Source: Pseudomonas sp. MAG733B (GTDB lineage: Bacteria > Pseudomonadota > Gammaproteobacteria > Pseudomonadales > Pseudomonadaceae). From it: a DNA stretch of 64,000 bases. Below the pieces are notes generated by a model. The model saw only the letters and a list, made by a program, of their open reading frames with translations, was not told the origin of the DNA and did no database searches. Each line of letters starts with the position of its first letter. The stretch's first letter is position 1. This document shows positions 1-64,000 of the stretch, in pieces. The position numbers and the translations under genes were made by a program. Location: NCBI RefSeq assembly GCF_036884845.1, contig NZ_CP145732.1, forward strand, positions 5,022,001 through 5,086,000, given 5' to 3'.

Positions 1-420
1 TTGGTGACCGCCGTGGCCTGCGCCAAAGTGCCGAAGTTCACCGTGATCATCGGCGGCAGCTTCGGTGCGGGCAACTATGGCATGTGCGGGCGCGCCTACG
101 ATCCGCGCTTCCTGTGGATGTGGCCGAATGCGCGCATCGGCGTGATGGGCGCCGAACAGGCGGCCGGCGTGCTGGTGCAGGTCAAGCGCGAACAGGCCGA
201 ACGCAGTGGCCAGGCTTTCAGCGCCGAGCAGGAAGCCGAGATCAAGCAACCGATCCTCGACCAATACGAAGAACAGGGACACCCCTACTATTCCAGCGCT
301 CGCTTGTGGGACGACGGTGTCATCGACCCGGCCCAGACCCGCGATGTGTTGGCCCTGGCCTTGTCCGCGTCGTTGAACGCGCCAATCGAACCGAGCCGCT
401 TCGGCGTGTTCCGGATGTGA
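1..420 (+). CDS. liuB: Methylcrotonoyl-CoA carboxylase beta subunit, C-terminal part (LiuB)
   Basis: This is the last 139 residues of a biotin-dependent carboxyltransferase; the gene begins upstream of the window, so the first codon here is not a start. The Gly-rich stretch [20 protein letters not shown] followed by [12 protein letters not shown] is typical of the acyl-CoA carboxyltransferase C-terminal half of the leucine/isoprenoid enzyme. With LiuD it would carboxylate 3-methylcrotonyl-CoA to 3-methylglutaconyl-CoA in the cytoplasm. Identity is supported by liuC and liuD immediately downstream on the same strand. Geranyl-CoA carboxylase is the close alternative, but the liu gene order favours the methylcrotonyl enzyme. 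Confidence 0.9.
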
Positions 421-425
421 TTTTC

Positions 426-513
426 TGTGGGAGCGGGCTTGCTCGCGAAGGATTCGCCGCGGTTCATCTGATGCACCGCGTTATCGTTCTTCGCGAGCAA
501 GCCCGCTCCCACA
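426..513. repeat. REP-type inverted repeat pair
   Basis: Two arms of about 25 bases, TGTGGGAGCGGGCTTGCTCG and its reverse complement, flank a roughly 40-base centre between liuB and liuC. This is the common pseudomonad REP/REPIN layout. The same family recurs at 42629-42718. Confidence 0.85.
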
Positions 514-535
514 AGGACCGTGGAGACGGAAGAAC

Positions 536-1351
536 ATGAGCGACTTCAACACCCTCGAACTGCTGACCGACCCCCGTGGTTTCGCCACGCTGTGGCTCAG
601 CCGCGAAGAAAAGAATAACGCCTTCAACGCCGAGATGATCCGCGAACTGATCCTCGCACTGGACAAGGTCGCGAGCGATGCCAGCCTGCGCTTCCTGATC
701 GTCCGAGGCCGTGGCAAGCACTTCAGCGCCGGCGCCGATCTGGCGTGGATGCAGCAGTCGGCCGAACTCGATTACCACACCAACCTCGACGACGCCCGGG
801 AACTGGCGGAGTTGATGTACAACCTGGCCAAACTGAAAGTCCCGACCCTGGCCGTGGTGCAAGGCGCAGCCTTTGGCGGTGCGTTGGGCCTGATCAGTTG
901 CTGCGACATGGCCATCGGTGCCGATGACGCGCAGTTCTGCCTGTCGGAAGTACGCATCGGCCTGGCACCGGCGGTGATCAGCCCGTTCGTGGTGCAAGCC
1001 ATCGGCGAGCGCGCCACCCGGCGCTATGCCCTGACCGCTGAACGCTTTGGCGGGCAACGGGCACGGGAACTGGGCCTGTTGTCGGAGAGTTATCCGATTG
1101 CCGAGCTGGAGCAAAAAATCGATCAGTGGATCGACAACCTGCTGCTCAACAGTCCTGCCGCCATGCGTGCCAGCAAGGACTTGCTACGTGAAGTCGGCGA
1201 CGGTTCGCTGAACCCGGCACTGCGTCGCTACACCGAAAACGCCATCGCCCGCATCCGCGTCAGCCCCGAAGGCCAGGAAGGTCTGCGTGCCTTTTTGCAG
1301 AAACGTCCGCCGAGCTGGCAAGCCGAAACCACCACCAAGGAGCCGCGTTGA
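536..1351 (+). CDS. liuC: 3-methylglutaconyl-CoA / gamma-carboxygeranoyl-CoA hydratase (LiuC)
   Basis: This 271-residue crotonase-superfamily protein should hydrate 3-methylglutaconyl-CoA to HMG-CoA in leucine breakdown, and possibly the isohexenyl homologue in acyclic terpene use. The oxyanion-hole signature RGRGKHFSAGADLAWM lies near residues 60-75 and a second crotonase block, GAAFGGALGLISCCDMAIG, near residues 110-130. The ATG is preceded by the Shine-Dalgarno-like GGAGACGGAAG. Its stop overlaps the start of liuD by one base, which indicates translational coupling. A REP pair separates it from liuB. Family assignment is firm; substrate is inferred from the operon. Confidence 0.92.
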   Translation: MSDFNTLELLTDPRGFATLWLSREEKNNAFNAEMIRELILALDKVASDASLRFLIVRGRGKHFSAGADLAWMQQSAELDYHTNLDDARELAELMYNLAKLKVPTLAVVQGAAFGGALGLISCCDMAIGADDAQFCLSEVRIGLAPAVISPFVVQAIGERATRRYALTAERFGGQRARELGLLSESYPIAELEQKIDQWIDNLLLNSPAAMRASKDLLREVGDGSLNPALRRYTENAIARIRVSPEGQEGLRAFLQKRPPSWQAETTTKEPR

Positions 1352-3297
1352 TGAGCGCACCTGTCCTCACTACCCTGCTGGTGGCCAACCGTGGCGAAAT
1401 CGCTTGCCGGGTGATGCGCACCGCGAAGGCCCTGGGCCTGACCACCGTGGCCGTGCACAGCGCCACCGACCGAGACGCCCGCCACAGCCGCGAGGCGGAT
1501 ATCCGCGTCGACCTGGGTGGCAGCAAAGCCGCTGAGAGTTACCTGCAAATCGACAAACTGATCGCCGCGGCCAAGGCCAGCGGCGCCCAGGCGATCCATC
1601 CCGGTTATGGCTTTCTGTCGGAGAACGCCGGGTTCGCTCGCGCCATCGAAGCGGCAGGCCTGATTTTCCTCGGCCCGCCCGCCTCGGCCATCGACGCCAT
1701 GGGCAGCAAGTCCGCCGCCAAGGCCCTGATGGAAACGGCTGGCGTGCCGTTGGTGCCGGGCTATCACGGCGAGGCTCAAGACCTCGACACCTTCCGCGAT
1801 GCCTGCGAACGCATCGGCTACCCGGTGCTGCTCAAGGCCACGGCCGGTGGCGGCGGCAAAGGCATGAAAGTGGTCGAGGACGTCAGCCAACTGGCCGAAG
1901 CCCTGGCCTCGGCCCAACGTGAAGCGCTTTCGTCGTTCGGCGATTCGCGGATGCTGGTGGAGAAGTACCTGCTCAAACCGCGTCACGTGGAAATCCAGGT
2001 GTTCGCCGATCAGCACGGCAACTGCCTGTACCTCAACGAACGTGACTGCTCGATTCAACGTCGGCACCAGAAAGTCGTCGAAGAAGCGCCGGCGCCTGGC
2101 CTGAGCCCGGAATTGCGCCGCGCCATGGGCGAAGCCGCCGTGCGTTCGGCGCAGGCAATCGGCTATGTCGGCGCCGGCACCGTGGAGTTCCTGCTGGATG
2201 CTCGCGGCGAGTTCTTCTTCATGGAGATGAACACCCGCCTGCAAGTGGAACACCCGGTCACCGAAGCCATCACTGGCCTCGACCTGGTGGCGTGGCAGAT
2301 TCGCGTGGCACGCGGCGAAGCGTTGCCGATGACTCAGGATCAGGTGCCGCTGCTCGGCCATGCGATCGAAGTGCGGCTGTATGCCGAAGATCCGGGCAAT
2401 GACTTCCTGCCCGCGACCGGGCGTCTGGAGCTGTATCGCGAATCCGCGCCGGGTGCGGGCCGTCGAGTGGACAGCGGCGTTGAAGAAGGCGATGAAATCT
2501 CGCCGTTCTACGACCCGATGCTCGGCAAGCTGATTGCCTGGGGAGAGGACCGTGAACAGGCTAGATTGCGCCTGCTAAGCATGCTGGATGAATTCGCCAT
2601 TGGCGGACTGAAGACCAACATCAACTTTCTGCGGCGCATCATCGGCCACCCGGCGTTTGCCGCGGCGGAGCTGGATACCGGGTTCATCCCGCGTTATCAG
2701 GAACAACTGCTGCCAGCACCTGCGCAACTCAGTGACGAATTCTGGCAAGCCGCTGCCCAGGCGTTTGCCCAGAGCCAGCACCGTTCAACACGCAGTGATG
2801 ATCCGTGTTCGCCATGGGCCGTCGGCAACGGTTTCCGCGCCGGATTGCCAGCGGAAATCACCCTGCACCTGAGTTGTGAAGGCCAGGATCGTGCGCTGAC
2901 TTTGGGCGACATCAACGCTCAGCTCCGGGGCGAGCAATTGCTGACCGAACACAACGGCGTGCGCCGCCAGCATCGGGCGATCCGTCGGGGTGAACATGTG
3001 TATTTGCAATGGGACGGTGAGCTGCATCGCATCGAGTCGTACGACCCGATCAGTGCCGTCGAGGCCAGCCATAGTCATCAAGGTGGGCTGACTGCGCCGA
3101 TGAACGGCAGCATCGTGCGGGTGCTAGTGGAGGCCGGGCAAACGGTCGAAGCCGGGGCGCAATTGGTGGTGCTGGAAGCGATGAAGATGGAGCACAGCAT
3201 TCGTGCACCGCATGCGGGTGTGATCAAGGCGCTGTATTGCCAGGAAGGCGAAATGGTCAGCGAAAGTAGTGCATTGGTCGAGCTGGAAGAGGCGTGA
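1351..3297 (+). CDS. liuD: Methylcrotonoyl-CoA carboxylase alpha (biotin) subunit (LiuD)
   Basis: A 648-residue protein carrying biotin carboxylase and biotin carrier domains. The ATP-grasp glycine loop GGGGKGMK is near residue 170, ERDCSIQRRHQKVVEEAP near residue 230 and FMEMNTRLQVEHPVTE near residue 290. The biotinyl-lysine motif LEAMKMEHS sits near the C-terminus. It carboxylates its own biotin with bicarbonate and ATP for transfer by LiuB. I chose ATG 1351, which shares its A with the liuC stop, over an in-frame TTG at 1348. The order liuB-liuC-liuD matches the pseudomonad liu operon, but the expected liuE (HMG-CoA lyase) does not follow; a divergent repressor gene ends 40 bases further on. 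Confidence 0.93.
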   Translation: MSAPVLTTLLVANRGEIACRVMRTAKALGLTTVAVHSATDRDARHSREADIRVDLGGSKAAESYLQIDKLIAAAKASGAQAIHPGYGFLSENAGFARAIEAAGLIFLGPPASAIDAMGSKSAAKALMETAGVPLVPGYHGEAQDLDTFRDACERIGYPVLLKATAGGGGKGMKVVEDVSQLAEALASAQREALSSFGDSRMLVEKYLLKPRHVEIQVFADQHGNCLYLNERDCSIQRRHQKVVEEAPAPGLSPELRRAMGEAAVRSAQAIGYVGAGTVEFLLDARGEFFFMEMNTRLQVEHPVTEAITGLDLVAWQIRVARGEALPMTQDQVPLLGHAIEVRLYAEDPGNDFLPATGRLELYRESAPGAGRRVDSGVEEGDEISPFYDPMLGKLIAWGEDREQARLRLLSMLDEFAIGGLKTNINFLRRIIGHPAFAAAELDTGFIPRYQEQLLPAPAQLSDEFWQAAAQAFAQSQHRSTRSDDPCSPWAVGNGFRAGLPAEITLHLSCEGQDRALTLGDINAQLRGEQLLTEHNGVRRQHRAIRRGEHVYLQWDGELHRIESYDPISAVEASHSHQGGLTAPMNGSIVRVLVEAGQTVEAGAQLVVLEAMKMEHSIRAPHAGVIKALYCQEGEMVSESSALVELEEA

Positions 3298-3336
3298 AAG
3301 GAAGATCGGTCCTACGCGCTGCGAGGACCGATCTGA

Positions 3337-3975
3337 TCAGAACTTGGCTGTTGCCTGAACCACCACGCCGATGATTCGGCACCCTTCGGTGTAAAGGGCT
3401 TTCGGATACGTCGGATTGAGCGGGACCAGGTAACGCTGCCCGCCCTCTTCGATCAACTTGCGAAAAACCGCCTCGCTGCTGTCTCGCCACTGGGCTATGA
3501 CCAGTTTGCCAGGCACTGCTTCCACGTCCGGGTCCACCAGGATCAACATGCCTTCGGCGATGCTGAGGCCACTGGGTGCGGTCATCGCATCGCCCGTGAC
3601 CGTCAGCCAGAATGCTGCGCCTTGTGCGTGGTAGTCCGACAGTTCAAAACGGTATTGCGCCTGTTCGCCATCGCGGACTTCCCCGGTTTCCCGCCAGTCA
3701 CTGACCGGGTAGCGGAAGTACGGGTTGTACTTTTGCGTCAGGGAAATCCCGTCGTCCTGCGGCTCTTGAGGCTCGCGAATCACCAACACCACCTCGAGAA
3801 AATCCATCCCGAGCGCCTTCAACACGCGGTTCATGTTGTCGATGCCGGGCTCGCGACGCTTATTCAGCCAATGACCAACGCCACCCTGGGACATCCCGAG
3901 GCGGTCGGCGAGTATCTCTTGAGTGACTTTGAGCTCACTCATCTTGGCCTTGACCAATTCAATCCATTTATCCAT
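3337..3975 (-). CDS. XRE-family/S24-like repressor (PrtR/CI type) with a substituted catalytic Ser
   Basis: A 212-residue two-domain repressor. The N-terminal helix-turn-helix reads VTQEILADRLGMSQGGVGHW (about residues 18-37). The C-terminal half is an S24/LexA-like peptidase fold. In RecA-responsive repressors of this family the nucleophile is the Ser of a GDSM motif. Here the motif reads GDAM (GCG codon at 3586-3588), while the general-base Lys in VFRKL appears kept. If so, the protein should bind DNA but not self-cleave. The start at 3975 (MDKWIELVKAKM) was chosen because homologous repressors begin near the HTH; the open frame extends 14 codons further upstream. No prophage or pyocin genes are adjacent. 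It is convergent with liuD and divergent from the DUF6124 gene. Confidence 0.8.
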   Translation of the reverse strand: MDKWIELVKAKMSELKVTQEILADRLGMSQGGVGHWLNKRREPGIDNMNRVLKALGMDFLEVVLVIREPQEPQDDGISLTQKYNPYFRYPVSDWRETGEVRDGEQAQYRFELSDYHAQGAAFWLTVTGDAMTAPSGLSIAEGMLILVDPDVEAVPGKLVIAQWRDSSEAVFRKLIEEGGQRYLVPLNPTYPKALYTEGCRIIGVVVQATAKF

Positions 3976-4104
3976 GTGCGGCACGATACGGGGTGGACTC
4001 CGCCCATCAAAACACAAATTGTAGTATTTAAACTATGGTCACAAATACATATCGTACTAGGATGGATTCACGGATCTGAATCAATCACGGAGCTTTCCCC
4101 CACC

Positions 4105-4446
4105 ATGAGCCAACCCGCCAACGACCTGCCTGATATGCAAATCGACACCTCCCTCACCTCACCGCAAGGTTCGGCCGCCGCCCAGCGCGCACTGGACTAT
4201 TACCTGAAACCGGCTGTTTCAGAGGAAGGGGTCGCGGAACGTTTCTTTGATGTGAACCGAAATATCAGCAGCGAGGAGGCGCTGGTCCATGCGTCAGACC
4301 TGCTGCGCTGTGCCGCAGCCACGGCTTTCGAGTCAGCCAGCCATTTGCAGGGTTCAAGTCGGGACTTGGCGTTTTCGGCAGTGCACATGATCGACATGGC
4401 CAAAGCCATGGTGGATCGGTCACTGGAGAGACATCAAATCGGTTGA
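4105..4446 (+). CDS. DUF6124/DUF3077-type small protein
   Basis: A 113-residue protein of the short, mostly helical pseudomonad family often annotated DUF6124 (formerly DUF3077). The features that suggest this are the ALDYYLKP segment after an acidic, disordered N-terminus, a middle ALVHASDLLRCAAATAFE helix, and a final helix ending in MVDRSLE. No catalytic motif or signal peptide is visible. ATG 4105 was chosen because upstream in-frame sequence lies antisense to the repressor gene. It is divergent from the S24-like repressor and could be a target of it, which is inference only. Function is unknown. Confidence 0.65.
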   Translation: MSQPANDLPDMQIDTSLTSPQGSAAAQRALDYYLKPAVSEEGVAERFFDVNRNISSEEALVHASDLLRCAAATAFESASHLQGSSRDLAFSAVHMIDMAKAMVDRSLERHQIG

Positions 4447-4506
4447 AGCGAAGGTGTAAAAAAGAGAGGACTGGAAAGAATTTTCCAATCGCGCAGATAA
4501 AATCAT

Positions 4507-4538
4507 TTGACTTGCAAACGAGAATGATTATTATTGCA
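4507..4538 (+). promoter_or_regulatory. Sigma70 promoter overlapped by a Fur box, upstream of PrrF
   Basis: TTGACT (4507-4512) and TATTAT (4529-4534) are separated by 16 bases. A Fur-box-like 19-mer, GAGAATGATTATTATTGCA (4520-4538), overlaps the -10 and matches 13 of 19 positions of the GATAATGATAATCATTATC consensus. This arrangement predicts repression by Fe-Fur and expression under iron starvation. Confidence 0.8.
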
Positions 4539-4540
4539 TC

Positions 4541-4653
4541 AGCTGGTCGCGAGATCAGTCGATGGACCAAAAGACCTTAGGTCGGTCTTTTGGACTATCT
4601 CCTCATCAGGCTAATCACGGTTTTTGACCCGGCTTTTTGCCGGGTCTTTTTTT
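4541..4653 (+). ncRNA. prrF: PrrF iron-responsive small RNA
   Basis: The stretch has the PrrF hallmarks as I remember them from P. aeruginosa. It starts with an AGCTGGTCGCGAGATCAG segment, continues with a stem (CCAAAAGACC / GGTCTTTTGG), and has the highly conserved single-stranded core CTATCTCCTCATCAGGCTAA near 4592-4615. It ends in a GACCCGGC hairpin followed by U8. PrrF RNAs pair with mRNAs of iron-containing, non-essential proteins (for example sodB and TCA-cycle genes) with Hfq and lower their translation when iron is scarce. The length of about 113 bases fits. The 5' end is set from the promoter position and is approximate. I cannot tell which PrrF paralogue this is. Confidence 0.85.
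4626..4653 (+). terminator. Rho-independent terminator of PrrF
   Basis: A perfect 8-bp stem GACCCGGC/GCCGGGTC with a T5 loop is followed by eight T residues. The remaining 4654-4868 holds no gene or further signal that I can support. Confidence 0.9.
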
Positions 4654-4868
4654 GCCAGTTTTCTGGCTTATGGCTTCAGGCTAATGAAGTCTTTAGGTGC
4701 CGCAAATTCGATGGCGCGGATGATATCAAAAGAATATTTGTTGGCAAGAGAAGCCTGTGATCATTAGGGCAAACTAATGGCAAATAGCACTTGAGAATCA
4801 ATCGCACAATCTCTAAGCTGCCTCGGCGTCAAGGAGGACGCCCCCCTTGATACCCCCTTCCAGCCCTT

Positions 4869-6479
4869 TCAATACACCGCGATATGCGAATCCGTTCGCG
4901 GCTCGGTTCCCCCGCACAACACTCCCGTTTCAGGATCACGCAGGATGATCTGCCCTCGCCCGTAACTGGTGAGATCGCAGGCAACTTCCACCGTGTGACC
5001 ACGCCGTGCCAGCGCCGCCGCCATGTCCCGTGATGCATCCTGTTCGATTCCGACCTTCAGTCCGCCCAGCCATTGCCAGCGCGGCGCATCAAGGGCCGCT
5101 TGCGGGTTGAGTCCAAAATCCACCAGGTTCATCACCATTTGCACATGCCCTTGCGGCTGCATGTAACCGCCCATCACGCCAAACGGCCCCATCGCCTCAC
5201 CGTCCTTGCTGAGGAACCCGGGAATGATGGTGTGGAAAGTCTTTTTGCCAGGGGCCAGGCAGTTGGAATGCCCGGGATCGAGGCTGAATTCTTCGCCACG
5301 GTTTTGCAGGGCGATACCGCTGTCGGGCAATACCACGCCGGAACCGAACCCGTGATAGTTGCTCTGGATAAATGAAACCATGTTGCCATCGGCGTCGGCG
5401 GTGGCCAGGTAGACGGTGCCGCTGGCGTGGGGATCGCCCGGCTGCGGCGCGATTGCCTGTTCGCCAATCTGCGCTCGGCGATGGCTTGCATAGTGTTCAC
5501 TCAGCAAGTCATCGACAGCAACCCGCATGTGTTCCGGATCCGTGATGTAGTGCAAGCCATCGCTGTAGGCGAGTTTCATGGCTTCGAGTTGACGATGCCA
5601 GGTCTGTTGACTGTCGCGGTGATCGAAATCGAAGCCCTCAAGTATCTTCAATGTCATCAAGGCCACCAGCCCCTGCCCGCTCGGTGGAATCTCCCAGACG
5701 TCGACCCCGCGATAATTGACCTTGATCGGCTCGACCCATTGCGCGCGGTAGTCCTGCAAGTCGCTGGCGCGCAAGTAACCACCCGTGGCCCGGGAGTGTG
5801 CGTCCAGCCGTTGTGCCAGCGCACCACGGTAGAGACTTTCACAACCGCTGGCCGCCAGCTCGCTGAGGGTGCGAGCCTGGGCCGGGTTGCGGAACAGTTC
5901 ACCGGCACGGGGCGCACGACCTTCAATCAGAAAGGTCTCGAACCAGCTTTCAAGCACCTCGCTGCGGTCGGGTGTGAAATCCTCCAGTGCGCTTTGCCAT
6001 TGCAGCGCAACCACCGGCGACACGGGAAAGCCATCGCGCGCCAGACTGATTGCCGGTTGCAGCAACTCGGCAAACGGCAGTCGACCGAAACGTTTGGACA
6101 GCTCAGCCCAGGCCGACGGGCAACCCGGAACGGTGACCGGCGTCCAGCCATGCAACGGCATCTTTTCATGGCCCGCGGCTTTAACCGCCTCGATGCTCAA
6201 GGCTTGTGGCGCAGCGCCATTGGCGTTCAAACCGTGCAATTTGTTTTGCGTCCAGACCAACGCAAACGCGTCGCCACCAATACCGCAACCGGTGGGCTCG
6301 ACAACGGTTAACGCTGCGGCGGTGGCAATCGCTGCATCGATGGCATTGCCACCACGACGCATGATTTCAATTCCGGCTTCAGCGGCCAGTGGTTGTGAAG
6401 CGGCGACCATGCCGCGTTTGGCGAAGACGCTTTGACGTTGTGAGGCGTAGGGATATTCATGGGCAGAAAATTTGAACAT
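4869..6479 (-). CDS. Gamma-glutamyltransferase-family protein (cytoplasmic, YwrD-like)
   Basis: A 536-residue Ntn-hydrolase of the gamma-glutamyltransferase family. It opens with the family block MVAASQPLAAEAGIEIMRRG and GGNAIDAAIA, and PTGCGIGGDAF follows. The likely autocatalytic Thr lies in HASGTVYLATADADGN near residue 360, where cleavage would create the small subunit. Unlike periplasmic GGT it has no signal peptide, so it probably acts in the cytoplasm on gamma-glutamyl compounds or related amides. ATG 6479 was preferred to a GTG 12 bases upstream, though neither has a strong ribosome site. It lies 31 bases downstream of an amino acid ABC transporter on the same strand and may process what that imports. 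Exact substrate unknown. Confidence 0.82.
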   Translation of the reverse strand: MFKFSAHEYPYASQRQSVFAKRGMVAASQPLAAEAGIEIMRRGGNAIDAAIATAAALTVVEPTGCGIGGDAFALVWTQNKLHGLNANGAAPQALSIEAVKAAGHEKMPLHGWTPVTVPGCPSAWAELSKRFGRLPFAELLQPAISLARDGFPVSPVVALQWQSALEDFTPDRSEVLESWFETFLIEGRAPRAGELFRNPAQARTLSELAASGCESLYRGALAQRLDAHSRATGGYLRASDLQDYRAQWVEPIKVNYRGVDVWEIPPSGQGLVALMTLKILEGFDFDHRDSQQTWHRQLEAMKLAYSDGLHYITDPEHMRVAVDDLLSEHYASHRRAQIGEQAIAPQPGDPHASGTVYLATADADGNMVSFIQSNYHGFGSGVVLPDSGIALQNRGEEFSLDPGHSNCLAPGKKTFHTIIPGFLSKDGEAMGPFGVMGGYMQPQGHVQMVMNLVDFGLNPQAALDAPRWQWLGGLKVGIEQDASRDMAAALARRGHTVEVACDLTSYGRGQIILRDPETGVLCGGTEPRTDSHIAVY

Positions 6480-6510
6480 GGCAGGACTCACACAAATTTG
6501 TTTGATGGGC

Positions 6511-7290
6511 TTACAACACTCGACTGAGAAAGGCGCGGGTACGCGCGTGCTTCGGCTGACTGAAAATCTGCTCAGGCGGCCCCTGTTCGATCAGTTCGCC
6601 CTGATCGAGCACCACCACCCGATCAGCCACCTCACGGGCAAACCCCATTTCATGGGTGACAACGACCATGGTCATGCCCTCCTCGGCCAGCTCCTTCATG
6701 ACTTGCAGCACTTCCCCCACCGTCTCGGGGTCAAGGGCGCTGGTGGGCTCATCGAACAGCATGGCCTGGGGTTTCATGGCCAATGCCCGGGCGATGGCCA
6801 CCCGCTGCTGCTGGCCACCGGACAACATCGACGGGTAATGATCGGCCTTTTCCGCCAGCCCCACCCGCGTGAGCAGCGCCCGCGCTTGCTCCAGCGCCGC
6901 CGCGCGCGAAACACCCAGCACCTGGATGGGCGCCTCGATGATGTTTTCCAGAGCCGTCATATGCGGGAACAAATTGAATCGCTGGAACACCATGCCGATG
7001 TCCCGACGCTGGCGAGCAATGTTGCGCTCCGAATCCCGGACCAGGCTGCCATCGGCCCGGGTGCGATAGCCCATCGGCTGACCCGCGACGCGGATCTGCC
7101 CCGACTGGATGTCCTCCAGCAAATTGATACAGCGGATAAACGTGGTTTTACCGGAGCCCGACGCACCGATCAGCACCACCACTTCACCGCGTTTCACTTG
7201 CAGGGAAATGCCCTTGAGAATCTCAAGCTCACCAAACGACTTGTGGATATCCAGCGCTTCGATGACCAGTTCTTCACTCATGTGCGCCAT
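6511..7290 (-). CDS. Polar amino acid ABC transporter, ATP-binding protein
   Basis: A 259-residue ATPase of the GlnQ/HisP class. The Walker A is GASGSGKTT near residue 42, the signature [16 protein letters not shown] near residue 160, and the Walker [14 protein letters not shown] near residue 185. The switch His follows in [16 protein letters not shown]. It energises uptake through the adjacent permease and binding protein. ATG 7290 has a good GAGAGGG site and follows the permease stop by a single base; a second ATG at 7281 is possible. It forms one operon, in order of transcription, with the binding protein (8877), the permease (8059) and the GGT-like gene (6479). Confidence 0.92.
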
Positions 7291-7291
7291 C

Positions 7292-8059
7292 TCAACGCCC
7301 TCTCAACAGTTTCATGGTGTTGCGTCCGAACATCCGGCTGGCGGCCGGTGCCGGGCGATCGGACTGACCGAAACGTGTCTCCAGCCAGCGCTGGAAAAAG
7401 CCCCAGAGTGTGGTCAACGCCAGGAAGTAGATGGCCACGACCAGGTACAACTCGAACACGCGGAAGGTCGCCGAGGTCACCATTTGCGTGCTGAGCAGCA
7501 GTTCCTGCACCCCGATCACGCTGACCAGCGTGGTGTTTTTCAGCATCACGTTGAACTCGTTGCCCAGCGGCGGCACGATCACCCGGAACGCTTGCGGCAG
7601 CACGATGCGGCGCATCAATTTGGGGAACGTCATGCCCAGGGACCGCCCGGCTTCGTACTGCCCCTTGTCCACCGCACCGATGCCGGCCCGAATGATTTCG
7701 GCCATGTAGGCGCCTTCGTTGAGGCCCAGAGCGATGATCGCCGCCTGGATGTTGCCCGGCACGATGAACCAGCCGAGGTCCAGGTCTTCAAAGCGGAAAA
7801 TCCCGCCCGCCGCCAACGCCGTGTACAGAAACACGATCTGCACCAGCAACGGCGTGCCGCGCATCAGCCAGACATAAAAGCGCACCGGGTATTGCAACAA
7901 CGGGTTACTCGACAGCTTCATCAACGCCGCGATCAGCCCCAGCACACAACCGAGCAACATCGCCGAAACGCTGATCAGGCAAGTCAGCCAGAGCCCCGTC
8001 AGGTACACATCGCTGGGCTGCAACAGGTACTGCCAGAACACATCCCAATTGAAATTCAT
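7292..8059 (-). CDS. Polar amino acid ABC transporter, permease
   Basis: A 255-residue inner-membrane protein of the HisM/GlnP family with about five hydrophobic segments and the coupling-helix EAA motif in [20 protein letters not shown] near residue 155. ATG 8059 was chosen over the longer open frame because it has a GAGGG site and begins the amphipathic [13 protein letters not shown] seen in this family. Only one permease gene is present, so a homodimer is likely. Amino acid type cannot be read from the sequence. Confidence 0.9.
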
Positions 8060-8070
8060 CTGGTTTTCCC

Positions 8071-8877
8071 TCAGTCCAGTTTGTCGCTGTCGACATGCCA
8101 TTTACTGAGGAGCGCGGTGTAGCTGCCGTCGGCGCGCATGCCTTGCAGGACTTCGGTCAACGCCACGGTCAGTTGCGGATCGCTTTTGCGGACGCCAAAA
8201 CCGGTGAGGATGCGATTGAAGGCTGGCACCGCTGACTGGAACAGGTCAGGAGCCAGTTGCTGATAGTGTCCGGCGGACTCGACCGTGGTGCCGAAGGCGT
8301 CTACCTGGTTGATGCGCAAGGCCTGGAACGCATCGGCATCGACGTTGTACACCACCAGTTTCATCGGCGCCTTGCCGGCCGCTTCAAGCTTTTCGTTCTC
8401 CTTGCCCAGCAGCATGCGGATGGTCGAACCGTTACTGACCGCGACCTTGAGCCCCGACAAATCCTCCAGCGTGCTCACCGATTTCGGGTTGCCCTTGGGC
8501 ACGACGATCGACTGGCTGGAATACATGAAGTTGACGATGTCGATCACTTCGCGGCGTTCGGGTTTGTCGAACAGTTGATCGACGATCATGTCGCACTGCT
8601 GCGCCAGCAATGCCGGGATCAACCCGGCGAAAGGCGAGATGCGCCATTCGACTTTCTTGTCACCCAGGCGTTTGGCAATCGCTTCGCCCATGTCGACCTG
8701 AAGTCCGACCGGTTTTTGCTTCAGGTCAAACGACACCAGCGGCGGTGAGTCCATGCCGGAGCAATAGACGATCTTTTCGCTCTTGCTTAATCGCTCGGGT
8801 AACTCGGGGGCAGCAAACGCCCATTGGGAACACAGACTCAAGGTGAACACCGCAACTAACGCGCAAGGCTTTTGCAT
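8071..8877 (-). CDS. ABC transporter periplasmic amino-acid-binding protein
   Basis: A 268-residue solute-binding protein (SBP_bac_3 class). The signal peptide is MQKPCALVAVFTLSLCSQ followed by WAFA, with cleavage expected after Ala. The family core VGLQVDMGEAIAKRLG is present, as is the DMIVDQLFDKPERREVIDIV region that shapes the ligand pocket in His/Gln/Arg-binding proteins. Start 8877 is the only one giving a clean signal peptide. It is the promoter-proximal gene of the four-gene operon and is divergent from nothing: the GntR gene lies upstream on the same strand and ends 43 bases before this start. Confidence 0.9.
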   Translation of the reverse strand: MQKPCALVAVFTLSLCSQWAFAAPELPERLSKSEKIVYCSGMDSPPLVSFDLKQKPVGLQVDMGEAIAKRLGDKKVEWRISPFAGLIPALLAQQCDMIVDQLFDKPERREVIDIVNFMYSSQSIVVPKGNPKSVSTLEDLSGLKVAVSNGSTIRMLLGKENEKLEAAGKAPMKLVVYNVDADAFQALRINQVDAFGTTVESAGHYQQLAPDLFQSAVPAFNRILTGFGVRKSDPQLTVALTEVLQGMRADGSYTALLSKWHVDSDKLD

Positions 8878-8920
8878 GACATGACTCCAGGTGGCTGCAA
8901 CGGGGGATGTGTTTGTTCTT

Positions 8921-9589
8921 CTACTGATGAGCCTCAAGAAACTGAATCAACCGCGGGATGGTGCCTTCGATGTGCTCGCACACCACGGCGGCTGCCTTAT
9001 CCGGATCGCCGGAACGCAACGCGGTCACGATCGAGGCGTGTTCGTCCCGGGCACTGCGGGGTTTGTCGGCGTGTTGCAGCCATAGGCGCATGTGCGGCTC
9101 GATCACCGAATACAGCGCCGAAATTTGCCGCATCAGGCGCGGGCGCTCACTCAAGCTGCACAGGTATTCATGGAAGGCGCGATGGCGGCTGACCCACTCG
9201 GCACCGTCCTCGCGGTAATCGTCCATCTCATCGAGCAGACGCTCCAGATGGCTGAAATGGCGCTCGCTCATTTTGGTGACAGCCACCCGGATGGCGAGGC
9301 CTTCCAGGGCACTGCGCATCTCGAAGACTTCGCGCATTTCGTCGATGTTCAAGCCGCGAACGATGGCGCCGCGATTGGGCCGCAGCGTCACCAGGCCGTC
9401 GGCATCCAGACGGCGGAAGGCTTCGCGCACGGGCATGCGGCTCATGCCGATTTCACCGGCGATGTCCTCGGCGATCAGCCGCTCGCCGGTGCGGTAACGT
9501 CCCTTGCAGATGGCCTCGAGAAGAAAATTGTAAGCCTCTTCCTCGGCGGTAACAGGCTGGCGCTCGGTGTAAACAGGGGCAAATTTCAT
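8921..9589 (-). CDS. GntR-family regulator, FCD subfamily
   Basis: A 222-residue regulator. The winged helix-turn-helix is at residues 20-85 (GERLIAEDIAGEIGMSRMPV then REAFRRLDADGLV). A helical FCD ligand domain follows (MREVFEMRSALEGLAIRVAV; histidines in HRAFHEYLCSL and VCEHIEGTIPRLIQFLEAH could bind metal). ATG 9589 has an AAAGGTG site. It lies immediately upstream of the ABC/GGT operon on the same strand, so it probably controls that operon in response to an imported amino acid or gamma-glutamyl compound. The ligand is unknown. Confidence 0.85.
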   Translation of the reverse strand: MKFAPVYTERQPVTAEEEAYNFLLEAICKGRYRTGERLIAEDIAGEIGMSRMPVREAFRRLDADGLVTLRPNRGAIVRGLNIDEMREVFEMRSALEGLAIRVAVTKMSERHFSHLERLLDEMDDYREDGAEWVSRHRAFHEYLCSLSERPRLMRQISALYSVIEPHMRLWLQHADKPRSARDEHASIVTALRSGDPDKAAAVVCEHIEGTIPRLIQFLEAHQ

Positions 9590-9599
9590 CGGTGCACCT

Positions 9600-9627
9600 T
9601 TTGTATTTTTGTATCCAATTATCCATA
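9600..9627. promoter_or_regulatory. Possible operator for the GntR regulator
   Basis: Two TTTGTAT copies in tandem followed by CCAATTATCCATAAA lie 11 bases upstream of the GntR start. The position suits autoregulation, but the pattern is a weak match to known FCD operators. The rest of 9590-9955 contains no gene. Near 9903-9937 there is a weak promoter-like TTTACT and TAAAAT pair ahead of the carboxypeptidase. Confidence 0.25.
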
Positions 9628-9955
9628 AAGCCAAAAAAGCACGATGCATGCCAGATTACGCCTGGTACATGCAGGTGATTGATTAGGTTGATTTATTGAG
9701 AATGTAGGACGCCGGTGCGCGGATTGATCAGAGTCGGGTAACGAGTTGAAATGCCCCAGTCTGGGGTCGACAGGCCCCAAAGAGGTGCTGCTGGTAACAC
9801 AACTGAAACCTTTGACTGCAATCGAACGTCGCGGCGATCGGTGAGCGACGAAACAGAACGGCGCTCATGGGGATGAAACGTTTTTTCTGCGCTCCTAACC
9901 CTTTACTCTTGCGTGTAAAGTAGCCGCCATAAAATCTAAATCAGGAACCCTGACC

Positions 9956-11101
9956 GTGGCTAAATCCTCTCTCGACATCAGTGCCAATTTCGACAGCGGC
10001 AACATTCAGGTCATTGACCTCAGCGACCCGCTCAAGCCCCTGCTGGCGATCCGCCCCGATACCAAGAGCAATCACTTTCAATGGTTCCACTTCAAGGCCA
10101 GCGGCCTGCACGTCGGTCAGGAACACTGGTTTCGCCTGAACAATGCCAGCCAGTCTTCGTACAACAAGGCCTGGGACGGTTATCAGGCGGTCGCGTCGTA
10201 CGACCACGTCAACTGGTTCCGCGTGCCAACCATCTTCGAAGGCGACTGCCTGCGCTTCTGCCTTGAAGCCACGCAAACCCACGCCTGGTTCGCCTACTTC
10301 GAACCCTACAGCCGTGGCCGCCACGACTGGCTCATCGAACAGGCGCTGACCAAGGCCGGCACCGAACTGCTGGCCACCGGCAAGAGCGTCGAAGGTCGCG
10401 ACATCCAGTTGCTGCGCAAAGGCACCGGCGCTGAAGGCCAACGCAAAGTGTGGATCATCGCCCAGCAACATCCGGGCGAACACATGGCCGAGTGGTTCAT
10501 GGAAGGTGTGATCGAACGCCTGGAACACCACGACGACCCGGTGCTGAATAAACTGCTGGCCAGTGCCGACTTGTACCTGGTGCCGAACATGAACCCGGAC
10601 GGTGCCTTCCACGGCCACCTGCGCACCAATGCCATGGGCCAGGACCTGAACCGCGCATGGCAGAACGCCAGCCCGGAAATCAGTCCGGAAGTGTTTTTCG
10701 TACAGCAGCAGATGGAAAAGTACGGCGTCGATATGTTCATCGACGCGCACGGTGACGAGGAAATCCCTCACGTGTTCACCGCCGCGTGCGAAGGCAACCC
10801 GGGCTACACGCCGCGCATCGAAAAACTCGAAGAGCATTTCCGCAGCCACCTGAAGCACACCACCAAGGACTTCCAGACCAAACACGGCTACACCCGCGAC
10901 GAACCGGGGCAAGCCAACATGACGCTGGCCTGCAACAGCGTTGGCCAGAAGTTTGATTGCCTGTCACTGACCCTGGAAATGCCGTTCAAGGATCACGACG
11001 AACATCCGAACCCGTTGACGGGGTGGTCGGGCAAGCGGTCGAAGCAGTTGGGGAAGGATGTTTTGACGACTGTGGCGGATATGGTTGGTATTCTTCGCTA
11101 A
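9956..11101 (+). CDS. Cytosolic M14 zinc carboxypeptidase (PaCCP-like)
   Basis: A 381-residue protein with an N-terminal beta domain (WFHFKASGLHVGQEHWF-like, residues 40-60) and an M14 carboxypeptidase domain. The zinc ligands are H and E in AQQHPGEHMAEW near residue 172 and a second His in MFIDAHGDEE near residue 262. The catalytic Glu is in LTLEMPF near residue 342. This two-domain form matches bacterial cytosolic carboxypeptidases related to eukaryotic deglutamylases. The GTG start has AGGAA eight bases upstream. There is no signal peptide. Physiological substrate is unknown. It stands alone, divergent from the GntR gene and convergent with the metalloprotease. Confidence 0.88.
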   Translation: MAKSSLDISANFDSGNIQVIDLSDPLKPLLAIRPDTKSNHFQWFHFKASGLHVGQEHWFRLNNASQSSYNKAWDGYQAVASYDHVNWFRVPTIFEGDCLRFCLEATQTHAWFAYFEPYSRGRHDWLIEQALTKAGTELLATGKSVEGRDIQLLRKGTGAEGQRKVWIIAQQHPGEHMAEWFMEGVIERLEHHDDPVLNKLLASADLYLVPNMNPDGAFHGHLRTNAMGQDLNRAWQNASPEISPEVFFVQQQMEKYGVDMFIDAHGDEEIPHVFTAACEGNPGYTPRIEKLEEHFRSHLKHTTKDFQTKHGYTRDEPGQANMTLACNSVGQKFDCLSLTLEMPFKDHDEHPNPLTGWSGKRSKQLGKDVLTTVADMVGILR

Positions 11102-11118
11102 TACGCCGATCAACAAAT

Positions 11119-11139
11119 CATGGCCTCAATGAGGCCATG
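11119..11139. terminator. Hairpin between convergent genes
   Basis: CATGGCCTC and GAGGCCATG form a 9-bp stem with a 3-base loop between the convergent carboxypeptidase and metalloprotease genes. It lacks a clear T run on either side, so terminator activity is uncertain. Confidence 0.4.
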
Positions 11140-11174
11140 AATCGCAAGGAATGCAGAAATCATTAAAATTTTGT

Positions 11175-12674
11175 TTATTTTTGCAGGGACACCAGCACGT
11201 TGATGGGAACCTCCCAACTACCTGACAAATTACGCGCCTTCATTTTCAGTGCTCCGTTAAATATACCTGAAGGTAGACCGGGATTATCTGCTTCAAGAAA
11301 TGTCAGTTTGAAAGAAAAATCAATCTGATTTTGCTCCGAATTTTGACAACCAATATAAGAGTTCATGGCATACCAACCACACCTCCCCAACGCACGCTCT
11401 CCACGCAAATAAATGGTATGTTTCACACCACTACTATTTTCTAGTTCCACAGTTAGCCTGTTGTAGCCTGCTATCGCATAAACAAGCGTTGTTGGACCTT
11501 GGTCTGGAGCCAAAGTAACTACACCAGCCTGATAACTCCTTAACACGCTCAAATTCACGGTCTGCGTGGTAGTGCTTCCGTTGAGATTCAGAGCTATTCG
11601 ATGAGTATTGGATGGTAGATTAGTGTATGAGGATAGCCGATCCGCATTCTCGCGCCATACTCGAGCCATGTTAGCAGTAGCTGTATTACCCAACGGCAAG
11701 CCGTGTTGATCTCGAACGGCTGAAGTTGAATAGTAAGGGGCTTCATTTCCACATTGAGCAGTGGTGGATTTCCCATTATTGAAACCGAAGTTATAACCTC
11801 CTCCCGGCTCATGACAGTGCCCCCCACCCACGTTATGGCCTACTTCATGACGAAACGCCTCTCCATAGACATACCCCAAAGCTAAACGGCCTGGCACGTA
11901 CGCCCAACCAACGGCCGAATCATCGGGATGACCGGAAAAAATCCCATACAGCATATCTGGATCAAATGCTTGCATACTGGCAGAAAATATCTCAGGCAAT
12001 CGGCTTAGCGTATCAGGCGTGAGTGGATAATTAGTCTCAACGACTTGCACCCCGACCAATTTCATCGAAACATTGGTTACTTGAGAGTTACGCAGAGCCA
12101 GATTGACGCTTTCCACTTGAGCCAATGCATTGGCATGAGCGTCTCCACCAGCGGCCTCAACCGCAGAACGTGAATATCCGATGAGCATTTCGATGACATA
12201 GGGGCCCTCCGAAGTGCGCGACTCCGGTACAACAGTCTTTGCGTCTTCCACGACCGTATCCGGGAGTGAATAATCTCGCTTTGGAAAAGGAGTATACCGA
12301 CTATCACCTTTACCGTTGATTACAAGCAAACCTTTGTTTCCTGGTTGTTCAATAACAGCAGTCAACCCACCGTCACCAGACCTGACCGTCACCAATGAGC
12401 CGACAGACTTGTCCGGCATTAATAGATTCCCGCTCTCAACGGTATAACCATCAATCACCTTCGAACTCGACCGCTCAAACACCCCCGGTTTAATTACATC
12501 CGCATAAAGTTCTGCCGTTGTCTTACTCGCCACATTCTCCACAACCCAACTTTTCGGCCCAGCGGGATCTGGCGCAGGTGAATGAGCACACGCTCCAAGC
12601 AACCCAGCCAACAACACAACCGACAGCGAAGTACAAACACCTCGCATAAAACGCACACCTGCAGTCTTGAACAT
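11175..12674 (-). CDS. Putative secreted/lipoprotein zinc metalloprotease (metzincin-like)
   Basis: A 499-residue protein with a lipoprotein-type signal (MFKTAGVRFMRG, hydrophobic core, lipobox LLGAC) and the zinc site HEVGHNVGGGHCHEP near residue 270. The following YYSTSAVRDQHGLPLGNTAT and ANMARVWREN segments resemble bacterial peptidyl-Asp/reprolysin-like peptidases. The usual Met-turn is not evident; the expected region reads GGGYNFGFNNGK. The last 140 residues form a beta-rich domain I do not recognise. ATG 12674 has an AGGGAGA site and gives the signal peptide; the open frame extends 36 codons further. Two 60-base stretches I counted (11401-11460 and 11701-11760) are 40 and 47 percent GC, well below neighbouring genes, suggesting acquisition by transfer. 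Confidence 0.75.
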   Translation of the reverse strand: MFKTAGVRFMRGVCTSLSVVLLAGLLGACAHSPAPDPAGPKSWVVENVASKTTAELYADVIKPGVFERSSSKVIDGYTVESGNLLMPDKSVGSLVTVRSGDGGLTAVIEQPGNKGLLVINGKGDSRYTPFPKRDYSLPDTVVEDAKTVVPESRTSEGPYVIEMLIGYSRSAVEAAGGDAHANALAQVESVNLALRNSQVTNVSMKLVGVQVVETNYPLTPDTLSRLPEIFSASMQAFDPDMLYGIFSGHPDDSAVGWAYVPGRLALGYVYGEAFRHEVGHNVGGGHCHEPGGGYNFGFNNGKSTTAQCGNEAPYYSTSAVRDQHGLPLGNTATANMARVWRENADRLSSYTNLPSNTHRIALNLNGSTTTQTVNLSVLRSYQAGVVTLAPDQGPTTLVYAIAGYNRLTVELENSSGVKHTIYLRGERALGRCGWYAMNSYIGCQNSEQNQIDFSFKLTFLEADNPGLPSGIFNGALKMKARNLSGSWEVPINVLVSLQK

Positions 12675-12810
12675 GACTCGTCTCCCTGAATGACACGAAC
12701 AGTGCTGTTCGACTGGCCCCATCCGAGGCCACTGCAGTCTTCGAGCATTGAACGCGTCTTTTCGAGATGGCGAAACTGTCAAAGTTGACAGGTGGGGGGC
12801 TACACCAACC

Positions 12811-12895
12811 TGTAGGAGCTGCCGCAGGCTGCGATCTTTTGATCTTGACCTTTAAAAGCAAAGACAAAAGATCGCAGCCTGCGGCAGCTCCTACA
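12811..12895. repeat. REP-type inverted repeat (TGTAGGAGCTGCCGCAGG family)
   Basis: Arms of 30 bases, starting TGTAGGAGCTGCCGCAGGCT and ending with its reverse complement, flank a 25-base centre. It is the only copy of this family in the window and lies upstream of the metalloprotease gene. Confidence 0.85.
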
Positions 12896-12917
12896 TTGGT
12901 CGTGTGTGTCGCGGAGT

Positions 12918-13463
12918 TCAGCCGCGATCCTTACCCCGCAACATGCTGTCCAGCACATCATCCCGACGTACCCAGGCATGAAACAACGCCGCCGCCAAAT
13001 GCAGCAGCACGGTCAAAAACAGCAAGTACGCCAGATACCCGTGGGCCTTGCGCAGGAACGCAAACACCTGAGCGTTGGCCGCAACGATCGATGGTAATTG
13101 CAGCGAGCTGCTGAGCATCACCGGTTCGCCGGACGCCGAAATCATCGCCCAACCCAGCAACGGCAAAACCAGCATCAAGACGTACAGCAACACATGCGAG
13201 GCTTTGGCCGCGAGTGCTTGCCAACCCGGCAGGTCGGCGGGTAATGGAGGCTGCGTGGTGGAAAAACGCACCACAAGACGCACGATTACCAACAGCAGAA
13301 TCGCAACGCCCAAGGGTTTGTGCAGGTGGATCAGCATTTCATGTCGCTCAGACACCGAAGCGACCATGCCCGCGCCGATAAACAACATGGCGATGATCAT
13401 CAGCGCCATCAGCCAGTGCAGCAAGCGCGCCAGAGGAGCGAAGTGGTTGGGTTGAGTGCTCAT
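12918..13463 (-). CDS. Cytochrome b561-family membrane protein
   Basis: A 181-residue protein with four hydrophobic helices and the histidines expected to ligate two b hemes: LLHW near residue 15, IHLHKPLG near 48, ASHVLLY near 97 and KAHGYLAY plus LLHLAAALFH towards the end. It probably passes electrons across the inner membrane to a periplasmic acceptor. Its start overlaps the stop of the catalase-like gene (ATGA), so the two are co-translated and probably form a functional pair, with b561 supplying electrons to the peroxidase. That pairing is inferred from context. Confidence 0.88.
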   Translation of the reverse strand: MSTQPNHFAPLARLLHWLMALMIIAMLFIGAGMVASVSERHEMLIHLHKPLGVAILLLVIVRLVVRFSTTQPPLPADLPGWQALAAKASHVLLYVLMLVLPLLGWAMISASGEPVMLSSSLQLPSIVAANAQVFAFLRKAHGYLAYLLFLTVLLHLAAALFHAWVRRDDVLDSMLRGKDRG

Positions 13464-14545
13464 TGCTGGGCCTCCTGTTTGGCGGCGGGCAATTGGCTGA
13501 CTTCGCTGGTGCGACGCAGGTAGGACGTGGCGTAACCAGCTGAACGAGCGGCGAGCAACGGGTCGTCGGAACCTTCGATACCGGCGGGCAATACCAAGGG
13601 GTCGTAGTTGATATCACGGCACTCGCCGCTGAGTTGCGGCTGGGTGCTTTCAAGCACCAGCGTGCCGGCGTTCAACACTTTGCGCCCTTCGGGCCAGGCT
13701 TTGCTGGCGTCGTTCACTGGGTCGCCGGGGTTAGCCAACGTGATGTTCAACTGCCAACGCAGCGGCCCAGCGGCGATCCGTTGCACCAGATCCTTCTCCA
13801 AAAAATCGCTGCCTTCCGGCGCCGTGGCACCCGGTGCGTCCTGAGCCACCGGCACCATGCTCCAGCGCACCGCTTGCCGCTGCCCGGCGGCGTTCACCAG
13901 ATAGAACGCGTTGACGCTGTTGTAGGTTTCGGTCACGTAGCTGGCCGAAGGCCTGGCCGTCTTGACCCACGTCAGAAACGGCACGGCTTCCGGGTGCGCT
14001 GCGAAGAATGCCGGCACAGCCTTGGGGTCCGGCTTGCCGGTAGCCGGGTCCGGCGATTGCGCCTGCTGGAATTGATAGAACGCCTCGGGCGTGCCCACCG
14101 GGAACACCGGCATGCTGTTCATCCCGGTGCGCCATTGCTGGCCGTTGGCCTGGGTGAAACGCAATGCCAGGCTGCGGATCGGCACGGCATTGTCCGGGGC
14201 ATAAGGATTGCCGGCCGGCAGGGCCAATCGTCCGACCACCGGGGTGCGCGGCTCATTGAACACTTGCGCCGTGGAATAACTGCGCGCCTCGCCGCTGCTC
14301 TCGAAATGGCCGATCACGCACACGCCTTTGGAGTGATTGCGACGGAATCCGGGATGCACGCCGTTGTTGGTTTCCAGCACATTGATCAGTTTTTTCGGCG
14401 TCAGGCGCTGTGGGTCAAGCGCGCCGTTGACGTAGGCAAACGCCCCGGCCACGGCGGCGACGACCACGGCAATGCCGGCCAGACGCAATGTCAGGCTCGC
14501 GGCACTCAACGGTGGCCGGGTTGGCGGTGATGATCGATCTACCAT
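13460..14545 (-). CDS. Catalase-family (SrpA-like) peroxidase, membrane-anchored or exported
   Basis: A 361-residue mini-catalase. After a basic, Pro-rich start there is a hydrophobic segment (LAGIAVVVAAVAGAFAYVNG, residues 25-45) that should export or anchor it. The distal heme His lies in GVHPGFRRNHSKGVCVIG near residue 80. The proximal heme Tyr lies in AARSAGYATSYLRR near residue 340. The length is about two-thirds of a monofunctional catalase, as in SrpA-type proteins that act mainly as peroxidases. ATG 14545 was preferred to ATG 14563, which has no ribosome site. It heads an operon with cytochrome b561 and is divergent from an ECF sigma gene, with matching promoter motifs on both sides. 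Confidence 0.88.
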   Translation of the reverse strand: MVDRSSPPTRPPLSAASLTLRLAGIAVVVAAVAGAFAYVNGALDPQRLTPKKLINVLETNNGVHPGFRRNHSKGVCVIGHFESSGEARSYSTAQVFNEPRTPVVGRLALPAGNPYAPDNAVPIRSLALRFTQANGQQWRTGMNSMPVFPVGTPEAFYQFQQAQSPDPATGKPDPKAVPAFFAAHPEAVPFLTWVKTARPSASYVTETYNSVNAFYLVNAAGQRQAVRWSMVPVAQDAPGATAPEGSDFLEKDLVQRIAAGPLRWQLNITLANPGDPVNDASKAWPEGRKVLNAGTLVLESTQPQLSGECRDINYDPLVLPAGIEGSDDPLLAARSAGYATSYLRRTSEVSQLPAAKQEAQQ

Positions 14546-14589
14546 GAAAGACTCCAGGGCCATCGGCCGCGAGTGAGAAGAATCAGGCA

Positions 14590-14614
14590 GACGAACCGCG
14601 CAGCGGTTTATTCC
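14590..14614 (-). promoter_or_regulatory. Predicted ECF-sigma promoter of the catalase/b561 operon
   Basis: On the minus strand GGAATAAA (14614-14607), a 13-base spacer, then CGTC (14593-14590). The spacing and both boxes match the motif at 14643-14667 in front of the sigma gene itself. ECF promoters typically have a GGAA-type -35 and a CGTC-type -10. Confidence 0.65.
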
Positions 14615-14642
14615 CTCGCGCGGTATTTATTTTTTCGGGCGT

Positions 14643-14667
14643 GGAATAACCTCCAGTCCCGGGCGTC
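14643..14667 (+). promoter_or_regulatory. Predicted autoregulated ECF-sigma promoter of the sigma/anti-sigma operon
   Basis: GGAATAAC (14643-14650), a 13-base spacer, then CGTC (14664-14667), located 37 bases before the sigma start. It mirrors the opposite-strand motif at 14590-14614, which suggests that the encoded sigma factor reads both promoters. Confidence 0.65.
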
Positions 14668-14703
14668 TTCCTAGTCCACAGCGTAGTGACTAGTCAGTAC
14701 TTC

Positions 14704-15210
14704 ATGAACGATATCGACGAACAACTGAGAGAAATCATTCCCAGATTGCGGCGATTTGCCGTGTCGTTGACGCGCAACTCCAGCAGCGCCGACGACCTGG
14801 TTCAAGCCAGCCTGGAGCGTGCGCTGTCGAGTTGGGGCGCCAAGCGAGCCGACGGTGATTTGCGCGCCTGGCTGTTTTCGATTCTCTATCGACAGTTTCT
14901 CGATGCGCATCGACGTTCCCGGCGCTATGCACGCATGCTCGAATTTTTCACCGGGCGCGACGATGCGCAGCCGTCGGTGGAGCGCACCGTCATCGCGCAA
15001 TCGACCCTCAACGCCTTCGACCGACTGCCCACCGAACAGCGCGCTCTGCTGCTTTGGGTGTCGGTCGAAGGCCTGAGTTATAAAGAGGTCGCCGAGATTC
15101 TCGACGTACCCACCGGCACCGTGATGTCCCGCCTGTCCCGGGCCCGCCAGGCCCTGCGCCAACTCAGCGATGGCGAAATCACCCGCCCAGCCCTGCGGAG
15201 ACTCAAATGA
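14704..15210 (+). CDS. ECF-family RNA polymerase sigma factor
   Basis: A 168-residue sigma70-like factor holding only regions 2 and 4. Region 2 runs through RRFAVSLTRNSSSADDLVQA to LFSILYRQFLDAHRRSRR. Region 4 includes LPTEQRALLLWVSVEGLSYK and the helix-turn-helix EVAEILDVPTGTVMSRLSRA. ATG 14704 was preferred over a GTG six codons upstream. Its stop overlaps the ATG of the next gene, an anti-sigma factor. Context (divergent catalase-like peroxidase and cytochrome b561) points to a role in oxidative stress. The inducing signal is unknown. Confidence 0.9.
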   Translation: MNDIDEQLREIIPRLRRFAVSLTRNSSSADDLVQASLERALSSWGAKRADGDLRAWLFSILYRQFLDAHRRSRRYARMLEFFTGRDDAQPSVERTVIAQSTLNAFDRLPTEQRALLLWVSVEGLSYKEVAEILDVPTGTVMSRLSRARQALRQLSDGEITRPALRRLK

Positions 15211-15959
15211 TCAGCATGCCCCCAAGCGAGCGCGACCTGCACGCGTACGTCGACCATCAACTCAACGAAGACGACCGACGTCTGGTGGAGACTTTTCTTG
15301 CAAGTAATTCGGACGTTTCCGCACAGGTCCGCGCCTGGCAGCAGGACGCCCAGCAACTGCGCGCGGCGCTCAGCGGCGCGTTGCAGCAAACCGCCAACCC
15401 GGCGCTTGATCCGGCGATGATTCGTCAGCGCCTCAAACGCCAATCGCGGCGACACCTGGCCAGCGCCGCGGTGTTGCTGATTGCGGTCAGCGTCGGCGGC
15501 TTCGGCGGCTGGCAAGCTCGGCAAATGACCTTCATCAGCGCTCAGCTACCGATGACCGATGCCCTGCAAGCCTATCGCCTGATTGCCCAGCAAGAAATAT
15601 TGCCGGCCGACTACAAGGCCAGTGACGACGGCGACATGCAGGGCTGGCTCGACCGTTATTTCACCCTGGCCAATCGCCTGCCCGATCTTGCCGACGCCGG
15701 GTTCAAACCGGTGAGCGGACGCTTGCTCAGCACCGAACAAGGGCCGGCGGCAATGGTGGTCTACAAGAATCAAGGCGGGCAAAAGATCAGCTTCTACGTG
15801 CGCCCGCCGGGGCCGAAAAACTATCTGCTGCCGAGAGGCAGCCGCAGCGATGGCGGTTTGCAGGCCGAGTATTGGTCCGGGGGTGGCTACAACTATGCGA
15901 TGGTCAGCCCGACCGATACGCCGGCGGCGCAGATGCTGAGGCAGACTCTGCAATTCTGA
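15207..15959 (+). CDS. Anti-sigma factor, transmembrane (RskA/zinc-finger-like N-terminus)
   Basis: A 250-residue protein with an N-terminal cytoplasmic helical region (MPPSERDLHAYVDHQLNEDD) of the kind that clamps ECF sigma factors. One transmembrane helix follows near residues 92-110 (LASAAVLLIAVSVGGFGGW), then a periplasmic domain of about 140 residues. The HxxxCxxC zinc motif of ZAS domains is absent, so it may be a zinc-free variant. It overlaps the sigma gene by four bases (ATGA). The periplasmic domain is presumably the sensor, perhaps for peroxide or redox state, which is inference. Confidence 0.8.
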   Translation: MISMPPSERDLHAYVDHQLNEDDRRLVETFLASNSDVSAQVRAWQQDAQQLRAALSGALQQTANPALDPAMIRQRLKRQSRRHLASAAVLLIAVSVGGFGGWQARQMTFISAQLPMTDALQAYRLIAQQEILPADYKASDDGDMQGWLDRYFTLANRLPDLADAGFKPVSGRLLSTEQGPAAMVVYKNQGGQKISFYVRPPGPKNYLLPRGSRSDGGLQAEYWSGGGYNYAMVSPTDTPAAQMLRQTLQF

Positions 15960-15976
15960 TCACACACCAATCCCTA

Positions 15977-16065
15977 TGTGGGAGCCAGCCTGCTGGCGAT
16001 AGCGCCCTTACAGTCACTGCAATGTTGACTGACAGACCGCCATCGCCAGCAGGCTGGCTCCCACA
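15977..16065. repeat. REP-type inverted repeat (TGTGGGAGCCAGCCTGCTGG family)
   Basis: Arms TGTGGGAGCCAGCCTGCTGG and CCAGCAGGCTGGCTCCCACA flank a roughly 40-base centre between the convergent anti-sigma and IclR genes. Single arms of this family make up the 71-bp tandem repeats at 24112-24395. Confidence 0.85.
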
Positions 16066-16068
16066 GTT

Positions 16069-16905
16069 TCACCCCTGCCCAAACACCTGCGAAGGCCTGC
16101 GCAGCAACGGATCAAACGGATTGATCCGCGGCCCGATCAGCGCCGCTTCACGCTTGAGCATGTCCACCACCGTCGGCAAGCGATCCGGCCCGAGGCGATC
16201 ACTCACCGTCGCCACACTCAACGCCGCCACCGCCCGCCCCTCACGATCGAGAATCGGCACCGCGACCCCGGCCATGCCCTGCAACACGCCGGTGTTGCGC
16301 CCGGCATAACCGAGCTTGCGCACGTTCTCGACTTCCGAGCGCAAAAACACTTCGTCGTACAGATGGAAATCCTTCAACCGGGGCAGGTTGTAATGGATCA
16401 CCGTGTCGCGCTCTTCTTCCGGCAGAAACGCCAGGATCGCCAGGCTGCCCTGCCCCACGCCCAACGCCACGCGCCCGCCGATATCCCCGGTAAAGGTGCG
16501 AATCGGAAACGGCCCTTCACTGCGATCCAGACAGATCGCATCAAAGCCGCAACGCGCCAGCAAGAACAACGAATCACCCAGCGACGCCGACAGCCGCAGC
16601 AACGCCGGACGCACCAGTTCGCGCAGGTTGCCGCTGTTGCCCGCGCGGGCGGCCAGGGCGAAAAAATCCAGGCTCAGTCGATAGCGTTTGCTGCGCGCAT
16701 CCTGCTCGACCATGCCCTCGTCCATCAGGCTGCGCAGCAGACGGTGGGTGGTCGGTTGCGACAAACCGATGTGTTGCGCCAGTTGCGTCACCCGCTCCCC
16801 GCCCTCAACCGTATCGCCCAACGCACGCAGCACCGCAAACAGTCTTGAGACGGCCCCGACTCCGACTTCATTTTTACTTTCATTCCGCTCAATGGAATCT
16901 GACAT
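16069..16905 (-). CDS. IclR-family transcriptional regulator
   Basis: A 278-residue regulator. The N-terminal winged helix-turn-helix runs from AVSRLFAVLRALG through RVTQLAQHIGLSQPTTHRLL (residues 20-65). The C-terminal ligand domain contains LFLLARCGFDAICLDRSEGP and GYAGRNTGVLQGMAGVAVPI. ATG 16905 follows an in-frame TTG and begins MSDSIERNESKN. It is divergent, with a 244-base gap, from the transporter/dehydrogenase operon at 17150-23669 and is its likely regulator. The ligand would then be the substrate of that pathway. Confidence 0.87.
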   Translation of the reverse strand: MSDSIERNESKNEVGVGAVSRLFAVLRALGDTVEGGERVTQLAQHIGLSQPTTHRLLRSLMDEGMVEQDARSKRYRLSLDFFALAARAGNSGNLRELVRPALLRLSASLGDSLFLLARCGFDAICLDRSEGPFPIRTFTGDIGGRVALGVGQGSLAILAFLPEEERDTVIHYNLPRLKDFHLYDEVFLRSEVENVRKLGYAGRNTGVLQGMAGVAVPILDREGRAVAALSVATVSDRLGPDRLPTVVDMLKREAALIGPRINPFDPLLRRPSQVFGQG

Positions 16906-17149
16906 GTGATTTCTCGACAATTAATTTACTGATCGAATAAAACTAAAAATAGTCATCGCCTCAGTGAAATAGGCCATTGAGCCCATCCTAGTCTTCGACC
17001 TAATCTGCGTCCAGACGGGGTGATTCGAACAACAACGGCAGCCGACTGAAGTCGAGCGCCATCGCACCCCGCAACAACTTTTCGTATCTGCCCATACAAA
17101 AAAGCGCGCCCTCGGGCGACGCATAACAATCTCAGGTGGAGGCGCAGGC

Positions 17150-18175
17150 ATGGCTTTTGTGCAACTTGAAAAACTCGGCAAACGCTACGGTGAAATCGAC
17201 GCCGTGGTCGCCACCGACCTCTCAGTCGAGAAAGGCGAATTCGTTTCTCTGCTCGGCCCTTCCGGGTGCGGCAAAACCACCACCCTGCAAATGATCGCCG
17301 GCTTCGTCGAAGTCACCAGCGGGCGCATCGTGCTCGACGGTCGCGACATCACCCACGCCAAACCCGCCAGCCGTGGCCTCGGCGTGGTGTTCCAGAGTTA
17401 CGCGTTGTTCCCGCACATGACCGTCAAGGACAACGTCGCCTTCGGCCTGCGCATGCGCAAAGTGCCGGGCGCCGAAATCCAGCAACGGGTCGATCGGGTG
17501 CTGAAACTGGTGCGCCTCAATCAGCACGCCGAGCGTTACCCACGGGAACTGTCCGGCGGCCAGCGTCAGCGTGTCGCCCTGGCCCGGGCGCTGGTGATCC
17601 AGCCGCCGGTGCTGCTGCTCGATGAACCGCTGTCCAACCTCGACGCCAATCTGCGCGAAGAGATGCAATTCGAGATCCGCCGCATCCAGCGCGAAGTCGG
17701 CATCACCACGCTGATGGTCACCCACGACCAGTCCGAGGCGCTGTCGATCAGTGACCGCGTGGTGGTAATGCAGGCCGGGCGCATCACCCAGATCGACGCG
17801 CCTTACACCCTCTACGAACACCCGCGCACCGAGTTCATTTCCGGTTTCGTCGGCAAGGCCAATCTGTTGCCCGGTGAACGCGACACGGCCGGCGTGGTTC
17901 AGGTGTGCAGTCGTGGCGACGGTGATCTGACCCTCAGTCTGCGCCCGGAAAAAATCGACCTGCGCGACGCCGGACATGGCCGCTTGCAAGGCAAGATTGC
18001 CAGCCGTTTCTTTCTCGGCAGCCAATGGCTGTACGGCGTATCAACCAACCTCGGTGAACTGTGCGTAGTGCGCCGCAACGATGGCTCGGCGCCGCTGAGC
18101 GAAGGCACCGCCGTCGGCCTCGATTGGGACGCAGCGCTGTTGCGCGTGCTGAGTGTCGACGAGGTGACGGCATGA
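17150..18175 (+). CDS. Spermidine/putrescine-type ABC transporter, ATP-binding protein
   Basis: A 341-residue PotA-like ATPase with Walker A GPSGCGKTT (residues 37-45), signature LSGGQRQRVALARAL near residue 132, Walker B LLLDEPLSNLDANLRE, and a switch His in MVTHDQSEAL. A C-terminal TOBE-like domain starts near residue 235. GGAGG precedes the ATG. It is the first gene of a seven-gene operon whose members overlap or nearly touch. Its stop overlaps the next permease start (ATGA). Confidence 0.92.
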   Translation: MAFVQLEKLGKRYGEIDAVVATDLSVEKGEFVSLLGPSGCGKTTTLQMIAGFVEVTSGRIVLDGRDITHAKPASRGLGVVFQSYALFPHMTVKDNVAFGLRMRKVPGAEIQQRVDRVLKLVRLNQHAERYPRELSGGQRQRVALARALVIQPPVLLLDEPLSNLDANLREEMQFEIRRIQREVGITTLMVTHDQSEALSISDRVVVMQAGRITQIDAPYTLYEHPRTEFISGFVGKANLLPGERDTAGVVQVCSRGDGDLTLSLRPEKIDLRDAGHGRLQGKIASRFFLGSQWLYGVSTNLGELCVVRRNDGSAPLSEGTAVGLDWDAALLRVLSVDEVTA

Positions 18176-19041
18176 GTACGCTCGCTGCCATCCGCCAAGG
18201 ACGCCAGGGTTACTGGTTGTCGGCACCGGCCCTGGCCTTGTACCTCGGGTTGTTGGTTATCCCGCTGGCCTTGACGTTGGTGCTGTCGTTCAACGTCTTC
18301 GACTACAGCTCGGGGATCGACGGCGACGCCTTCACCGTCGAGCACTACAGCAGCCTGCTGGGCGATCCGTACTTCTATGAAATCTTTCTGCGGACCTTGT
18401 GGATCAGCGCGCTGACCACTCTGCTTTGCGTGCTGATCGGCGTCCCTGAGGCCTACATCCTCAGCCGCATGGGCACGCCGTGGCGTTCGATTTTCCTGAT
18501 CCTGATCCTCACGCCGTTGCTGATTTCCGTGGTGGTGCGCGCGTTCGGCTGGAGCCTGTTGCTCGGCGCCGATGGCCTGTTCAATCAGACGTTGCAAGCA
18601 TTCGGCGGCTCGCCGATGAAGCTGCTCTACACGCCGTTTGCCGTGGTGATTGCGCTGGTCCACGTGATGCTGCCGTTCATGATCATTCCGGTCTGGACCT
18701 CGCTGCAAAAACTCGACCCCGCCGCCGAGCAAGCCGCGCTGTCGCTGGGCGCCAGTCAGTTCACGGTGATTCGTCAGGTGGTGCTGCCGCAAGTGATGCC
18801 CGGCATTTTGTCCGGAACGCTGATCGTGTTCGGCCTCGCCGCCAGCTCTTTCGCGATTCCCGGGCTGCTTGGCGGACGCCGCTTGAAGATGGTCGCCACG
18901 CTGATCTACGACCAGTACCTGTCGGAGCTCAACTGGCCCATGGGCGCGGCGATCGCCGTGGCCCTGCTGCTCATCAACCTGCTGATCATGCTGTCGTGGA
19001 ACCGCATGATCGAAGGCCGCTACAAGAAGTCATTGGGATAA
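18172..19041 (+). CDS. ABC transporter permease (PotB-like)
   Basis: A 289-residue inner-membrane protein with about six hydrophobic helices. Its coupling motif is EQAALSLGASQFTVIRQVVL near residue 190, diagnostic of binding-protein-dependent permeases of the polyamine/opine/iron family. I set the start at ATG 18172, which overlaps the ATPase stop, rather than the much longer open frame. It pairs with the next permease to form the channel. Confidence 0.9.
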   Translation: MSTLAAIRQGRQGYWLSAPALALYLGLLVIPLALTLVLSFNVFDYSSGIDGDAFTVEHYSSLLGDPYFYEIFLRTLWISALTTLLCVLIGVPEAYILSRMGTPWRSIFLILILTPLLISVVVRAFGWSLLLGADGLFNQTLQAFGGSPMKLLYTPFAVVIALVHVMLPFMIIPVWTSLQKLDPAAEQAALSLGASQFTVIRQVVLPQVMPGILSGTLIVFGLAASSFAIPGLLGGRRLKMVATLIYDQYLSELNWPMGAAIAVALLLINLLIMLSWNRMIEGRYKKSLG

Positions 19042-19047
19042 TTCGCC

Positions 19048-19842
19048 ATGTCCAGGAACGGTCCTTTCGCCCTGTTGTTTCATACCCTGGTGGTGCTGTT
19101 CATGCTCGCGCCGCTGGTGGTGGTGTGCCTGGTGGCCTTCACCCCGGAGAACACCCTGAGCCTGCCGACCACGGATTTTTCCCTGCGCTGGTTCCGTGCG
19201 GTGTTCGAGCGCGCCGATTTTGTCGATGCGTTCTACAACAGCCTGATCCTCGCCTTCAGCGCCGCCTCGCTGGCGACCCTGATTGCCGTACCCGCCGCGC
19301 TGGCGATCACTCGTTTCGAATTTCCCGGCCGGGACTTTCTCAACGGGCTGTTTCTGTCACCGATCATCATTCCGCACCTGGTGCTGGGTGTGGCGCTGCT
19401 GCGTCTGTTTGCGCTGATGGGGGTCAACGGCAGCTTCGCCTGGCTGATCTTCGCCCACGTGCTGGTGATCACGCCGTATGTGCTGCGACTGGTGTTGGCC
19501 TCGGCCATCGGCCTGGACCGCAGTGCCGAACACGCGGCGCAATCGTTGGGTGCCGGGCGTTTCACGCTGTTCCGGCAGATCACTTTGCCGATGATTCTGC
19601 CGGGTGTCGCTGGCGGTTGGTTGCTGGCGTTCATCAACAGTTTCGACGAGGTCACGCTGTCGATCTTCGTCACCTCGCCGGCCACGCAAACCCTGCCGGT
19701 GCGCATGTACGTGTACGCCACCGAATCCATCGATCCGATGATGGCCGCAGTGTCGGCGCTGGTGATTGCGCTGACCGCGGTGACCATGATTCTGCTCGAC
19801 CGGGTCTATGGCCTGGATCGGGTTCTGGTAGGGAAACAATGA
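19048..19842 (+). CDS. ABC transporter permease (PotC-like)
   Basis: A 264-residue membrane protein with about six helices and the coupling motif EHAAQSLGAGRFTLFRQITL near residue 170. It begins six bases after the first permease. The helix count and order (ATPase, PotB-like, PotC-like) follow the polyamine/opine transporter class. Here the substrate-binding protein is encoded last, at 22623. Confidence 0.9.
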   Translation: MSRNGPFALLFHTLVVLFMLAPLVVVCLVAFTPENTLSLPTTDFSLRWFRAVFERADFVDAFYNSLILAFSAASLATLIAVPAALAITRFEFPGRDFLNGLFLSPIIIPHLVLGVALLRLFALMGVNGSFAWLIFAHVLVITPYVLRLVLASAIGLDRSAEHAAQSLGAGRFTLFRQITLPMILPGVAGGWLLAFINSFDEVTLSIFVTSPATQTLPVRMYVYATESIDPMMAAVSALVIALTAVTMILLDRVYGLDRVLVGKQ

Positions 19843-19849
19843 GGACGCC

Positions 19850-20140
19850 ATGGTGCTGCTGAAACGACTGGCCGAAGGCGACCGCTCGGCCCTGGACTTT
19901 ACCCTCGACGGCCAACCGGCCAGCGCCTTGCTCGGTGACACCGTGTTGACGGCGGTGCTGACCTGCGGCGAACACCTGCGCGGCAGCGACTTCAGCGCCG
20001 AACCCCGCGCCGGTTTCTGCCTGATGGGCGCCTGCCAGGATTGCTGGGTGCGCCTGGGCGATGGCCGCCGGGTGCGCGCCTGCTCGACCCTGCTCGAAGC
20101 CGGACAACAAATCAGCCGCGAACCGGGGCGATCGTTATGA
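19850..20140 (+). CDS. [2Fe-2S] small subunit of a FAD-dependent dehydrogenase (HcnA-like)
   Basis: A 96-residue ferredoxin-like protein. Its cysteine pattern, CLMGACQDC (C-x4-C-x2-C) plus a later Cys in RACST, is that of plant-type [2Fe-2S] domains found in the small subunit of HcnABC cyanide synthase, D-hydroxyproline dehydrogenase and opine oxidases. It should carry electrons between the two flavin subunits encoded next. The stop overlaps the start of the second subunit by four bases. The rest of the operon is catabolic transport, so cyanide synthesis is unlikely. Confidence 0.85.
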   Translation: MVLLKRLAEGDRSALDFTLDGQPASALLGDTVLTAVLTCGEHLRGSDFSAEPRAGFCLMGACQDCWVRLGDGRRVRACSTLLEAGQQISREPGRSL

Positions 20141-21492
20141 AACCCGTCGTCATCATCGGCGCCGGGCCGGCCGGGATTCGCGCGGCACAAACGTTGGTCG
20201 AACACGGTGTACACCCGGTTCTGCTGGATGAAGCGGCACGCGGTGGTGGGCAGATTTATCGGCGTCAGCCGGCCAACTTCAAGCGTTCGCCGGTCAAGCT
20301 GTATGGCTTCGAAGCGCGCAAGGCCAATGCGCTGCACCAGACAATCGACATCCTGCGCGAGCAACTGGATTACCGCCCGGAAACGCTGGTCTGGAACGCC
20401 GAGGACGACGCACTCGACACGTTGCAGGATGGCCGGGCCGGGCGACTGGCGTTTTCCAAAGTGATCGTCGCCACCGGCGCCACCGACCGGATTCTCCCGG
20501 TGCCGGGCTGGACCCTGCCCGGCGTCTACAGCCTCGGCGCCGCACAGATCGCCTTGAAATTCCAGGGCTGCGCCATCGGCGAGCGCGTGGTGTTTGCCGG
20601 CAGTGGACCGCTGCTGTACCTGGTCGCCTATCAATACGCCAAGGCCGGCGCGAAGGTTACCGCCGTGCTCGACAGCTCGCCGTTCAGCGCTCAGGCCCGC
20701 GCCCTGCCCGGCCTGCTGGCGCAACCGGCCACGCTGGCCAAAGGCATTTATTACCGAGGCTGGCTGACCGCCCACGGCATCGCGGTGCATCAGGGCGCAA
20801 CGCTGAATCGCATCGACGGTGAACAGCGCGTGCAGTCGCTGAAATGGTCCGACTCTAACGGCCAACATCAGCTGGACTGCGACGCCGTCGCTTTCGCCCA
20901 CGGCCTGCGCAGCGAAACCCAACTCGCCGACTTGCTGGGTTGTGAGTTCGCCTGGAACCCGCTCAATCGCGCGTGGCTGCCAACTCGTGACAGCGCCGGA
21001 CGCAGCAGTGTCGCCGAGGTCTACCTGGCTGGTGATGGCGCCGGGATCATGGGCGCAGACGCTGCGGAAATGACTGGCGAGCGAGCCGCATTGGCGTTGC
21101 TCGAAGACATCGGCTACCTGATCCCGCCGCAACGCCCCGCGCAACTGGAGCAGGCACTGCAACGCATCGGCGATTTTCGTCAGGGTCTGGAGCGTGCTTT
21201 TGCCTTTCCCGACAACTGGGCCGCCGACGTCGCTGATGACGTGACGGTCTGCCGCTGCGAAGAAGTGTGTGCCGGTGACATTCGCCAAGTCGTGCGCGAA
21301 GGCCACTGGGAAATCAATCGGGTCAAGGCGCACTGCCGGGTCGGCATGGGCCGCTGTCAGGGCCGCATGTGTGGTACCGCTGCGGCGGAAATCATTGCCC
21401 GCGAAAGCCAGCGCCCGGTTTCCGAAATCGGTCGGCTGCGGGCGCAGGCACCGATCAAGCCGTTGCCATTTGGCCTGGAGATCGAAGCATGA
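20137..21492 (+). CDS. FAD/NAD(P)-dependent oxidoreductase with C-terminal [2Fe-2S] (HcnB/OoxA-like)
   Basis: A 451-residue subunit. The N-terminal dinucleotide-binding motif is VVIIGAGPAGIRAAQTLVEHG, with a second at VVFAGSGPLLYLVAYQYAKAG near residue 150. The C-terminal BFD-like domain keeps cluster cysteines in VCRCEEVCAGDI and HCRVGMGRCQGRMCG (residues 370-415). This two-domain form occurs in HcnB, octopine/nopaline oxidase A and D-hydroxyproline dehydrogenase. ATG 20137 overlaps the previous stop; its own stop overlaps the next ATG. It probably moves electrons from the substrate-oxidising subunit to the respiratory chain. Confidence 0.87.
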   Translation: MKPVVIIGAGPAGIRAAQTLVEHGVHPVLLDEAARGGGQIYRRQPANFKRSPVKLYGFEARKANALHQTIDILREQLDYRPETLVWNAEDDALDTLQDGRAGRLAFSKVIVATGATDRILPVPGWTLPGVYSLGAAQIALKFQGCAIGERVVFAGSGPLLYLVAYQYAKAGAKVTAVLDSSPFSAQARALPGLLAQPATLAKGIYYRGWLTAHGIAVHQGATLNRIDGEQRVQSLKWSDSNGQHQLDCDAVAFAHGLRSETQLADLLGCEFAWNPLNRAWLPTRDSAGRSSVAEVYLAGDGAGIMGADAAEMTGERAALALLEDIGYLIPPQRPAQLEQALQRIGDFRQGLERAFAFPDNWAADVADDVTVCRCEEVCAGDIRQVVREGHWEINRVKAHCRVGMGRCQGRMCGTAAAEIIARESQRPVSEIGRLRAQAPIKPLPFGLEIEA

Positions 21493-22604
21493 TCGACGTC
21501 GACGCAGTGATCATTGGCGGCGGTATCGTCGGCGCCTCCGCAGCGCTGTTTCTCGGCAAGGCTGGTCGCCGCGTGGCGTTGCTGGAACGGGATTTTTGCG
21601 GCTCGCATTCCAGCGGTGTGAACTACGGCGGCGTGCGCCGACAGGGCCGCCCGCTGTCGCAACTGCCACTGTCGCAACGGGCGCATGCGATCTGGGCGCA
21701 ACTGCCACAGTTGATCGGCATCGACGGTGAATATCAGCGCAGCGGACACCTGAAACTCGCCCGCAGCCTCAACGATCTGCACGCCCTGCAAGACTATGCC
21801 GACAGCAGCCAGGGGTTCGGCCTCGACCTGCAAGTGCTCGACCGCGCTCAATTGCGTGCGCGTTTTCCATGGGTCGGCGAGGTGGCGGTGGGCGCGTCGT
21901 ATTGCCCGGATGACGGCCACGCCAACCCACGGCTGGTGTCCCCGGCATTCGCCCGGGCGGCGCAGCGTCACGGTGCGCAGGTGCATGAACAATGCGCGGT
22001 GAACGCGGTTGAACATGACGGTCAGCGCTTCCGTGTGCGCACACAAACCGGTCTGGAGTTGCACGCGCCGTGGCTGTTGAACTGCGCCGGCGCCTGGGCG
22101 GGCAGCCTCGCCGCGCAATTCGGCGAGCCGGTGCCGATGCATTCCGGGCACCCGGCGATGCTGGTGACCGAACCGTTGCCGCTGGTGATGAACGCCAGCA
22201 CCGGCGTCGAGGGTGGCGGCATTTATGCGCGTCAGGTGGCGCGGGGCAATTGCGTGTTGGGCGGTGGCCAGGGCTTTGCCCTCGACGACGCCCGCGCCCG
22301 CCCCGGTCAAGGCGCGGTGCTGGAAATCCTCCGCCAGGCCGTCGAGCTCTACCCGTTTCTTGAAGGTGCCCAGGCGATTCGCACCTGGAGCGGCACCGAA
22401 GGTTACTTGCCCGATCGCCAACCGGTGATTGGTCACAGCCGTACCCAGCCAGGTCTGTTGCATGCGTTCGGGTTTGCCGGCGCCGGTTTCCAGATCGGCC
22501 CGGCGGTGGGCCAGGCGCTCACCGAAATCATCTGTAGCGGCGCGTCAAAGACGTCGCTGGATGCGTTTTCCATCACCCGGTTTCACTCCATTTCCGTAGC
22601 TTGA
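21489..22604 (+). CDS. FAD-dependent amine/amino acid oxidoreductase, DAO fold (HcnC/OoxB-like)
   Basis: A 371-residue flavoprotein beginning VDAVIIGGGIVGASAALFLG, followed by LLERDFCGSHSSGVNYGGVR. The C-terminal RTWSGTEGYLPDRQPVIG and FGFAGAGFQIGP blocks are typical of the D-amino-acid-oxidase/glycine-oxidase fold. It is likely the substrate-oxidising subunit of the complex with the two preceding genes, acting on a secondary amine, D-amino acid, imino acid or opine. ATG 21489 overlaps the preceding stop. Which substrate cannot be deduced from sequence alone. Confidence 0.87.
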   Translation: MIDVDAVIIGGGIVGASAALFLGKAGRRVALLERDFCGSHSSGVNYGGVRRQGRPLSQLPLSQRAHAIWAQLPQLIGIDGEYQRSGHLKLARSLNDLHALQDYADSSQGFGLDLQVLDRAQLRARFPWVGEVAVGASYCPDDGHANPRLVSPAFARAAQRHGAQVHEQCAVNAVEHDGQRFRVRTQTGLELHAPWLLNCAGAWAGSLAAQFGEPVPMHSGHPAMLVTEPLPLVMNASTGVEGGGIYARQVARGNCVLGGGQGFALDDARARPGQGAVLEILRQAVELYPFLEGAQAIRTWSGTEGYLPDRQPVIGHSRTQPGLLHAFGFAGAGFQIGPAVGQALTEIICSGASKTSLDAFSITRFHSISVA

Positions 22605-22622
22605 TAGAGGAAGGTCGCGCCA

Positions 22623-23669
22623 ATGAAAAACTTCAAACGCACTGCTCTGCTCGGTTTGTCCTGCATGAGCGCCCTGCTCACCGTCACCCAGGCCCACGCC
22701 GAACCGACGCTTTACCTGGGCATGAATGGCGGGACCATGGAGCGGCTCTACGCCGACAAGGTGCTGCCGGCCTTCGAAAAGGCCAACAACGTCAAAGTGG
22801 TGATCGTGCCGGGCACCTCCGCCGACATCCTGGCCAAGGTCCAGGCCAGCAAGGGCAACCCGCAGATGCACGTGATGTTCCTCGATGACGGCATCATGTA
22901 CCGCGCGATCGCCATGGGCCTGTGCGACAAACTCCAGGACAGCCCGACGCTGGAACAGATTCCGGCCAAGGGACGAATCAAGGAAGAAGCCGTGGCCGTC
23001 AGCCTTGGCGTCACGGGGCTGGCGTACAACACGCGCCTGTTCAAGGAAAAAGGCTGGAGCGCGCCGACCTCCTGGATGGACATGGCCGACCCGCGCTTCA
23101 AGGACAAACTGGTGTTCCAGTCGATGGCCTCCTCGACCTTCGGCTTGCATGGTTTCCTGATGTTCAACCGGATTCAGGGCGGCAGCGAGACCGATGTCGA
23201 ACCGGGGTTCAAGGCCTGGCCGAACAGCGTCGGGCGCAACGTGCTGGAGTACATTCCGAGCTCGGCAAAAATCTCCGAAATGCTCCAGACCGACGAAGCG
23301 GCGCTGTTCCCGCTGACGCCGACCCAGGTCACCGCCCTGAAACTCAAGGGCATGCCGGTGGAGTACGCGCAGCCGAAGGAAGGCGCGGTGGTGCTCAACG
23401 TCGCCGAATGTGCGATCGCCAACAACACGCAACCGGAACTGGCGCAGAAACTCGCGGCGTTCCTGCTGACGCCTGAGGCTCAGGCTGCGGCGCTTGAGGA
23501 TGGTGACCAGATTCCTTCTAACCCGAATACCCCGACGACCGATCGTACCCGTGGGCAGGTTGAGGCGATGAAGCAGTATCTTCAGACGGCGATTGCGGTG
23601 GATTGGGATCAGGTCAACGAACAGCGCCCGGCGTGGAATGCGCGGTGGAATCGGAGTATTGAGCGGTAG
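22623..23669 (+). CDS. ABC transporter substrate-binding protein (PotD/spermidine-putrescine class)
   Basis: A 348-residue periplasmic binding protein with signal peptide MKNFKRTALLGLSCMSALLT ending VTQAHA. The extracellular binding-protein core follows (YLGMNGGTMERLYADKVLPA, then VPGTSADILAKVQASKG). It delivers the substrate to the permeases at 18172 and 19048. Its place after the dehydrogenase genes, 18 bases on, ties transport and oxidation into one pathway. Polyamine, opine and iron-binding members share this fold; the usual polyamine-binding acidic and aromatic residues cannot be judged by eye. Confidence 0.88.
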   Translation: MKNFKRTALLGLSCMSALLTVTQAHAEPTLYLGMNGGTMERLYADKVLPAFEKANNVKVVIVPGTSADILAKVQASKGNPQMHVMFLDDGIMYRAIAMGLCDKLQDSPTLEQIPAKGRIKEEAVAVSLGVTGLAYNTRLFKEKGWSAPTSWMDMADPRFKDKLVFQSMASSTFGLHGFLMFNRIQGGSETDVEPGFKAWPNSVGRNVLEYIPSSAKISEMLQTDEAALFPLTPTQVTALKLKGMPVEYAQPKEGAVVLNVAECAIANNTQPELAQKLAAFLLTPEAQAAALEDGDQIPSNPNTPTTDRTRGQVEAMKQYLQTAIAVDWDQVNEQRPAWNARWNRSIER

Positions 23670-23698
23670 ATAGCGTTTGTACGGGCACAGAAAATCCC

Positions 23699-23724
23699 TG
23701 TGGGAGCTAGCCTGCTAGCGATGG
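23699..23724. repeat. Single REP arm (TGTGGGAGCTAGCCTGCTAG)
   Basis: An unpaired copy of the arm found in the inverted pair at 40422-40514, located 30 bases after the binding-protein stop. Confidence 0.7.
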
Positions 23725-23754
23725 CTTTGTGTCGGGTTGAGCTGTTTTTGATGG

Positions 23755-24758
23755 TGTACATATCCGTTGCTGCGGCAAAGGCTTCCTATGGTTCCGCTCT
23801 TACAGCGGGTCACTTTCGAAGAGCGCGAAAGTAACCAAAGCGCTTTGCCCCTGACGTTCGGTGCCTCGCTGTGGCTCGGCATGCCCTCGCTCCGGTCCTA
23901 CTCCGTGGGCCCGCCGCCATCGGCCATCCATGGCCGGGGGCGGCTAACCCGGCATCCTTGCCGGGTTGCCCACTGCGCAGAACCTCCACTCGGCCTCTCG
24001 AGGGGGCGACTACCGCAACAGCACCGCGAGGCGGCCTACCGGCCGGCCTGGCTCCTGAGGCATGCGCGTTTCTCTGTAGGAGCTGTCGAGTGCAACGAGG
24101 CTGCGATCTTTTGATGTGATTACATCCGCAAGATCAAGTCGGCTGTCAGGCCGCCATCGCCAGCAGGCTGGCTCCTACAGTTGGATTGGGTACATCCGTA
24201 GAAATCAGGTCGGCTGTCAGGCCGCCATCGCTGGCAGGCTGGCTCCCACAGTTGGATTGGGTACATCCGTAGAAATCAGGTCGGCTGTCAGGCCGCCATC
24301 GCCAGCAGGCTGGCTCCTACAGTTGGATTGGGTGTATCTGAAAGGGATTGGTTGGCTGTGAGGACGCCATCGCTGGCAAGCCAAGCTCCCACAGAAGAGC
24401 AAAAAAAGATCGGCGTACACCCACGCTTTTAACCACTCAACAGGCCGAGCGTTAGCTCGCCTGCCGCTTTTGATCTTGATCCACCCGCCCCATCGGAAGG
24501 CTGAGTGGAGGCGTTTATCCGGGGGTGGGCGCGTAGCGCCGTGCGGCGAAGCCGCACACATCGAGAGGAGGTCGTCGCGAAGCAGACCGGAGGCGATGCC
24601 CCCGGATGAATGCCGGAGCGAAGGAACACCGAGCTCTAGCGAGGTGCCGTACGTAAGGGGCGAGCGTTTTTTGCTTCCTTTTTTAGGCGCTTGTAAAAAA
24701 GGGAGTCGCCGTAAGGGCGAAACCATAGGAAGCCGTTACCGCAGCAACGGATATGTAC
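23755..24758. repeat. About 1-kb block bounded by imperfect inverted repeats
   Basis: The left end (from 23755: TACATATCCGTTGCTGCGGC, then GGCTTCCTATGGTTCCGC, later GGTGCCTCGCTGTGGCTCGG) recurs in reverse complement at the right end (24758 back to about 24610: TACATATCCGTTGCTGCGGT, GGCTTCCTATGGTTTCGCCC, GGCACCTCGCTAGAGCTCGG). Inside are the 71-bp tandem repeats and Pro/Gly-coding-looking frames that I regard as non-coding. No transposase is present. The whole stretch 23670-24798 has no gene that I can support. Confidence 0.7.
24112..24395. repeat. 71-bp tandem repeat, four units, each with a REP arm
   Basis: The segment GGCTGTCAGG begins at 24141, 24212 and 24283, and a degenerate copy GGCTGTGAGG at 24354, exactly 71 bases apart each time. 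Each unit contains one REP arm (GCCAGCAGGCTGGCTCC or variant) and the linker ACAGTTGGATTGGGTACATC. Units differ by a few bases (TCCTACAG or TCCCACAG), so the expansion is not brand new. Confidence 0.88.
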
Positions 24759-24798
24759 CCAATCAACCAAGAACCTGGTCGGCCCAGAGGCCGCCAAG

Positions 24799-25770
24799 TC
24801 AAAACCCAACATCAAGCACAACGCTATCCAGATAAGTCCCCGCCGGCGGCGTCACCTGATCCGTATAAACCTTCGCGTTGTAATTAAAAACCTGACTCCC
24901 TGTACCCAACCCATTCCCAGGATTAACCTCGGCATCCGTACTCGCCCGCCGCGCACTCCCCACATTGCCCCAGCGAGTCACCCCGGCACTTTTGAAAATA
25001 TCGTAAGCCAGAAAATTCCCCCCAGACACCATCCGCCGCCGCCCCCCGACACTGACCGCATTCTGCCCGTCCCCCAACCCGACGGTATACGCACTGCCCT
25101 TGGTACACGCCAGATTGATGGTCTGCCCAGTGACCGGAGCAAACGCACTGACCACAGGCGCACTGCCAAACGCAATGTTCGGCGCAGTGATGGTGCAGTC
25201 ATTCGCCACCGTCATATTCACCGTCAGCGTGGTGGTGCCGCTGCTGATATCGCGCCCCAGGCAAATGTCACCGATGCCAATACCGGAGCAGTAATTCCAG
25301 CTCCAGAAAATGCTTAGGGTTTCGCTGTAGACCCCGGCCGCGACATTGCTGCCAACGATGGTGCGCAGGTAAAGCGGCACGGTTTTCGGCACCGTGCCGT
25401 TGAGCAGACCCAAGGCATCGATGATGCCGTTGCGGGCAAAGTCGTACGCCGTGCCACGGGTCAGCGGGTAACTGGTGCTGTTGTTGGCGTAAATCGTGTA
25501 GCCGATGACATCGCCGGTGGGTCCGCGCAAGCCGCTCTGGGTCGACGTGACCGTGGCATAAAAATGATCATTGGTCGTCAGCAAAGACAGCAGCGAACCG
25601 GTACAACTCAAGCCACCGTTGAGCGTGGAACTGGGCTGCGACGTGGTGCGCACGGCAATCGAACTCTGCGAACCGAATCCCGCCGGCGTAGTACTGACCA
25701 CCGAGCACAAGGCCCACGCCGATCCCGGCAGCCATAGCGCCAGCAGCATCAGCCACTTCGCCATGTTCAT
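24799..25770 (-). CDS. Csu-like archaic pilus tip adhesin with two spore coat protein U domains (CsuE-like)
   Basis: A 323-residue secreted protein with signal peptide MNMAKWLMLLALWLPGSAWA. Two SCPU-type domains follow. The second begins near residue 175 with TLTVNMTVANDCTITAPNIAFGSAPV-like sequence and ends YLDSVVLDVGF, the usual C-terminal donor-strand pattern. Twin-domain length and last-gene position match the CsuE tip subunit of Csu pili. ATG 25770 overlaps the usher stop (ATGA). Csu pili mediate surface attachment and biofilm formation; that role is inferred here. Confidence 0.85.
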   Translation of the reverse strand: MNMAKWLMLLALWLPGSAWALCSVVSTTPAGFGSQSSIAVRTTSQPSSTLNGGLSCTGSLLSLLTTNDHFYATVTSTQSGLRGPTGDVIGYTIYANNSTSYPLTRGTAYDFARNGIIDALGLLNGTVPKTVPLYLRTIVGSNVAAGVYSETLSIFWSWNYCSGIGIGDICLGRDISSGTTTLTVNMTVANDCTITAPNIAFGSAPVVSAFAPVTGQTINLACTKGSAYTVGLGDGQNAVSVGGRRRMVSGGNFLAYDIFKSAGVTRWGNVGSARRASTDAEVNPGNGLGTGSQVFNYNAKVYTDQVTPPAGTYLDSVVLDVGF

Positions 25771-28124
25771 TGGCACACCAGCGGACCGATCAACGGGATC
25801 TGATCCTGGTTCATGTCCACGGCGAACTGCACCTGGCAGGTTTTGCCATCGGCCAGGGTCACCTGCAGATTGTTCTGCGGCTGCAGGTTTTCCAGGTACA
25901 CCAAGCCGTCCCAACCGACCACGGTTTGCGTGCCGCTCTGTGTGTGCAAAACACCGCTGCCCAAGGCCAATTCCTGCTGATGTGCGTCCACCAGCACGAT
26001 GCTCGCGGCGATCACCCGGCTCAGTGGAAATTCCAGCAAATAGCCGCTGCCACGACGCACAGCGATGCGTTGCTCGACGTTCGGGCTGCGCACGTTGGCC
26101 GGTAGATTCAGCGGATCGATTTCGTATTTGCCACGGTAATAGGCACTGCTCCACGGCACGAGCAAATGGCCGTTGCGATCGGTCTGGCCGACCTGCTGGT
26201 TTTCGTAGCGCACCGGGATGTTGGCATAGCCATCGGTGCTGACCACCACGAAGGCATCGTCGATGCGGTTGGCGGCGAACACCTGGCGGTCCATCCACAC
26301 CAGCGAACCGCTGGCATCGGCCCAGCGCGTTTCGGCGTCGCTGGTGCCGTAGACACCTGCCTGCAATTGCACCGATTGCAGGCGCCAGGTCAGGTCGGCC
26401 TGCCGGTAATCCGCCCCATCACCCTTGGCGTAACCGAGATTGAAACCCACCCCGCCCTCGGTCGGTACGGCGCGGCTGTAGTTGACGCGTTGTTGGCTTT
26501 GCCCGGTCTTGCTGCGCTCGCTGCTGATGGCCAGGCTGCTGCGCAGGTCGAAGGGAATCACCAGTTGCGCCTGCACCGCCCAGTTGCTGTCACCGATCTC
26601 GCGATTGGCAGACAGGTAAAAACTGCTGTTGCGCCACAGCGGTTTGCTCCACGTCAGGTTGAGCAGGCGCGTGCGCGAATCGTCCGCCGCGCGCACGTCG
26701 AAATACCCGGCGCCCAGGCTGCCCCAGGTATCGAGATTCACGCTCAGGGTCGCCTGTTCACTGCGCGTGCTGAGCGTGGTGTACGAGTTGTCGACAACCG
26801 TCAGGTCAGTGTATTGATCGCGCCGTTGCAGGCGCTGCCAGGAAAAACTGAAACGCTGGCTGCTGTACTGATAACCGAGGCTCATCTGCTGACCGCTTTC
26901 ACCGTCGAAACGGCTTTGGCTGATGGCGCTGTTGAGCACACCGAAATTGCCCAGGCGCACATTGCCGCCGACACCGCCAAGGCTCAGGGCGTCCGAGGCT
27001 TCGGCGTGGCTTTCCAGGGTGAAGTTGTCACTCAGGCCATAACGCAGGCTGCCGGACGTTACGCCGGGGCCGTAACTGAAATCACGCAGGCCGTAATCCT
27101 GGCGCAAGGTGCCAGCGGCCACCGAGAAGTCGCTCAAGCCTTTTTGCAGCAGGCTGCTGGTGACGTAGAACGGCACCGTGGTCGAGACCTGTCGACCCAA
27201 TGCATCGGTGGTGACCACTACGGCTTCGCCGGCGCCGTTGATGAAGGGAATGTTGGTCAGCGTGTAGGGGCCGGGTTGCAGATCGGCGCTGCTGGATTTG
27301 TAGCCGTTGATGAACAGGTCCACCGACGACGGCACCGCCGCCTCCCCGGCAAACTGCGGCAAGGGATAGGTCACCAGATCCGGGCGCACGCCGAAATCCC
27401 TGGAAAACTGCACCCCGCCCAGACGCACCGAATTGCTCCACGGCAAGGCACCGCTGACCAGATCCCCGGCCTCGTAGGTCAGCAGCCGCTCATCATCGGA
27501 GTAACGCCAGGTAGTGTCGTAACGCAGGTAGCCATTGCTCAGCGTACTGACTTCATCACCGGACAGCGTGCGGCGATATTGCCCGGTATTGGACAGAGTG
27601 CCCCAGCTGTCGAACAGCCGCACTTCGTTCCATGCCGCGAGGTATGTGCCGGCATCATCGGTGTCATTGAGGTACAGGTCATAGTTGAACAACGCGCCAA
27701 AACTGCTCAGGGCCGGAGTGCGCGGGTAGGCCTCGCGGCGGCCGACAAACTGTTCGGGCAACCAGTCCGGCGGCACGTCCAACAGCAAACGCTGGCCGTT
27801 GCTGTCGTACTCGCTGTGCAGGCCCGGCAGACTGTCGAGGCCGACTTCGGTGTCGATGTCTGCCGGCAGTTTCATTCCGGTATCGCGCAATGCACTGGCC
27901 GGGAGGAAAAACTGCCCGTTGCGCTGCTCGACCGCGACGACTCGTCCGGTGTTCATCTGGTTGACCACCAGCTCCAGAAACAACTGCGCATCGGCCACAG
28001 CCTCCATGCCGCTGGGCGGAGGCGGCAGGTCGCCGGCCTCTGCGTGATGAACGATCGCCAGGCAACACACCCAACCCACGGCCCACAACGGACGCTGAAC
28101 ACTGCGAGCCCAACCCTGGTTCAT
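25767..28124 (-). CDS. Archaic chaperone-usher pathway outer-membrane usher (CsuD-like)
   Basis: A 785-residue usher with an N-terminal signal ending near HHAEA, then the N-terminal chaperone-binding segment (DAQLFLELVVNQMNTGRVVA). A long beta-barrel follows with the usher signature VDLFINGYKSSSADLQPGPY near residue 270 and an FINGAGEAVVVTTDALGRQV block. The C-terminal domain ends IPLIGPLVCQ. It assembles and exports the pilus subunits encoded upstream. It lies 52 bases after the chaperone gene, and its stop overlaps the CsuE-like start. Confidence 0.93.
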   Translation of the reverse strand: MNQGWARSVQRPLWAVGWVCCLAIVHHAEAGDLPPPPSGMEAVADAQLFLELVVNQMNTGRVVAVEQRNGQFFLPASALRDTGMKLPADIDTEVGLDSLPGLHSEYDSNGQRLLLDVPPDWLPEQFVGRREAYPRTPALSSFGALFNYDLYLNDTDDAGTYLAAWNEVRLFDSWGTLSNTGQYRRTLSGDEVSTLSNGYLRYDTTWRYSDDERLLTYEAGDLVSGALPWSNSVRLGGVQFSRDFGVRPDLVTYPLPQFAGEAAVPSSVDLFINGYKSSSADLQPGPYTLTNIPFINGAGEAVVVTTDALGRQVSTTVPFYVTSSLLQKGLSDFSVAAGTLRQDYGLRDFSYGPGVTSGSLRYGLSDNFTLESHAEASDALSLGGVGGNVRLGNFGVLNSAISQSRFDGESGQQMSLGYQYSSQRFSFSWQRLQRRDQYTDLTVVDNSYTTLSTRSEQATLSVNLDTWGSLGAGYFDVRAADDSRTRLLNLTWSKPLWRNSSFYLSANREIGDSNWAVQAQLVIPFDLRSSLAISSERSKTGQSQQRVNYSRAVPTEGGVGFNLGYAKGDGADYRQADLTWRLQSVQLQAGVYGTSDAETRWADASGSLVWMDRQVFAANRIDDAFVVVSTDGYANIPVRYENQQVGQTDRNGHLLVPWSSAYYRGKYEIDPLNLPANVRSPNVEQRIAVRRGSGYLLEFPLSRVIAASIVLVDAHQQELALGSGVLHTQSGTQTVVGWDGLVYLENLQPQNNLQVTLADGKTCQVQFAVDMNQDQIPLIGPLVCQ

Positions 28125-28176
28125 TACTACTTTTTGTCCGTCATTGGACTGTTGACTCCTTTACCTCATCCGGCCT

Positions 28177-28950
28177 TCATCGCGCTGGCGCAATACTCTG
28201 CACCTGCGACGCGCCATTGACCCGCACCTGCAACGCCGGTTCGCCGGCAACCGGACCGGGCGCAGGCCAACGCATGATGGCGCCGGGCAACACGTAGCCC
28301 AGCAGTCCTTCAACCAAGGGTTTGGTCTGGCTGCCCTGCTTGAGTGCCACATCGGTCAGCCGCGCGTGCACCGCGCCCTGGTTGCGCACTTCCACATAGG
28401 GCTTGCCGTCCACGGCCACCGTGCGCCAGGTCAGGTTCGGCAGGCCGATGCCTTTCGGATCGCGCTGGCGGGTGGTGTCTTCCTTGCTCCACAGGCCTGC
28501 GCCATAGGCGAACAACGGCACCGAGTAGCGCATCTGGAAACGAATCGCCGCCGCGGTTTTGCCGTCATCCGCCTGAGGTGGTTTCGCCGAGGGAATTTCA
28601 TCGATGATGATCCGGTAGGCCAGCTCCTGACCCGGCGGAACATCCCGGGTTCGCGTCAGGCGCACCAGTTGCTTCTGGCCCGGTTCGATCTTCGCCACAG
28701 GTGGGCTGCCGATCACGTCGCGCTGATTCTGGTATTGATCGCTGAAGCCGCTCTGGCTCCAGGCAAACACGCGGATCTGCAGATTGGCCGTCTCGCTGCC
28801 GCGATTTTCCAGCCACAAGGCGCTGGCCTGTTGATCGGCCTCCAGCACCGGATCGATCGGCCAGATCAGCACCGAACTGGCCGCCTGCACCTTGGCCACT
28901 CCCAGCAACAGCACCGCCGACAACGTGCATCGCATAACCGGTAACCACAT
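28177..28950 (-). CDS. Periplasmic pilus assembly chaperone (CsuC-like)
   Basis: A 257-residue protein with signal peptide MWLPVMRCTLSAVLLLGVAK ending VQAAS. The two immunoglobulin-like domains include IRVFAWSQSGFSDQYQNQ, QLVRLTRT (subunit-binding G1-strand region with its basic residue) and ELAYRIIIDEIPS. It would donate a strand to the SCPU subunits in the periplasm and hand them to the usher. A second in-frame ATG at 28935 is possible as the start. Gene order (subunits, chaperone, usher, tip) is that of csu operons. Confidence 0.9.
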   Translation of the reverse strand: MWLPVMRCTLSAVLLLGVAKVQAASSVLIWPIDPVLEADQQASALWLENRGSETANLQIRVFAWSQSGFSDQYQNQRDVIGSPPVAKIEPGQKQLVRLTRTRDVPPGQELAYRIIIDEIPSAKPPQADDGKTAAAIRFQMRYSVPLFAYGAGLWSKEDTTRQRDPKGIGLPNLTWRTVAVDGKPYVEVRNQGAVHARLTDVALKQGSQTKPLVEGLLGYVLPGAIMRWPAPGPVAGEPALQVRVNGASQVQSIAPAR

Positions 28951-28978
28951 ACACCTGCTCCTTGTTCAAATCACTCCG

Positions 28979-29479
28979 TTACCACGACAACTGCACTTGC
29001 AGCACATCGCTGTAGGTTCCTCCCGGCTGATTGCCCGGTAACTGCACCTGGCCGTAGATCGGCAGGCTGATGTTGTTTGCGTCGCTGTACGCCACTGCCA
29101 CGCTTTGGCCGATTCCCAAGACCTGGCTGAACGCCGCATCGCGAAACAACTGATACGCCACCCGGTTGCTGCCGGTGGTGAGCTGCATCTGTCGCCCGCC
29201 GTTGTTGTACTGACCACCATCGACGCTCATGTTCAGCGTCACCCCCGGCGTGCATTGCAACTTCACCCCGCCGGTCAACGCCACCTGGACCGGGCCGGTG
29301 GCCAGCGCTGAACGGCTGCCGAAATTCAGGCTGCCGTAATTGGAAACGCCGCCGACCACCAGGCAACCGGCGGTCACCGTGGCGCTGACCTGGAAGCTCT
29401 GGCTGGTCACCGCCGCCAGCGGCAACGGCACACTGCCTGCGCACAGCAGCAGAAACGCCGCACAAGCATGGCGGGCCAT
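28979..29479 (-). CDS. Spore coat U domain pilus subunit (CsuB-like, fourth of operon)
   Basis: A 166-residue exported protein with signal peptide MARHACAAFLLLCAGSVPLP ending LAAVT. It has the SCPU pattern: VTAGCLVVGGVSNYGSLNFG at the N-terminus, a second Cys in LQCTPGVTLNMSVDGG, and the closing PGGTYSDVLQVQLSW donor strand. It starts four bases after the previous subunit gene, so they are probably translationally coupled. It is one of four short SCPU subunits here; which is the minor adaptor cannot be read from sequence. Confidence 0.83.
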   Translation of the reverse strand: MARHACAAFLLLCAGSVPLPLAAVTSQSFQVSATVTAGCLVVGGVSNYGSLNFGSRSALATGPVQVALTGGVKLQCTPGVTLNMSVDGGQYNNGGRQMQLTTGSNRVAYQLFRDAAFSQVLGIGQSVAVAYSDANNISLPIYGQVQLPGNQPGGTYSDVLQVQLSW

Positions 29480-29483
29480 GGCG

Positions 29484-30020
29484 CTAGAACGTCAGTTCGA
29501 CGGCGACGGTGTCGGTGTAAGTACCGGCGGGCAAACCAGCCTTGCCCAGCGCCTGGCCGTAGATGTTCACGGTCTGCGCCACCCCGGTGCTGGGGGCGAG
29601 GTTGATCACGCCGTCAATCGCCAGCAGCTGCGAGTGCCCGGCATCGGTGTACAAGTCATACGGCACGTAGTTGGCAACCCCGTCATACAGCGCTCGGGTA
29701 CCGCCCGCCGATTGCCCGTCATGGGCGCCGGCGCGGACCTTGACCGTCGGCGTGGTGCCGCTGGAGCAGAGAATCGACAGCGCCCCGCCGCCACCGCCCA
29801 GCACCTGGCCGCTGGCGGAGGTGAACAGGCTGTTGGCGGTGCCGAAATTCAACGCGCCGAAGTTCAGGTTGGTGGAGCCGCCGACACCGTTGACCTGACA
29901 ACTGCTGGTCAGGATCAGGCTGGAAGTGATCTGGCCGGTGACCGTGGTGGCGGCCGTTGCGCTGGACGCCAGCGTCAGGCCAAGCAATGACAATCCGATC
30001 CTTGATGCAAACGTACGCAT
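29484..30020 (-). CDS. Spore coat U domain pilus subunit (third of operon)
   Basis: A 178-residue exported protein with signal peptide MRTFASRIGLSLLGLTLASS ending ATAAT. The SCPU features are SSCQVNGVGGSTNLNFGALN, a second Cys in LSILCSSGTTPTVKVRAG, and C-terminal PAGTYTDTVAVELTF. A GAGGACGG ribosome site precedes ATG 30020. It is a candidate major rod subunit of the pilus together with the gene at 30041. Confidence 0.85.
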   Translation of the reverse strand: MRTFASRIGLSLLGLTLASSATAATTVTGQITSSLILTSSCQVNGVGGSTNLNFGALNFGTANSLFTSASGQVLGGGGGALSILCSSGTTPTVKVRAGAHDGQSAGGTRALYDGVANYVPYDLYTDAGHSQLLAIDGVINLAPSTGVAQTVNIYGQALGKAGLPAGTYTDTVAVELTF

Positions 30021-30040
30021 GGTGTCCGTCCTCTACGGGG

Positions 30041-30574
30041 TTACCAGTCGAGCGTCACCGTCAGGGTGTCGGTATAGACACCGGCCGGTAGCGCGCGGGT
30101 ATTCGCCACCACCGAGCCGAATACCGGAATCGGTATCTGCGCCCCGCTGGTAACAGCGAAATTGTGTTGTTGGCCGATGCTGTAGCTGCGGTTACCGGAA
30201 GCATCGAGGAACAATTGATAAGGGATGGTCTGGCTGCCATTGCTCAGGCGCCGGGTGGTGCCGTCGCCGTGAGTGCCGCCGTCGATGGTGACGGTGAAAC
30301 CGGTGACCGAGGGGTTGCAGGCAACGTTCAGCTTGCCGCTGGCTTCGTCGCCGAGACTGGCCTTGATCGGGTTGTTCCAGGTCGGGCCTTGCTGGCCGAA
30401 ATCGAGGGTGCCGAAGTCGGCGACCGGGCTATCGGGGTTGGCCCCGTTAGTCACTTCGCAACCGGCGATGAGGGTCAGCCGCGCCTGAATCTGCCCGCTG
30501 ATTGCGGCCTGCGCGACACCGCCCGTCAGTAGCAGTGCGCCTATGGCGATAACCCTGCAAAACTCGATTGTCAT
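30041..30574 (-). CDS. Spore coat U domain pilus subunit (second of operon)
   Basis: A 177-residue exported protein. ATG 30574 gives the clean signal peptide MTIEFCRVIAIGALLLTGGV ending AQAA; the open frame extends 35 codons further but without signal character. SCPU features include AGCEVTNGANPDSPVADFGT, a second Cys in LNVACNPSVTGFTVTIDGG, and the closing PAGVYTDTLTVTLDW. It is closely similar in layout to the next two subunits, consistent with duplication within the operon. Confidence 0.83.
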   Translation of the reverse strand: MTIEFCRVIAIGALLLTGGVAQAAISGQIQARLTLIAGCEVTNGANPDSPVADFGTLDFGQQGPTWNNPIKASLGDEASGKLNVACNPSVTGFTVTIDGGTHGDGTTRRLSNGSQTIPYQLFLDASGNRSYSIGQQHNFAVTSGAQIPIPVFGSVVANTRALPAGVYTDTLTVTLDW

Positions 30575-30679
30575 CACACCAATCCCAATTCCTTCAGGAT
30601 TAAACACACGGTCGTTCGCTCGCGAACACCTCCTTCCCTGCACAATCGGGCTCCGCCAGATTGTTTGCTGCCAATCCAC

Positions 30680-31207
30680 TCACCAGCTCACCGTCACCTT
30701 CACCAGATCCGAATAGCGACCGACCCGCACAATGTCCGCCAAGGGTTCGATGCGCGCATACAAGGGTAAATCCACCGAGCCGCTGTCCGGCACGCGACCG
30801 CTCATCGGCACATCCACCGCCAGCGGAATACGCCGCGCCGGGTCCTGATACAGCCGATAGGGAATGGGTTTGCTGTGCTCGGCGTTAGCCGCCATGTAGC
30901 GCACGTCGCCGACGCCGCCATGCAGGCCGCCATCCACGCGTAATTGATAAGGGGTATCGGGGTTGCATTCGAGCCGTGGCAAGCGCTCGTTCATCAGCGC
31001 GGCGCTCAATGGCCCGGCAGGATCATCCAGACGCGCGGTGCTGCCGAAGTCCAGCACGCCCAGTTGCTCGATTCCTGCGCTGCGTTGTTGCCCGACCAAT
31101 TGACAGCCGCGCTGCACATCGACCCGTACCTCCACCTGGAGTTCGGCGGCCGATACTGTCGCACTGAGCCCTGCGCCCAAGACTGCCAACACCACACGTC
31201 CATTCAC
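30680..31207 (-). CDS. Spore coat U domain pilus subunit (first of operon)
   Basis: A 175-residue exported protein starting at GTG 31207 with AAGGA eight bases upstream and signal peptide MNGRVVLAVLGAGLSATVSA. The SCPU pattern is recognisable (RGCQLVGQQRSAGIEQLGVL, LECNPDTPYQLRVDGGLHGG, RVGRYSDLVKVTVSW) but more divergent than in the other three subunits. It is the promoter-proximal gene of the seven-gene operon; 105 bases separate it from the next subunit, the widest gap within the operon. Confidence 0.8.
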   Translation of the reverse strand: MNGRVVLAVLGAGLSATVSAAELQVEVRVDVQRGCQLVGQQRSAGIEQLGVLDFGSTARLDDPAGPLSAALMNERLPRLECNPDTPYQLRVDGGLHGGVGDVRYMAANAEHSKPIPYRLYQDPARRIPLAVDVPMSGRVPDSGSVDLPLYARIEPLADIVRVGRYSDLVKVTVSW

Positions 31208-31490
31208 GGCCCCATTCCTTTTGAGGGGTGTCTTGTAGAAGTCAGGTTAGCAATGCATCGGGAAATCGCCAGTCAGCTAACGATAATTGGATCCATGAAA
31301 AGCAGTGATTTTATAGTGCCACTACCGCCAAAAGCCTCGACGGCTACGGGTTATAAGCTGTACACACCGCAGTATTCCGTCCAATTACATCCGAATTCAA
31401 TCGACACAACTGGAAGCACATTCATCGCTCTGGTTACACTACGCCGCCGCAGCTCGGGGAGCCTGCCTGAAGATCACGGGGTGACATCCA

Positions 31491-32609
31491 GTGGCCGTTC
31501 GACCGCCCAACCGTTCACGTCTCACACCACGCTGGCCGTCACTTCGCCGCCTGTTCGGCAAAGCCTCGGCCGCGCCTGCGACCGGTCGGCTCATCCACGA
31601 CTACTTTCACCACAAGGCCCATGCCCAGGGCTACACCCTCAGTCACAGCCAGCAACGCGTGATCGACTGCATGGCGCAACACGCCACGACGCTGACGGGC
31701 GCTGCGGCGAAAACCCTGCCGGGGCTCTATCTGCATGGTGCCGTAGGCCGTGGCAAGAGCTGGCTGCTGGATGGTTTCTTCCAGGCCATTCCCCTTGCGG
31801 AAAAACAACGCCTGCACTTCCACGAGTTTTTTGCCTGCCTGCACCAAGGGATGTTCCGCCATCGCGATCAGCCGGATGCGCTGGCGACCACCCTCGATGA
31901 ATTGCTGCGTGATTGCCGGGTGTTGTGTTTCGACGAGTTCCACGTCCATGACATCGGCGATGCGATGTTGATCACGCGGCTGTTCAAGGCATTGTTCCGC
32001 CGAGGCATCCTGCTGCTGGTCACTTCCAATTACCCACCGGAAGGCCTGCTGCCCAATCCGCTGTACCATGCGCGCTTCAAACCGGTGATCGACCTGATCA
32101 ATGCGCGCATGCAGGTGATGGAAGTCGGCGGGCCGCACGACTACCGCAGTCAGGTCAGAACCCACGCGCAGCAATTGTTCACTCAAGGTAAGTACGTCTG
32201 GCCCGCCACGCAGGCGCAGCGTCAGGCCTCCAACCTGCCTGACGCCGATGCCGCCGCCATTGCCTTGCCGGTCGGTACGCGCCACTTGCCGGCGCGCTAC
32301 TGTGAAGGGCGCACCATCGGTTTTACCTTCAGCGATTTGTGCGATCAGCCCACGGCAGTCATGGATTATCTGGAATTGTGCCGACGCTTCGATCACTGGA
32401 TCATCGATGAACTGCCGAACCTGGCGGACTGTTCGATTGCCGCCCAGCAGCGTTTCATCAATCTGGTGGACGTTCTGTACGATCAGGACAAGCACCTGAT
32501 CCTGCTCGGCCAACGCTCGTTGCGTGAAAGCCTGGACGGTGATGCGATTGATCTGGCGCGTACGCGCAGCCGGTTGGGGCAGTTGGTGGAAGTTCGGGAG
32601 CCAGCCTGA
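31491..32609 (+). CDS. zapE: AFG1/ZapE-like P-loop ATPase
   Basis: A 372-residue AFG1-family ATPase. The Walker A is GLYLHGAVGRGKSWLLDGFF (near residues 82-101), followed by RLHFHEFFACLHQGM. The Walker B is VLCFDEFHVHDIGDAMLI, and TSNYPPEGLLPNPLYHARF lies further on. E. coli ZapE, of like length, influences Z-ring constriction; mitochondrial AFG1 works in protein quality control. The GTG start at 31491 has GGGGTGA seven bases upstream. It is divergent from the pilus operon, with a 283-base gap that contains no gene. It could be a second AFG1 paralogue in this genome; I cannot tell. Confidence 0.82.
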   Translation: MAVRPPNRSRLTPRWPSLRRLFGKASAAPATGRLIHDYFHHKAHAQGYTLSHSQQRVIDCMAQHATTLTGAAAKTLPGLYLHGAVGRGKSWLLDGFFQAIPLAEKQRLHFHEFFACLHQGMFRHRDQPDALATTLDELLRDCRVLCFDEFHVHDIGDAMLITRLFKALFRRGILLLVTSNYPPEGLLPNPLYHARFKPVIDLINARMQVMEVGGPHDYRSQVRTHAQQLFTQGKYVWPATQAQRQASNLPDADAAAIALPVGTRHLPARYCEGRTIGFTFSDLCDQPTAVMDYLELCRRFDHWIIDELPNLADCSIAAQQRFINLVDVLYDQDKHLILLGQRSLRESLDGDAIDLARTRSRLGQLVEVREPA

Positions 32610-32671
32610 CAGGCAATCTCCCTTTCCCGCTATCATGCCGCCCATTCACTCGATCTACAGCGAACCCTTTC

Positions 32672-33988
32672 ATGCACACCCTTGCACAACTGCGCGCCGG
32701 CACGCTGGCAGGCATCACTCGCCTGGACCTCAGCTGCGGCCTGACAGAATTCCCCCGGGAAATCTTCGATCTGGCGGACTCCCTGGAAGTGCTGAACCTC
32801 AGCGGCAACGCTTTGAGCTGCCTGCCGGACGACCTGCATCGCCTGACCCGTTTGCGCGTGTTGTTCTGCTCGGACAATCTGTTTACCGAATTGCCCGCGT
32901 GCGTGGGTCGTTGCATGGCGCTGACCATGGTCGGCTTCAAGGCCAATCGCATCGAGCACGTACCGGGCGCTGCGTTACCGCCCCGGCTGCGCTGGCTGAT
33001 CCTCACCGAGAATTGCATCGAGTCCCTGCCGACCGAACTGGGTGAACGCCCGGACCTGCAAAAGCTGATGCTCGCGGGCAACCGTTTACAGTGCTTGCCC
33101 GAGAGTCTGCGCAACTGCCACCGACTCGAACTGATTCGCATCGCCGCCAACCGGTTGACCGAGTTACCTGAATGGTTGTTGTCCCTGCCGAGCCTGAGTT
33201 GGCTGGCCTACGCCGGCAACCCGCTGGAAAGCGAAGCGGCCCTTGAAGCAACGGCGAACATCCCTTGGTCGCAACTGCAACTGGAGTAGCAAATCGGCCA
33301 GGGCGCTTCGGGCGTGATCCATCGGGCCTCTTGGGCCAAACCGGGCCAGACCACAAGCGCCGTTGCGGTCAAACTCTACAAAGGCGAAATGACCAGCGAT
33401 GGCTCGCCGCTACACGAAATGAACGCCTGCATCAGCGCTGGCAGCCATCCCAACCTGATTCGCGTTGAGGGTCGGGTGGTCGATCATCCGCAACAAACGG
33501 CAGGATTGGTGATGCAGTTGATCGAACCGGACTATCGCAACCTCGCCGGGTTGCCGAGCCTGGCGTCCTGTAGCCGCGACGTCTACGCCGACGATACCCG
33601 CTTCAGTGCCGAAGTCGCCCTGCGCATCGCCCGCGGCATCGCATCGGTGGCCGGACACTTGCACCATCACGGCATTACCCACGGCGATCTGTACGGCCAC
33701 AACATTCTGTGGAACGAGCACGGTGATTGCCTGTTGGGTGACTTTGGCGCGGCGTCATTCCATGCCACGGCGGACAATCCGCAAAGCCGGGCATTGCAAC
33801 GAATCGAAGTGCGAGCGTTCGGGATTCTGCTGGGGGAATTGCTGGAGCGGATTGACTCCGGGTTGAGCGATGAACAGCGTGGGACGCTGCGAGATCTGGA
33901 ACAGTGCTGCTGTCAGCCCGATGTGCTGGCGCGGCCGGGGTTTGATGAGGTTGTTCAGGCGTTGGCAGTGCTTAACTCCGACAGCTAA
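32672..33988 (+). pseudogene. Leucine-rich-repeat protein kinase interrupted by one in-frame amber codon
   Basis: The first part (32672-33286, 205 residues) is a run of about seven leucine-rich repeats, such as LEVLNLSGNALSCLPDDLHR and LRWLILTENCIESLPTELGE. A TAG at 33287-33289 follows WSQLQLE. The same frame continues directly into a protein kinase domain of about 230 residues: glycine loop QIGQGASGVIHRA, AVKLYKG (ATP-binding Lys), HHHGITHGDLYGHNILW (catalytic loop with HGD in place of HRD), and LLGDFGAASF (DFG). Nothing else is damaged, so a single nonsense change, or readthrough, separates the two halves. Intact homologues in pseudomonads are single LRR-kinase proteins to my knowledge. ATG 33314 or the preceding GTG could start a kinase-only product, but it would lack the glycine loop. 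Confidence 0.8.
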
Positions 33989-34004
33989 CAGCCCGTACAA
34001 AAAT

Positions 34005-34100
34005 CTGTGGCGAGGGAGCTTGCTCCCGCTCGGTTGCGAAGCAGCCGTCGCTTTTGGGGACGGCTTCGCCGTCCAGCGGGAGCAAGCTTCCTCGCCACAG
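34005..34100. repeat. REP-type inverted repeat (CTGTGGCGAGGGAGCTTGCT family)
   Basis: Arms CTGTGGCGAGGGAGCTTGCT and AGCAAGCTTCCTCGCCACAG (one mismatch) flank a 50-base centre that itself contains the smaller hairpin GACGGC-TTC-GCCGTC. It lies between the convergent kinase and YebC-family genes. The same family recurs at 45861-45994. Confidence 0.85.
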
Positions 34101-34122
34101 GTTAGATCAAAGCCAGTCTGAC

Positions 34123-34827
34123 TTAACCCGCCAACCCGACAAACATGTCCTGCACGTCGTCGTGGTTATCGAGGCCTTCGAGGAACGCTTCGACTTCAGC
34201 CATCTGCTCATCGCTCAGGCCGCTGACCGGATTCTTCGGCTGGTAACCCAGCTTGGCCGACAGCACGGTGAAGCCTTGCTCGGGCAGGGCTTTTTGTACC
34301 GCGTCCAGGTCGGTAGGCTCGGTCAGGAACAGGGTCGCACCGTCTTCGCCCGGCTCGAAATCCTGGGCACCGGCTTCAATCGCGGCCATTTCCGGATCGG
34401 CGTCCGGGGTATCCGGCGAGGCTTCGATCATGCCGACGTGGTTGAAGTCCCAGGCCACCGAACCGGAAGCGCCCAATTGGCCCTTGCGGAACGCGACGCG
34501 GATTTCAGCCACGGTGCGGTTGATGTTGTCCGTCACGCATTCAACGATCAGCGGCACCTGGTGCGGGGCGAAGCCCTCATAGGTCACGCGATGGTATTGC
34601 ACGGTTTCGCCCAACAGGCCCGCACCCTTCTTGATGGCGCGGTCCAGTGTTTCCTTGGGCATCGAAGCTTTCTTGGCCTGTTCAACCACCAGACGCAGGT
34701 GTGCGTTGGTGGTGGTATCGGCACCGTTGCGCGCAGCAATGGTGATTTCCTTCACCAGTTTGCCGAAGATCTTGCCCTTGGCGTTGGCTGCCGCTTCTTT
34801 GTGTTTAACCTTCCACTGTGCGCCCAT
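34123..34827 (-). CDS. YebC/PmpR-family protein
   Basis: A 234-residue protein of the YebC/TACO1 family. It shows the N-terminal [20 protein letters not shown] and [20 protein letters not shown], the central ALIVEC-like [20 protein letters not shown], and a C-terminal acidic tail. Members have been reported as transcriptional regulators (PmpR) and more recently as ribosome-associated factors that help translate difficult motifs. The start [18 protein letters not shown] differs from the canonical MAGHSKW, so this is probably the second paralogue rather than the ruvC-linked copy. Role unproven. Confidence 0.85.
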
Positions 34828-35043
34828 TACTCACTCTCTTGTCTATGGCGCCGAGACATCTATTGGCCGACGCTTTGCGCAAGTTTACCCGGCCTAAAGT
34901 TGGCAATCGACCAAAAATTCCGACCACGAATCGACATCTTCTCCAACGGTTGTAGGGCGATTCTGAAACTTCGGTTTGCGATGTCCATAAACCGCTGAGG
35001 TTTCGTACCCTCTTCGCCTGTACCCATGGCAGAAGCGCGTTCG

Positions 35044-36474
35044 ATGCATAACGACAAGGAAAGTCCCTACACCCTGACACTTCTCGACGACGACTTGAGC
35101 TTTCAGGTAGTACGGTTCAGCGGTCGTGAGGCCCTCAATCAACCCTATCGGTTCGACATCGAAGTGCTGGGCCTGGCGCCGGCCATGCCCCCCGAACACC
35201 TGTTGCAACAACCGGCGCTCCTTGGTTTTGGGCGAGGTGCGGGTATTCATGGCGTGCTGCACAGCGTCAATCGCGAGCATCACGGGCCGCACTGCGTCGG
35301 CTACAAACTGGTGCTGGTACCGGCGATGCAAGCGCTGGAGCAGTCTCGATCCCGGCGCATCTTTGCGCACCTCAGCGTGCCGATGATCCTGCGCCAGTTG
35401 CTGGAGGAACATCATCTGCCCGACAGCAGTTATCGCTTTGAACTGACGACCGGGCACTATCCACTGCGGCCGTTTTGCATTCAGTACGACGAGACCGACC
35501 TGGCCCTGCTGCAACGGCTGTGCGAAGAGGAAGGCATTCACTATCACTTTGAACACCATCACGACGCCCATGTGCTGGTGTTTGCCGAAGACAGCCTGAG
35601 TTTCCCGCAGGAACCGCTGTTGATGCCGTTCCACAGCGATGCGCCCGACGCCGGCAACGTACCGACGATCAGTGAATTGTTCCAGCGCCATGACGCGCCG
35701 CTCCTGTCGCCGCGACTCGACAGCAGAAACCGTGGCGCCGCAGGCCTCGACGACGGGGCGGCCAATCAGCCCATTGCCGGGGGAACGCCAACCTTGCCTC
35801 GCCCCGCCATCGAAAAGAGCCATCGCGATCAACTCGCCCGTCGTCATCTGGAACGCTTGCGTTGCCAGCAAGTGCAGATCCACGGTCAAAGCAATCACGG
35901 TGAATTACGCAGTGCCTGCATCGTGCAAGTGGCGGAACATCCGCTGTCAGGGTTTAACGATCAATGGCTGGTAACTCAAGTGCGGCATCAGGGACAACAG
36001 GGCTCGATTCTGGCGCCGGACACGCCGGACCTGCCGCCGCGCTACTGCAACCAGTTCACTGCCGTTCCCTGGTCGACGGTGTTCCGTCCGATGCTTGAAC
36101 AGCCGAGGCCGAACATTCCCGGTCATCAGCCAGCGCGAGTGTGTGGCCTCGGCGGGCAACAGGCGACGGTGGATGAGCGAGGCCGAATCGAGGTCCGTTT
36201 ATGGCCGGCATCGATCGCTGATCCCGAGACATCCGGCGGTCTTTGGCTACCGGTTGCCCTTGCTGTTTCGGACAACCGTAGCGAGCCGTGCGCACTGCCT
36301 TTGGCCGGCAGCGACGGGCTGGTCAGCTTTCTCGACGGCGACCCCGATCGGCCGGTGTTTTGCGCAAACCTGGGGCATCGCTCTGCGCCCCGTCCCGTTC
36401 GTTCCCCGGCGCCGCGCAGCGATACCCGACTGCTGCTGGACTGGCTGATCAAACCCACGAATCCGGGGGCCTGA
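35044..36474 (+). CDS. Short orphan VgrG-like protein (T6SS spike, gp27 and OB parts only)
   Basis: A 476-residue VgrG-family protein. The N-terminal gp27-like part contains YTLTLLDDDLSFQVVRFSGR and, near residue 140, FCIQYDETDLALLQRLCEEE, then GIHYHFEH. The OB-fold start of gp5 is seen near residue 350 in FRPMLEQPRPNIPGHQPA and DERGRIEVRLWP. The protein ends about 75 residues later, so the repeated beta-helix needle of a full VgrG (600 residues or more) and any effector domain are missing. ATG 35044 or ATG 35026 could be the start. No hcp, PAAR, adaptor or toxin gene is near. It may be a minimal spike, a relic, or a phage-tail-like protein. Confidence 0.78.
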   Translation: MHNDKESPYTLTLLDDDLSFQVVRFSGREALNQPYRFDIEVLGLAPAMPPEHLLQQPALLGFGRGAGIHGVLHSVNREHHGPHCVGYKLVLVPAMQALEQSRSRRIFAHLSVPMILRQLLEEHHLPDSSYRFELTTGHYPLRPFCIQYDETDLALLQRLCEEEGIHYHFEHHHDAHVLVFAEDSLSFPQEPLLMPFHSDAPDAGNVPTISELFQRHDAPLLSPRLDSRNRGAAGLDDGAANQPIAGGTPTLPRPAIEKSHRDQLARRHLERLRCQQVQIHGQSNHGELRSACIVQVAEHPLSGFNDQWLVTQVRHQGQQGSILAPDTPDLPPRYCNQFTAVPWSTVFRPMLEQPRPNIPGHQPARVCGLGGQQATVDERGRIEVRLWPASIADPETSGGLWLPVALAVSDNRSEPCALPLAGSDGLVSFLDGDPDRPVFCANLGHRSAPRPVRSPAPRSDTRLLLDWLIKPTNPGA

Positions 36475-36477
36475 CCG

Positions 36478-37869
36478 TCAACCCTTGTCGGCCTTGCCGG
36501 CAGCAGCCGCGAACTTCGCCAGACGCACGTCCAGGTGTCGTGGCCGATGTCCGTGATCCTCGGCGCGCTCCTTGCGGCGGATGGCGTTGCGCACCATCAG
36601 CGAGCCGAGGTAGCGAATCGGCTCCGGTGGGAAGAAGCCCAGCGGCCCGTTGACCAACGGCGAACGGGTCCAGGCATTGTCGAGCCCCTGGACCATCGAA
36701 GCGAGAATCTGCCCGCCCATATGACACGGCCCGACGCCACTGCCGGAGTAACCGAAACCGTAGAACACGTTGCCGCTGGCGCTCATCTGGCCGAAGAACG
36801 GTAAACCGGTGACCGAACGATCCGACGGGCCGTTCCACGTTGCTTCGACCTTGACGTCGGCAAACGCCGGGAAGAAATCCGCCAGGCTGCTCTGCAACAC
36901 GCCGGCATAAGGCGATGGTTGATCGAACACCGGCAGCATGCGTCCGCCATAGGCGAAGGTATTGCCACCCTTGCCGAGCATGATCCGGCCGTCCGGGGTG
37001 TTGTGGTAGTAGTGCACGAAAATCCGCGAATCAAGCACCGTGACGCCGCTGGTCAAACCGATCTCATTGAGCAAATCGGGCCGTGGTTCGGTGATCGCCA
37101 TGTCGCTGGAAACGATCGCCACACTGCGCTCGAACTGCGGGAATGCGCGAGCCATCCAGGCGTTCATCGCCAGCACCACACGGTCAGCGCGAATAGTACC
37201 GTTACGGGTTTCGATGCCTGCTGGTTTGCCTTCTTCCAGCCCGGTCATGGCGGTGTTTTCATGAATCTTCACCCCCAATTGCAAAGCCACCCGGCGCAAA
37301 CCGCGCACCAGTTTGCCCGGCTGCACACTGGCCGCCGCCGGAGAAAACCAGCCTTCCAAATGCTTGACCGAACCCGCCATGCGCTGCACATCGGCCACTG
37401 GCCTTTGAGTGAACGAGTTGATGCCGTTGCGCTCCAGCGCCGCGATTACCGCATCGGTCGAGCCGACCTGAGCGCGGTTGGTCGCGGTGTAGAGGGTGCC
37501 ATCGAGGCGATAGTCCGCGTCCACCGCGTACTGTTCGCAGAAGGCGCCAATGGCGTGGATGCTGCGCTCCGATTCCTTGACCAGCCGCACGGCTTCTTCG
37601 ACGCCGAACAACCGCTCAAGGGTGAAATACTTGGCCGACCACGACAGCGCGCAACCACCGTTGCGACCACTGGCCCCGGCACCGCAGATGTCCGCCTCGA
37701 TCAGCAATACATCCAGCTCGGGGTTCTGCTCCTTGAGCATGATCGCAGTCCACAACCCGGTGTAACCGCCGCCGACGATACACACGTCGGCGCGGGCGTC
37801 GCCTTCCAGTGGCGGACAGGTTTCGGATGTATCAGCCTTCAAGGCCTGGTCCAGCCAAAAGGGTCTCAT
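36478..37869 (-). CDS. FAD-dependent amine oxidoreductase (DAO/PuuB-like)
   Basis: A 463-residue flavoprotein with the N-terminal FAD motif ADVCIVGGGYTGLWTAIMLK, followed by ADICGAGASGRNGGCALSWS in which the Ser/Gly-rich segment contacts FAD. C-terminal SDRSVTGLPFFGQM and FYGFGYSGSGVGPCHMGG complete the DAO fold. Gamma-glutamylputrescine oxidases are similar. It lies with an OPA-type MFS transporter and two LysR genes beside phnW and phnX. Published work describes FAD oxidoreductases in such clusters that convert 2-aminoethylphosphonate or its N-methyl form to phosphonoacetaldehyde, so that is a reasonable but unproven role. Confidence 0.85.
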   Translation of the reverse strand: MRPFWLDQALKADTSETCPPLEGDARADVCIVGGGYTGLWTAIMLKEQNPELDVLLIEADICGAGASGRNGGCALSWSAKYFTLERLFGVEEAVRLVKESERSIHAIGAFCEQYAVDADYRLDGTLYTATNRAQVGSTDAVIAALERNGINSFTQRPVADVQRMAGSVKHLEGWFSPAAASVQPGKLVRGLRRVALQLGVKIHENTAMTGLEEGKPAGIETRNGTIRADRVVLAMNAWMARAFPQFERSVAIVSSDMAITEPRPDLLNEIGLTSGVTVLDSRIFVHYYHNTPDGRIMLGKGGNTFAYGGRMLPVFDQPSPYAGVLQSSLADFFPAFADVKVEATWNGPSDRSVTGLPFFGQMSASGNVFYGFGYSGSGVGPCHMGGQILASMVQGLDNAWTRSPLVNGPLGFFPPEPIRYLGSLMVRNAIRRKERAEDHGHRPRHLDVRLAKFAAAAGKADKG

Positions 37870-37939
37870 GGGGTCAATCTCCGGTCAGTGGTCCACACGC
37901 CAGCCTGCCGCAGGTGCAGCAGGCGACGAGGGACGGGAT

Positions 37940-39265
37940 TCAGGTACGCAGGGTTTTGATGGTCATCGCTTGATTGGGCACGTAGGCGAAGTGAGTACCC
38001 AGGCCACCGGGGCGGCTGTTCCAGTGCGGGATCAGCACCAGCGCGGAGAACATCGCGCAACCGGCAAAGACGATGAACACGGTGACGGTGTCGAAGTAAC
38101 CCGGTAGCAGCCCGCCGAGAATCGCCCCGACCGAGCCGCAGCCATTGACGAAACCGGCTGCCGTGGCGCCGGCCTTGGCGGTGCCGAAATCGATGGCCGC
38201 CGCGCCGCTGATCATCGAGTCCGGTCCGTAGAGCGTCAGGCCCATGACGAACAACAGCGCCACCACCAACGCCACGCTGCCGGTGTGCAGGGCGCCCATG
38301 AAAAACGCCAGGGAAACGGTGAGCGCCAGCAGGCTGATCACACAGGCCGGCATGCGCCGGGCGCCGAACAGTTTGTCCGAAGCCAGGCCAATCATGATCG
38401 GCCCGAGCAACCCGGCCAGTTCAAACGCAGTGGGAATGATCGCCGCGCCGACCTTGCCCACCGAGGGCATCTGTTCGAAAACGATCACCGGCCCCCACAG
38501 GAGAATCGCGTAGCGCGCCGGTTTGAGCATGAAGTACGCCAAACCCAGCACCAGCACGGTGCGGTTGCGCAGGATTTCCTTCAGCGGCTCCCACATGCTG
38601 ATTTTGCTTTGCGCCTCGGCTTCTTCAGCGGTCAGCACAGGTTCCGGCTCCACCGCCGGCAAGCCGACGTCTTCCGGTTTGTTGCGTTGGAAAATAAAAA
38701 ACAGCACGGCGACCAGCCCAACTACCGCCGCACTGGAAATGAACGCCGCATGCCAGCTACCAATGAGCGTATACGCCCACCAACCGGCAAACGGCGAGGC
38801 CACCAGACCACCAAAGGCGTAGCAGGAACTCCACAACCCCAGGACTCGCCCACGTTGCTCGGAGGGAAAGAAACTGCCGAGGTTCTTGCACAGCCCCGAC
38901 CAACCGGTGGACTGCGCCAAGCCTTGAATCAACATGCAGGTGGCGAAGATCGGCAACGTGGCGTAAGTGCCCATCACCAGCGCGGCGGCCGCCGAAATCA
39001 GCAAGCCGCCGAGTACCACCACGCGAGGCCCGAAGCGGTCGGCGAGGATGCCCCAGGTGAATTGGCCGATGGCGTAAGCGGTCAGGTAAATGGCGTCGAG
39101 GTTGGCCATGGCCATTTTGTCGAGCATGAACGTCGGGTCTTCGCCGATGCCGAGTTTGGCAACGGAAAACGCTTTGCGGGTGAAGTAGAAAGCGGCGTAG
39201 GCGAGCCAGGTGATCGCGAAGATCTGCACGCGCCAACGCTTGATGGTGCCGATGTGCTTGTTCAT
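37940..39265 (-). CDS. MFS transporter, organophosphate/phosphonate antiporter (OPA, GlpT/UhpT-like) type
   Basis: A 441-residue membrane protein with about 12 hydrophobic helices. N-terminal family markers are AITWLAYAAFYFTRKAFSVA (the RK pair that binds phosphate groups in GlpT/UhpT) and GQFTWGILADRFGPRVVVLG. ATG 39265 was chosen over the longer frame because MNKHIGTIKRWRVQIF leads directly into helix 1. It lies upstream of the FAD oxidoreductase on the same strand, 70 bases away. An organophosphate antiporter next to phnW and phnX is consistent with import of 2-aminoethylphosphonate or a relative. Substrate not proven. Confidence 0.85.
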   Translation of the reverse strand: MNKHIGTIKRWRVQIFAITWLAYAAFYFTRKAFSVAKLGIGEDPTFMLDKMAMANLDAIYLTAYAIGQFTWGILADRFGPRVVVLGGLLISAAAALVMGTYATLPIFATCMLIQGLAQSTGWSGLCKNLGSFFPSEQRGRVLGLWSSCYAFGGLVASPFAGWWAYTLIGSWHAAFISSAAVVGLVAVLFFIFQRNKPEDVGLPAVEPEPVLTAEEAEAQSKISMWEPLKEILRNRTVLVLGLAYFMLKPARYAILLWGPVIVFEQMPSVGKVGAAIIPTAFELAGLLGPIMIGLASDKLFGARRMPACVISLLALTVSLAFFMGALHTGSVALVVALLFVMGLTLYGPDSMISGAAAIDFGTAKAGATAAGFVNGCGSVGAILGGLLPGYFDTVTVFIVFAGCAMFSALVLIPHWNSRPGGLGTHFAYVPNQAMTIKTLRT

Positions 39266-39534
39266 TGTGGTTCTGACCTCAGGGTGTGAGTGTGCCGGCA
39301 GAATTGGAAGAAAACGCCTTTGTTTTTTATTGTTGAGCACTGCGAAATCACCTTGTCCCTGTGGGTGATTCCGGTCAGATGAGTCCTGTAGTTGCACGCA
39401 CAGGCTCATGGCACCCGCTGCTGTTCGACTGACCAGTCACCGGGGCTGAGGTGGATAAAAACAATTACTGATTAATAAGTGAAATCGATTTATCGTATTT
39501 CACAAATAAGCTCAGCTTGTTACTGGAGTTTCCC

Positions 39535-40407
39535 ATGTCGGTTTCCCACGCCCAGCTCAAAGCCTTCCATGCCGTGGCCGTGTACGGAAGCTTCACCAAA
39601 GCCGCCGAGCGACTATTTCTCACGCAACCGGCGATTTCCGACCAAGTGCGCAAGCTCGAAGAGCGCTACGGCGTTTTGCTGTTTCACCGCAACAAACGCT
39701 CGGTGCGATTGACCGATCTGGGAGAGCGATTGCTGAGTGTCACGCAGAAACTGTTCGTGATCGAAGCCGAGGCCCAGGAGCTGTTGCAGGACTCCCAGGC
39801 GCTGCAAACCGGCAGCCTGATTCTGGCGGTGGATGCGCCGGTGCACGTGCTGCCGCAGATCGCCCGGTTCTGCGAGCGCTACCCCGGCATCAGCGTCAAG
39901 ATCGAAACCGGCAACACCGATGAATCGCTGTTCCGGCTCTTCAACTACCAGGCTGATCTGGCGTTGCTGGGCCGTGACGTCAGCGATGAACGCCTGCTCT
40001 CCCTGCCGCTGCGCAACGACCCGATGGTGGCGTTCGTGTCACGCAATCACCCATGGGCCGACCGCGAATCCATCACCCTCGCCGACCTCGACGACACACC
40101 GCTGGTGCTGCGGGAAATCGGCTCGGTGACTCGCCAGACCCTGGAAGAAGAAATGGCCGGCGCCGGGTTTCGCATCCGTCCGGCGATTCAGGTTGAAGGC
40201 CGTGAAGCGGCGCGTGAGGCGGTGGTGGTGGGGATTGGTGTGGGTGTTGTCTCGGCGGCCGAGTTTGGTGCGGATTCGCGGGTTTGTGCGTTGCCGATTA
40301 CCGATTGCAAACGCAGGCTGACGGAAACGCTGGTGTGCTTGCGCGAGCAGAGTTCGCGGCGGATCGTGGCGACATTTCTGGAGATGGTTCGCGAGAGTCT
40401 TGTTTAA
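39535..40407 (+). CDS. LysR-family regulator (next to MFS/FAD oxidoreductase)
   Basis: A 290-residue LysR regulator. The helix-turn-helix is at residues 18-45 (GSFTKAAERLFLTQPAISDQ). The effector domain begins near residue 90 (GSLILAVDAPVHVLPQIARF) and includes GREAAREAVVVGIGVGVVSA. ATG 39535 has GGAG seven bases upstream. It is divergent from the MFS/FAD oxidoreductase pair, which it probably controls. Its effector domain resembles that of the second LysR at 40529 (shared LREIGSVTRQTLEEE and LREPSSITRRTFDDA pattern), suggesting related ligands, perhaps phosphonates. Confidence 0.88.
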   Translation: MSVSHAQLKAFHAVAVYGSFTKAAERLFLTQPAISDQVRKLEERYGVLLFHRNKRSVRLTDLGERLLSVTQKLFVIEAEAQELLQDSQALQTGSLILAVDAPVHVLPQIARFCERYPGISVKIETGNTDESLFRLFNYQADLALLGRDVSDERLLSLPLRNDPMVAFVSRNHPWADRESITLADLDDTPLVLREIGSVTRQTLEEEMAGAGFRIRPAIQVEGREAAREAVVVGIGVGVVSAAEFGADSRVCALPITDCKRRLTETLVCLREQSSRRIVATFLEMVRESLV

Positions 40408-40421
40408 GCAGGTCTGGTCCT

Positions 40422-40514
40422 ATCGCTAGCAGGCTAGCTCCCACAGGGGATTTGCGTTGACCACAGATTTTGCAGACAACACAGGACCACTGTGGGAGCT
40501 AGCCTGCTAGCGAT
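40422..40514. repeat. REP-type inverted repeat (GCTAGCAGGCTAGCTCCCACA family)
   Basis: Arms ATCGCTAGCAGGCTAGCTCC and its reverse complement GGAGCTAGCCTGCTAGCGAT flank about 50 bases between two convergent LysR genes. A single arm of the same family lies at 23699. Confidence 0.85.
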
Positions 40515-40528
40515 GCAGGCAACTCGGT

Positions 40529-41392
40529 CTACCCGCCCGGTGCCAACCCGAAAAACGCCTGAATCAAGCGCAAATCCCGCCGCCGCTCCATGCACCCCAT
40601 CATGTGCCGGTTCACCAACCCCTCGCCAATGATCGGCACCGCCGCCACTCGCGGATCATGGCTGACCTCAACTGACGACACCACGCCCACGCCCAACTCG
40701 GCGGCAACGGCCTCGGTCACCGCTTCACGACTGTCCAACTCCAGCAACACCCGTGGATTGACCTTGGCCTGGGCACACGCGTCATCGAACGTACGCCGGG
40801 TAATCGAACTCGGTTCACGCAACACCATGATCACCTGATCCAGTTCCTTGAGCGGAATGCCTTTGGTCCGTTGCGCCCAAGGATGCCCATCAGGCACCAA
40901 CGCACAAATGCGTGATTCGCTCAGGGCTTGCAGATGCAGACCCTTGCGCGGCTCGACTTCGGTCAGCACCGCCACGTCGGCATGCTCGGACAACAATGCC
41001 GCCAACGTTTCCTGGGCATTGCCCAAGCGCAAATTCACGGTGATTCCCGGATAGCGTGCGCGCAGGCTCGCCAGCATCGGCATGACCATGTGCGGCCCGT
41101 CCGCCGCCACTTCCAGGCGCCCGGTCAGCAACTGTCGGTTGGCCTCCAGCATCACCTGCGCCTCTTCGGCCAGGCCGAACATCGCCCGGGTGATCGCCGC
41201 CAGTTTGGTGCCCTCCTCCGTCAACTCCACCCGTCGCGCGGTGCGGCGCAACAAGGTGATCTGGTAGTGCTCCTCCAGTGCCTTGATGTGCCCGGTGACC
41301 GCCGGTTGGCTGATGAACAACCGCGCGGCCGCCCTGGTAAAGCTGCCCTCGCGGGCCACGGCATCAAAAGCGCGGAGCTGAAACAGATTCAT
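40529..41392 (-). CDS. LysR-family regulator of the phnWX operon
   Basis: A 287-residue LysR regulator with helix-turn-helix GSFTRAAARLFISQPAVTGH and effector-domain blocks GRLEVAADGPHMVMPMLASL and DSREAVTEAVAAELGVGVVS. ATG 41392 has a GAGGG site. It is divergent from phnW with a 109-base gap, the classic layout for a LysR activator of 2-aminoethylphosphonate genes. It probably senses AEP or a breakdown product; that is inferred from position. Confidence 0.88.
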   Translation of the reverse strand: MNLFQLRAFDAVAREGSFTRAAARLFISQPAVTGHIKALEEHYQITLLRRTARRVELTEEGTKLAAITRAMFGLAEEAQVMLEANRQLLTGRLEVAADGPHMVMPMLASLRARYPGITVNLRLGNAQETLAALLSEHADVAVLTEVEPRKGLHLQALSESRICALVPDGHPWAQRTKGIPLKELDQVIMVLREPSSITRRTFDDACAQAKVNPRVLLELDSREAVTEAVAAELGVGVVSSVEVSHDPRVAAVPIIGEGLVNRHMMGCMERRRDLRLIQAFFGLAPGG

Positions 41393-41501
41393 GGATAACC
41401 CTCACTGATGGCTGGCATAACAACAAACAATTTGATTGATAACTCGGCAAATTGCAATTTAGGCCCCGTAGCTTCATCCCATCGATTGCGAGGACACGAG
41501 A

Positions 41502-42611
41502 ATGAGTACTGCCGCACCCATCCTGCTCACCCCCGGCCCGTTGACCACTTCGGCCCGCACCCGCCAGGCGATGATGGTCGACTGGGGTTCATGGGATGAC
41601 CGCTTCAACCAACTGACCGCCAGCCTCTGCGAACAATTGCTGGCGATCCTCAACGGCGCCGCCACTCACCACTGCGTGCCGTTGCAAGGCAGCGGCACCT
41701 TCGCTGTCGAGGCGGCAATCGGCACACTGGTGCCTCGCGATGGCAAGGTGTTGGTGCTGATCAACGGCGCCTACGGCAAACGCCTGGCGAAGATTTGCGA
41801 AGTGCTCGGCCGCTCGTTCAGCACTTTCGAAACCGCCGAAGACGAACCGACCACCGCCGCCGACGTCGATCGTCTGCTGCGCGCTGATGCCGGCATCACT
41901 CACGTTGCGCTGATCCACTGCGAAACCAGCACCGGCATCCTCAACCCGCTGCCGGAAATTGCCCAAGTCATTGCGCAACGCGGCAAACGCCTGATCATCG
42001 ACGCCATGAGTTCGTTCGGCGCCCTGCCGGTGGACGCACAACAGATTCCATTCGACGCACTGATCGCCGCTTCCGGCAAATGCCTGGAAGGCGTACCGGG
42101 CATGGGCTTCGTCTTTGCCCGTAAAGAATCCCTGGCCAGTGCCGCCGGCAACTCGCATTCGCTGGCGATGGACCTTTACGACCAGTACAGCTACATGGCC
42201 AAGACCGGCCAATGGCGCTTCACCCCGCCGACCCACGTGGTCGCGGCGCTGCATGAAGCCCTGCTGCAATACAACGAAGAAGGTGGCTTGCCGGCGCGGC
42301 ACGAACGCTACGCCGCCAACTGCCAGGCATTGATGGAAGAGATGGGCAAACTGGGCCTGCGCAGCTTCCTGCCTGCCGCGATCCAGGCGCCAATCATCGC
42401 CACCTTCCACGCCCCGAAAGACCCGCGCTACCAGTTCAAGGAGTTCTACGAACGGGTCAAGGCCAAGGGTTACATCCTCTACCCCGGCAAACTGACCCAG
42501 GTCGAAACCTTCCGCGTGGGTTGCATCGGTCACGTCCAGCCGGCGGAGATGCGCGAAGCCGTGGCGGCCATCGCTGAAGTGTTGCGCGAGATGGAAGTGC
42601 TCGAAATCTGA
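41502..42611 (+). CDS. phnW: 2-aminoethylphosphonate:pyruvate transaminase (PhnW)
   Basis: A 369-residue class V PLP aminotransferase converting 2-aminoethylphosphonate and pyruvate to phosphonoacetaldehyde and alanine. It shows [20 protein letters not shown] at the N-terminus, the phosphate-binding [14 protein letters not shown] near residue 65, the PLP Asp in [15 protein letters not shown] near residue 167, and the Schiff-base Lys in [18 protein letters not shown] near residue 192. GAGGA precedes the ATG. phnX follows after a REP pair, so the two act in sequence in the AEP pathway. Confidence 0.95.
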
Positions 42612-42628
42612 ACCACACCACCTTCCCC

Positions 42629-42718
42629 TGTGGGAGCGGGCTTGCTCGCGAAAGCGGCGTATCAGTCGACATCATTGCTGAATGTCAGACCGTATTCGCG
42701 AGCAAGCCCGCTCCCACA
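42629..42718. repeat. REP-type inverted repeat between phnW and phnX
   Basis: Arms TGTGGGAGCGGGCTTGCTCG and CGAGCAAGCCCGCTCCCACA flank about 45 bases; same family as 426-513. Its position inside a two-gene operon could affect relative mRNA stability. Confidence 0.85.
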
Positions 42719-42763
42719 AAAAAGCAACCCATTATTAGCCAGTTGCCACAGGACTTGATCACC

Positions 42764-43591
42764 ATGAACTACACCAACCCAACCAAACTGCAAGCCGCCA
42801 TCCTCGACTGGGCCGGCACCGTCGTCGACTTCGGCTCCTTCGCGCCGACGCAGATTTTTGTCGAAGCCTTCGCCGAGTTCGACGTCCAGGTTTCCATCGA
42901 AGAAGCGCGTGGCCCGATGGGCATGGGCAAGTGGGACCACATCCGCACGCTGTGCGACCAACCGGAAGTTGCCGAGCGTTATCGCAAAGTGTTCGGCCGC
43001 ACGCCGACCGACGATGACGTCACCGCCATCTACCAACGCTTCATGCCGTTGCAGATCGAGAAAATCGCCGAACACTCGGCGCTGATTCCGGGCGCCCTGG
43101 ACACCATCGCCAACCTGCGCCAGCAAGGGATCAAGATCGGCTCCTGCTCGGGCTACCCGAAACAGGTCATGGACAAAGTCGTCGAACTGGCCGCCACCAA
43201 TGGCTACATCGCCGACCACGTGGTCGCCACCGACGAAGTCCCCAATGGTCGCCCTTGGCCAGCCCAGGCATTGGCCAACGTGATCGCCTTGGGCATCGAC
43301 GATGTCGCGGCTTGCGTGAAAATCGACGACACCGTGCCGGGCATTCTCGAAGGCCGTCGTGCCGGCATGTGGACCGTGGCGCTGATCTGCTCGGGTAACG
43401 CACTGGGGCTGGACTATGAAGGTTATCGCGCACTGGCCAGCGACACCCTGGACAGCGAACGCAAACGCATTCATGCAATGTTCGAAGGTTCGCGTCCGCA
43501 TTACATGATCGACACCATTACCGACCTGCCGGAAGTGATTGCCGATATCAACAAACGTTTGGCCAACGGCGAAATGCCGCAAAACCAGTAA
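42764..43591 (+). CDS. phnX: Phosphonoacetaldehyde hydrolase, phosphonatase (PhnX)
   Basis: A 275-residue HAD-superfamily enzyme cleaving the C-P bond of phosphonoacetaldehyde to acetaldehyde and phosphate. The nucleophile Asp lies in [18 protein letters not shown] (residues 12-29). The Schiff-base Lys lies in [13 protein letters not shown] near residue 58. The HAD motif III region is [17 protein letters not shown] near residue 185. ATG 42764, not the longer frame, gives the usual family length. It lets the cell use 2-aminoethylphosphonate as a source of C, N and P. Confidence 0.95.
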
Positions 43592-43593
43592 GT

Positions 43594-43632
43594 AAAAAGC
43601 CGTAGTACTCAAGTGAGCACTACGGCTTTTTT
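43594..43632. terminator. Bidirectional Rho-independent terminator after phnX
   Basis: AAAAAGCCGTAGTACTC pairs with GAGCACTACGGCTTTTTT (one mismatch) around a short loop. A-rich and T-rich flanks allow use from both strands, serving phnX and the convergent acidic protein gene. Confidence 0.85.
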
Positions 43633-43658
43633 ATGTCTTCGATTTACAGCAACATCAA

Positions 43659-44027
43659 TTATCGCTCGTCGCTACCGAGAGGAATGTAGGTCTCGGCATC
43701 ATCCTCATCTTCAATAATCAACGTTTGAACTTCATCCGTTGGATTCGTGGTGTCCGCCACTTCCTCCTGCTCAACAGATTCGGCATTTTCGACGACCTTT
43801 GTTTCAGCATCGTCCGGTACCTCGCCGTTGGGCTCGACCAGCCCTACCTGCTGCCCCGTTGCATCGATGACAACCCCATCCGGGTAAAACGTCAAACCAT
43901 CAAACTCGAGCGCGCCATCGGCATATTGAATGGCGCCGTTGTTAAACTCTTTTGTTCCGTCGGACCACATTCTTCCCCAGGTGTATTCACTCACTTCACC
44001 ACGGACTCCGTTCACATTGTCATTCAT
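43659..44027 (-). CDS. Small acidic protein of unknown function
   Basis: A 122-residue, strongly acidic protein. Residues 10-60 form short repeating units built on aromatic-Asp-Gly turns (MWSDGTKEF, IQYADGALEF, LTFYPDGVVI), suggesting a small beta structure. The C-terminal half is Glu/Asp-rich and probably disordered. ATG 44027 was chosen because AAAGGA lies seven bases upstream; the first ATG at 44033 would overlap that site. I recognise no family. The upstream 44028-44347 is AT-richer and contains no other gene that I can support. Confidence 0.6.
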   Translation of the reverse strand: MNDNVNGVRGEVSEYTWGRMWSDGTKEFNNGAIQYADGALEFDGLTFYPDGVVIDATGQQVGLVEPNGEVPDDAETKVVENAESVEQEEVADTTNPTDEVQTLIIEDEDDAETYIPLGSDER

Positions 44028-44347
44028 GCTCATTCCTTTGATCGCAAATTAATAAATACAGAAACATGGCAAACCCTTTAAATCAGCCGCCAAGCCAGAT
44101 GCATATTAATCAACTACCTTCGTCACTCAAGCCTGAAACTGAAAATACGGCACAAACAGAATCGCCCTACACCTGATCAACCTCTTTCAAACAGCCTGCG
44201 GTTATTTTATTTACGTGAAACTTTCTTCATGTTCGCATGCGACAGAAAAGCCTGCGTGCGCCAGGCAATCCCATACAAACAGGATTACAGTTAAAGCACG
44301 CCGTCACACAAGAACGGTGGTTGGATCCGTCCCGTGAGGAACACCGT

Positions 44348-44896
44348 ATGCCGTGGAAAAATTCCGCCTCGCGCTACAGCACCGTATCGATCGCGTTGCA
44401 TTGGTTGATGCTGGTCTTGCTGGCGCTGGTTTATGCCTGTATCGAGCTCCGCGGGATCTTTCCCAAGGGCAGTGGCGGGCGAACACTGATCGTTGAATCG
44501 CACTTCATGCTCGGCCTGACGGTATTCGTACTGGTCTGGGTGCGGTTGTTCGCTCGCAGCCTCGGCCCGGCACCGCAGATCTTCCCGGCCTCGCCGCACT
44601 GGCAGATAACACTGGCCAGGCTGATGCACTGGGCGCTGTACATTTTCATGATCGCCATGCCATTGCTGGGTTGGCTGGTCACCAGCGCCAAAGGCAATCA
44701 AGTGATGTTCTACGGCCTCGACTTGCCGCTGCTGATGGCCGAGAACAAGGAACTGGCCAAAGAGCTTCAGGGCTGGCACGTCCTGGGCGGCACCATCGGC
44801 TACTGGCTGATCGGCCTGCATGCCGTGGCCGGGCTGTATCACCACTATGTGGTGGGCGATAACACCTTGTTGCGGATGATGCCCAAGCGCACTTGA
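44348..44896 (+). CDS. Cytochrome b561-family membrane protein
   Basis: A 182-residue four-helix membrane protein with heme-ligand histidines in SIALHWLMLVLLALVY, VESHFMLGLT, RLMHWALYIFM and IGLHAVAGLYHHYV. ATG 44348 has TGAGGAA eight bases upstream. Unlike the b561 at 12918 it is not linked to a catalase gene. It may be a superoxide or quinol oxidoreductase of the CybB type, or serve an unlinked periplasmic enzyme; context does not decide. Confidence 0.87.
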   Translation: MPWKNSASRYSTVSIALHWLMLVLLALVYACIELRGIFPKGSGGRTLIVESHFMLGLTVFVLVWVRLFARSLGPAPQIFPASPHWQITLARLMHWALYIFMIAMPLLGWLVTSAKGNQVMFYGLDLPLLMAENKELAKELQGWHVLGGTIGYWLIGLHAVAGLYHHYVVGDNTLLRMMPKRT

Positions 44897-44905
44897 TTGC
44901 GCGAT

Positions 44906-45817
44906 TCACTGAAATCCCCGGCGGCCCTGCAAGCCGCCGGTATGAACGAAGATCAGGCGTGTGCCCTTTTTGAATCGCCCTGATTCGACCTGCTGCCTGA
45001 GCGCCAGCAATGCCTTGCCGGTGTATAGCGGCTCAAGAGGAACGCCGCTGGCATGCTCGGTCCGTTCGATGAATTCAATTAGTTGCTGATCAACTTTAGC
45101 GAATCCGCCACGGCTGGCATCGATCAGCTCATAGACCGCTTCACCCGTTTGCTGAGTAATTTTTTCGACCTGCTGCGCTACACCATGATCGTCGGGTACC
45201 GCCAGCGCGCCATAAACCGCGTGCTCTCCCGCTTCGGCCAAAACCAGGCCAGCCAAGGTTGTTCCGGTTCCACAGGCCAGCCACCAACCGTCGTAATCAC
45301 TCCAACCCAAATGAGGCAATTGCTTGCGGACCTGATCCTTGAGCTGCATGCAGCCACGCGCACCCGGCAAACCGCCACCGCCTTCAGGCACAGAATGCAG
45401 ATCGGGATACCGTTCTTTCCATGGCAGCCAGAAACCCGGTTCGTGCCGCGCTCGATAACCGCCATAACCCAGCCAGTGCAACTGCATGCCGAACGCCTGC
45501 AAGTCCTTAACCGTTGGTGTTTCCTGTGGATGCCCGCGCAACAGGCCGACCGTGGAAAACCCGAACCGCTTGCCGGCCGCGGCCAGTGCATGCAGATGAT
45601 TGGAATGCGCTCCACCGAGGCTGATGATGCCTTTAGCACCAGACTGTTCAGCGACTTTGAGGTGTTCAATCAGCTTGAACCATTTGTTGCCGCTGATCAG
45701 TGGGTCGATCTGATCAAGACGCAGGATCGCGACTTCGATGCCGGCCGTGGTGAGCCAGTCGAGAGAAAGGGGTTCGAGGGGGGCTTGGGGGAGCCAGTCG
45801 TTGAGAGAGAAAAGCAT
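44906..45817 (-). CDS. D-cysteine desulfhydrase / ACC deaminase-family PLP enzyme
   Basis: A 303-residue tryptophan-synthase-beta-fold PLP enzyme. The PLP Lys lies in ISGNKWFKLIEHL near residue 40, the substrate-binding SLGGAHSNHLHALAAAGKRF near residue 68, and the phosphate-binding ACGTGTTLAGLVLAEAG near residue 165. The family includes D-cysteine desulfhydrase and 1-aminocyclopropane-1-carboxylate deaminase; these cannot be separated by eye, and most pseudomonad members of this length are annotated as ACC deaminase/D-cysteine desulfhydrase family. ATG 45817 begins MLFSLNDWLPQAPLEPLSLD as in relatives; ATG 45847 is possible. Confidence 0.83.
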   Translation of the reverse strand: MLFSLNDWLPQAPLEPLSLDWLTTAGIEVAILRLDQIDPLISGNKWFKLIEHLKVAEQSGAKGIISLGGAHSNHLHALAAAGKRFGFSTVGLLRGHPQETPTVKDLQAFGMQLHWLGYGGYRARHEPGFWLPWKERYPDLHSVPEGGGGLPGARGCMQLKDQVRKQLPHLGWSDYDGWWLACGTGTTLAGLVLAEAGEHAVYGALAVPDDHGVAQQVEKITQQTGEAVYELIDASRGGFAKVDQQLIEFIERTEHASGVPLEPLYTGKALLALRQQVESGRFKKGTRLIFVHTGGLQGRRGFQ

Positions 45818-45860
45818 CGATGCCGGTTCTGGATGAAGATCCGGCATCTTAGCAATCAAA

Positions 45861-45994
45861 CTGTGGCGAGGGAGCTTGCTCCCGCTCGACTGCGCAGCAG
45901 TCGCAGATCCGGTAAATCGACAATTCTGATCGACCGCATCTAATGGACTTGGGGCCGCTTCGCAGCCCAGCGGGAGCAAGCTCCCTCGCCACAG
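45861..45994. repeat. REP-type inverted repeat (CTGTGGCGAGGGAGCTTGCT family)
   Basis: Arms CTGTGGCGAGGGAGCTTGCT and AGCAAGCTCCCTCGCCACAG flank an unusually long 90-base centre upstream of the PLP enzyme gene and just beyond the fadH stop. Confidence 0.85.
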
Positions 45995-46006
45995 GTACTG
46001 GGTGGA

Positions 46007-48067
<2,061 letters not shown>

Positions 48068-48256
48068 TCACGGAAAAAGTGAGGACGCTCTTTGGCGTCC
48101 CTCTGTCATGGGTTACAGACTATGAGCAGTCCATCGGTCGCTCAATGACCGAAACTGACAACTTATTGATCAAAATGTGCAGCGCCCCTTGGCAAGCGGG
48201 AACATGGGTCATACCCTAGTCGTCGAACCCTGCACACGGCTGTTGACTGTTTCCCC

Positions 48257-49387
48257 ATGCGCAAACTTCTGTACCTGACTTTCTCCATGGCGTTGATCGC
48301 CGCACTGACGACCTACGCCATGTGGGCCGCGGACCGCCCGGTCGGTCATTACCTCTCGGACCTGCGGATCGATCTCGCGGTAGACCAGGGCCAACCCTCC
48401 GATCGAGGCAACCTGCTGGGCATACAACCGGAACTGTTTCCCACCGACTATCAAAGCCCTGAACGCTTGCACCGCAAACTCGCGGCCTACCTGCAAAAAG
48501 CGCAGGAACAAGGTCTGTTGAACGAAAAAACCATCGTCGTGTTGCCCGAACATGTCGGCACCTGGCTGATGGTCAGCGGTGAAAAGGACGAGTTGTACCA
48601 GGCCACCACCCTAAAGGAAGCCATGAACTGGCTGGCCGTGAGCAATCCTTTGAAATTCGTTCGCGCACTGATTGGCGCCGAGGGCGGCAGTCGTCTGGAT
48701 GACGCGCATTTGCGCATGAAAGCCAAAGGCATGGCCAAGGATTACCAGGCGTTGTTCGGCGGGCTGGCAAAAGAATTCCATGTCACGCTGGTGGCGGGGT
48801 CCATCGTGTTGCCCGAACCGAGCATCATCGAAGGCACCCTGAAAATCGGTCGCGGCGCGCTGTACAACAGCAGCGTGGTGTTCGGCCGCGATGGATTGCC
48901 AATCGGCCAGCCGCAGCGTCAGATGCACCCGGTTTTCGAGCAGCAGGATGCGATCAAAGCCAACGGTGAGCACACCCTCAACGTCGTCGATACTCCGGCC
49001 GGGCGCCTGGGTGTGCTGATCGGCAGCGACAGTTGGTATCCGGACAACTATCGCAAACTCGACACTCAGCAGGTACGGATCGTCGCGGTTCCGGCGTTCG
49101 TTACCGGCCGTGGCACCTGGGATCAACCGTGGCGCGGTTACCAGGGCTCATCGACCCCGGGCTCCGTCAGCCTCAAGGCCGGAGAGCTCAGCGAGGGCCA
49201 GGCCTGGCATCGCCTGACCCTGACCACTCAATCGCCTTCCAGCCAGGCAATCGCTGGCATGAGCGTGTTCCTGCGCGGGCAATTCTGGGACCAGTCCAGC
49301 GCCGGCCAGAGTTTTCTGAGCAGCAACGGCCAGCATTTCGCCGACGGCAATGTCCGCGGTGCGCGTCTGCTGAACCTTTGGTTGTAA
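48257..49387 (+). CDS. Nitrilase-superfamily-like exported protein lacking catalytic Lys and Cys
   Basis: A 376-residue protein with an N-terminal signal or anchor (MRKLLYLTFSMALIAALTTY) and a carbon-nitrogen hydrolase fold. The first catalytic position is kept as Glu in VVLPEHVGTW near residue 97. The Lys motif, usually RKxH, reads QRQMHP near residue 222. The Cys motif, usually ICxD, reads LIGSDSWYP near residue 255, so Cys is replaced by Gly. If the alignment is right it is not an active nitrilase or amidase. It ends three bases before an AraC regulator gene, with which it forms an operon. Function unknown. Confidence 0.75.
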   Translation: MRKLLYLTFSMALIAALTTYAMWAADRPVGHYLSDLRIDLAVDQGQPSDRGNLLGIQPELFPTDYQSPERLHRKLAAYLQKAQEQGLLNEKTIVVLPEHVGTWLMVSGEKDELYQATTLKEAMNWLAVSNPLKFVRALIGAEGGSRLDDAHLRMKAKGMAKDYQALFGGLAKEFHVTLVAGSIVLPEPSIIEGTLKIGRGALYNSSVVFGRDGLPIGQPQRQMHPVFEQQDAIKANGEHTLNVVDTPAGRLGVLIGSDSWYPDNYRKLDTQQVRIVAVPAFVTGRGTWDQPWRGYQGSSTPGSVSLKAGELSEGQAWHRLTLTTQSPSSQAIAGMSVFLRGQFWDQSSAGQSFLSSNGQHFADGNVRGARLLNLWL

Positions 49388-49390
49388 GCC

Positions 49391-50431
49391 ATGAAACCGC
49401 AGCCGATGCGTCTCGGCGATTTGTCGGTCGGCTTCGTTCATAGCCTGGCCGACGCCGTGCGCAGCCACGGTGCCGACCCACAGCCGCTGCTGGAACAATA
49501 CGGACTGGATGCCGCACGCCTCAGCGAAGCAGGTGCCCGACTCTCAATTCCGCGCTACATGCGCCTGGGCCACAGCGCCATCCAGTTGACCGGCAACCCG
49601 GCGCTCGGCTTGCGCATGGGTCAGCTCAGCCGCTTGAGCCAGGCCGGTCTGGCCGGTGTCACCGCGGCACAGGCACCGACTGTGCGCGAAGCGGCGCGCT
49701 GCCTGATTCGCTTCGAAGCCTTGTATGGCTCCAACTATCGCGGGCAATCGAGCTTTCACGAAGACTCTCAAGGGGCCTGGCTGCGTTTTTACTCCATCAG
49801 CCCTTACAACGGCTATAACCGCTTCGTGGTGGATTCGATCATCGCGGGCTGGTTGCAGCAATTATCCAGCGTCAGCCCTGCCCCGCTGTGCGCCGAACGC
49901 ATCGAGATCGAATTCGAAGAACCCGACTACCGCGACGCCTACGACGCGTTGGGCGACTGCCCGATACAGTTTGTTGCCGAGCACAATCAACTGCGCCTGA
50001 ATCTGGCCAGCCTCGCCCAGCGCAACCCGGAGCACTGCCCGAGCACCTGGCGCCACTTGCTGAGTTTGTGTGAGCGGGAACTGGAGCAACTGACACGCAC
50101 CCGCAGCCTGCGTGAACGCATCACTCAGTTACTGGGGCCGTTGCTCAATGGTGGCCGGGAACCCGACCTGGAAGAAGTGGCGGCACGCCTGAAGCTGCCC
50201 ACCTGGACTCTGCGTCGCAAACTCGCCGAGGAAGGCACGCAATTTCGCGCGATTCTCAACGACACCCGTCGCGACCTGGCCATGACCTACATTCGCGATA
50301 CCGAACTGGCATTCGGAGAAATCGCCTACCTGCTGGGCTTCGCCTCAGCCGAAGCGTTTCAACGCGCCTTCAAACGCTGGACCGGCCAGACACCCGGCGA
50401 GTTTCGCCGCAGTCATCGCCAATCCGCCTGA
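49391..50431 (+). CDS. AraC-family transcriptional regulator (OruR-type)
   Basis: A 346-residue regulator with an arabinose-binding-like N-terminal half (residues 20-210, e.g. ARLSIPRYMRLGHSAIQLTG). The C-terminal AraC domain has two helix-turn-helix units: DLEEVAARLKLPTWTLRRKL and ELAFGEIAYLLGFASAEAFQ followed by RAFKRWTGQTPGEFRR. It is translationally close to the nitrilase-like gene. Domain layout is that of OruR/ArgR-like regulators of catabolic genes. Target unknown. Confidence 0.87.
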   Translation: MKPQPMRLGDLSVGFVHSLADAVRSHGADPQPLLEQYGLDAARLSEAGARLSIPRYMRLGHSAIQLTGNPALGLRMGQLSRLSQAGLAGVTAAQAPTVREAARCLIRFEALYGSNYRGQSSFHEDSQGAWLRFYSISPYNGYNRFVVDSIIAGWLQQLSSVSPAPLCAERIEIEFEEPDYRDAYDALGDCPIQFVAEHNQLRLNLASLAQRNPEHCPSTWRHLLSLCERELEQLTRTRSLRERITQLLGPLLNGGREPDLEEVAARLKLPTWTLRRKLAEEGTQFRAILNDTRRDLAMTYIRDTELAFGEIAYLLGFASAEAFQRAFKRWTGQTPGEFRRSHRQSA

Positions 50432-50434
50432 CAC

Positions 50435-50521
50435 TTACAACTCGGTAGCGTCTTCGGCAGGCTCCAGCGGATCCAGTTCAAACGCCTGATACTCGAGCAG
50501 CTCTTCTTGATAATCGTCCAT
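50435..50521 (-). CDS. Very short acidic ORF, 28 residues
   Basis: ATG 50521 to TAA 50435 encodes MDDYQEELLEYQAFELDPLE, then PAEDATEL. A strong GGGGGATT ribosome site lies at the right spacing upstream and the gene ends four bases from the convergent AraC gene. The composition (10 Asp/Glu in 28) is not what random high-GC DNA gives. I do not recognise a family. The following 50522-50775 holds no further gene. Confidence 0.5.
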   Translation of the reverse strand: MDDYQEELLEYQAFELDPLEPAEDATEL

Positions 50522-50775
50522 TTTCGAATCCCCCACAGCTCATTGAAAAAATGTCTGAATAAATGACCAGCGCCTTGAGCCTAAAGTGCCCACATGAAGG
50601 AAAAATGACGCGGGCACGACACTTCGTCGCTAATAAATAAAACGTAGCAGGCGGTCAGGGATTTATCACAGGATTTTTTCGATGCAGAGTGCAGGACAGC
50701 GGTCTGTTTGATGCGGGTCAATATTTACAGCGGGTACGGGACCAACGCGGCCTTCGCGTGGCCCCTTAGCGCCGA

Positions 50776-51618
50776 TCACTGACCGGTGATCGGCATGGCC
50801 TGAATCGGCTCCGAAGGTGGCGCCATGTCGCTTGGGTTGGCCGGTGGCGTGATCGCTTCCGGGGAAGGCGTTGGCTCAGCGCTTGGAGCCGCAGTAATCG
50901 GTGCCGCTTCAGGCGGTGGTGCTACCGGCTCTGACGCGACTGGAGTCGCTTCGACCGGTGCCTGTGCCGCTTCTGCTGCCGGGGCAGGCTCAGCCGCGGT
51001 TTGCGGGGCCAACGGCGCCGGTGCGGCCTTGGGTTCAGGCACGCCCAGATCGGTTTTCGGCTTCTCGGTGATATGCGCCGCTTCTTTCACTTCCTTGGGC
51101 AGGAACAGTTCGACCAGCGCGAAGAAACGCTCGTAGAACTTGGCGGAGGTCACGGTTTCGCTGGCGACCTTGACCATCGAGTCATCCGACGAACCAATCG
51201 GCATCGATACCGAGCCCAGCACACCGACACCGAGACTGGCGGAGTTGTTGGTTTTCTTCAGTGCATACTTGTCTTGCAGGGCATTGGCGAACACCGTGGC
51301 GTGATGCCCGGCACTGCCATCTTCGGCGCAGACCACACTGAAACTGATTTCCATGTGGGTCTCGCCGGTCTGCTGGAAGCTTTTGTGCCCGCTGATCAGT
51401 TTTGGATCGCTGCTGGTGATGATGTAGCCCTGACTCAGCAAGGCCCGACGAGCGGCTTCACAGGAAGCGGTGTCGGCCACTGGATAGTTACGGGAAAATG
51501 TCCCGGAGTCGTCGAAGTTCTCATGCTCATAGATGGCGGCTTTCTTCGACGAGCACCCGGCCGCAACGGCCAGCACCAGCGCCAGCCCGGCAACACGCAT
51601 GGGAAATGATTTAAACAT
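50776..51618 (-). CDS. DUF2242-family lipoprotein
   Basis: A 280-residue lipoprotein with signal MFKSFPMRVAGLALVLAVAA ending in lipobox AAGC at residue 22. The domain at residues 30-175 (HENFDDSGTFSRNYPVADTA, ALLSQGYIITSSDPKLISGH) matches what I recall of DUF2242. A Pro/Ala/Glu-rich tail of about 90 residues follows and is probably disordered, possibly spanning the periplasm or cell wall. AGGA precedes the ATG. Function unknown. It is transcribed alone. Confidence 0.75.
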   Translation of the reverse strand: MFKSFPMRVAGLALVLAVAAGCSSKKAAIYEHENFDDSGTFSRNYPVADTASCEAARRALLSQGYIITSSDPKLISGHKSFQQTGETHMEISFSVVCAEDGSAGHHATVFANALQDKYALKKTNNSASLGVGVLGSVSMPIGSSDDSMVKVASETVTSAKFYERFFALVELFLPKEVKEAAHITEKPKTDLGVPEPKAAPAPLAPQTAAEPAPAAEAAQAPVEATPVASEPVAPPPEAAPITAAPSAEPTPSPEAITPPANPSDMAPPSEPIQAMPITGQ

Positions 51619-51766
51619 TGAACATCCTGAGGAAAACGGTTCGGGGCGTATTGTGCAACAGATCGATGCTTAGCGGCGCATCGATTGTGTCTTAAACAGT
51701 TACAGGAGTGTTGACTCCGACATTCAGCAAATGTCCCGCACGCTTGTCTGTTCACCTGTAACAAAA

Positions 51767-51790
51767 AACCCCGGCCTTTCGGCCGGGGTT
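51767..51790 (-). terminator. Rho-independent terminator of ppiD
   Basis: On the minus strand AACCCCGGCC, loop GAAA, GGCCGGGGTT, then T6. It lies 28 bases beyond the ppiD stop. Confidence 0.88.
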
Positions 51791-51818
51791 CTTGTGTAGC
51801 GCACCATTCATTCTGACA

Positions 51819-53690
51819 TCAGAAACGCTTGATGTCGGCCTGGCTTTCCAGCTGCTTGCGGTAGGCCGCAAAGTCTTGCTGGCCAACGCGCGAAGCGAGG
51901 AAGCGACGGTATTGAGCCTTCTCTTCTTCAGTCGGCGATGCGGCTTCGTTGACACCGTTCAGGCGCACGATCACCAGGTTGCCGTCGGCCAGAGTCACGC
52001 TGGTGAACGTCGGCTTGTCCTTGGCGGCAGGCTTGGGCATGCGGAACAGCGCTTGCAGTACAGCCGGGTCAACCCCTTCCTGAGCGCGAGTCGCGGCTTC
52101 GGTAACCTTCCAGCTCTGACCGTCAATTGGCTTGTCCAGTGGCGACTTGCCTTCGCGCAGGCTGGCAATCAACTCATCAGCATGGGTCTTGGCAGCCGCA
52201 ATGGCGTGTTCCTTGGCCAATTGCGCCCGGATCGGGCCCGCGACGCTTTCCAGCGGCAATTGCGTTGGCTTGAGGTGTTCCTTGGCGCGCAACACGATTA
52301 CGGTTTCCGGATCGAGCTCGATGGCGGTGCTGTTGGCACCTTCATCCAGCACTTCCGGGCTGAACGCTGCGGTGATCACGGCACGGTTGGCCGCAATGCC
52401 TTCGCCACCTTCACGGCCGAACGGCGCGGAGGTGTGAACGGTCAACTTCAAGTCTTGCGCCGGCTGGGCCAGGTCGGAAGCTTCGAACGAGGCGTCCTCC
52501 AATTGCTTGGTCGCCTCGACGAATCGCTGCTCAACCTGCGCGGTCTTCAAGTCGCGGGTCAGCTTGCCTTTCAGGCTGGCGAACGTCGGTACTTCAGGCG
52601 CTTCCACGCCCAGCAGCTTGATCAGGTGGAAACCGAAGTCGGTGCGAACCGGCTCGGAAACCTGATCCTTGGCCAGCGAATACAGGGACTTCTCGAATAC
52701 CGGGTCATAGACACCAGGACCTGCGTAACCGAGATCGCCGCCATTGTTCGCCGAACCCGGATCCTGGGAGAACTCCTTGGCCAGGGCCTCGAACTTCTCG
52801 CCTTTGGCCAGACGCGCCCGGATCTCTTCGATCTTGGCCTTGGCCTGCGCTTCGGTGGTCTTGTCGTTCACTTCGATCAGAATGTGCGCAGCCCGGCGTT
52901 GCTCGGACAGGTTGGCGATTTCTTTCTGATACGCCGCTTGCAGGTCTTCGTCCTTGACGCTGACCTGATCAAAGAAGGAAGCCTTCTTCAACTCCAGATA
53001 ATCGATGACCACCTGATCCGGTGTCATGAATTCCTTGGCGTGTTCGTCGTAATAGGCTTTGACTTCGTCATCAGTCAGCTTCACCGCTGCCGGGTCAACC
53101 TTGATGTTCAGGGAGGCGAAATCGCGGGTCTGTTTCTCCAGACGGGCGAAAGCCAGAACCTGTGCGTCAGTGACGAAACCGCTACCCGCCAGACCGGCGC
53201 GCAACTGGCCGATCAGCATTTCCTGGGCCAGCATCTGGCGGAACTGCATACGGCTGTAGCCGAGTTGACGAATTACCTGGTCGAAACGCTCAGGACTGAA
53301 CTTGCCATCGACCTGAAATTCAGGAGTTTGCAGGATGACCTGGTCCAGCGCCGCTTCGGAGAAGGCGAACTTGGAGTTTTCTGCGCCTTGCAGCAGCAGT
53401 TTGCGATCGATCAGGCCTTTGAGGGCCGATTCGCGCAGCATTTTTTCGTCGAGCAAGGAAGCATCGAAATCCTTGCCCAGCTGTTGCATGAGTTGACGGC
53501 GTTGCATATCGACCGCCTGGCTCAGCTCGTTCTGGCTGATTTCGTCACCATTGACCTTCGCCGCCTCGTTCTTGTGCGTCGTGGCCTGAAAAATGGCGTC
53601 GAAACCGGTCAAAGCCATCAGTGCAACGATGACCCCGATAATGGTCTTGGCAATCCAGCCTTGTGAATTGTCCCTGATATTCTGCAGCAT
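51819..53690 (-). CDS. ppiD: Periplasmic folding chaperone PpiD (peptidyl-prolyl isomerase fold)
   Basis: A 623-residue inner-membrane-anchored chaperone. One N-terminal transmembrane helix is present (WIAKTIIGVIVALMALTGFD, residues 13-32). The SurA-like N domain then covers residues 35-200. A parvulin domain follows near residue 265 (RRAAHILIEVNDKTTEAQAK ... GGDLGYAGPGVYDPVF), and a second degenerate one comes after it. It helps new outer-membrane and periplasmic proteins as they leave the Sec translocon. A GGGGGA site precedes ATG 53690. It follows hupB in the same direction, as in other pseudomonads. Confidence 0.93.
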   Translation of the reverse strand: MLQNIRDNSQGWIAKTIIGVIVALMALTGFDAIFQATTHKNEAAKVNGDEISQNELSQAVDMQRRQLMQQLGKDFDASLLDEKMLRESALKGLIDRKLLLQGAENSKFAFSEAALDQVILQTPEFQVDGKFSPERFDQVIRQLGYSRMQFRQMLAQEMLIGQLRAGLAGSGFVTDAQVLAFARLEKQTRDFASLNIKVDPAAVKLTDDEVKAYYDEHAKEFMTPDQVVIDYLELKKASFFDQVSVKDEDLQAAYQKEIANLSEQRRAAHILIEVNDKTTEAQAKAKIEEIRARLAKGEKFEALAKEFSQDPGSANNGGDLGYAGPGVYDPVFEKSLYSLAKDQVSEPVRTDFGFHLIKLLGVEAPEVPTFASLKGKLTRDLKTAQVEQRFVEATKQLEDASFEASDLAQPAQDLKLTVHTSAPFGREGGEGIAANRAVITAAFSPEVLDEGANSTAIELDPETVIVLRAKEHLKPTQLPLESVAGPIRAQLAKEHAIAAAKTHADELIASLREGKSPLDKPIDGQSWKVTEAATRAQEGVDPAVLQALFRMPKPAAKDKPTFTSVTLADGNLVIVRLNGVNEAASPTEEEKAQYRRFLASRVGQQDFAAYRKQLESQADIKRF

Positions 53691-53760
53691 GCGTCCCCCA
53701 TAAACGGTTGAACTTCAAAAATTAGGCAACCGTGGAGCGTGGGTAGAATCCGGATAGAAG

Positions 53761-53785
53761 AAAGGCGCATCCGAGGATGCGCCTT
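53761..53785 (-). terminator. Terminator hairpin between hupB/tRNA remnant and ppiD
   Basis: AAGGCGCATCC and GGATGCGCCTT pair perfectly around a 2-base loop. On the minus strand they are followed by TTTCTTC, suitable for ending transcripts from hupB. Confidence 0.75.
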
Positions 53786-53793
53786 CTCGTAAC

Positions 53794-53870
53794 TGGCGGA
53801 GCGGACCGATGACTCGAACTTGCGAGCCTCGGCGTCTCGGACCGGCAACTGCCGTCTGGACTACCGCTCC
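53794..53870 (-). pseudogene. tRNA-Asp-like remnant
   Basis: On the minus strand the 77 bases have an intact tRNA-Asp acceptor stem (GGAGCGG / CCGCTCC), a GCCA end, and the T-loop TTCGAGT. The D stem does not pair, the T stem is broken and two bases too long, the expected U33 is C, and the anticodon loop reads CCGAGAC. It therefore looks like a decayed tRNA-Asp rather than a working gene. Confidence 0.7.
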
Positions 53871-53923
53871 GCTGCCAGGTCAGGCTTGACCCTGACCCGG
53901 ATAGGCAAAAACCTGAATCGAAC

Positions 53924-54196
53924 TTAGTTGACAGCTTCTTTCAGTGCTTTACCGGCTTTGAAACCTGGTTTTTTGGCTGCTGCAATTTCCAGCGTCTTAC
54001 CGGTCTGTGGGTTACGACCAATGCGAGCTGGACGATCAGTTACGGAGAAAGTACCGAAACCAACCAGAACAACGGAGTCGCCAGCCTTGAGAGCGCCAGT
54101 GACGGATTCGATTACAGCGTCCAGCGCACGGCCAGCAGCAGCTTTCGGGATATCAGCGGATGCAGCGATAGCATCAATCAGTTCCGACTTGTTCAC
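53924..54196 (-). CDS. hupB: DNA-binding protein HU-beta
   Basis: A 90-residue HU protein: [20 protein letters not shown] at the N-terminus, the hydrophobic core [14 protein letters not shown], and the DNA-embracing arm [20 protein letters not shown] ending [15 protein letters not shown] start at 54196 with AAGGGGA upstream. It bends and compacts DNA in the nucleoid. Located between lon and ppiD as in most gammaproteobacteria. Confidence 0.96.
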
Positions 54197-54345
54197 TCTA
54201 AGTCCCCTTATATCTATTTGAGTATGATTCTAAGTTTTTTTGGTGAAAGCAAAAACGAGTGCTGAATGGCCAACAGACACTTAAGAGCCGCTTTATAACA
54301 AGGGCTCTAAAAATCTGTCAAGGAAGCCCCCCAGGCAAATACGTA

Positions 54346-56742
54346 CTAATGCGTGCTAATTCTTTCCTTAGAATCGGACTCGCGTTTTTCATCCTTCGCG
54401 ACAATCTCCGGAGCCACATCCGGCAAGGGCTCCGGCGCGTATTGCAGCGCAATTTGCAGGACCTCGTCAATCCATTTAACCGGTTTAATCTGGAGATCTT
54501 GCTTGATATTGTCAGGAATCTCCTTCAGATCGCGAACATTCTCTTCAGGAATGATCACGGTCTTGATTCCACCGCGGTGAGCAGCGAGCAGTTTTTCTTT
54601 CAAACCACCGATCGCCAGCACTTGACCACGCAAGGTGATTTCACCGGTCATGGCTACGTCCGCACGCACCGGAATGCCGGTCAATGCCGACACCAGCGCC
54701 GTGCACATGCCTACACCGGCGCTAGGGCCGTCTTTCGGCGTCGCCCCTTCCGGCATGTGGATGTGGGTGTCACGCTTCTCGTGGAAGTCCAGGGGAATGC
54801 CCAGGCTCTTCGCGCGGCTGCGCACAACCGTCAGGGCTGCGGTGATCGATTCGACCATCACGTCGCCCAGGGAACCAGTCTTGATCAGCTGGCCTTTGCC
54901 CGGCACGACAGCGGCTTCGATGGTCAGCAATTCGCCGCCCACCTGAGTCCACGCCAACCCGGTTACCTGACCGATCTGATCCTGCTGCTCAGCCAGGCCG
55001 TAGCGGAATTTACGCACGCCCAGGTAGTGTTCCAGATCGTCCGCAGTGACCTTCACCGAGAAGCGTTTTTCCAGCGCATGCTCTTTGACCGCCTTGCGGC
55101 AAACCTTGGCAATCTGGCGCTCCAGCCCACGCACACCGGCTTCGCGGGTGTAGTAGCGGATGATGTCGCGGATCGCTTCGGCGTCGAATTCCAGCTCGCC
55201 TTTCTTCAAACCGTTGGCCGTGATCTGCTTCGGCGAAAGGTATTTGACGGCAATGTTGATCTTCTCGTCTTCGGTGTAGCCCGGCAGACGAATCACTTCC
55301 ATCCGGTCCAGCAGCGCCGGTGGAATGTTCATGGAGTTCGAGGTGCACAGGAACATCACATCCGACAGGTCGTAGTCGACTTCCAGATAGTGATCGTTGA
55401 AGTTGTGGTTCTGCTCGGGATCAAGCACTTCCAGCAACGCCGACGCCGGATCGCCACGCATGTCGCTGCCCATTTTGTCGATTTCATCGAGCAGGAACAG
55501 CGGGTTACGGACGCCCACCTTTGTCATCTTTTGAATCAATCTTCCGGGCATCGAACCGATGTAGGTACGGCGATGACCACGAATTTCCGCTTCATCACGC
55601 ACACCGCCAAGGGCCATGCGCACGAATTTACGGTTGGTGGCGTGCGCGATCGACTCCGCCAGAGAGGTTTTACCCACCCCCGGAGGCCCTACCAGGCACA
55701 ACACCGGACCACGAATCTTCTTCACGCGCTTTTGCACGGCGAGGTATTCGAGAATCCGCTCTTTGACTTCTTCCAGACCATAGTGGTCGGCGTCGAGAAT
55801 GTCTTCTGCGCGCGCCAGGTCCAGACGCACCTTGCTCTGAGCCTTCCACGGCACCTGAACCAGCCAGTCGATGTACGAACGCACCACGGTCGCTTCCGCG
55901 GACATTGGCGACATTTGCTTTAGCTTGTTCAGTTCGGCCGTAGCCTTGGCGAGCGCGTCTTTTGGCAGGCCGGCGGCATCGATGCGCTTTTTCAGCTCTT
56001 CGACTTCGTTATGCCCTTCGTCGCTGTCGCCGAGCTCTTTCTGAATGGCCTTCATCTGCTCATTCAAGTAGTACTCGCGCTGACTGCGCTCCATTTGCTT
56101 TTTGACGCGACCGCGAATGCGTTTTTCGACTTGCAGCAGATCGATCTCGGCATCCAGCAACGCCAGGACGTGCTCGACCCGGGCCGACAAATCGATGATT
56201 TCGAGGATTTCCTGCTTCTGCTCGATCTTCAGGGCCATGTGCGCGGCCATGGTGTCGACCAGGCGGCCAGGCTCGTCGATGCTGTTGAGCGACGACAGAA
56301 CTTCAGCCGGGACTTTCTTGCCCAGCTGCACATATTGTTCGAACTGCGACAGCAGGCTGCGGACAAACACTTCCGACTCGCGCTCTGGCGCGTCGACTTC
56401 GTCGATCAACGAGACTTCGGCACGGCAATGGCCGTCCACTTCGCTGAAGCGCTCCACGGCGCCCCGCTGCTCGCCTTCGACCAGAACTTTTACCGTGCCG
56501 TCAGGCAGCTTCAGCAGCTGCAGAACGGTCGCTATCGTACCTACGCGATAAAGTGCGTCTTCACCGGGATCGTCGTCAGCAGGGTTTCTCTGAGCCAGCA
56601 GAAGGATCTGCTTGTCGCCCGTCATCGCTGCTTCGAGAGCTTCGATGGATTTCTCGCGCCCCACGAACAGCGGGATAACCATGTGCGGATAAACCACGAC
56701 ATCACGCAATGGCAGGAGAGGCAATTCGATGGTTGTCTTCAT
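54346..56742 (-). CDS. lon: ATP-dependent protease Lon
   Basis: A 798-residue Lon protease. The N-terminal substrate domain begins LPLLPLRDVVVYPHMVIPLF. The AAA+ module has Walker A GPPGVGKTS near residue 354 and Walker B PLFLLDEIDKMGSD. The protease domain has the catalytic Ser in PKDGPSAGVGM near residue 675 and the catalytic Lys in GGLKEKLLAAHRGG near residue 720. ATG 56742 has a GAGGCG site; a further 50 in-frame codons upstream are unlikely to be translated because they contain the terminator-promoter region. It degrades misfolded and specific regulatory proteins. Confidence 0.96.
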   Translation of the reverse strand: MKTTIELPLLPLRDVVVYPHMVIPLFVGREKSIEALEAAMTGDKQILLLAQRNPADDDPGEDALYRVGTIATVLQLLKLPDGTVKVLVEGEQRGAVERFSEVDGHCRAEVSLIDEVDAPERESEVFVRSLLSQFEQYVQLGKKVPAEVLSSLNSIDEPGRLVDTMAAHMALKIEQKQEILEIIDLSARVEHVLALLDAEIDLLQVEKRIRGRVKKQMERSQREYYLNEQMKAIQKELGDSDEGHNEVEELKKRIDAAGLPKDALAKATAELNKLKQMSPMSAEATVVRSYIDWLVQVPWKAQSKVRLDLARAEDILDADHYGLEEVKERILEYLAVQKRVKKIRGPVLCLVGPPGVGKTSLAESIAHATNRKFVRMALGGVRDEAEIRGHRRTYIGSMPGRLIQKMTKVGVRNPLFLLDEIDKMGSDMRGDPASALLEVLDPEQNHNFNDHYLEVDYDLSDVMFLCTSNSMNIPPALLDRMEVIRLPGYTEDEKINIAVKYLSPKQITANGLKKGELEFDAEAIRDIIRYYTREAGVRGLERQIAKVCRKAVKEHALEKRFSVKVTADDLEHYLGVRKFRYGLAEQQDQIGQVTGLAWTQVGGELLTIEAAVVPGKGQLIKTGSLGDVMVESITAALTVVRSRAKSLGIPLDFHEKRDTHIHMPEGATPKDGPSAGVGMCTALVSALTGIPVRADVAMTGEITLRGQVLAIGGLKEKLLAAHRGGIKTVIIPEENVRDLKEIPDNIKQDLQIKPVKWIDEVLQIALQYAPEPLPDVAPEIVAKDEKRESDSKERISTH

Positions 56743-56802
56743 GATTTCGCCTCTACGGCGGCCATATGGCCGGAAACAGATGGAAGTAAGCTTGAAACCA
56801 AG

Positions 56803-56829
56803 ATGGGGGCAGCCTTCAAAAAAAACAAG
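56803..56829 (-). promoter_or_regulatory. Possible sigma32 (heat-shock) promoter of lon
   Basis: On the minus strand CTTGTTT (56829-56823), 13 bases, then CCCCCAT (56809-56803), about 60 bases before the lon start. It matches the CTTGAAA-N12-14-CCCCAT heat-shock pattern with two mismatches, in keeping with lon being a heat-shock gene elsewhere. Confidence 0.5.
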
Positions 56830-56861
56830 CACAAAGACTGTGTAAAAAACCGGAAAAAGCA

Positions 56862-56881
56862 AAGGGGCCCGAAGGCCCCTT
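56862..56881 (-). terminator. Terminator between clpX and lon
   Basis: AAGGGGCC, loop of four, GGCCCCTT; on the minus strand it is followed by TGCTTTTT. It should end clpP-clpX transcripts before the lon promoter. Confidence 0.8.
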
Positions 56882-56903
56882 CTTTGTACCAACCGCGTGA
56901 CGC

Positions 56904-58187
56904 TTAGGCGTCTGGCGCGGCCTTGGCAGCAGGCTCACTGTTTTCATAGATATACAGTGGCTTGGACTTGCCTTCTATAACGCTTTCATCGATCACTACT
57001 TTACTCACCTCGGACTGCGAGGGGATTTCATACATAGTGTCGAGCAATACACCTTCGAGAATCGAACGCAGCCCACGGGCACCGGTTTTACGTTCCAGCG
57101 CGCGCTTGGCGACCGATTTCAGTGCGTCAGCCCGGAATTCCAGGTCCACGCCTTCCATCTCGAACAGCTTGGCATACTGCTTGGTCAGAGCATTTTTCGG
57201 CTCGGTGAGGATCTGCATCAAAGCAGCTTCATCAAGCTCGTCCAGCGTCGCAAGAACCGGCAGACGACCGACGAATTCAGGGATCAGACCGAACTTGACC
57301 AGATCGTCAGGCTCGACTTCACGCAGGGATTCACCGACTTTCTTGCCTTCTTCCTTGCTGCGAACTTCCGCGTTGAAACCGATGCCGCCCTTGGTGGAAC
57401 GGTTTTGAATAACCTTTTCCAGACCGGAGAACGCACCACCGCAGATGAACAGGATGTTACGGGTGTCGACCTGCAGGAATTCCTGCTGCGGATGCTTGCG
57501 ACCACCTTGAGGCGGAACGGAAGCGACCGTGCCTTCGATCAACTTGAGCAGGGCCTGCTGCACGCCTTCACCGGAAACGTCCCGGGTGATCGACGGGTTG
57601 TCAGACTTGCGCGAAATCTTGTCGATTTCGTCGATGTAGACAATGCCCATCTGGGCCTTTTCCACGTCGTAATCGCACTTCTGCAACAGCTTCTGAATGA
57701 TGTTCTCGACATCTTCACCTACGTAACCCGCCTCGGTGAGGGTGGTTGCGTCGGCAATGGTGAACGGAACGTTCAGCAAGCGGGCCAGTGTTTCGGCAAG
57801 CAGGGTTTTACCCGAGCCTGTCGGACCGATCAGCAAGATGTTGCTCTTGCCGAGTTCGACGTCGTCATTCTTTTTGTCACGCTGGTTCAGACGCTTGTAG
57901 TGGTTGTACACCGCTACGGCCAGAACCTTTTTTGCACGCTCCTGACCAATCACGTACTGATCAAGGATGCCGCTGATTTCTTTAGGCGAAGGCAATTTAT
58001 GCGCGCTGCTCTCGGCCTGTGCTTCCTGCACCTCCTCGCGGATGATGTCATTGCACAGGTCGACGCACTCGTCGCAGATAAAGACCGAGGGGCCGGCAAT
58101 CAATTTGCGCACTTCATGCTGGCTTTTGCCACAGAAGGAGCAATAGAGCAGCTTGCCGTTGTCCTCGCCGTTGCGGGTGTCAGTCAT
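56904..58187 (-). CDS. clpX: ATP-dependent Clp protease ATP-binding subunit ClpX
   Basis: A 427-residue unfoldase. The N-terminal zinc domain has cysteines in [14 protein letters not shown] and [15 protein letters not shown]. Walker [16 protein letters not shown] is near residue 118 and Walker [16 protein letters not shown] near residue 180. The ClpP-docking loop IGF is seen in [13 protein letters not shown] near residue 270. ATG 58187 begins [16 protein letters not shown]; the frame runs 11 codons further. Works with ClpP, encoded 112 bases upstream on the same strand. Confidence 0.96.
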
Positions 58188-58299
58188 TCGTTCGATCCAA
58201 ATCCGATAGGCTTGCAACACAAGATGAAGGCTATTGCGGGCTTTTTCAAGCCCGCCGCTGATCAGACCAGCCGACCAAGCCTATTTTGAGCTGCTTATT

Positions 58300-58935
58300 T
58301 TAAGCGGGGCGCTGATTGATCACTTCGTCGATCAACCCGTATTCACGCGCAGCTTCTGCACTCATGAAGTTATCGCGGTTGGTATCGCGCTCGATTTCTT
58401 CAAGCGTGTGCCCGCTGTGCTTGGCCATCAACGTGTTGAGACGCTCACGGATGAAGAGGATTTCCTTGGCATGGATTTCGATATCCGATGCCTGGCCCTG
58501 GAAACCGCCCAGTGGCTGGTGAATCATCACACGCGAGTTCGGCAGGCAGTAACGCTTGCCAGGAGCACCGGCGGTCAGCAGGAAAGCGCCCATGCTGCAC
58601 GCCTGGCCGATACAGGTGGTCGACACGTTGGGCTTGATGAACTGCATGGTGTCGTAGATCGACATGCCTGCTGTCACCGAACCGCCCGGGGAGTTGATAT
58701 AGAGATGGATGTCCTTGTCCGGGTTTTCCGCTTCAAGGAACAGCAGTTGCGCACAGATCAGGTTGGCCATGTAGTCCTCTACCGGGCCAACCAGAAAGAT
58801 CACTCGCTCCTTGAGGAGACGCGAGTAGATGTCATAGGCGCGCTCGCCACGAGCGGACTGCTCGACAACCATCGGGACCAGGCCGCCTGCGGCCTGGATA
58901 TCAGAGTTCTGCTGAATATACGAATTACGGAACAT
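58300..58935 (-). CDS. clpP: ATP-dependent Clp protease proteolytic subunit ClpP
   Basis: A 211-residue serine protease. The catalytic Ser lies in [19 protein letters not shown] near residue 113, the His in [19 protein letters not shown] near residue 138, and the Asp in [12 protein letters not shown] near residue 187. [20 protein letters not shown] is the conserved N-terminal block, preceded by a short propeptide. It assembles as a double heptamer and is fed by ClpX. Sits between tig and clpX in the standard order. Confidence 0.96.
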
Positions 58936-58975
58936 GCTCTGCAGTCACTCCCAAATAGTTATGTCTTGAATACGC

Positions 58976-59001
58976 ATAAGCCAGCTCGAGAGCTGGCTTA
59001 T
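58976..59001. terminator. 12-bp hairpin between tig and clpP
   Basis: ATAAGCCAGCTC and GAGCTGGCTTAT pair perfectly around a 2-base loop, 27 bases beyond the tig stop. It lacks a T run on the minus strand, so it may attenuate or stabilise rather than fully terminate. Confidence 0.5.
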
Positions 59002-59027
59002 GGTGTGTGCTTCTAACGCAAAAACAA

Positions 59028-60338
59028 TCAGTCGGCTTGTGGAGCTTCTACCGGCTTGACCGCTTCTTCGTAAGAGACCGATTTGTCGGTCACGCTAGCT
59101 TTCTGCAGAACAGTATCCACAACTTGCTCTTCCAGCACAACCGAACGAACTTCGTTCAGTTGCTGGTCGTTCTTGTAGTACCAGGACACAACTTGCTCAG
59201 GCTCCTGGTAGGCCGAAGCCATTTCCTGAATCATCTCGCGAACGCGGGTTTCGTCAGGCTTGAGGTCGAATTGCTTGACCACTTCAGCCACGATCAGACC
59301 CAGCACTACACGGCGCTTGGCTTGCTCTTCGAACAACTCGGCCGGCAGTTGGTCAGGCTTGATGTTGCCACCGAACTGCTGAACAGCCTGCACGCGCAGA
59401 CGGTCAACTTCGTTGGACAGCAGAGCCTTAGGCACTTCGATCGGGTTGGTGGCCAGCAGACCGTCCATTACCTGATTCTTGACCTTGGATTTGATCGCCT
59501 GACGCAGCTCGCGCTCCATGTTCTTGCGAACTTCGGTGCGGAAGCCTTCCAGACCGGTTTCCTTGATGCCGAATTGAGCGAAGAACTCTTCGGTCAGCTC
59601 TGGCAGTTTTGGCTCGGAAACAGTGTTCACGGTCACGGTGAACTCAGCGGTTTTGCCAGCCAGGTCGAGGTTCTGGTAGTCCTCTGGGAAAGTCAGGTTC
59701 AGAACGCGTTCTTCACCGGCTTTAGCGCCAACCAGACCATCTTCGAAACCAGGGATCATGCGGCCGGAACCCAGAACCAGCTGAGTACCTTTGGCGGAAC
59801 CGCCGGCGAACACTTCACCGTCGACCTTGCCGACGAAATCGATGTTCAGCTGGTCTTCGTTCTGGGCAGCGCGATCGGCCACTTCAAAACGGGTGTTCTG
59901 CTTGCGCAGGATGTCGAGCATCTTGTCCAGATCGGCATCAGCCACGTCAGCGCTCAGGCGCTCAACATTGATACCTTCGAAACCGGCAACGGTGAACTCA
60001 GGGAACACTTCGAATACGGCAACGTATTCCAGGTCCTTGCCTGCTTCCAGCGATTTAGGCTCGATCGAAGGCGAACCAGCCGGGTTCAGCTTCTGCTCAA
60101 CCACAGCTTCGTAGAAGGAAGACTGGATCACGTCACCTACAGCTTCCTGACGCGCATCAGCACCGAAACGACGCTTGATTTCGCTCATTGGCACTTTGCC
60201 TGGACGGAAGCCAGCAATCTTGGCCTTTTGGGCGGTCTGCTGCAGACGCTTGTTGACCTGGCTCTCGATGCGCTCAGCCGGCACGGTGACGCTCATGCGG
60301 CGCTCAAGAGCAGTAGTATTTTCAACAGAAACTTGCAT
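59028..60338 (-). CDS. tig: Trigger factor (ribosome-associated chaperone)
   Basis: A 436-residue trigger factor. The ribosome-binding tail is near residue 44 ([17 protein letters not shown]), the FKBP-like isomerase domain covers residues 160-245 ([20 protein letters not shown]), and the C-terminal helical arms run through [21 protein letters not shown] 60338 has a CGAGGA site. It meets nascent chains at the ribosome exit. First gene of the tig-clpP-clpX-lon-hupB-ppiD series. The 386-base stretch 60339-60724 upstream has no gene; the tig promoter should lie there. Confidence 0.95.
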
Positions 60339-60685
60339 GGATATTCCTCGTTGCACAGACGTTAGCCGGCCGTTTCCGACCCCAGAATCAAGGGCATGCA
60401 TTCTAGTGGGTCAAACTCAAGAAGTCACCCTACTGAAAACGGGTAAAAACGCAGCAGGCAATTTATAGGTGCGAATGCACGAATGCACCTCGCCCCGATG
60501 GCAAATACAACCAATCACGCCAGGGCTCTGCGCCAACCCTTCTATATATAGAAGCGGTCGCCAGCGATCTCCCTGACAGCCGACCTCGCAAGCAAGGCCG
60601 ACGGACAGAGCGGCATCATCGAGAAACATAAATACGACGAAACGCCCCGCCCCTGCGGCCCGGAACCTGCGGCCGCTGAAACAAA

Positions 60686-60717
60686 AAAGGCGCCAGACTT
60701 TTCAATCTGGCGCCTTT
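60686..60717 (-). terminator. Terminator of the tRNA transcript
   Basis: AAAGGCGCCAGA and TCTGGCGCCTTT pair perfectly; on the minus strand TTTTTTGT follows. It lies directly after the last tRNA-His. A near-identical hairpin lies at 60983-61013. Confidence 0.88.
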
Positions 60718-60724
60718 CGAAATA

Positions 60725-60800
60725 TGGGGTGGACGATGGGGATCGAACCCACGACAACGGGAGTCACAATCCCGTGCTCTACCAACTGAGCTACGCCCAC
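60725..60800 (-). tRNA. tRNA-His (GTG)
   Basis: Minus-strand cloverleaf of 76 bases starting GTGGGCGTAGCTCAG, anticodon loop with GTG, T arm GTGGGTTCGATCCC, ending CCA. The base 5' of the mature end is G, as needed for the extra G-1 of tRNA-His. Identical in sequence to the copy at 61022. Confidence 0.95.
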
Positions 60801-60878
60801 CATATTGCGTAACAAGGAAGCCAAACAGCTTCGTTGCTGAACCCCATTCACACCAACCGGTATGAACGAAGCTTTATT

Positions 60879-60963
60879 TGGTGCGGATGAAGAGACTCGA
60901 ACTCTTACGCCTCGCGGCGCTGGAACCTAAATCCAGTGTGTCTACCAATTCCACCACATCCGC
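60879..60963 (-). tRNA. tRNA-Leu (TAG)
   Basis: Minus-strand 85-base tRNA with the long variable arm typical of Leu. It starts GCGGATGTGGTGGAATTGG; the anticodon stem-loop is CTGGA-TTTAGGT-TCCAG; it ends CACCA. Confidence 0.94.
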
Positions 60964-60982
60964 GGAGTGAAGCTTTTAAAGC

Positions 60983-61013
60983 AAAGGCGCCAGACTGTTA
61001 ATCTGGCGCCTTT
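60983..61013 (-). terminator. Internal hairpin after the first tRNA-His
   Basis: AAAGGCGCCAGA and TCTGGCGCCTTT pair around a short loop. It follows the promoter-proximal tRNA-His, with only a weak T run (TTGCTTTAAAAG) on the minus strand. It may act as a processing signal or partial terminator, since tRNA-Leu and the second tRNA-His lie beyond it. Confidence 0.6.
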
Positions 61014-61021
61014 TCGAAATA

Positions 61022-61097
61022 TGGGGTGGACGATGGGGATCGAACCCACGACAACGGGAGTCACAATCCCGTGCTCTACCAACTGAGCTACGCCCAC
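61022..61097 (-). tRNA. tRNA-His (GTG), second copy
   Basis: Same 76-base sequence as the copy at 60725-60800, again with a G immediately 5'. The order along the transcript is Arg, His, Leu, His. Confidence 0.95.
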
Positions 61098-61129
61098 CAT
61101 ATTGCGTTACTTGTGCCAAAGCTGCCTAA

Positions 61130-61206
61130 TGGCGCACCCGGCAGGACTCGAACCTGCGACCATCCGCTTAGAAGGCGGATGCTCTATCCAGCTGAGCTAC
61201 GGGCGC
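61130..61206 (-). tRNA. tRNA-Arg (TCT)
   Basis: Minus-strand 77-base cloverleaf starting GCGCCCGTAGCTCAGCTGG, anticodon stem-loop CCGCC-TTCTAAG-CGG with TCT at 34-36, T arm CAGGTTCGAGTCCTG, ending CCA. First tRNA of the cluster; the promoter should lie within 61207-61480, which is gene-free and shared with folD. Confidence 0.95.
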
Positions 61207-61480
61207 CTTATTAGCTGTACCCTTGAAGGACTACAAACTAAGAGCTTGTCAGTCTTGCAGAACTGTAATTCCGTTCGACCTTCTTAACCAGTGCTAGGCT
61301 GTGCCCGACAAGTGCGACGAATAGTATAGAGCCCCCCAGAGGTCGTCAAATCCTTTTTAAAAAAAATTCATTTAATTAAAGGGGTTAGAGGAATTTGCAG
61401 ACCAAGCGCCTTTGCCCTCACCGCATGACATGCGAGAATGCGTTCTCTTTTTTTCCCCTCTCGATGGTTAATCACGCGCA

Positions 61481-62335
61481 ATGACTGCACAACTAATCGA
61501 CGGCAAATCGATCGCCGCCAGCCTGCGCCAGCAGATCGCCCAACGGGTTACCGAGCGTCGCCAGCAAGGCCTGCGCACGCCCGGCCTCGCGGTGATCCTG
61601 GTCGGCAGCGATCCTGCCTCTCAGGTTTATGTCTCGCACAAGCGTAAAGACTGTGAAGAGGTCGGCTTCCTTTCCCAAGCCTATGACCTGCCTTCCGAAA
61701 CCACTCAAGAAGCGTTGACCGATCTGATCGATCGCCTGAATGACGATCCGGCGATTGACGGCGTTCTGTTGCAGCTTCCTCTTCCTGAACACCTGGACGC
61801 CTCCAAATTGCTGGAGCGCATTCGTCCGGACAAAGACGTCGACGGTTTCCATCCTTATAACGTCGGTCGTCTGGCCCAGCGTATTCCACTGCTGCGTCCG
61901 TGCACGCCCAAAGGCATCATGACCCTGCTGGAAAGCACCGGTACCGATCTGTACGGAATGAATGCCGTGGTCGTAGGCGCGTCCAACATTGTTGGTCGCC
62001 CGATGGCGATGGAGTTGTTGCTGGCCGGTTGCACCGTGACCGTCACTCACCGCTTCACCAAGGATCTGGCCGGCCACGTCGGTCGTGCTGACCTGGTTGT
62101 TGTCGCCGCCGGCAAGCCGGGCCTGGTCAAGGGTGAATGGATCAAGGAAGGCGCGATCGTGATCGACGTCGGCATCAACCGCCAGGAAGACGGCAAACTG
62201 GTCGGTGATGTGATCTACGAAACCGCCCTGCCCCGCGCCGGCTGGATCACTCCGGTCCCGGGCGGCGTCGGCCCGATGACTCGTGCCTGCCTGCTGGAAA
62301 ACACGCTGTACGCCGCCGAAACCCTGCACAGTTAA
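61481..62335 (+). CDS. folD: Methylenetetrahydrofolate dehydrogenase/cyclohydrolase FolD
   Basis: A 284-residue bifunctional enzyme interconverting 5,10-methylene-, methenyl- and 10-formyl-THF with NADP. Signatures are [20 protein letters not shown] (catalytic Lys in the xYxxxKxK region, residues 49-58), [19 protein letters not shown], and [20 protein letters not shown]. The NADP motif is [20 protein letters not shown] and [19 protein letters not shown] lies near the C-terminus. Divergent from the tRNA cluster and followed by a strong terminator. Confidence 0.96.
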
Positions 62336-62367
62336 GGCTGGTTGCAGAGGTAGTCCGCGACACAAGG

Positions 62368-62395
62368 AACCCCGCCCATGGCGGGGTTCTTTTTT
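62368..62395 (+). terminator. Rho-independent terminator of folD
   Basis: GAACCCCGC pairs with GCGGGGTTC around CCAT(G), followed by TTTTTT. Confidence 0.9.
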
Positions 62396-62574
62396 GCCCG
62401 CGGAACAGGTTCGACCATCCGCCGGAAAATGACATTTTTTTCATGTTTTCCGGGACTTTCACCTGTTACTTGAACAACCATCGACAGTTATTCAGCCATA
62501 CTCCAGAATGTCGCGCTTTTTACGAAATAGCCCGTTACACAAACGGCGTATCAACACTTTATGAGTCTGCCAGC

Positions 62575-63513
62575 GTGAAAATCCGTCTTTCCATCCTGAG
62601 CCTAGTTTTTGCAGTTACAGGGACTTTCATCACGCCAATCGCCAGCGCTGGCGAAACCACCGCAGCGCCTCGAGATACCTCGCAACTCAAGCTCGCTTCC
62701 GGCAGCTCGTTGCTGCTGGATATGCAGACCAACAAAGTCATCTACGCCAGCAACCCTGACGTGGTTGTCCCCATCGCTTCCGTCAGCAAGCTGATGACCG
62801 GCCTGGTCGTGGTTGAAGCCCGGCAAAACATGGACGAATACATCAACATCAACATCAGCGATACGCCGGAAATGAAAGGCGTGTACTCACGGGTGAAGCT
62901 AAAGAGCGAACTGCCACGCAGGGAAATGTTGCTGATTGCCCTGATGTCCTCCGAAAACCGCGCCGCCGCGAGCCTGGCCCATCACTATCCGGGTGGCTAT
63001 GCCGCGTTCATTGCGGCGATGAACGCCAAGGCCCGTGCCCTGGGCATGACCAATACCCATTTCGTCGAGCCGACGGGGCTCTCACCGCGTAACGTTTCGA
63101 CCGCTCGCGATTTGAGCAAACTGTTGATCGCCGCGCACAAGTACCCGCTGCTGACCGAGTTGAGCACGACCAAGGAAAAAACCGTTACGTTCCGCAAACC
63201 CAACTACAGCCTGGGCTTTCGCAACACCGACCATTTGGTCCGCAAGCCGGACTGGGACATCCAGCTGACCAAAACCGGCTTCACCAACGAAGCAGGTCAC
63301 TGCCTGGTGCTGGTGACCCGGATGGGTAATCGCCCGGTGGCCTTGGTGATTCTTGACGCCTATGGCAAGTACACGCACTTTGCTGATGCCACGCGCATGC
63401 GTAATTGGGTAGAGAGCGGCAAGAGCGCGGACGTGCCTTCCGTAGCCTTGCAGTACAAGGCAGACAAGAACCTCAAGCAGCGCCAGAGCGGCGTGGTTGA
63501 GGCTTCGAAGTAA
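62575..63513 (+). CDS. pbpG: D-alanyl-D-alanine endopeptidase (PBP7/PbpG)
   Basis: A 312-residue periplasmic low-molecular-weight penicillin-binding protein that cuts D-Ala-meso-DAP cross-links in peptidoglycan. GTG 62575 gives signal peptide [20 protein letters not shown] ending IASA. The active-site SxxK lies in [11 protein letters not shown], SxN in LMSSENRAA, and KTG in [12 protein letters not shown]. The open frame extends 44 codons further but without signal character. Transcribed alone with a terminator 20 bases downstream. Confidence 0.92.
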
Positions 63514-63531
63514 CATTGCCGTGAACCCATG

Positions 63532-63561
63532 AAAAAGCCCCGAACAGTCGGGGCTTTTTTT
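63532..63561. terminator. Bidirectional terminator after pbpG
   Basis: AAAAAGCCCC and GGGGCTTTTTTT form the stem with an 8-base loop, between convergent pbpG and the small gene at 63571. Confidence 0.9.
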
Positions 63562-63570
63562 CGTCGCCAA

Positions 63571-63786
63571 TTAATCGTTAGGCAGCGGCATCTGGTCGTC
63601 ATCCGGAATGCCATCCCCTTTGCTCGGGTCGCGCCAGCCTTGCGGATGTTCGGTTGGCGCTACGGTGGGACGCGCCAGTGGATCTCGCATTGGGCTGTCC
63701 GGGTCCAGCACCGGATCGATGCTTTCTTCAGGAGTGGTCGGAACCGTTTCCGGACGTTTGTCGTTGAAACTCGAATCGGTAGACAT
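63571..63786 (-). CDS. Small Pro/Asp-rich protein of unknown function
   Basis: A 71-residue hydrophilic protein, probably disordered, with several DP pairs (SIDPVLDPDSPMRDPLARPT) and a tail GDGIPDDDQMPLPND. ATG 63786 has a GGAGGTG site; an ATG four codons upstream lies inside that site. The gene just upstream encodes a protein of the same composition, so the two may be related. No family recognised. Confidence 0.65.
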   Translation of the reverse strand: MSTDSSFNDKRPETVPTTPEESIDPVLDPDSPMRDPLARPTVAPTEHPQGWRDPSKGDGIPDDDQMPLPND

Positions 63787-63803
63787 ACGCACCTCCATGA
63801 GAC

Positions 63804-64000
63804 CTATGGTTTCAGATCACCGAGTGGATCGTAGGGCTTTGCCGGAGCCTTGGGATTGTCACCCGGCTTCACATCCTTCGGCGCTTTGGCCGGTCCGATG
63901 GGATCGACCTGAGGATCGGCGAGGTCAGGAGAATCGGGATCGAACCCCAGCTCATCATCGCCGGACGAATGCTCGGACGAATGTGGGCCGGCGGGGGTAT
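63804..64000 (-). CDS. C-terminal part of a Pro/Asp-rich small protein (runs off the window)
   Basis: The minus-strand frame ending at TAG 63804-63806 is open to the window edge (65 codons) and reads ...GFDPDSPDLADPQVDPIG, then GPAKAPKDVKPGDNPKAPAK and PYDPLGDLKP. Its Asp-Pro and Lys-Pro pattern resembles the downstream gene at 63571, only 17 bases away, so they probably form a pair in one operon. The start is outside the window. Function unknown. Confidence 0.55.
   Translation of the reverse strand, partial: TPAGPHSSEHSSGDDELGFDPDSPDLADPQVDPIGPAKAPKDVKPGDNPKAPAKPYDPLGDLKP

Follow-up and report, generated by a model that had tools for sequence, protein, structure and literature searches.

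The divergent locus and its paired motifs

The window analysed here, a stretch of 64,000 nucleotides from Pseudomonas sp. MAG733B, contains two pairs of genes that face away from each other across a gap of 158 bases. On the forward strand lie the genes for an ECF sigma factor of 168 amino acids (14704..15210; PF08281, PF04542) and a predicted membrane anti-sigma factor of 250 amino acids (15207..15959); on the reverse strand are those for a catalase-fold peroxidase of 361 amino acids (13460..14545; PF00199, E 1.3e-29) and a cytochrome b561 of 181 amino acids (12918..13463; PF01292, E 1.6e-31). In both pairs the second frame overlaps the first by 4 bases, and hence each side looks like an operon. 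The gap extends from the catalase ATG at 14545 (reverse strand) to the sigma ATG at 14704 (forward strand). An alternative, longer catalase frame from 14563 is also open, and inspection by eye shows that the ribosome-site-like CTGGAG precedes the start at 14545.

Promoters of the ECF type combine a GGAA-type -35 box with a CGT-type -10 box, a pattern that the putative promoter of the sigma gene fits both in its sequence and in its conservation. An earlier note on this DNA had reported GGAATAA-N14-CGTC once per strand and with equal spacing in the gap, and this description is exact. The copy at 14643-14667 on the forward strand is the putative promoter of the sigma/anti-sigma operon (-35 box GGAATAA at 14643-14649, -10 box CGTC at 14664-14667), and the copy at 14590-14614 on the reverse strand that of the catalase/b561 operon (GGAATAA at 14614-14608, CGTC at 14593-14590), the spacer being 14 in both. 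By their coordinates the -10 boxes end 36 bases from the sigma ATG and 44 bases from the catalase ATG, with transcript starts predicted from the sequence at about 14672-14675 and about 14585-14582, respectively. With spacers of 13-15 allowed, none of 100 shuffles contained two copies of the motif, and the chance expectation is a mean of 0.01 matches in the 64 kb window. Between the two -35 boxes lies an A/T tract, TATTTATTTTTTC (14624..14636, without strand), whose core TTTATTT is kept across 13 aligned close relatives; a comparable tract occurs in 30 of the 37 gaps in which at least 20 bases separate the -35 boxes. This tract is a possible UP element common to both promoters.

The conservation of this arrangement was examined in 198 genomes of the same family, 67 of which encode the sigma factor at E <= 1e-30; all 67 loci were read. 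Allowing one mismatch and a spacer of 14 or 15, the forward motif is present in 67/67, and both motifs are present in all 59 gaps across which catalase and b561 genes diverge from the sigma gene, although these counts are not independent, given the kinship among the genomes in the sample and the presence of some of them in two collections. Thus, no gap in which the gene pairs persist has lost the motifs, a loss that the earlier note had named as evidence against its proposal. The same comparison upholds the proposal itself, namely one ECF regulon with two promoters, one for sigma and anti-sigma and the other for catalase and b561. The remaining 8 loci have no catalase gene in place; the reverse site is found in 7 of them (up to one mismatch) and is missing in L065. 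In shuffled gaps the motif matched 13 times in 2360 strand tests and was never double (0/1180). The spacer-14 sites carry 2.0 bits at every position of GGAATA and CGTC and 0.1-1.3 bits across the spacer, the values for the boxes being biased upward because the sites were selected by the motif itself with 2 mismatches allowed. The separation of the paired -35 boxes ranges from 4 to 38 bases, and this variability indicates that the pair is not a single palindrome of fixed geometry but two promoters.

A probable PrtI-like sigma factor, its anti-sigma and the possible inducing signals

The sigma factor contains region 2 (PF04542) and region 4 (PF08281), with no region 3 family matched. Its anti-sigma matched no Pfam family and scored 29.5 bits against NF052375, below the cut-off of 100. 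The structural model displays a helical N-terminal domain, a single long helix (residues 69-110), which should cross the membrane, and then a periplasmic domain. The hallmark of zinc-dependent (ZAS) anti-sigma factors is the zinc motif HxxxCxxC; a redox anti-sigma of this kind was rejected given that the protein has no cysteine, and 61 of its 67 orthologs likewise have none, with one in each of the other 6. The profile zf-HC2 is weakly matched in 8/54 relatives of the anti-sigma. ChrR, the anti-sigma of the Rhodobacter RpoE-ChrR system, is a zinc-binding protein one half of which is a cupin, unlike the cysteine-free protein at this locus with its single long helix leading into a periplasmic domain. 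In a comparison of models, the likeness of the periplasmic domain to RseB/MucB is at most one of fold. Homology to RseB was discarded, as profile support is absent (hhalign probability 4%) and PF17188 matched one gene in each of 13/16 genomes, never the anti-sigma. In contrast to RseA/RseB and MucA/MucB, the system here is contained in one polypeptide.

A point absent from the earlier note is that this sigma most likely belongs to a PrtI-like lineage. BCAL3478 of Burkholderia cenocepacia has been named EcfB and called PrtI-like (PMC2194791); its gene diverges from that of a putative catalase, BCAL3477 (PMC2830190). We found the same divergent arrangement in three Burkholderia species at a sigma identity of 60-63%. 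In PrtI/PrtR of Pseudomonas fluorescens LS107d2 and WH6, too, a transmembrane anti-sigma comes after an ECF sigma. Insertion of Tn5 at the PrtR codon for Asp139 abolished germination-arrest activity in WH6 (PMC2997014), and negative regulation of FVG has been ascribed to PrtI (PMC8067088). The equivalent anti-sigma residue is Asp in 4 of 13 named relatives (L081, L082, L084 and L090) and Ser in the protein from this window. Taken together, the BCAL3478 literature and Asp139 make membership of the sigma/anti-sigma pair in the PrtI/PrtR lineage likely. It differs from the described systems in that those are known for protease and FVG/GAF effects, and the likeness is drawn through BCAL3478 rather than through the LS107d2 or WH6 sequences. 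The PrtI/PrtR text covered contained neither a promoter motif nor a catalase/b561 target.

These Burkholderia data also bear on the signal. After 60 min of H2O2, qPCR recorded BCAL3477 and BCAL3478 rising together, by 23.1- and 16.6-fold, as a late response, and the catalase was read by the authors as indirectly triggered (PMC2830190). Such late co-induction is consistent, by analogy, with two promoters under one control. For the earlier note's designation of the system as peroxide defence it means that the signal is unproven, the more so for an anti-sigma that has no cysteine. The signal could equally well be envelope damage or temperature, with the enzymes handling secondary lipid and protein peroxides; against this alternative, for which the data are all indirect, the targets are oxidative-stress genes, also in the relative with MsrB, a methionine sulfoxide reductase. 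In this respect the system recalls Neisseria SigE and Haemophilus RpoE2 (ECF group 13), which control small oxidative-damage regulons with msr genes, but their anti-sigmas are small zinc (ZAS) proteins, unlike the one described here (PMC7907618).

Extent of the regulon and the catalase-b561 pair

The earlier note had called the module self-contained and had suggested a genome scan for further motif sites. A scan of the 6.65 Mb source genome with the exact motif and spacers of 13-15 yielded 6 matches, against 4 for a reversed control. With genes judged by eye, two of the four matches outside the locus (L002 and L006) were set aside as promoters since they lie inside long frames, and a third (L005) since it overlaps a start codon. 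The fourth (L001, spacer 13) is overlain by short frames, with a 186-amino-acid frame beginning about 220 bases further on, and is a doubtful candidate for a further promoter. When GGAATAR-N14-CGTC was searched in 22 genomes, the source genome included, 84 matches were recovered, 41 of them at the locus, with 84 for the reversed control; 7 further genomes gave 25, of which 12 are at the locus, with 21 for the control. Hence, there is no excess beyond the locus in either set (43 vs 84 and 13 vs 21). As the reversed control equals or nearly equals the real genome-wide count, the motif alone predicts no promoter, and a genome-wide scan is by itself uninformative as a means of finding the regulon: it recovers the pair at the locus without enrichment elsewhere, which suggests a core regulon of two operons. 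The term self-contained therefore fits the source genome at the level of the exact motif, the doubtful L001 aside, whereas it does not extend to relatives without the catalase at the locus, which have other genes behind the motif.

Among the latter, a SnoaL-like protein (PF12680) lies behind the motif in L212, with a similar protein seen by eye in L061; DUF305, beta-propeller and PF03640 proteins are present at the locus in L068-L071 (from a Pfam run on L069); and an MsrB gene (PF01641) stands beside the sigma gene in L073. A regulon in the source genome that exceeds two operons, by way of weaker sites or another spacer, is nonetheless rather unlikely. L001 could count toward it, as could two sites in other genomes: G011, where the catalase module is present, has a PF03640 secreted-repeat gene with an exact motif (L219 574-598 / L223) 92 bases upstream of it, a possible third target there, and in G042 a second exact site precedes what by eye is a beta-propeller-type frame. 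Set against these is the lack of any excess outside the locus, as measured in genome-wide surveys that covered exact-motif sites rather than one-mismatch sites. PF03640 as a third target in the source genome was rejected: even with 2 mismatches allowed, the motif is missing from the 400 bases searched at the gene. In a survey of 30 PF03640 loci, 12 were without a readable frame, and among the 18 read, some of which show one gene twice, only L223 of G011 had the exact motif before the gene. In another genome (G127, C1 3253460-3276078) four identical motif matches recur at a spacing of about 7.5 kb, probably as a tandem repeat.

The product of the catalase gene shows the features of the heme catalase superfamily, with a distal His and Asn and a proximal Arg...Tyr: His71, Asn143, Arg334 and Tyr338 align with His74, Asn147, Arg353 and Tyr357 of bovine catalase and are invariant across 10 aligned rows. 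The earlier description of a catalase-like peroxidase accordingly fits. Its best structural match is 3e4w (E 2e-34), listed as uncharacterized, which we take to be a mycobacterial catalase-related protein, followed by full catalases. It shares with these the sequence family and the active-site residues but departs from them in having an N-terminal membrane anchor, as read from its sequence, and a b561 partner. A phylum-wide survey found the catalase in 47 of 398 genomes at E <= 1e-30, and 30 loci were examined in stretches of roughly 4 kb: b561 lies directly behind the catalase gene in 30/30, whether a sigma gene is present or not, which argues for a joint function.

The b561 matches CybB (5oc0, E 1.7e-16), the sole solved relative found by sequence. 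CybB of Escherichia coli is a superoxide oxidase for which a superoxide cluster and quinone-site residues have been defined (PMC11869295). These residues were compared in loci L037-L153 (117 loci, 66 with a usable b561), L007-L036 being excluded with the gene incomplete in the stretch. The quinone-site residues His87, His151, His158 and Asp164, along with His13, are kept in 66/66 orthologs. Within the superoxide cluster R30 is replaced by V/A/I and R108 by G/A/S in 66/66, K134 by R in 65/66, and R35 is kept in 1/66 and R38 in 0/66, the loop alignment being uncertain at these two positions. The b561 in this window matches one of the five cluster positions (R30/R35/R38/R108/K134), as a Lys-to-Arg change. 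A conserved quinone site with the superoxide cluster absent favours electron exchange with quinone on one side while no superoxide is collected on the other, and hence the proposed supply of electrons to the catalase-fold enzyme. The earlier note's b561 electron donor is thus plausible, with the transfer itself putative, and we would tentatively place donation to the catalase-fold enzyme somewhat short of an even case.

The b561 could instead work alongside the catalase as a superoxide oxidase, passing electrons into the quinone pool and not to the catalase. That its only solved relative found is CybB and that the quinone site is kept accord with such a role, but the replacement of R30 and R108 in every ortholog and the near-universal disappearance of R35 and R38 make it unlikely, as does the more CybB-like appearance of another b561 in the window. 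The latter (44372-44884, forward strand) has Arg, Lys, Arg, Lys and Gln at the five cluster positions and would be the better candidate for a superoxide oxidase. The source genome has seven PF01292 matches, including the catalase-paired one; L256 and L257 were outside the residue comparison, and in L252, L255 and L258, too, the CybB cluster is largely missing. Such an absence is therefore a common trait of b561 proteins and nothing peculiar to the catalase-paired one. A b561 with a secreted antioxidant partner is known from the LcoA/BcnA system (PMC9113575), but there the partner is a lipocalin, and here a catalase-fold enzyme.

Probable dependence of both promoters on the sigma factor and a proposed model of the system

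Across the 30 catalase loci the motif precedes the catalase gene in all 13 with a divergent sigma gene, 9 of which belong to the source genome's own family, in 0/3 with a sigma gene upstream on the same strand and in 0/14 without a sigma gene in the stretch of roughly 4 kb. The association also holds where the two genes have been parted. In P. antarctica (L326) and P. cyclaminis (L327) a block of about 4 kb separates sigma from catalase, and each gene keeps its motif; the block of P. antarctica encodes an AMP-binding enzyme, a protein without a Pfam match and an enoyl-CoA hydratase. In P. japonica (L328/L329) the catalase gene is on a different contig, preceded by GGAATAA-N15-CGTC, and the sigma gene keeps its motif too. 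Loss of catalase in these three species was accordingly rejected, the gene being displaced and still present. From the side of the sigma factor, a search of the 300 bases upstream found the motif in 89/89 loci at a sigma identity of 60% or more, in 15/20 at 50-60%, in 6/35 at 45-50% and in 3/25 below that, some genomes being counted in these bins from two collections. Recognition of the motifs by a different sigma or regulator, such as OxyR for the catalase, with the neighbouring sigma incidental, is very unlikely: the transcript of Xanthomonas oryzae srpA, at most a putative ortholog of the present catalase gene, does drop in an oxyR mutant (PMC5101826), but the motif precedes catalase only with a divergent sigma (13/13 vs 0/17) and tracks sigma identity. 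Both promoters thus very probably depend on the neighbouring sigma, as judged from these patterns.

The resulting model, in which we infer sigma binding, start sites, the mechanism of release, periplasmic location and electron donation, would operate as follows. The membrane anti-sigma would hold the sigma factor until an envelope signal releases it, and the freed sigma would bind GGAATAA-N14-CGTC on both strands of the gap. It would then transcribe its own operon, including the anti-sigma, providing positive feedback together with a built-in shut-off, and also the catalase-b561 operon. The anchored catalase-fold enzyme, its domain in the periplasm, would remove peroxide, with b561 probably feeding it quinol electrons. 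A broader reading joins two propositions: that catalase and b561 form a two-part membrane quinol peroxidase, in which b561 passes electrons from quinol across the membrane to the anchored enzyme, which would thereby act as a periplasmic peroxidase, and that the PrtI/PrtR-type pair and its motif travel together as a control cassette, with the genes under its command (catalase-b561, SnoaL-like, DUF305/beta-propeller/PF03640 or MsrB) swapped between lineages. The protease and FVG effects reported for PrtI/PrtR would then be secondary. Jointly these remain speculative, and we rate them as rather less probable than not.

An autoregulated ECF sigma with a divergent target is a known kind of system. 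Among the literature matches listed, from a limited search with subscription journals outside it, neither this motif and regulon nor their link to the PrtI lineage and to a catalase-b561 pair was seen to be described. For the PrtI-like lineage, whose targets are unclear and for which protease and FVG effects are reported, the locus supplies a promoter motif and a small set of probable targets, along with relatives in which nature has already parted the genes, and the conserved catalase-b561 pair may represent a quinol-fed peroxidase.

Beyond the family, mirrored motifs with at most one mismatch are found at named Burkholderia, Lysobacter, Frateuria, Dyella, Xanthomonas and Gluconobacter loci, with a spacer of 15 in Gluconobacter. 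The motif is absent before the sigma gene at L104 and L179 (at up to one mismatch), and in Pandoraea (L136) the catalase is kept and the motifs are weak. No close relative of the catalase was found in the genome of the Herbaspirillum locus L105 (best match 2e-22). Other gene orders also occur: in Erwinia oleae catalase, b561, sigma and anti-sigma follow one another with a single near-motif, GGAATAA-N14-CGTT, in front, and at three loci (L110 from Methylobacterium, L166 and L168) the motif precedes sigma, followed by anti-sigma and catalase in a row on the same strand. Some 200 bases upstream, these three loci have a further motif in reverse orientation whose spacer is similar.
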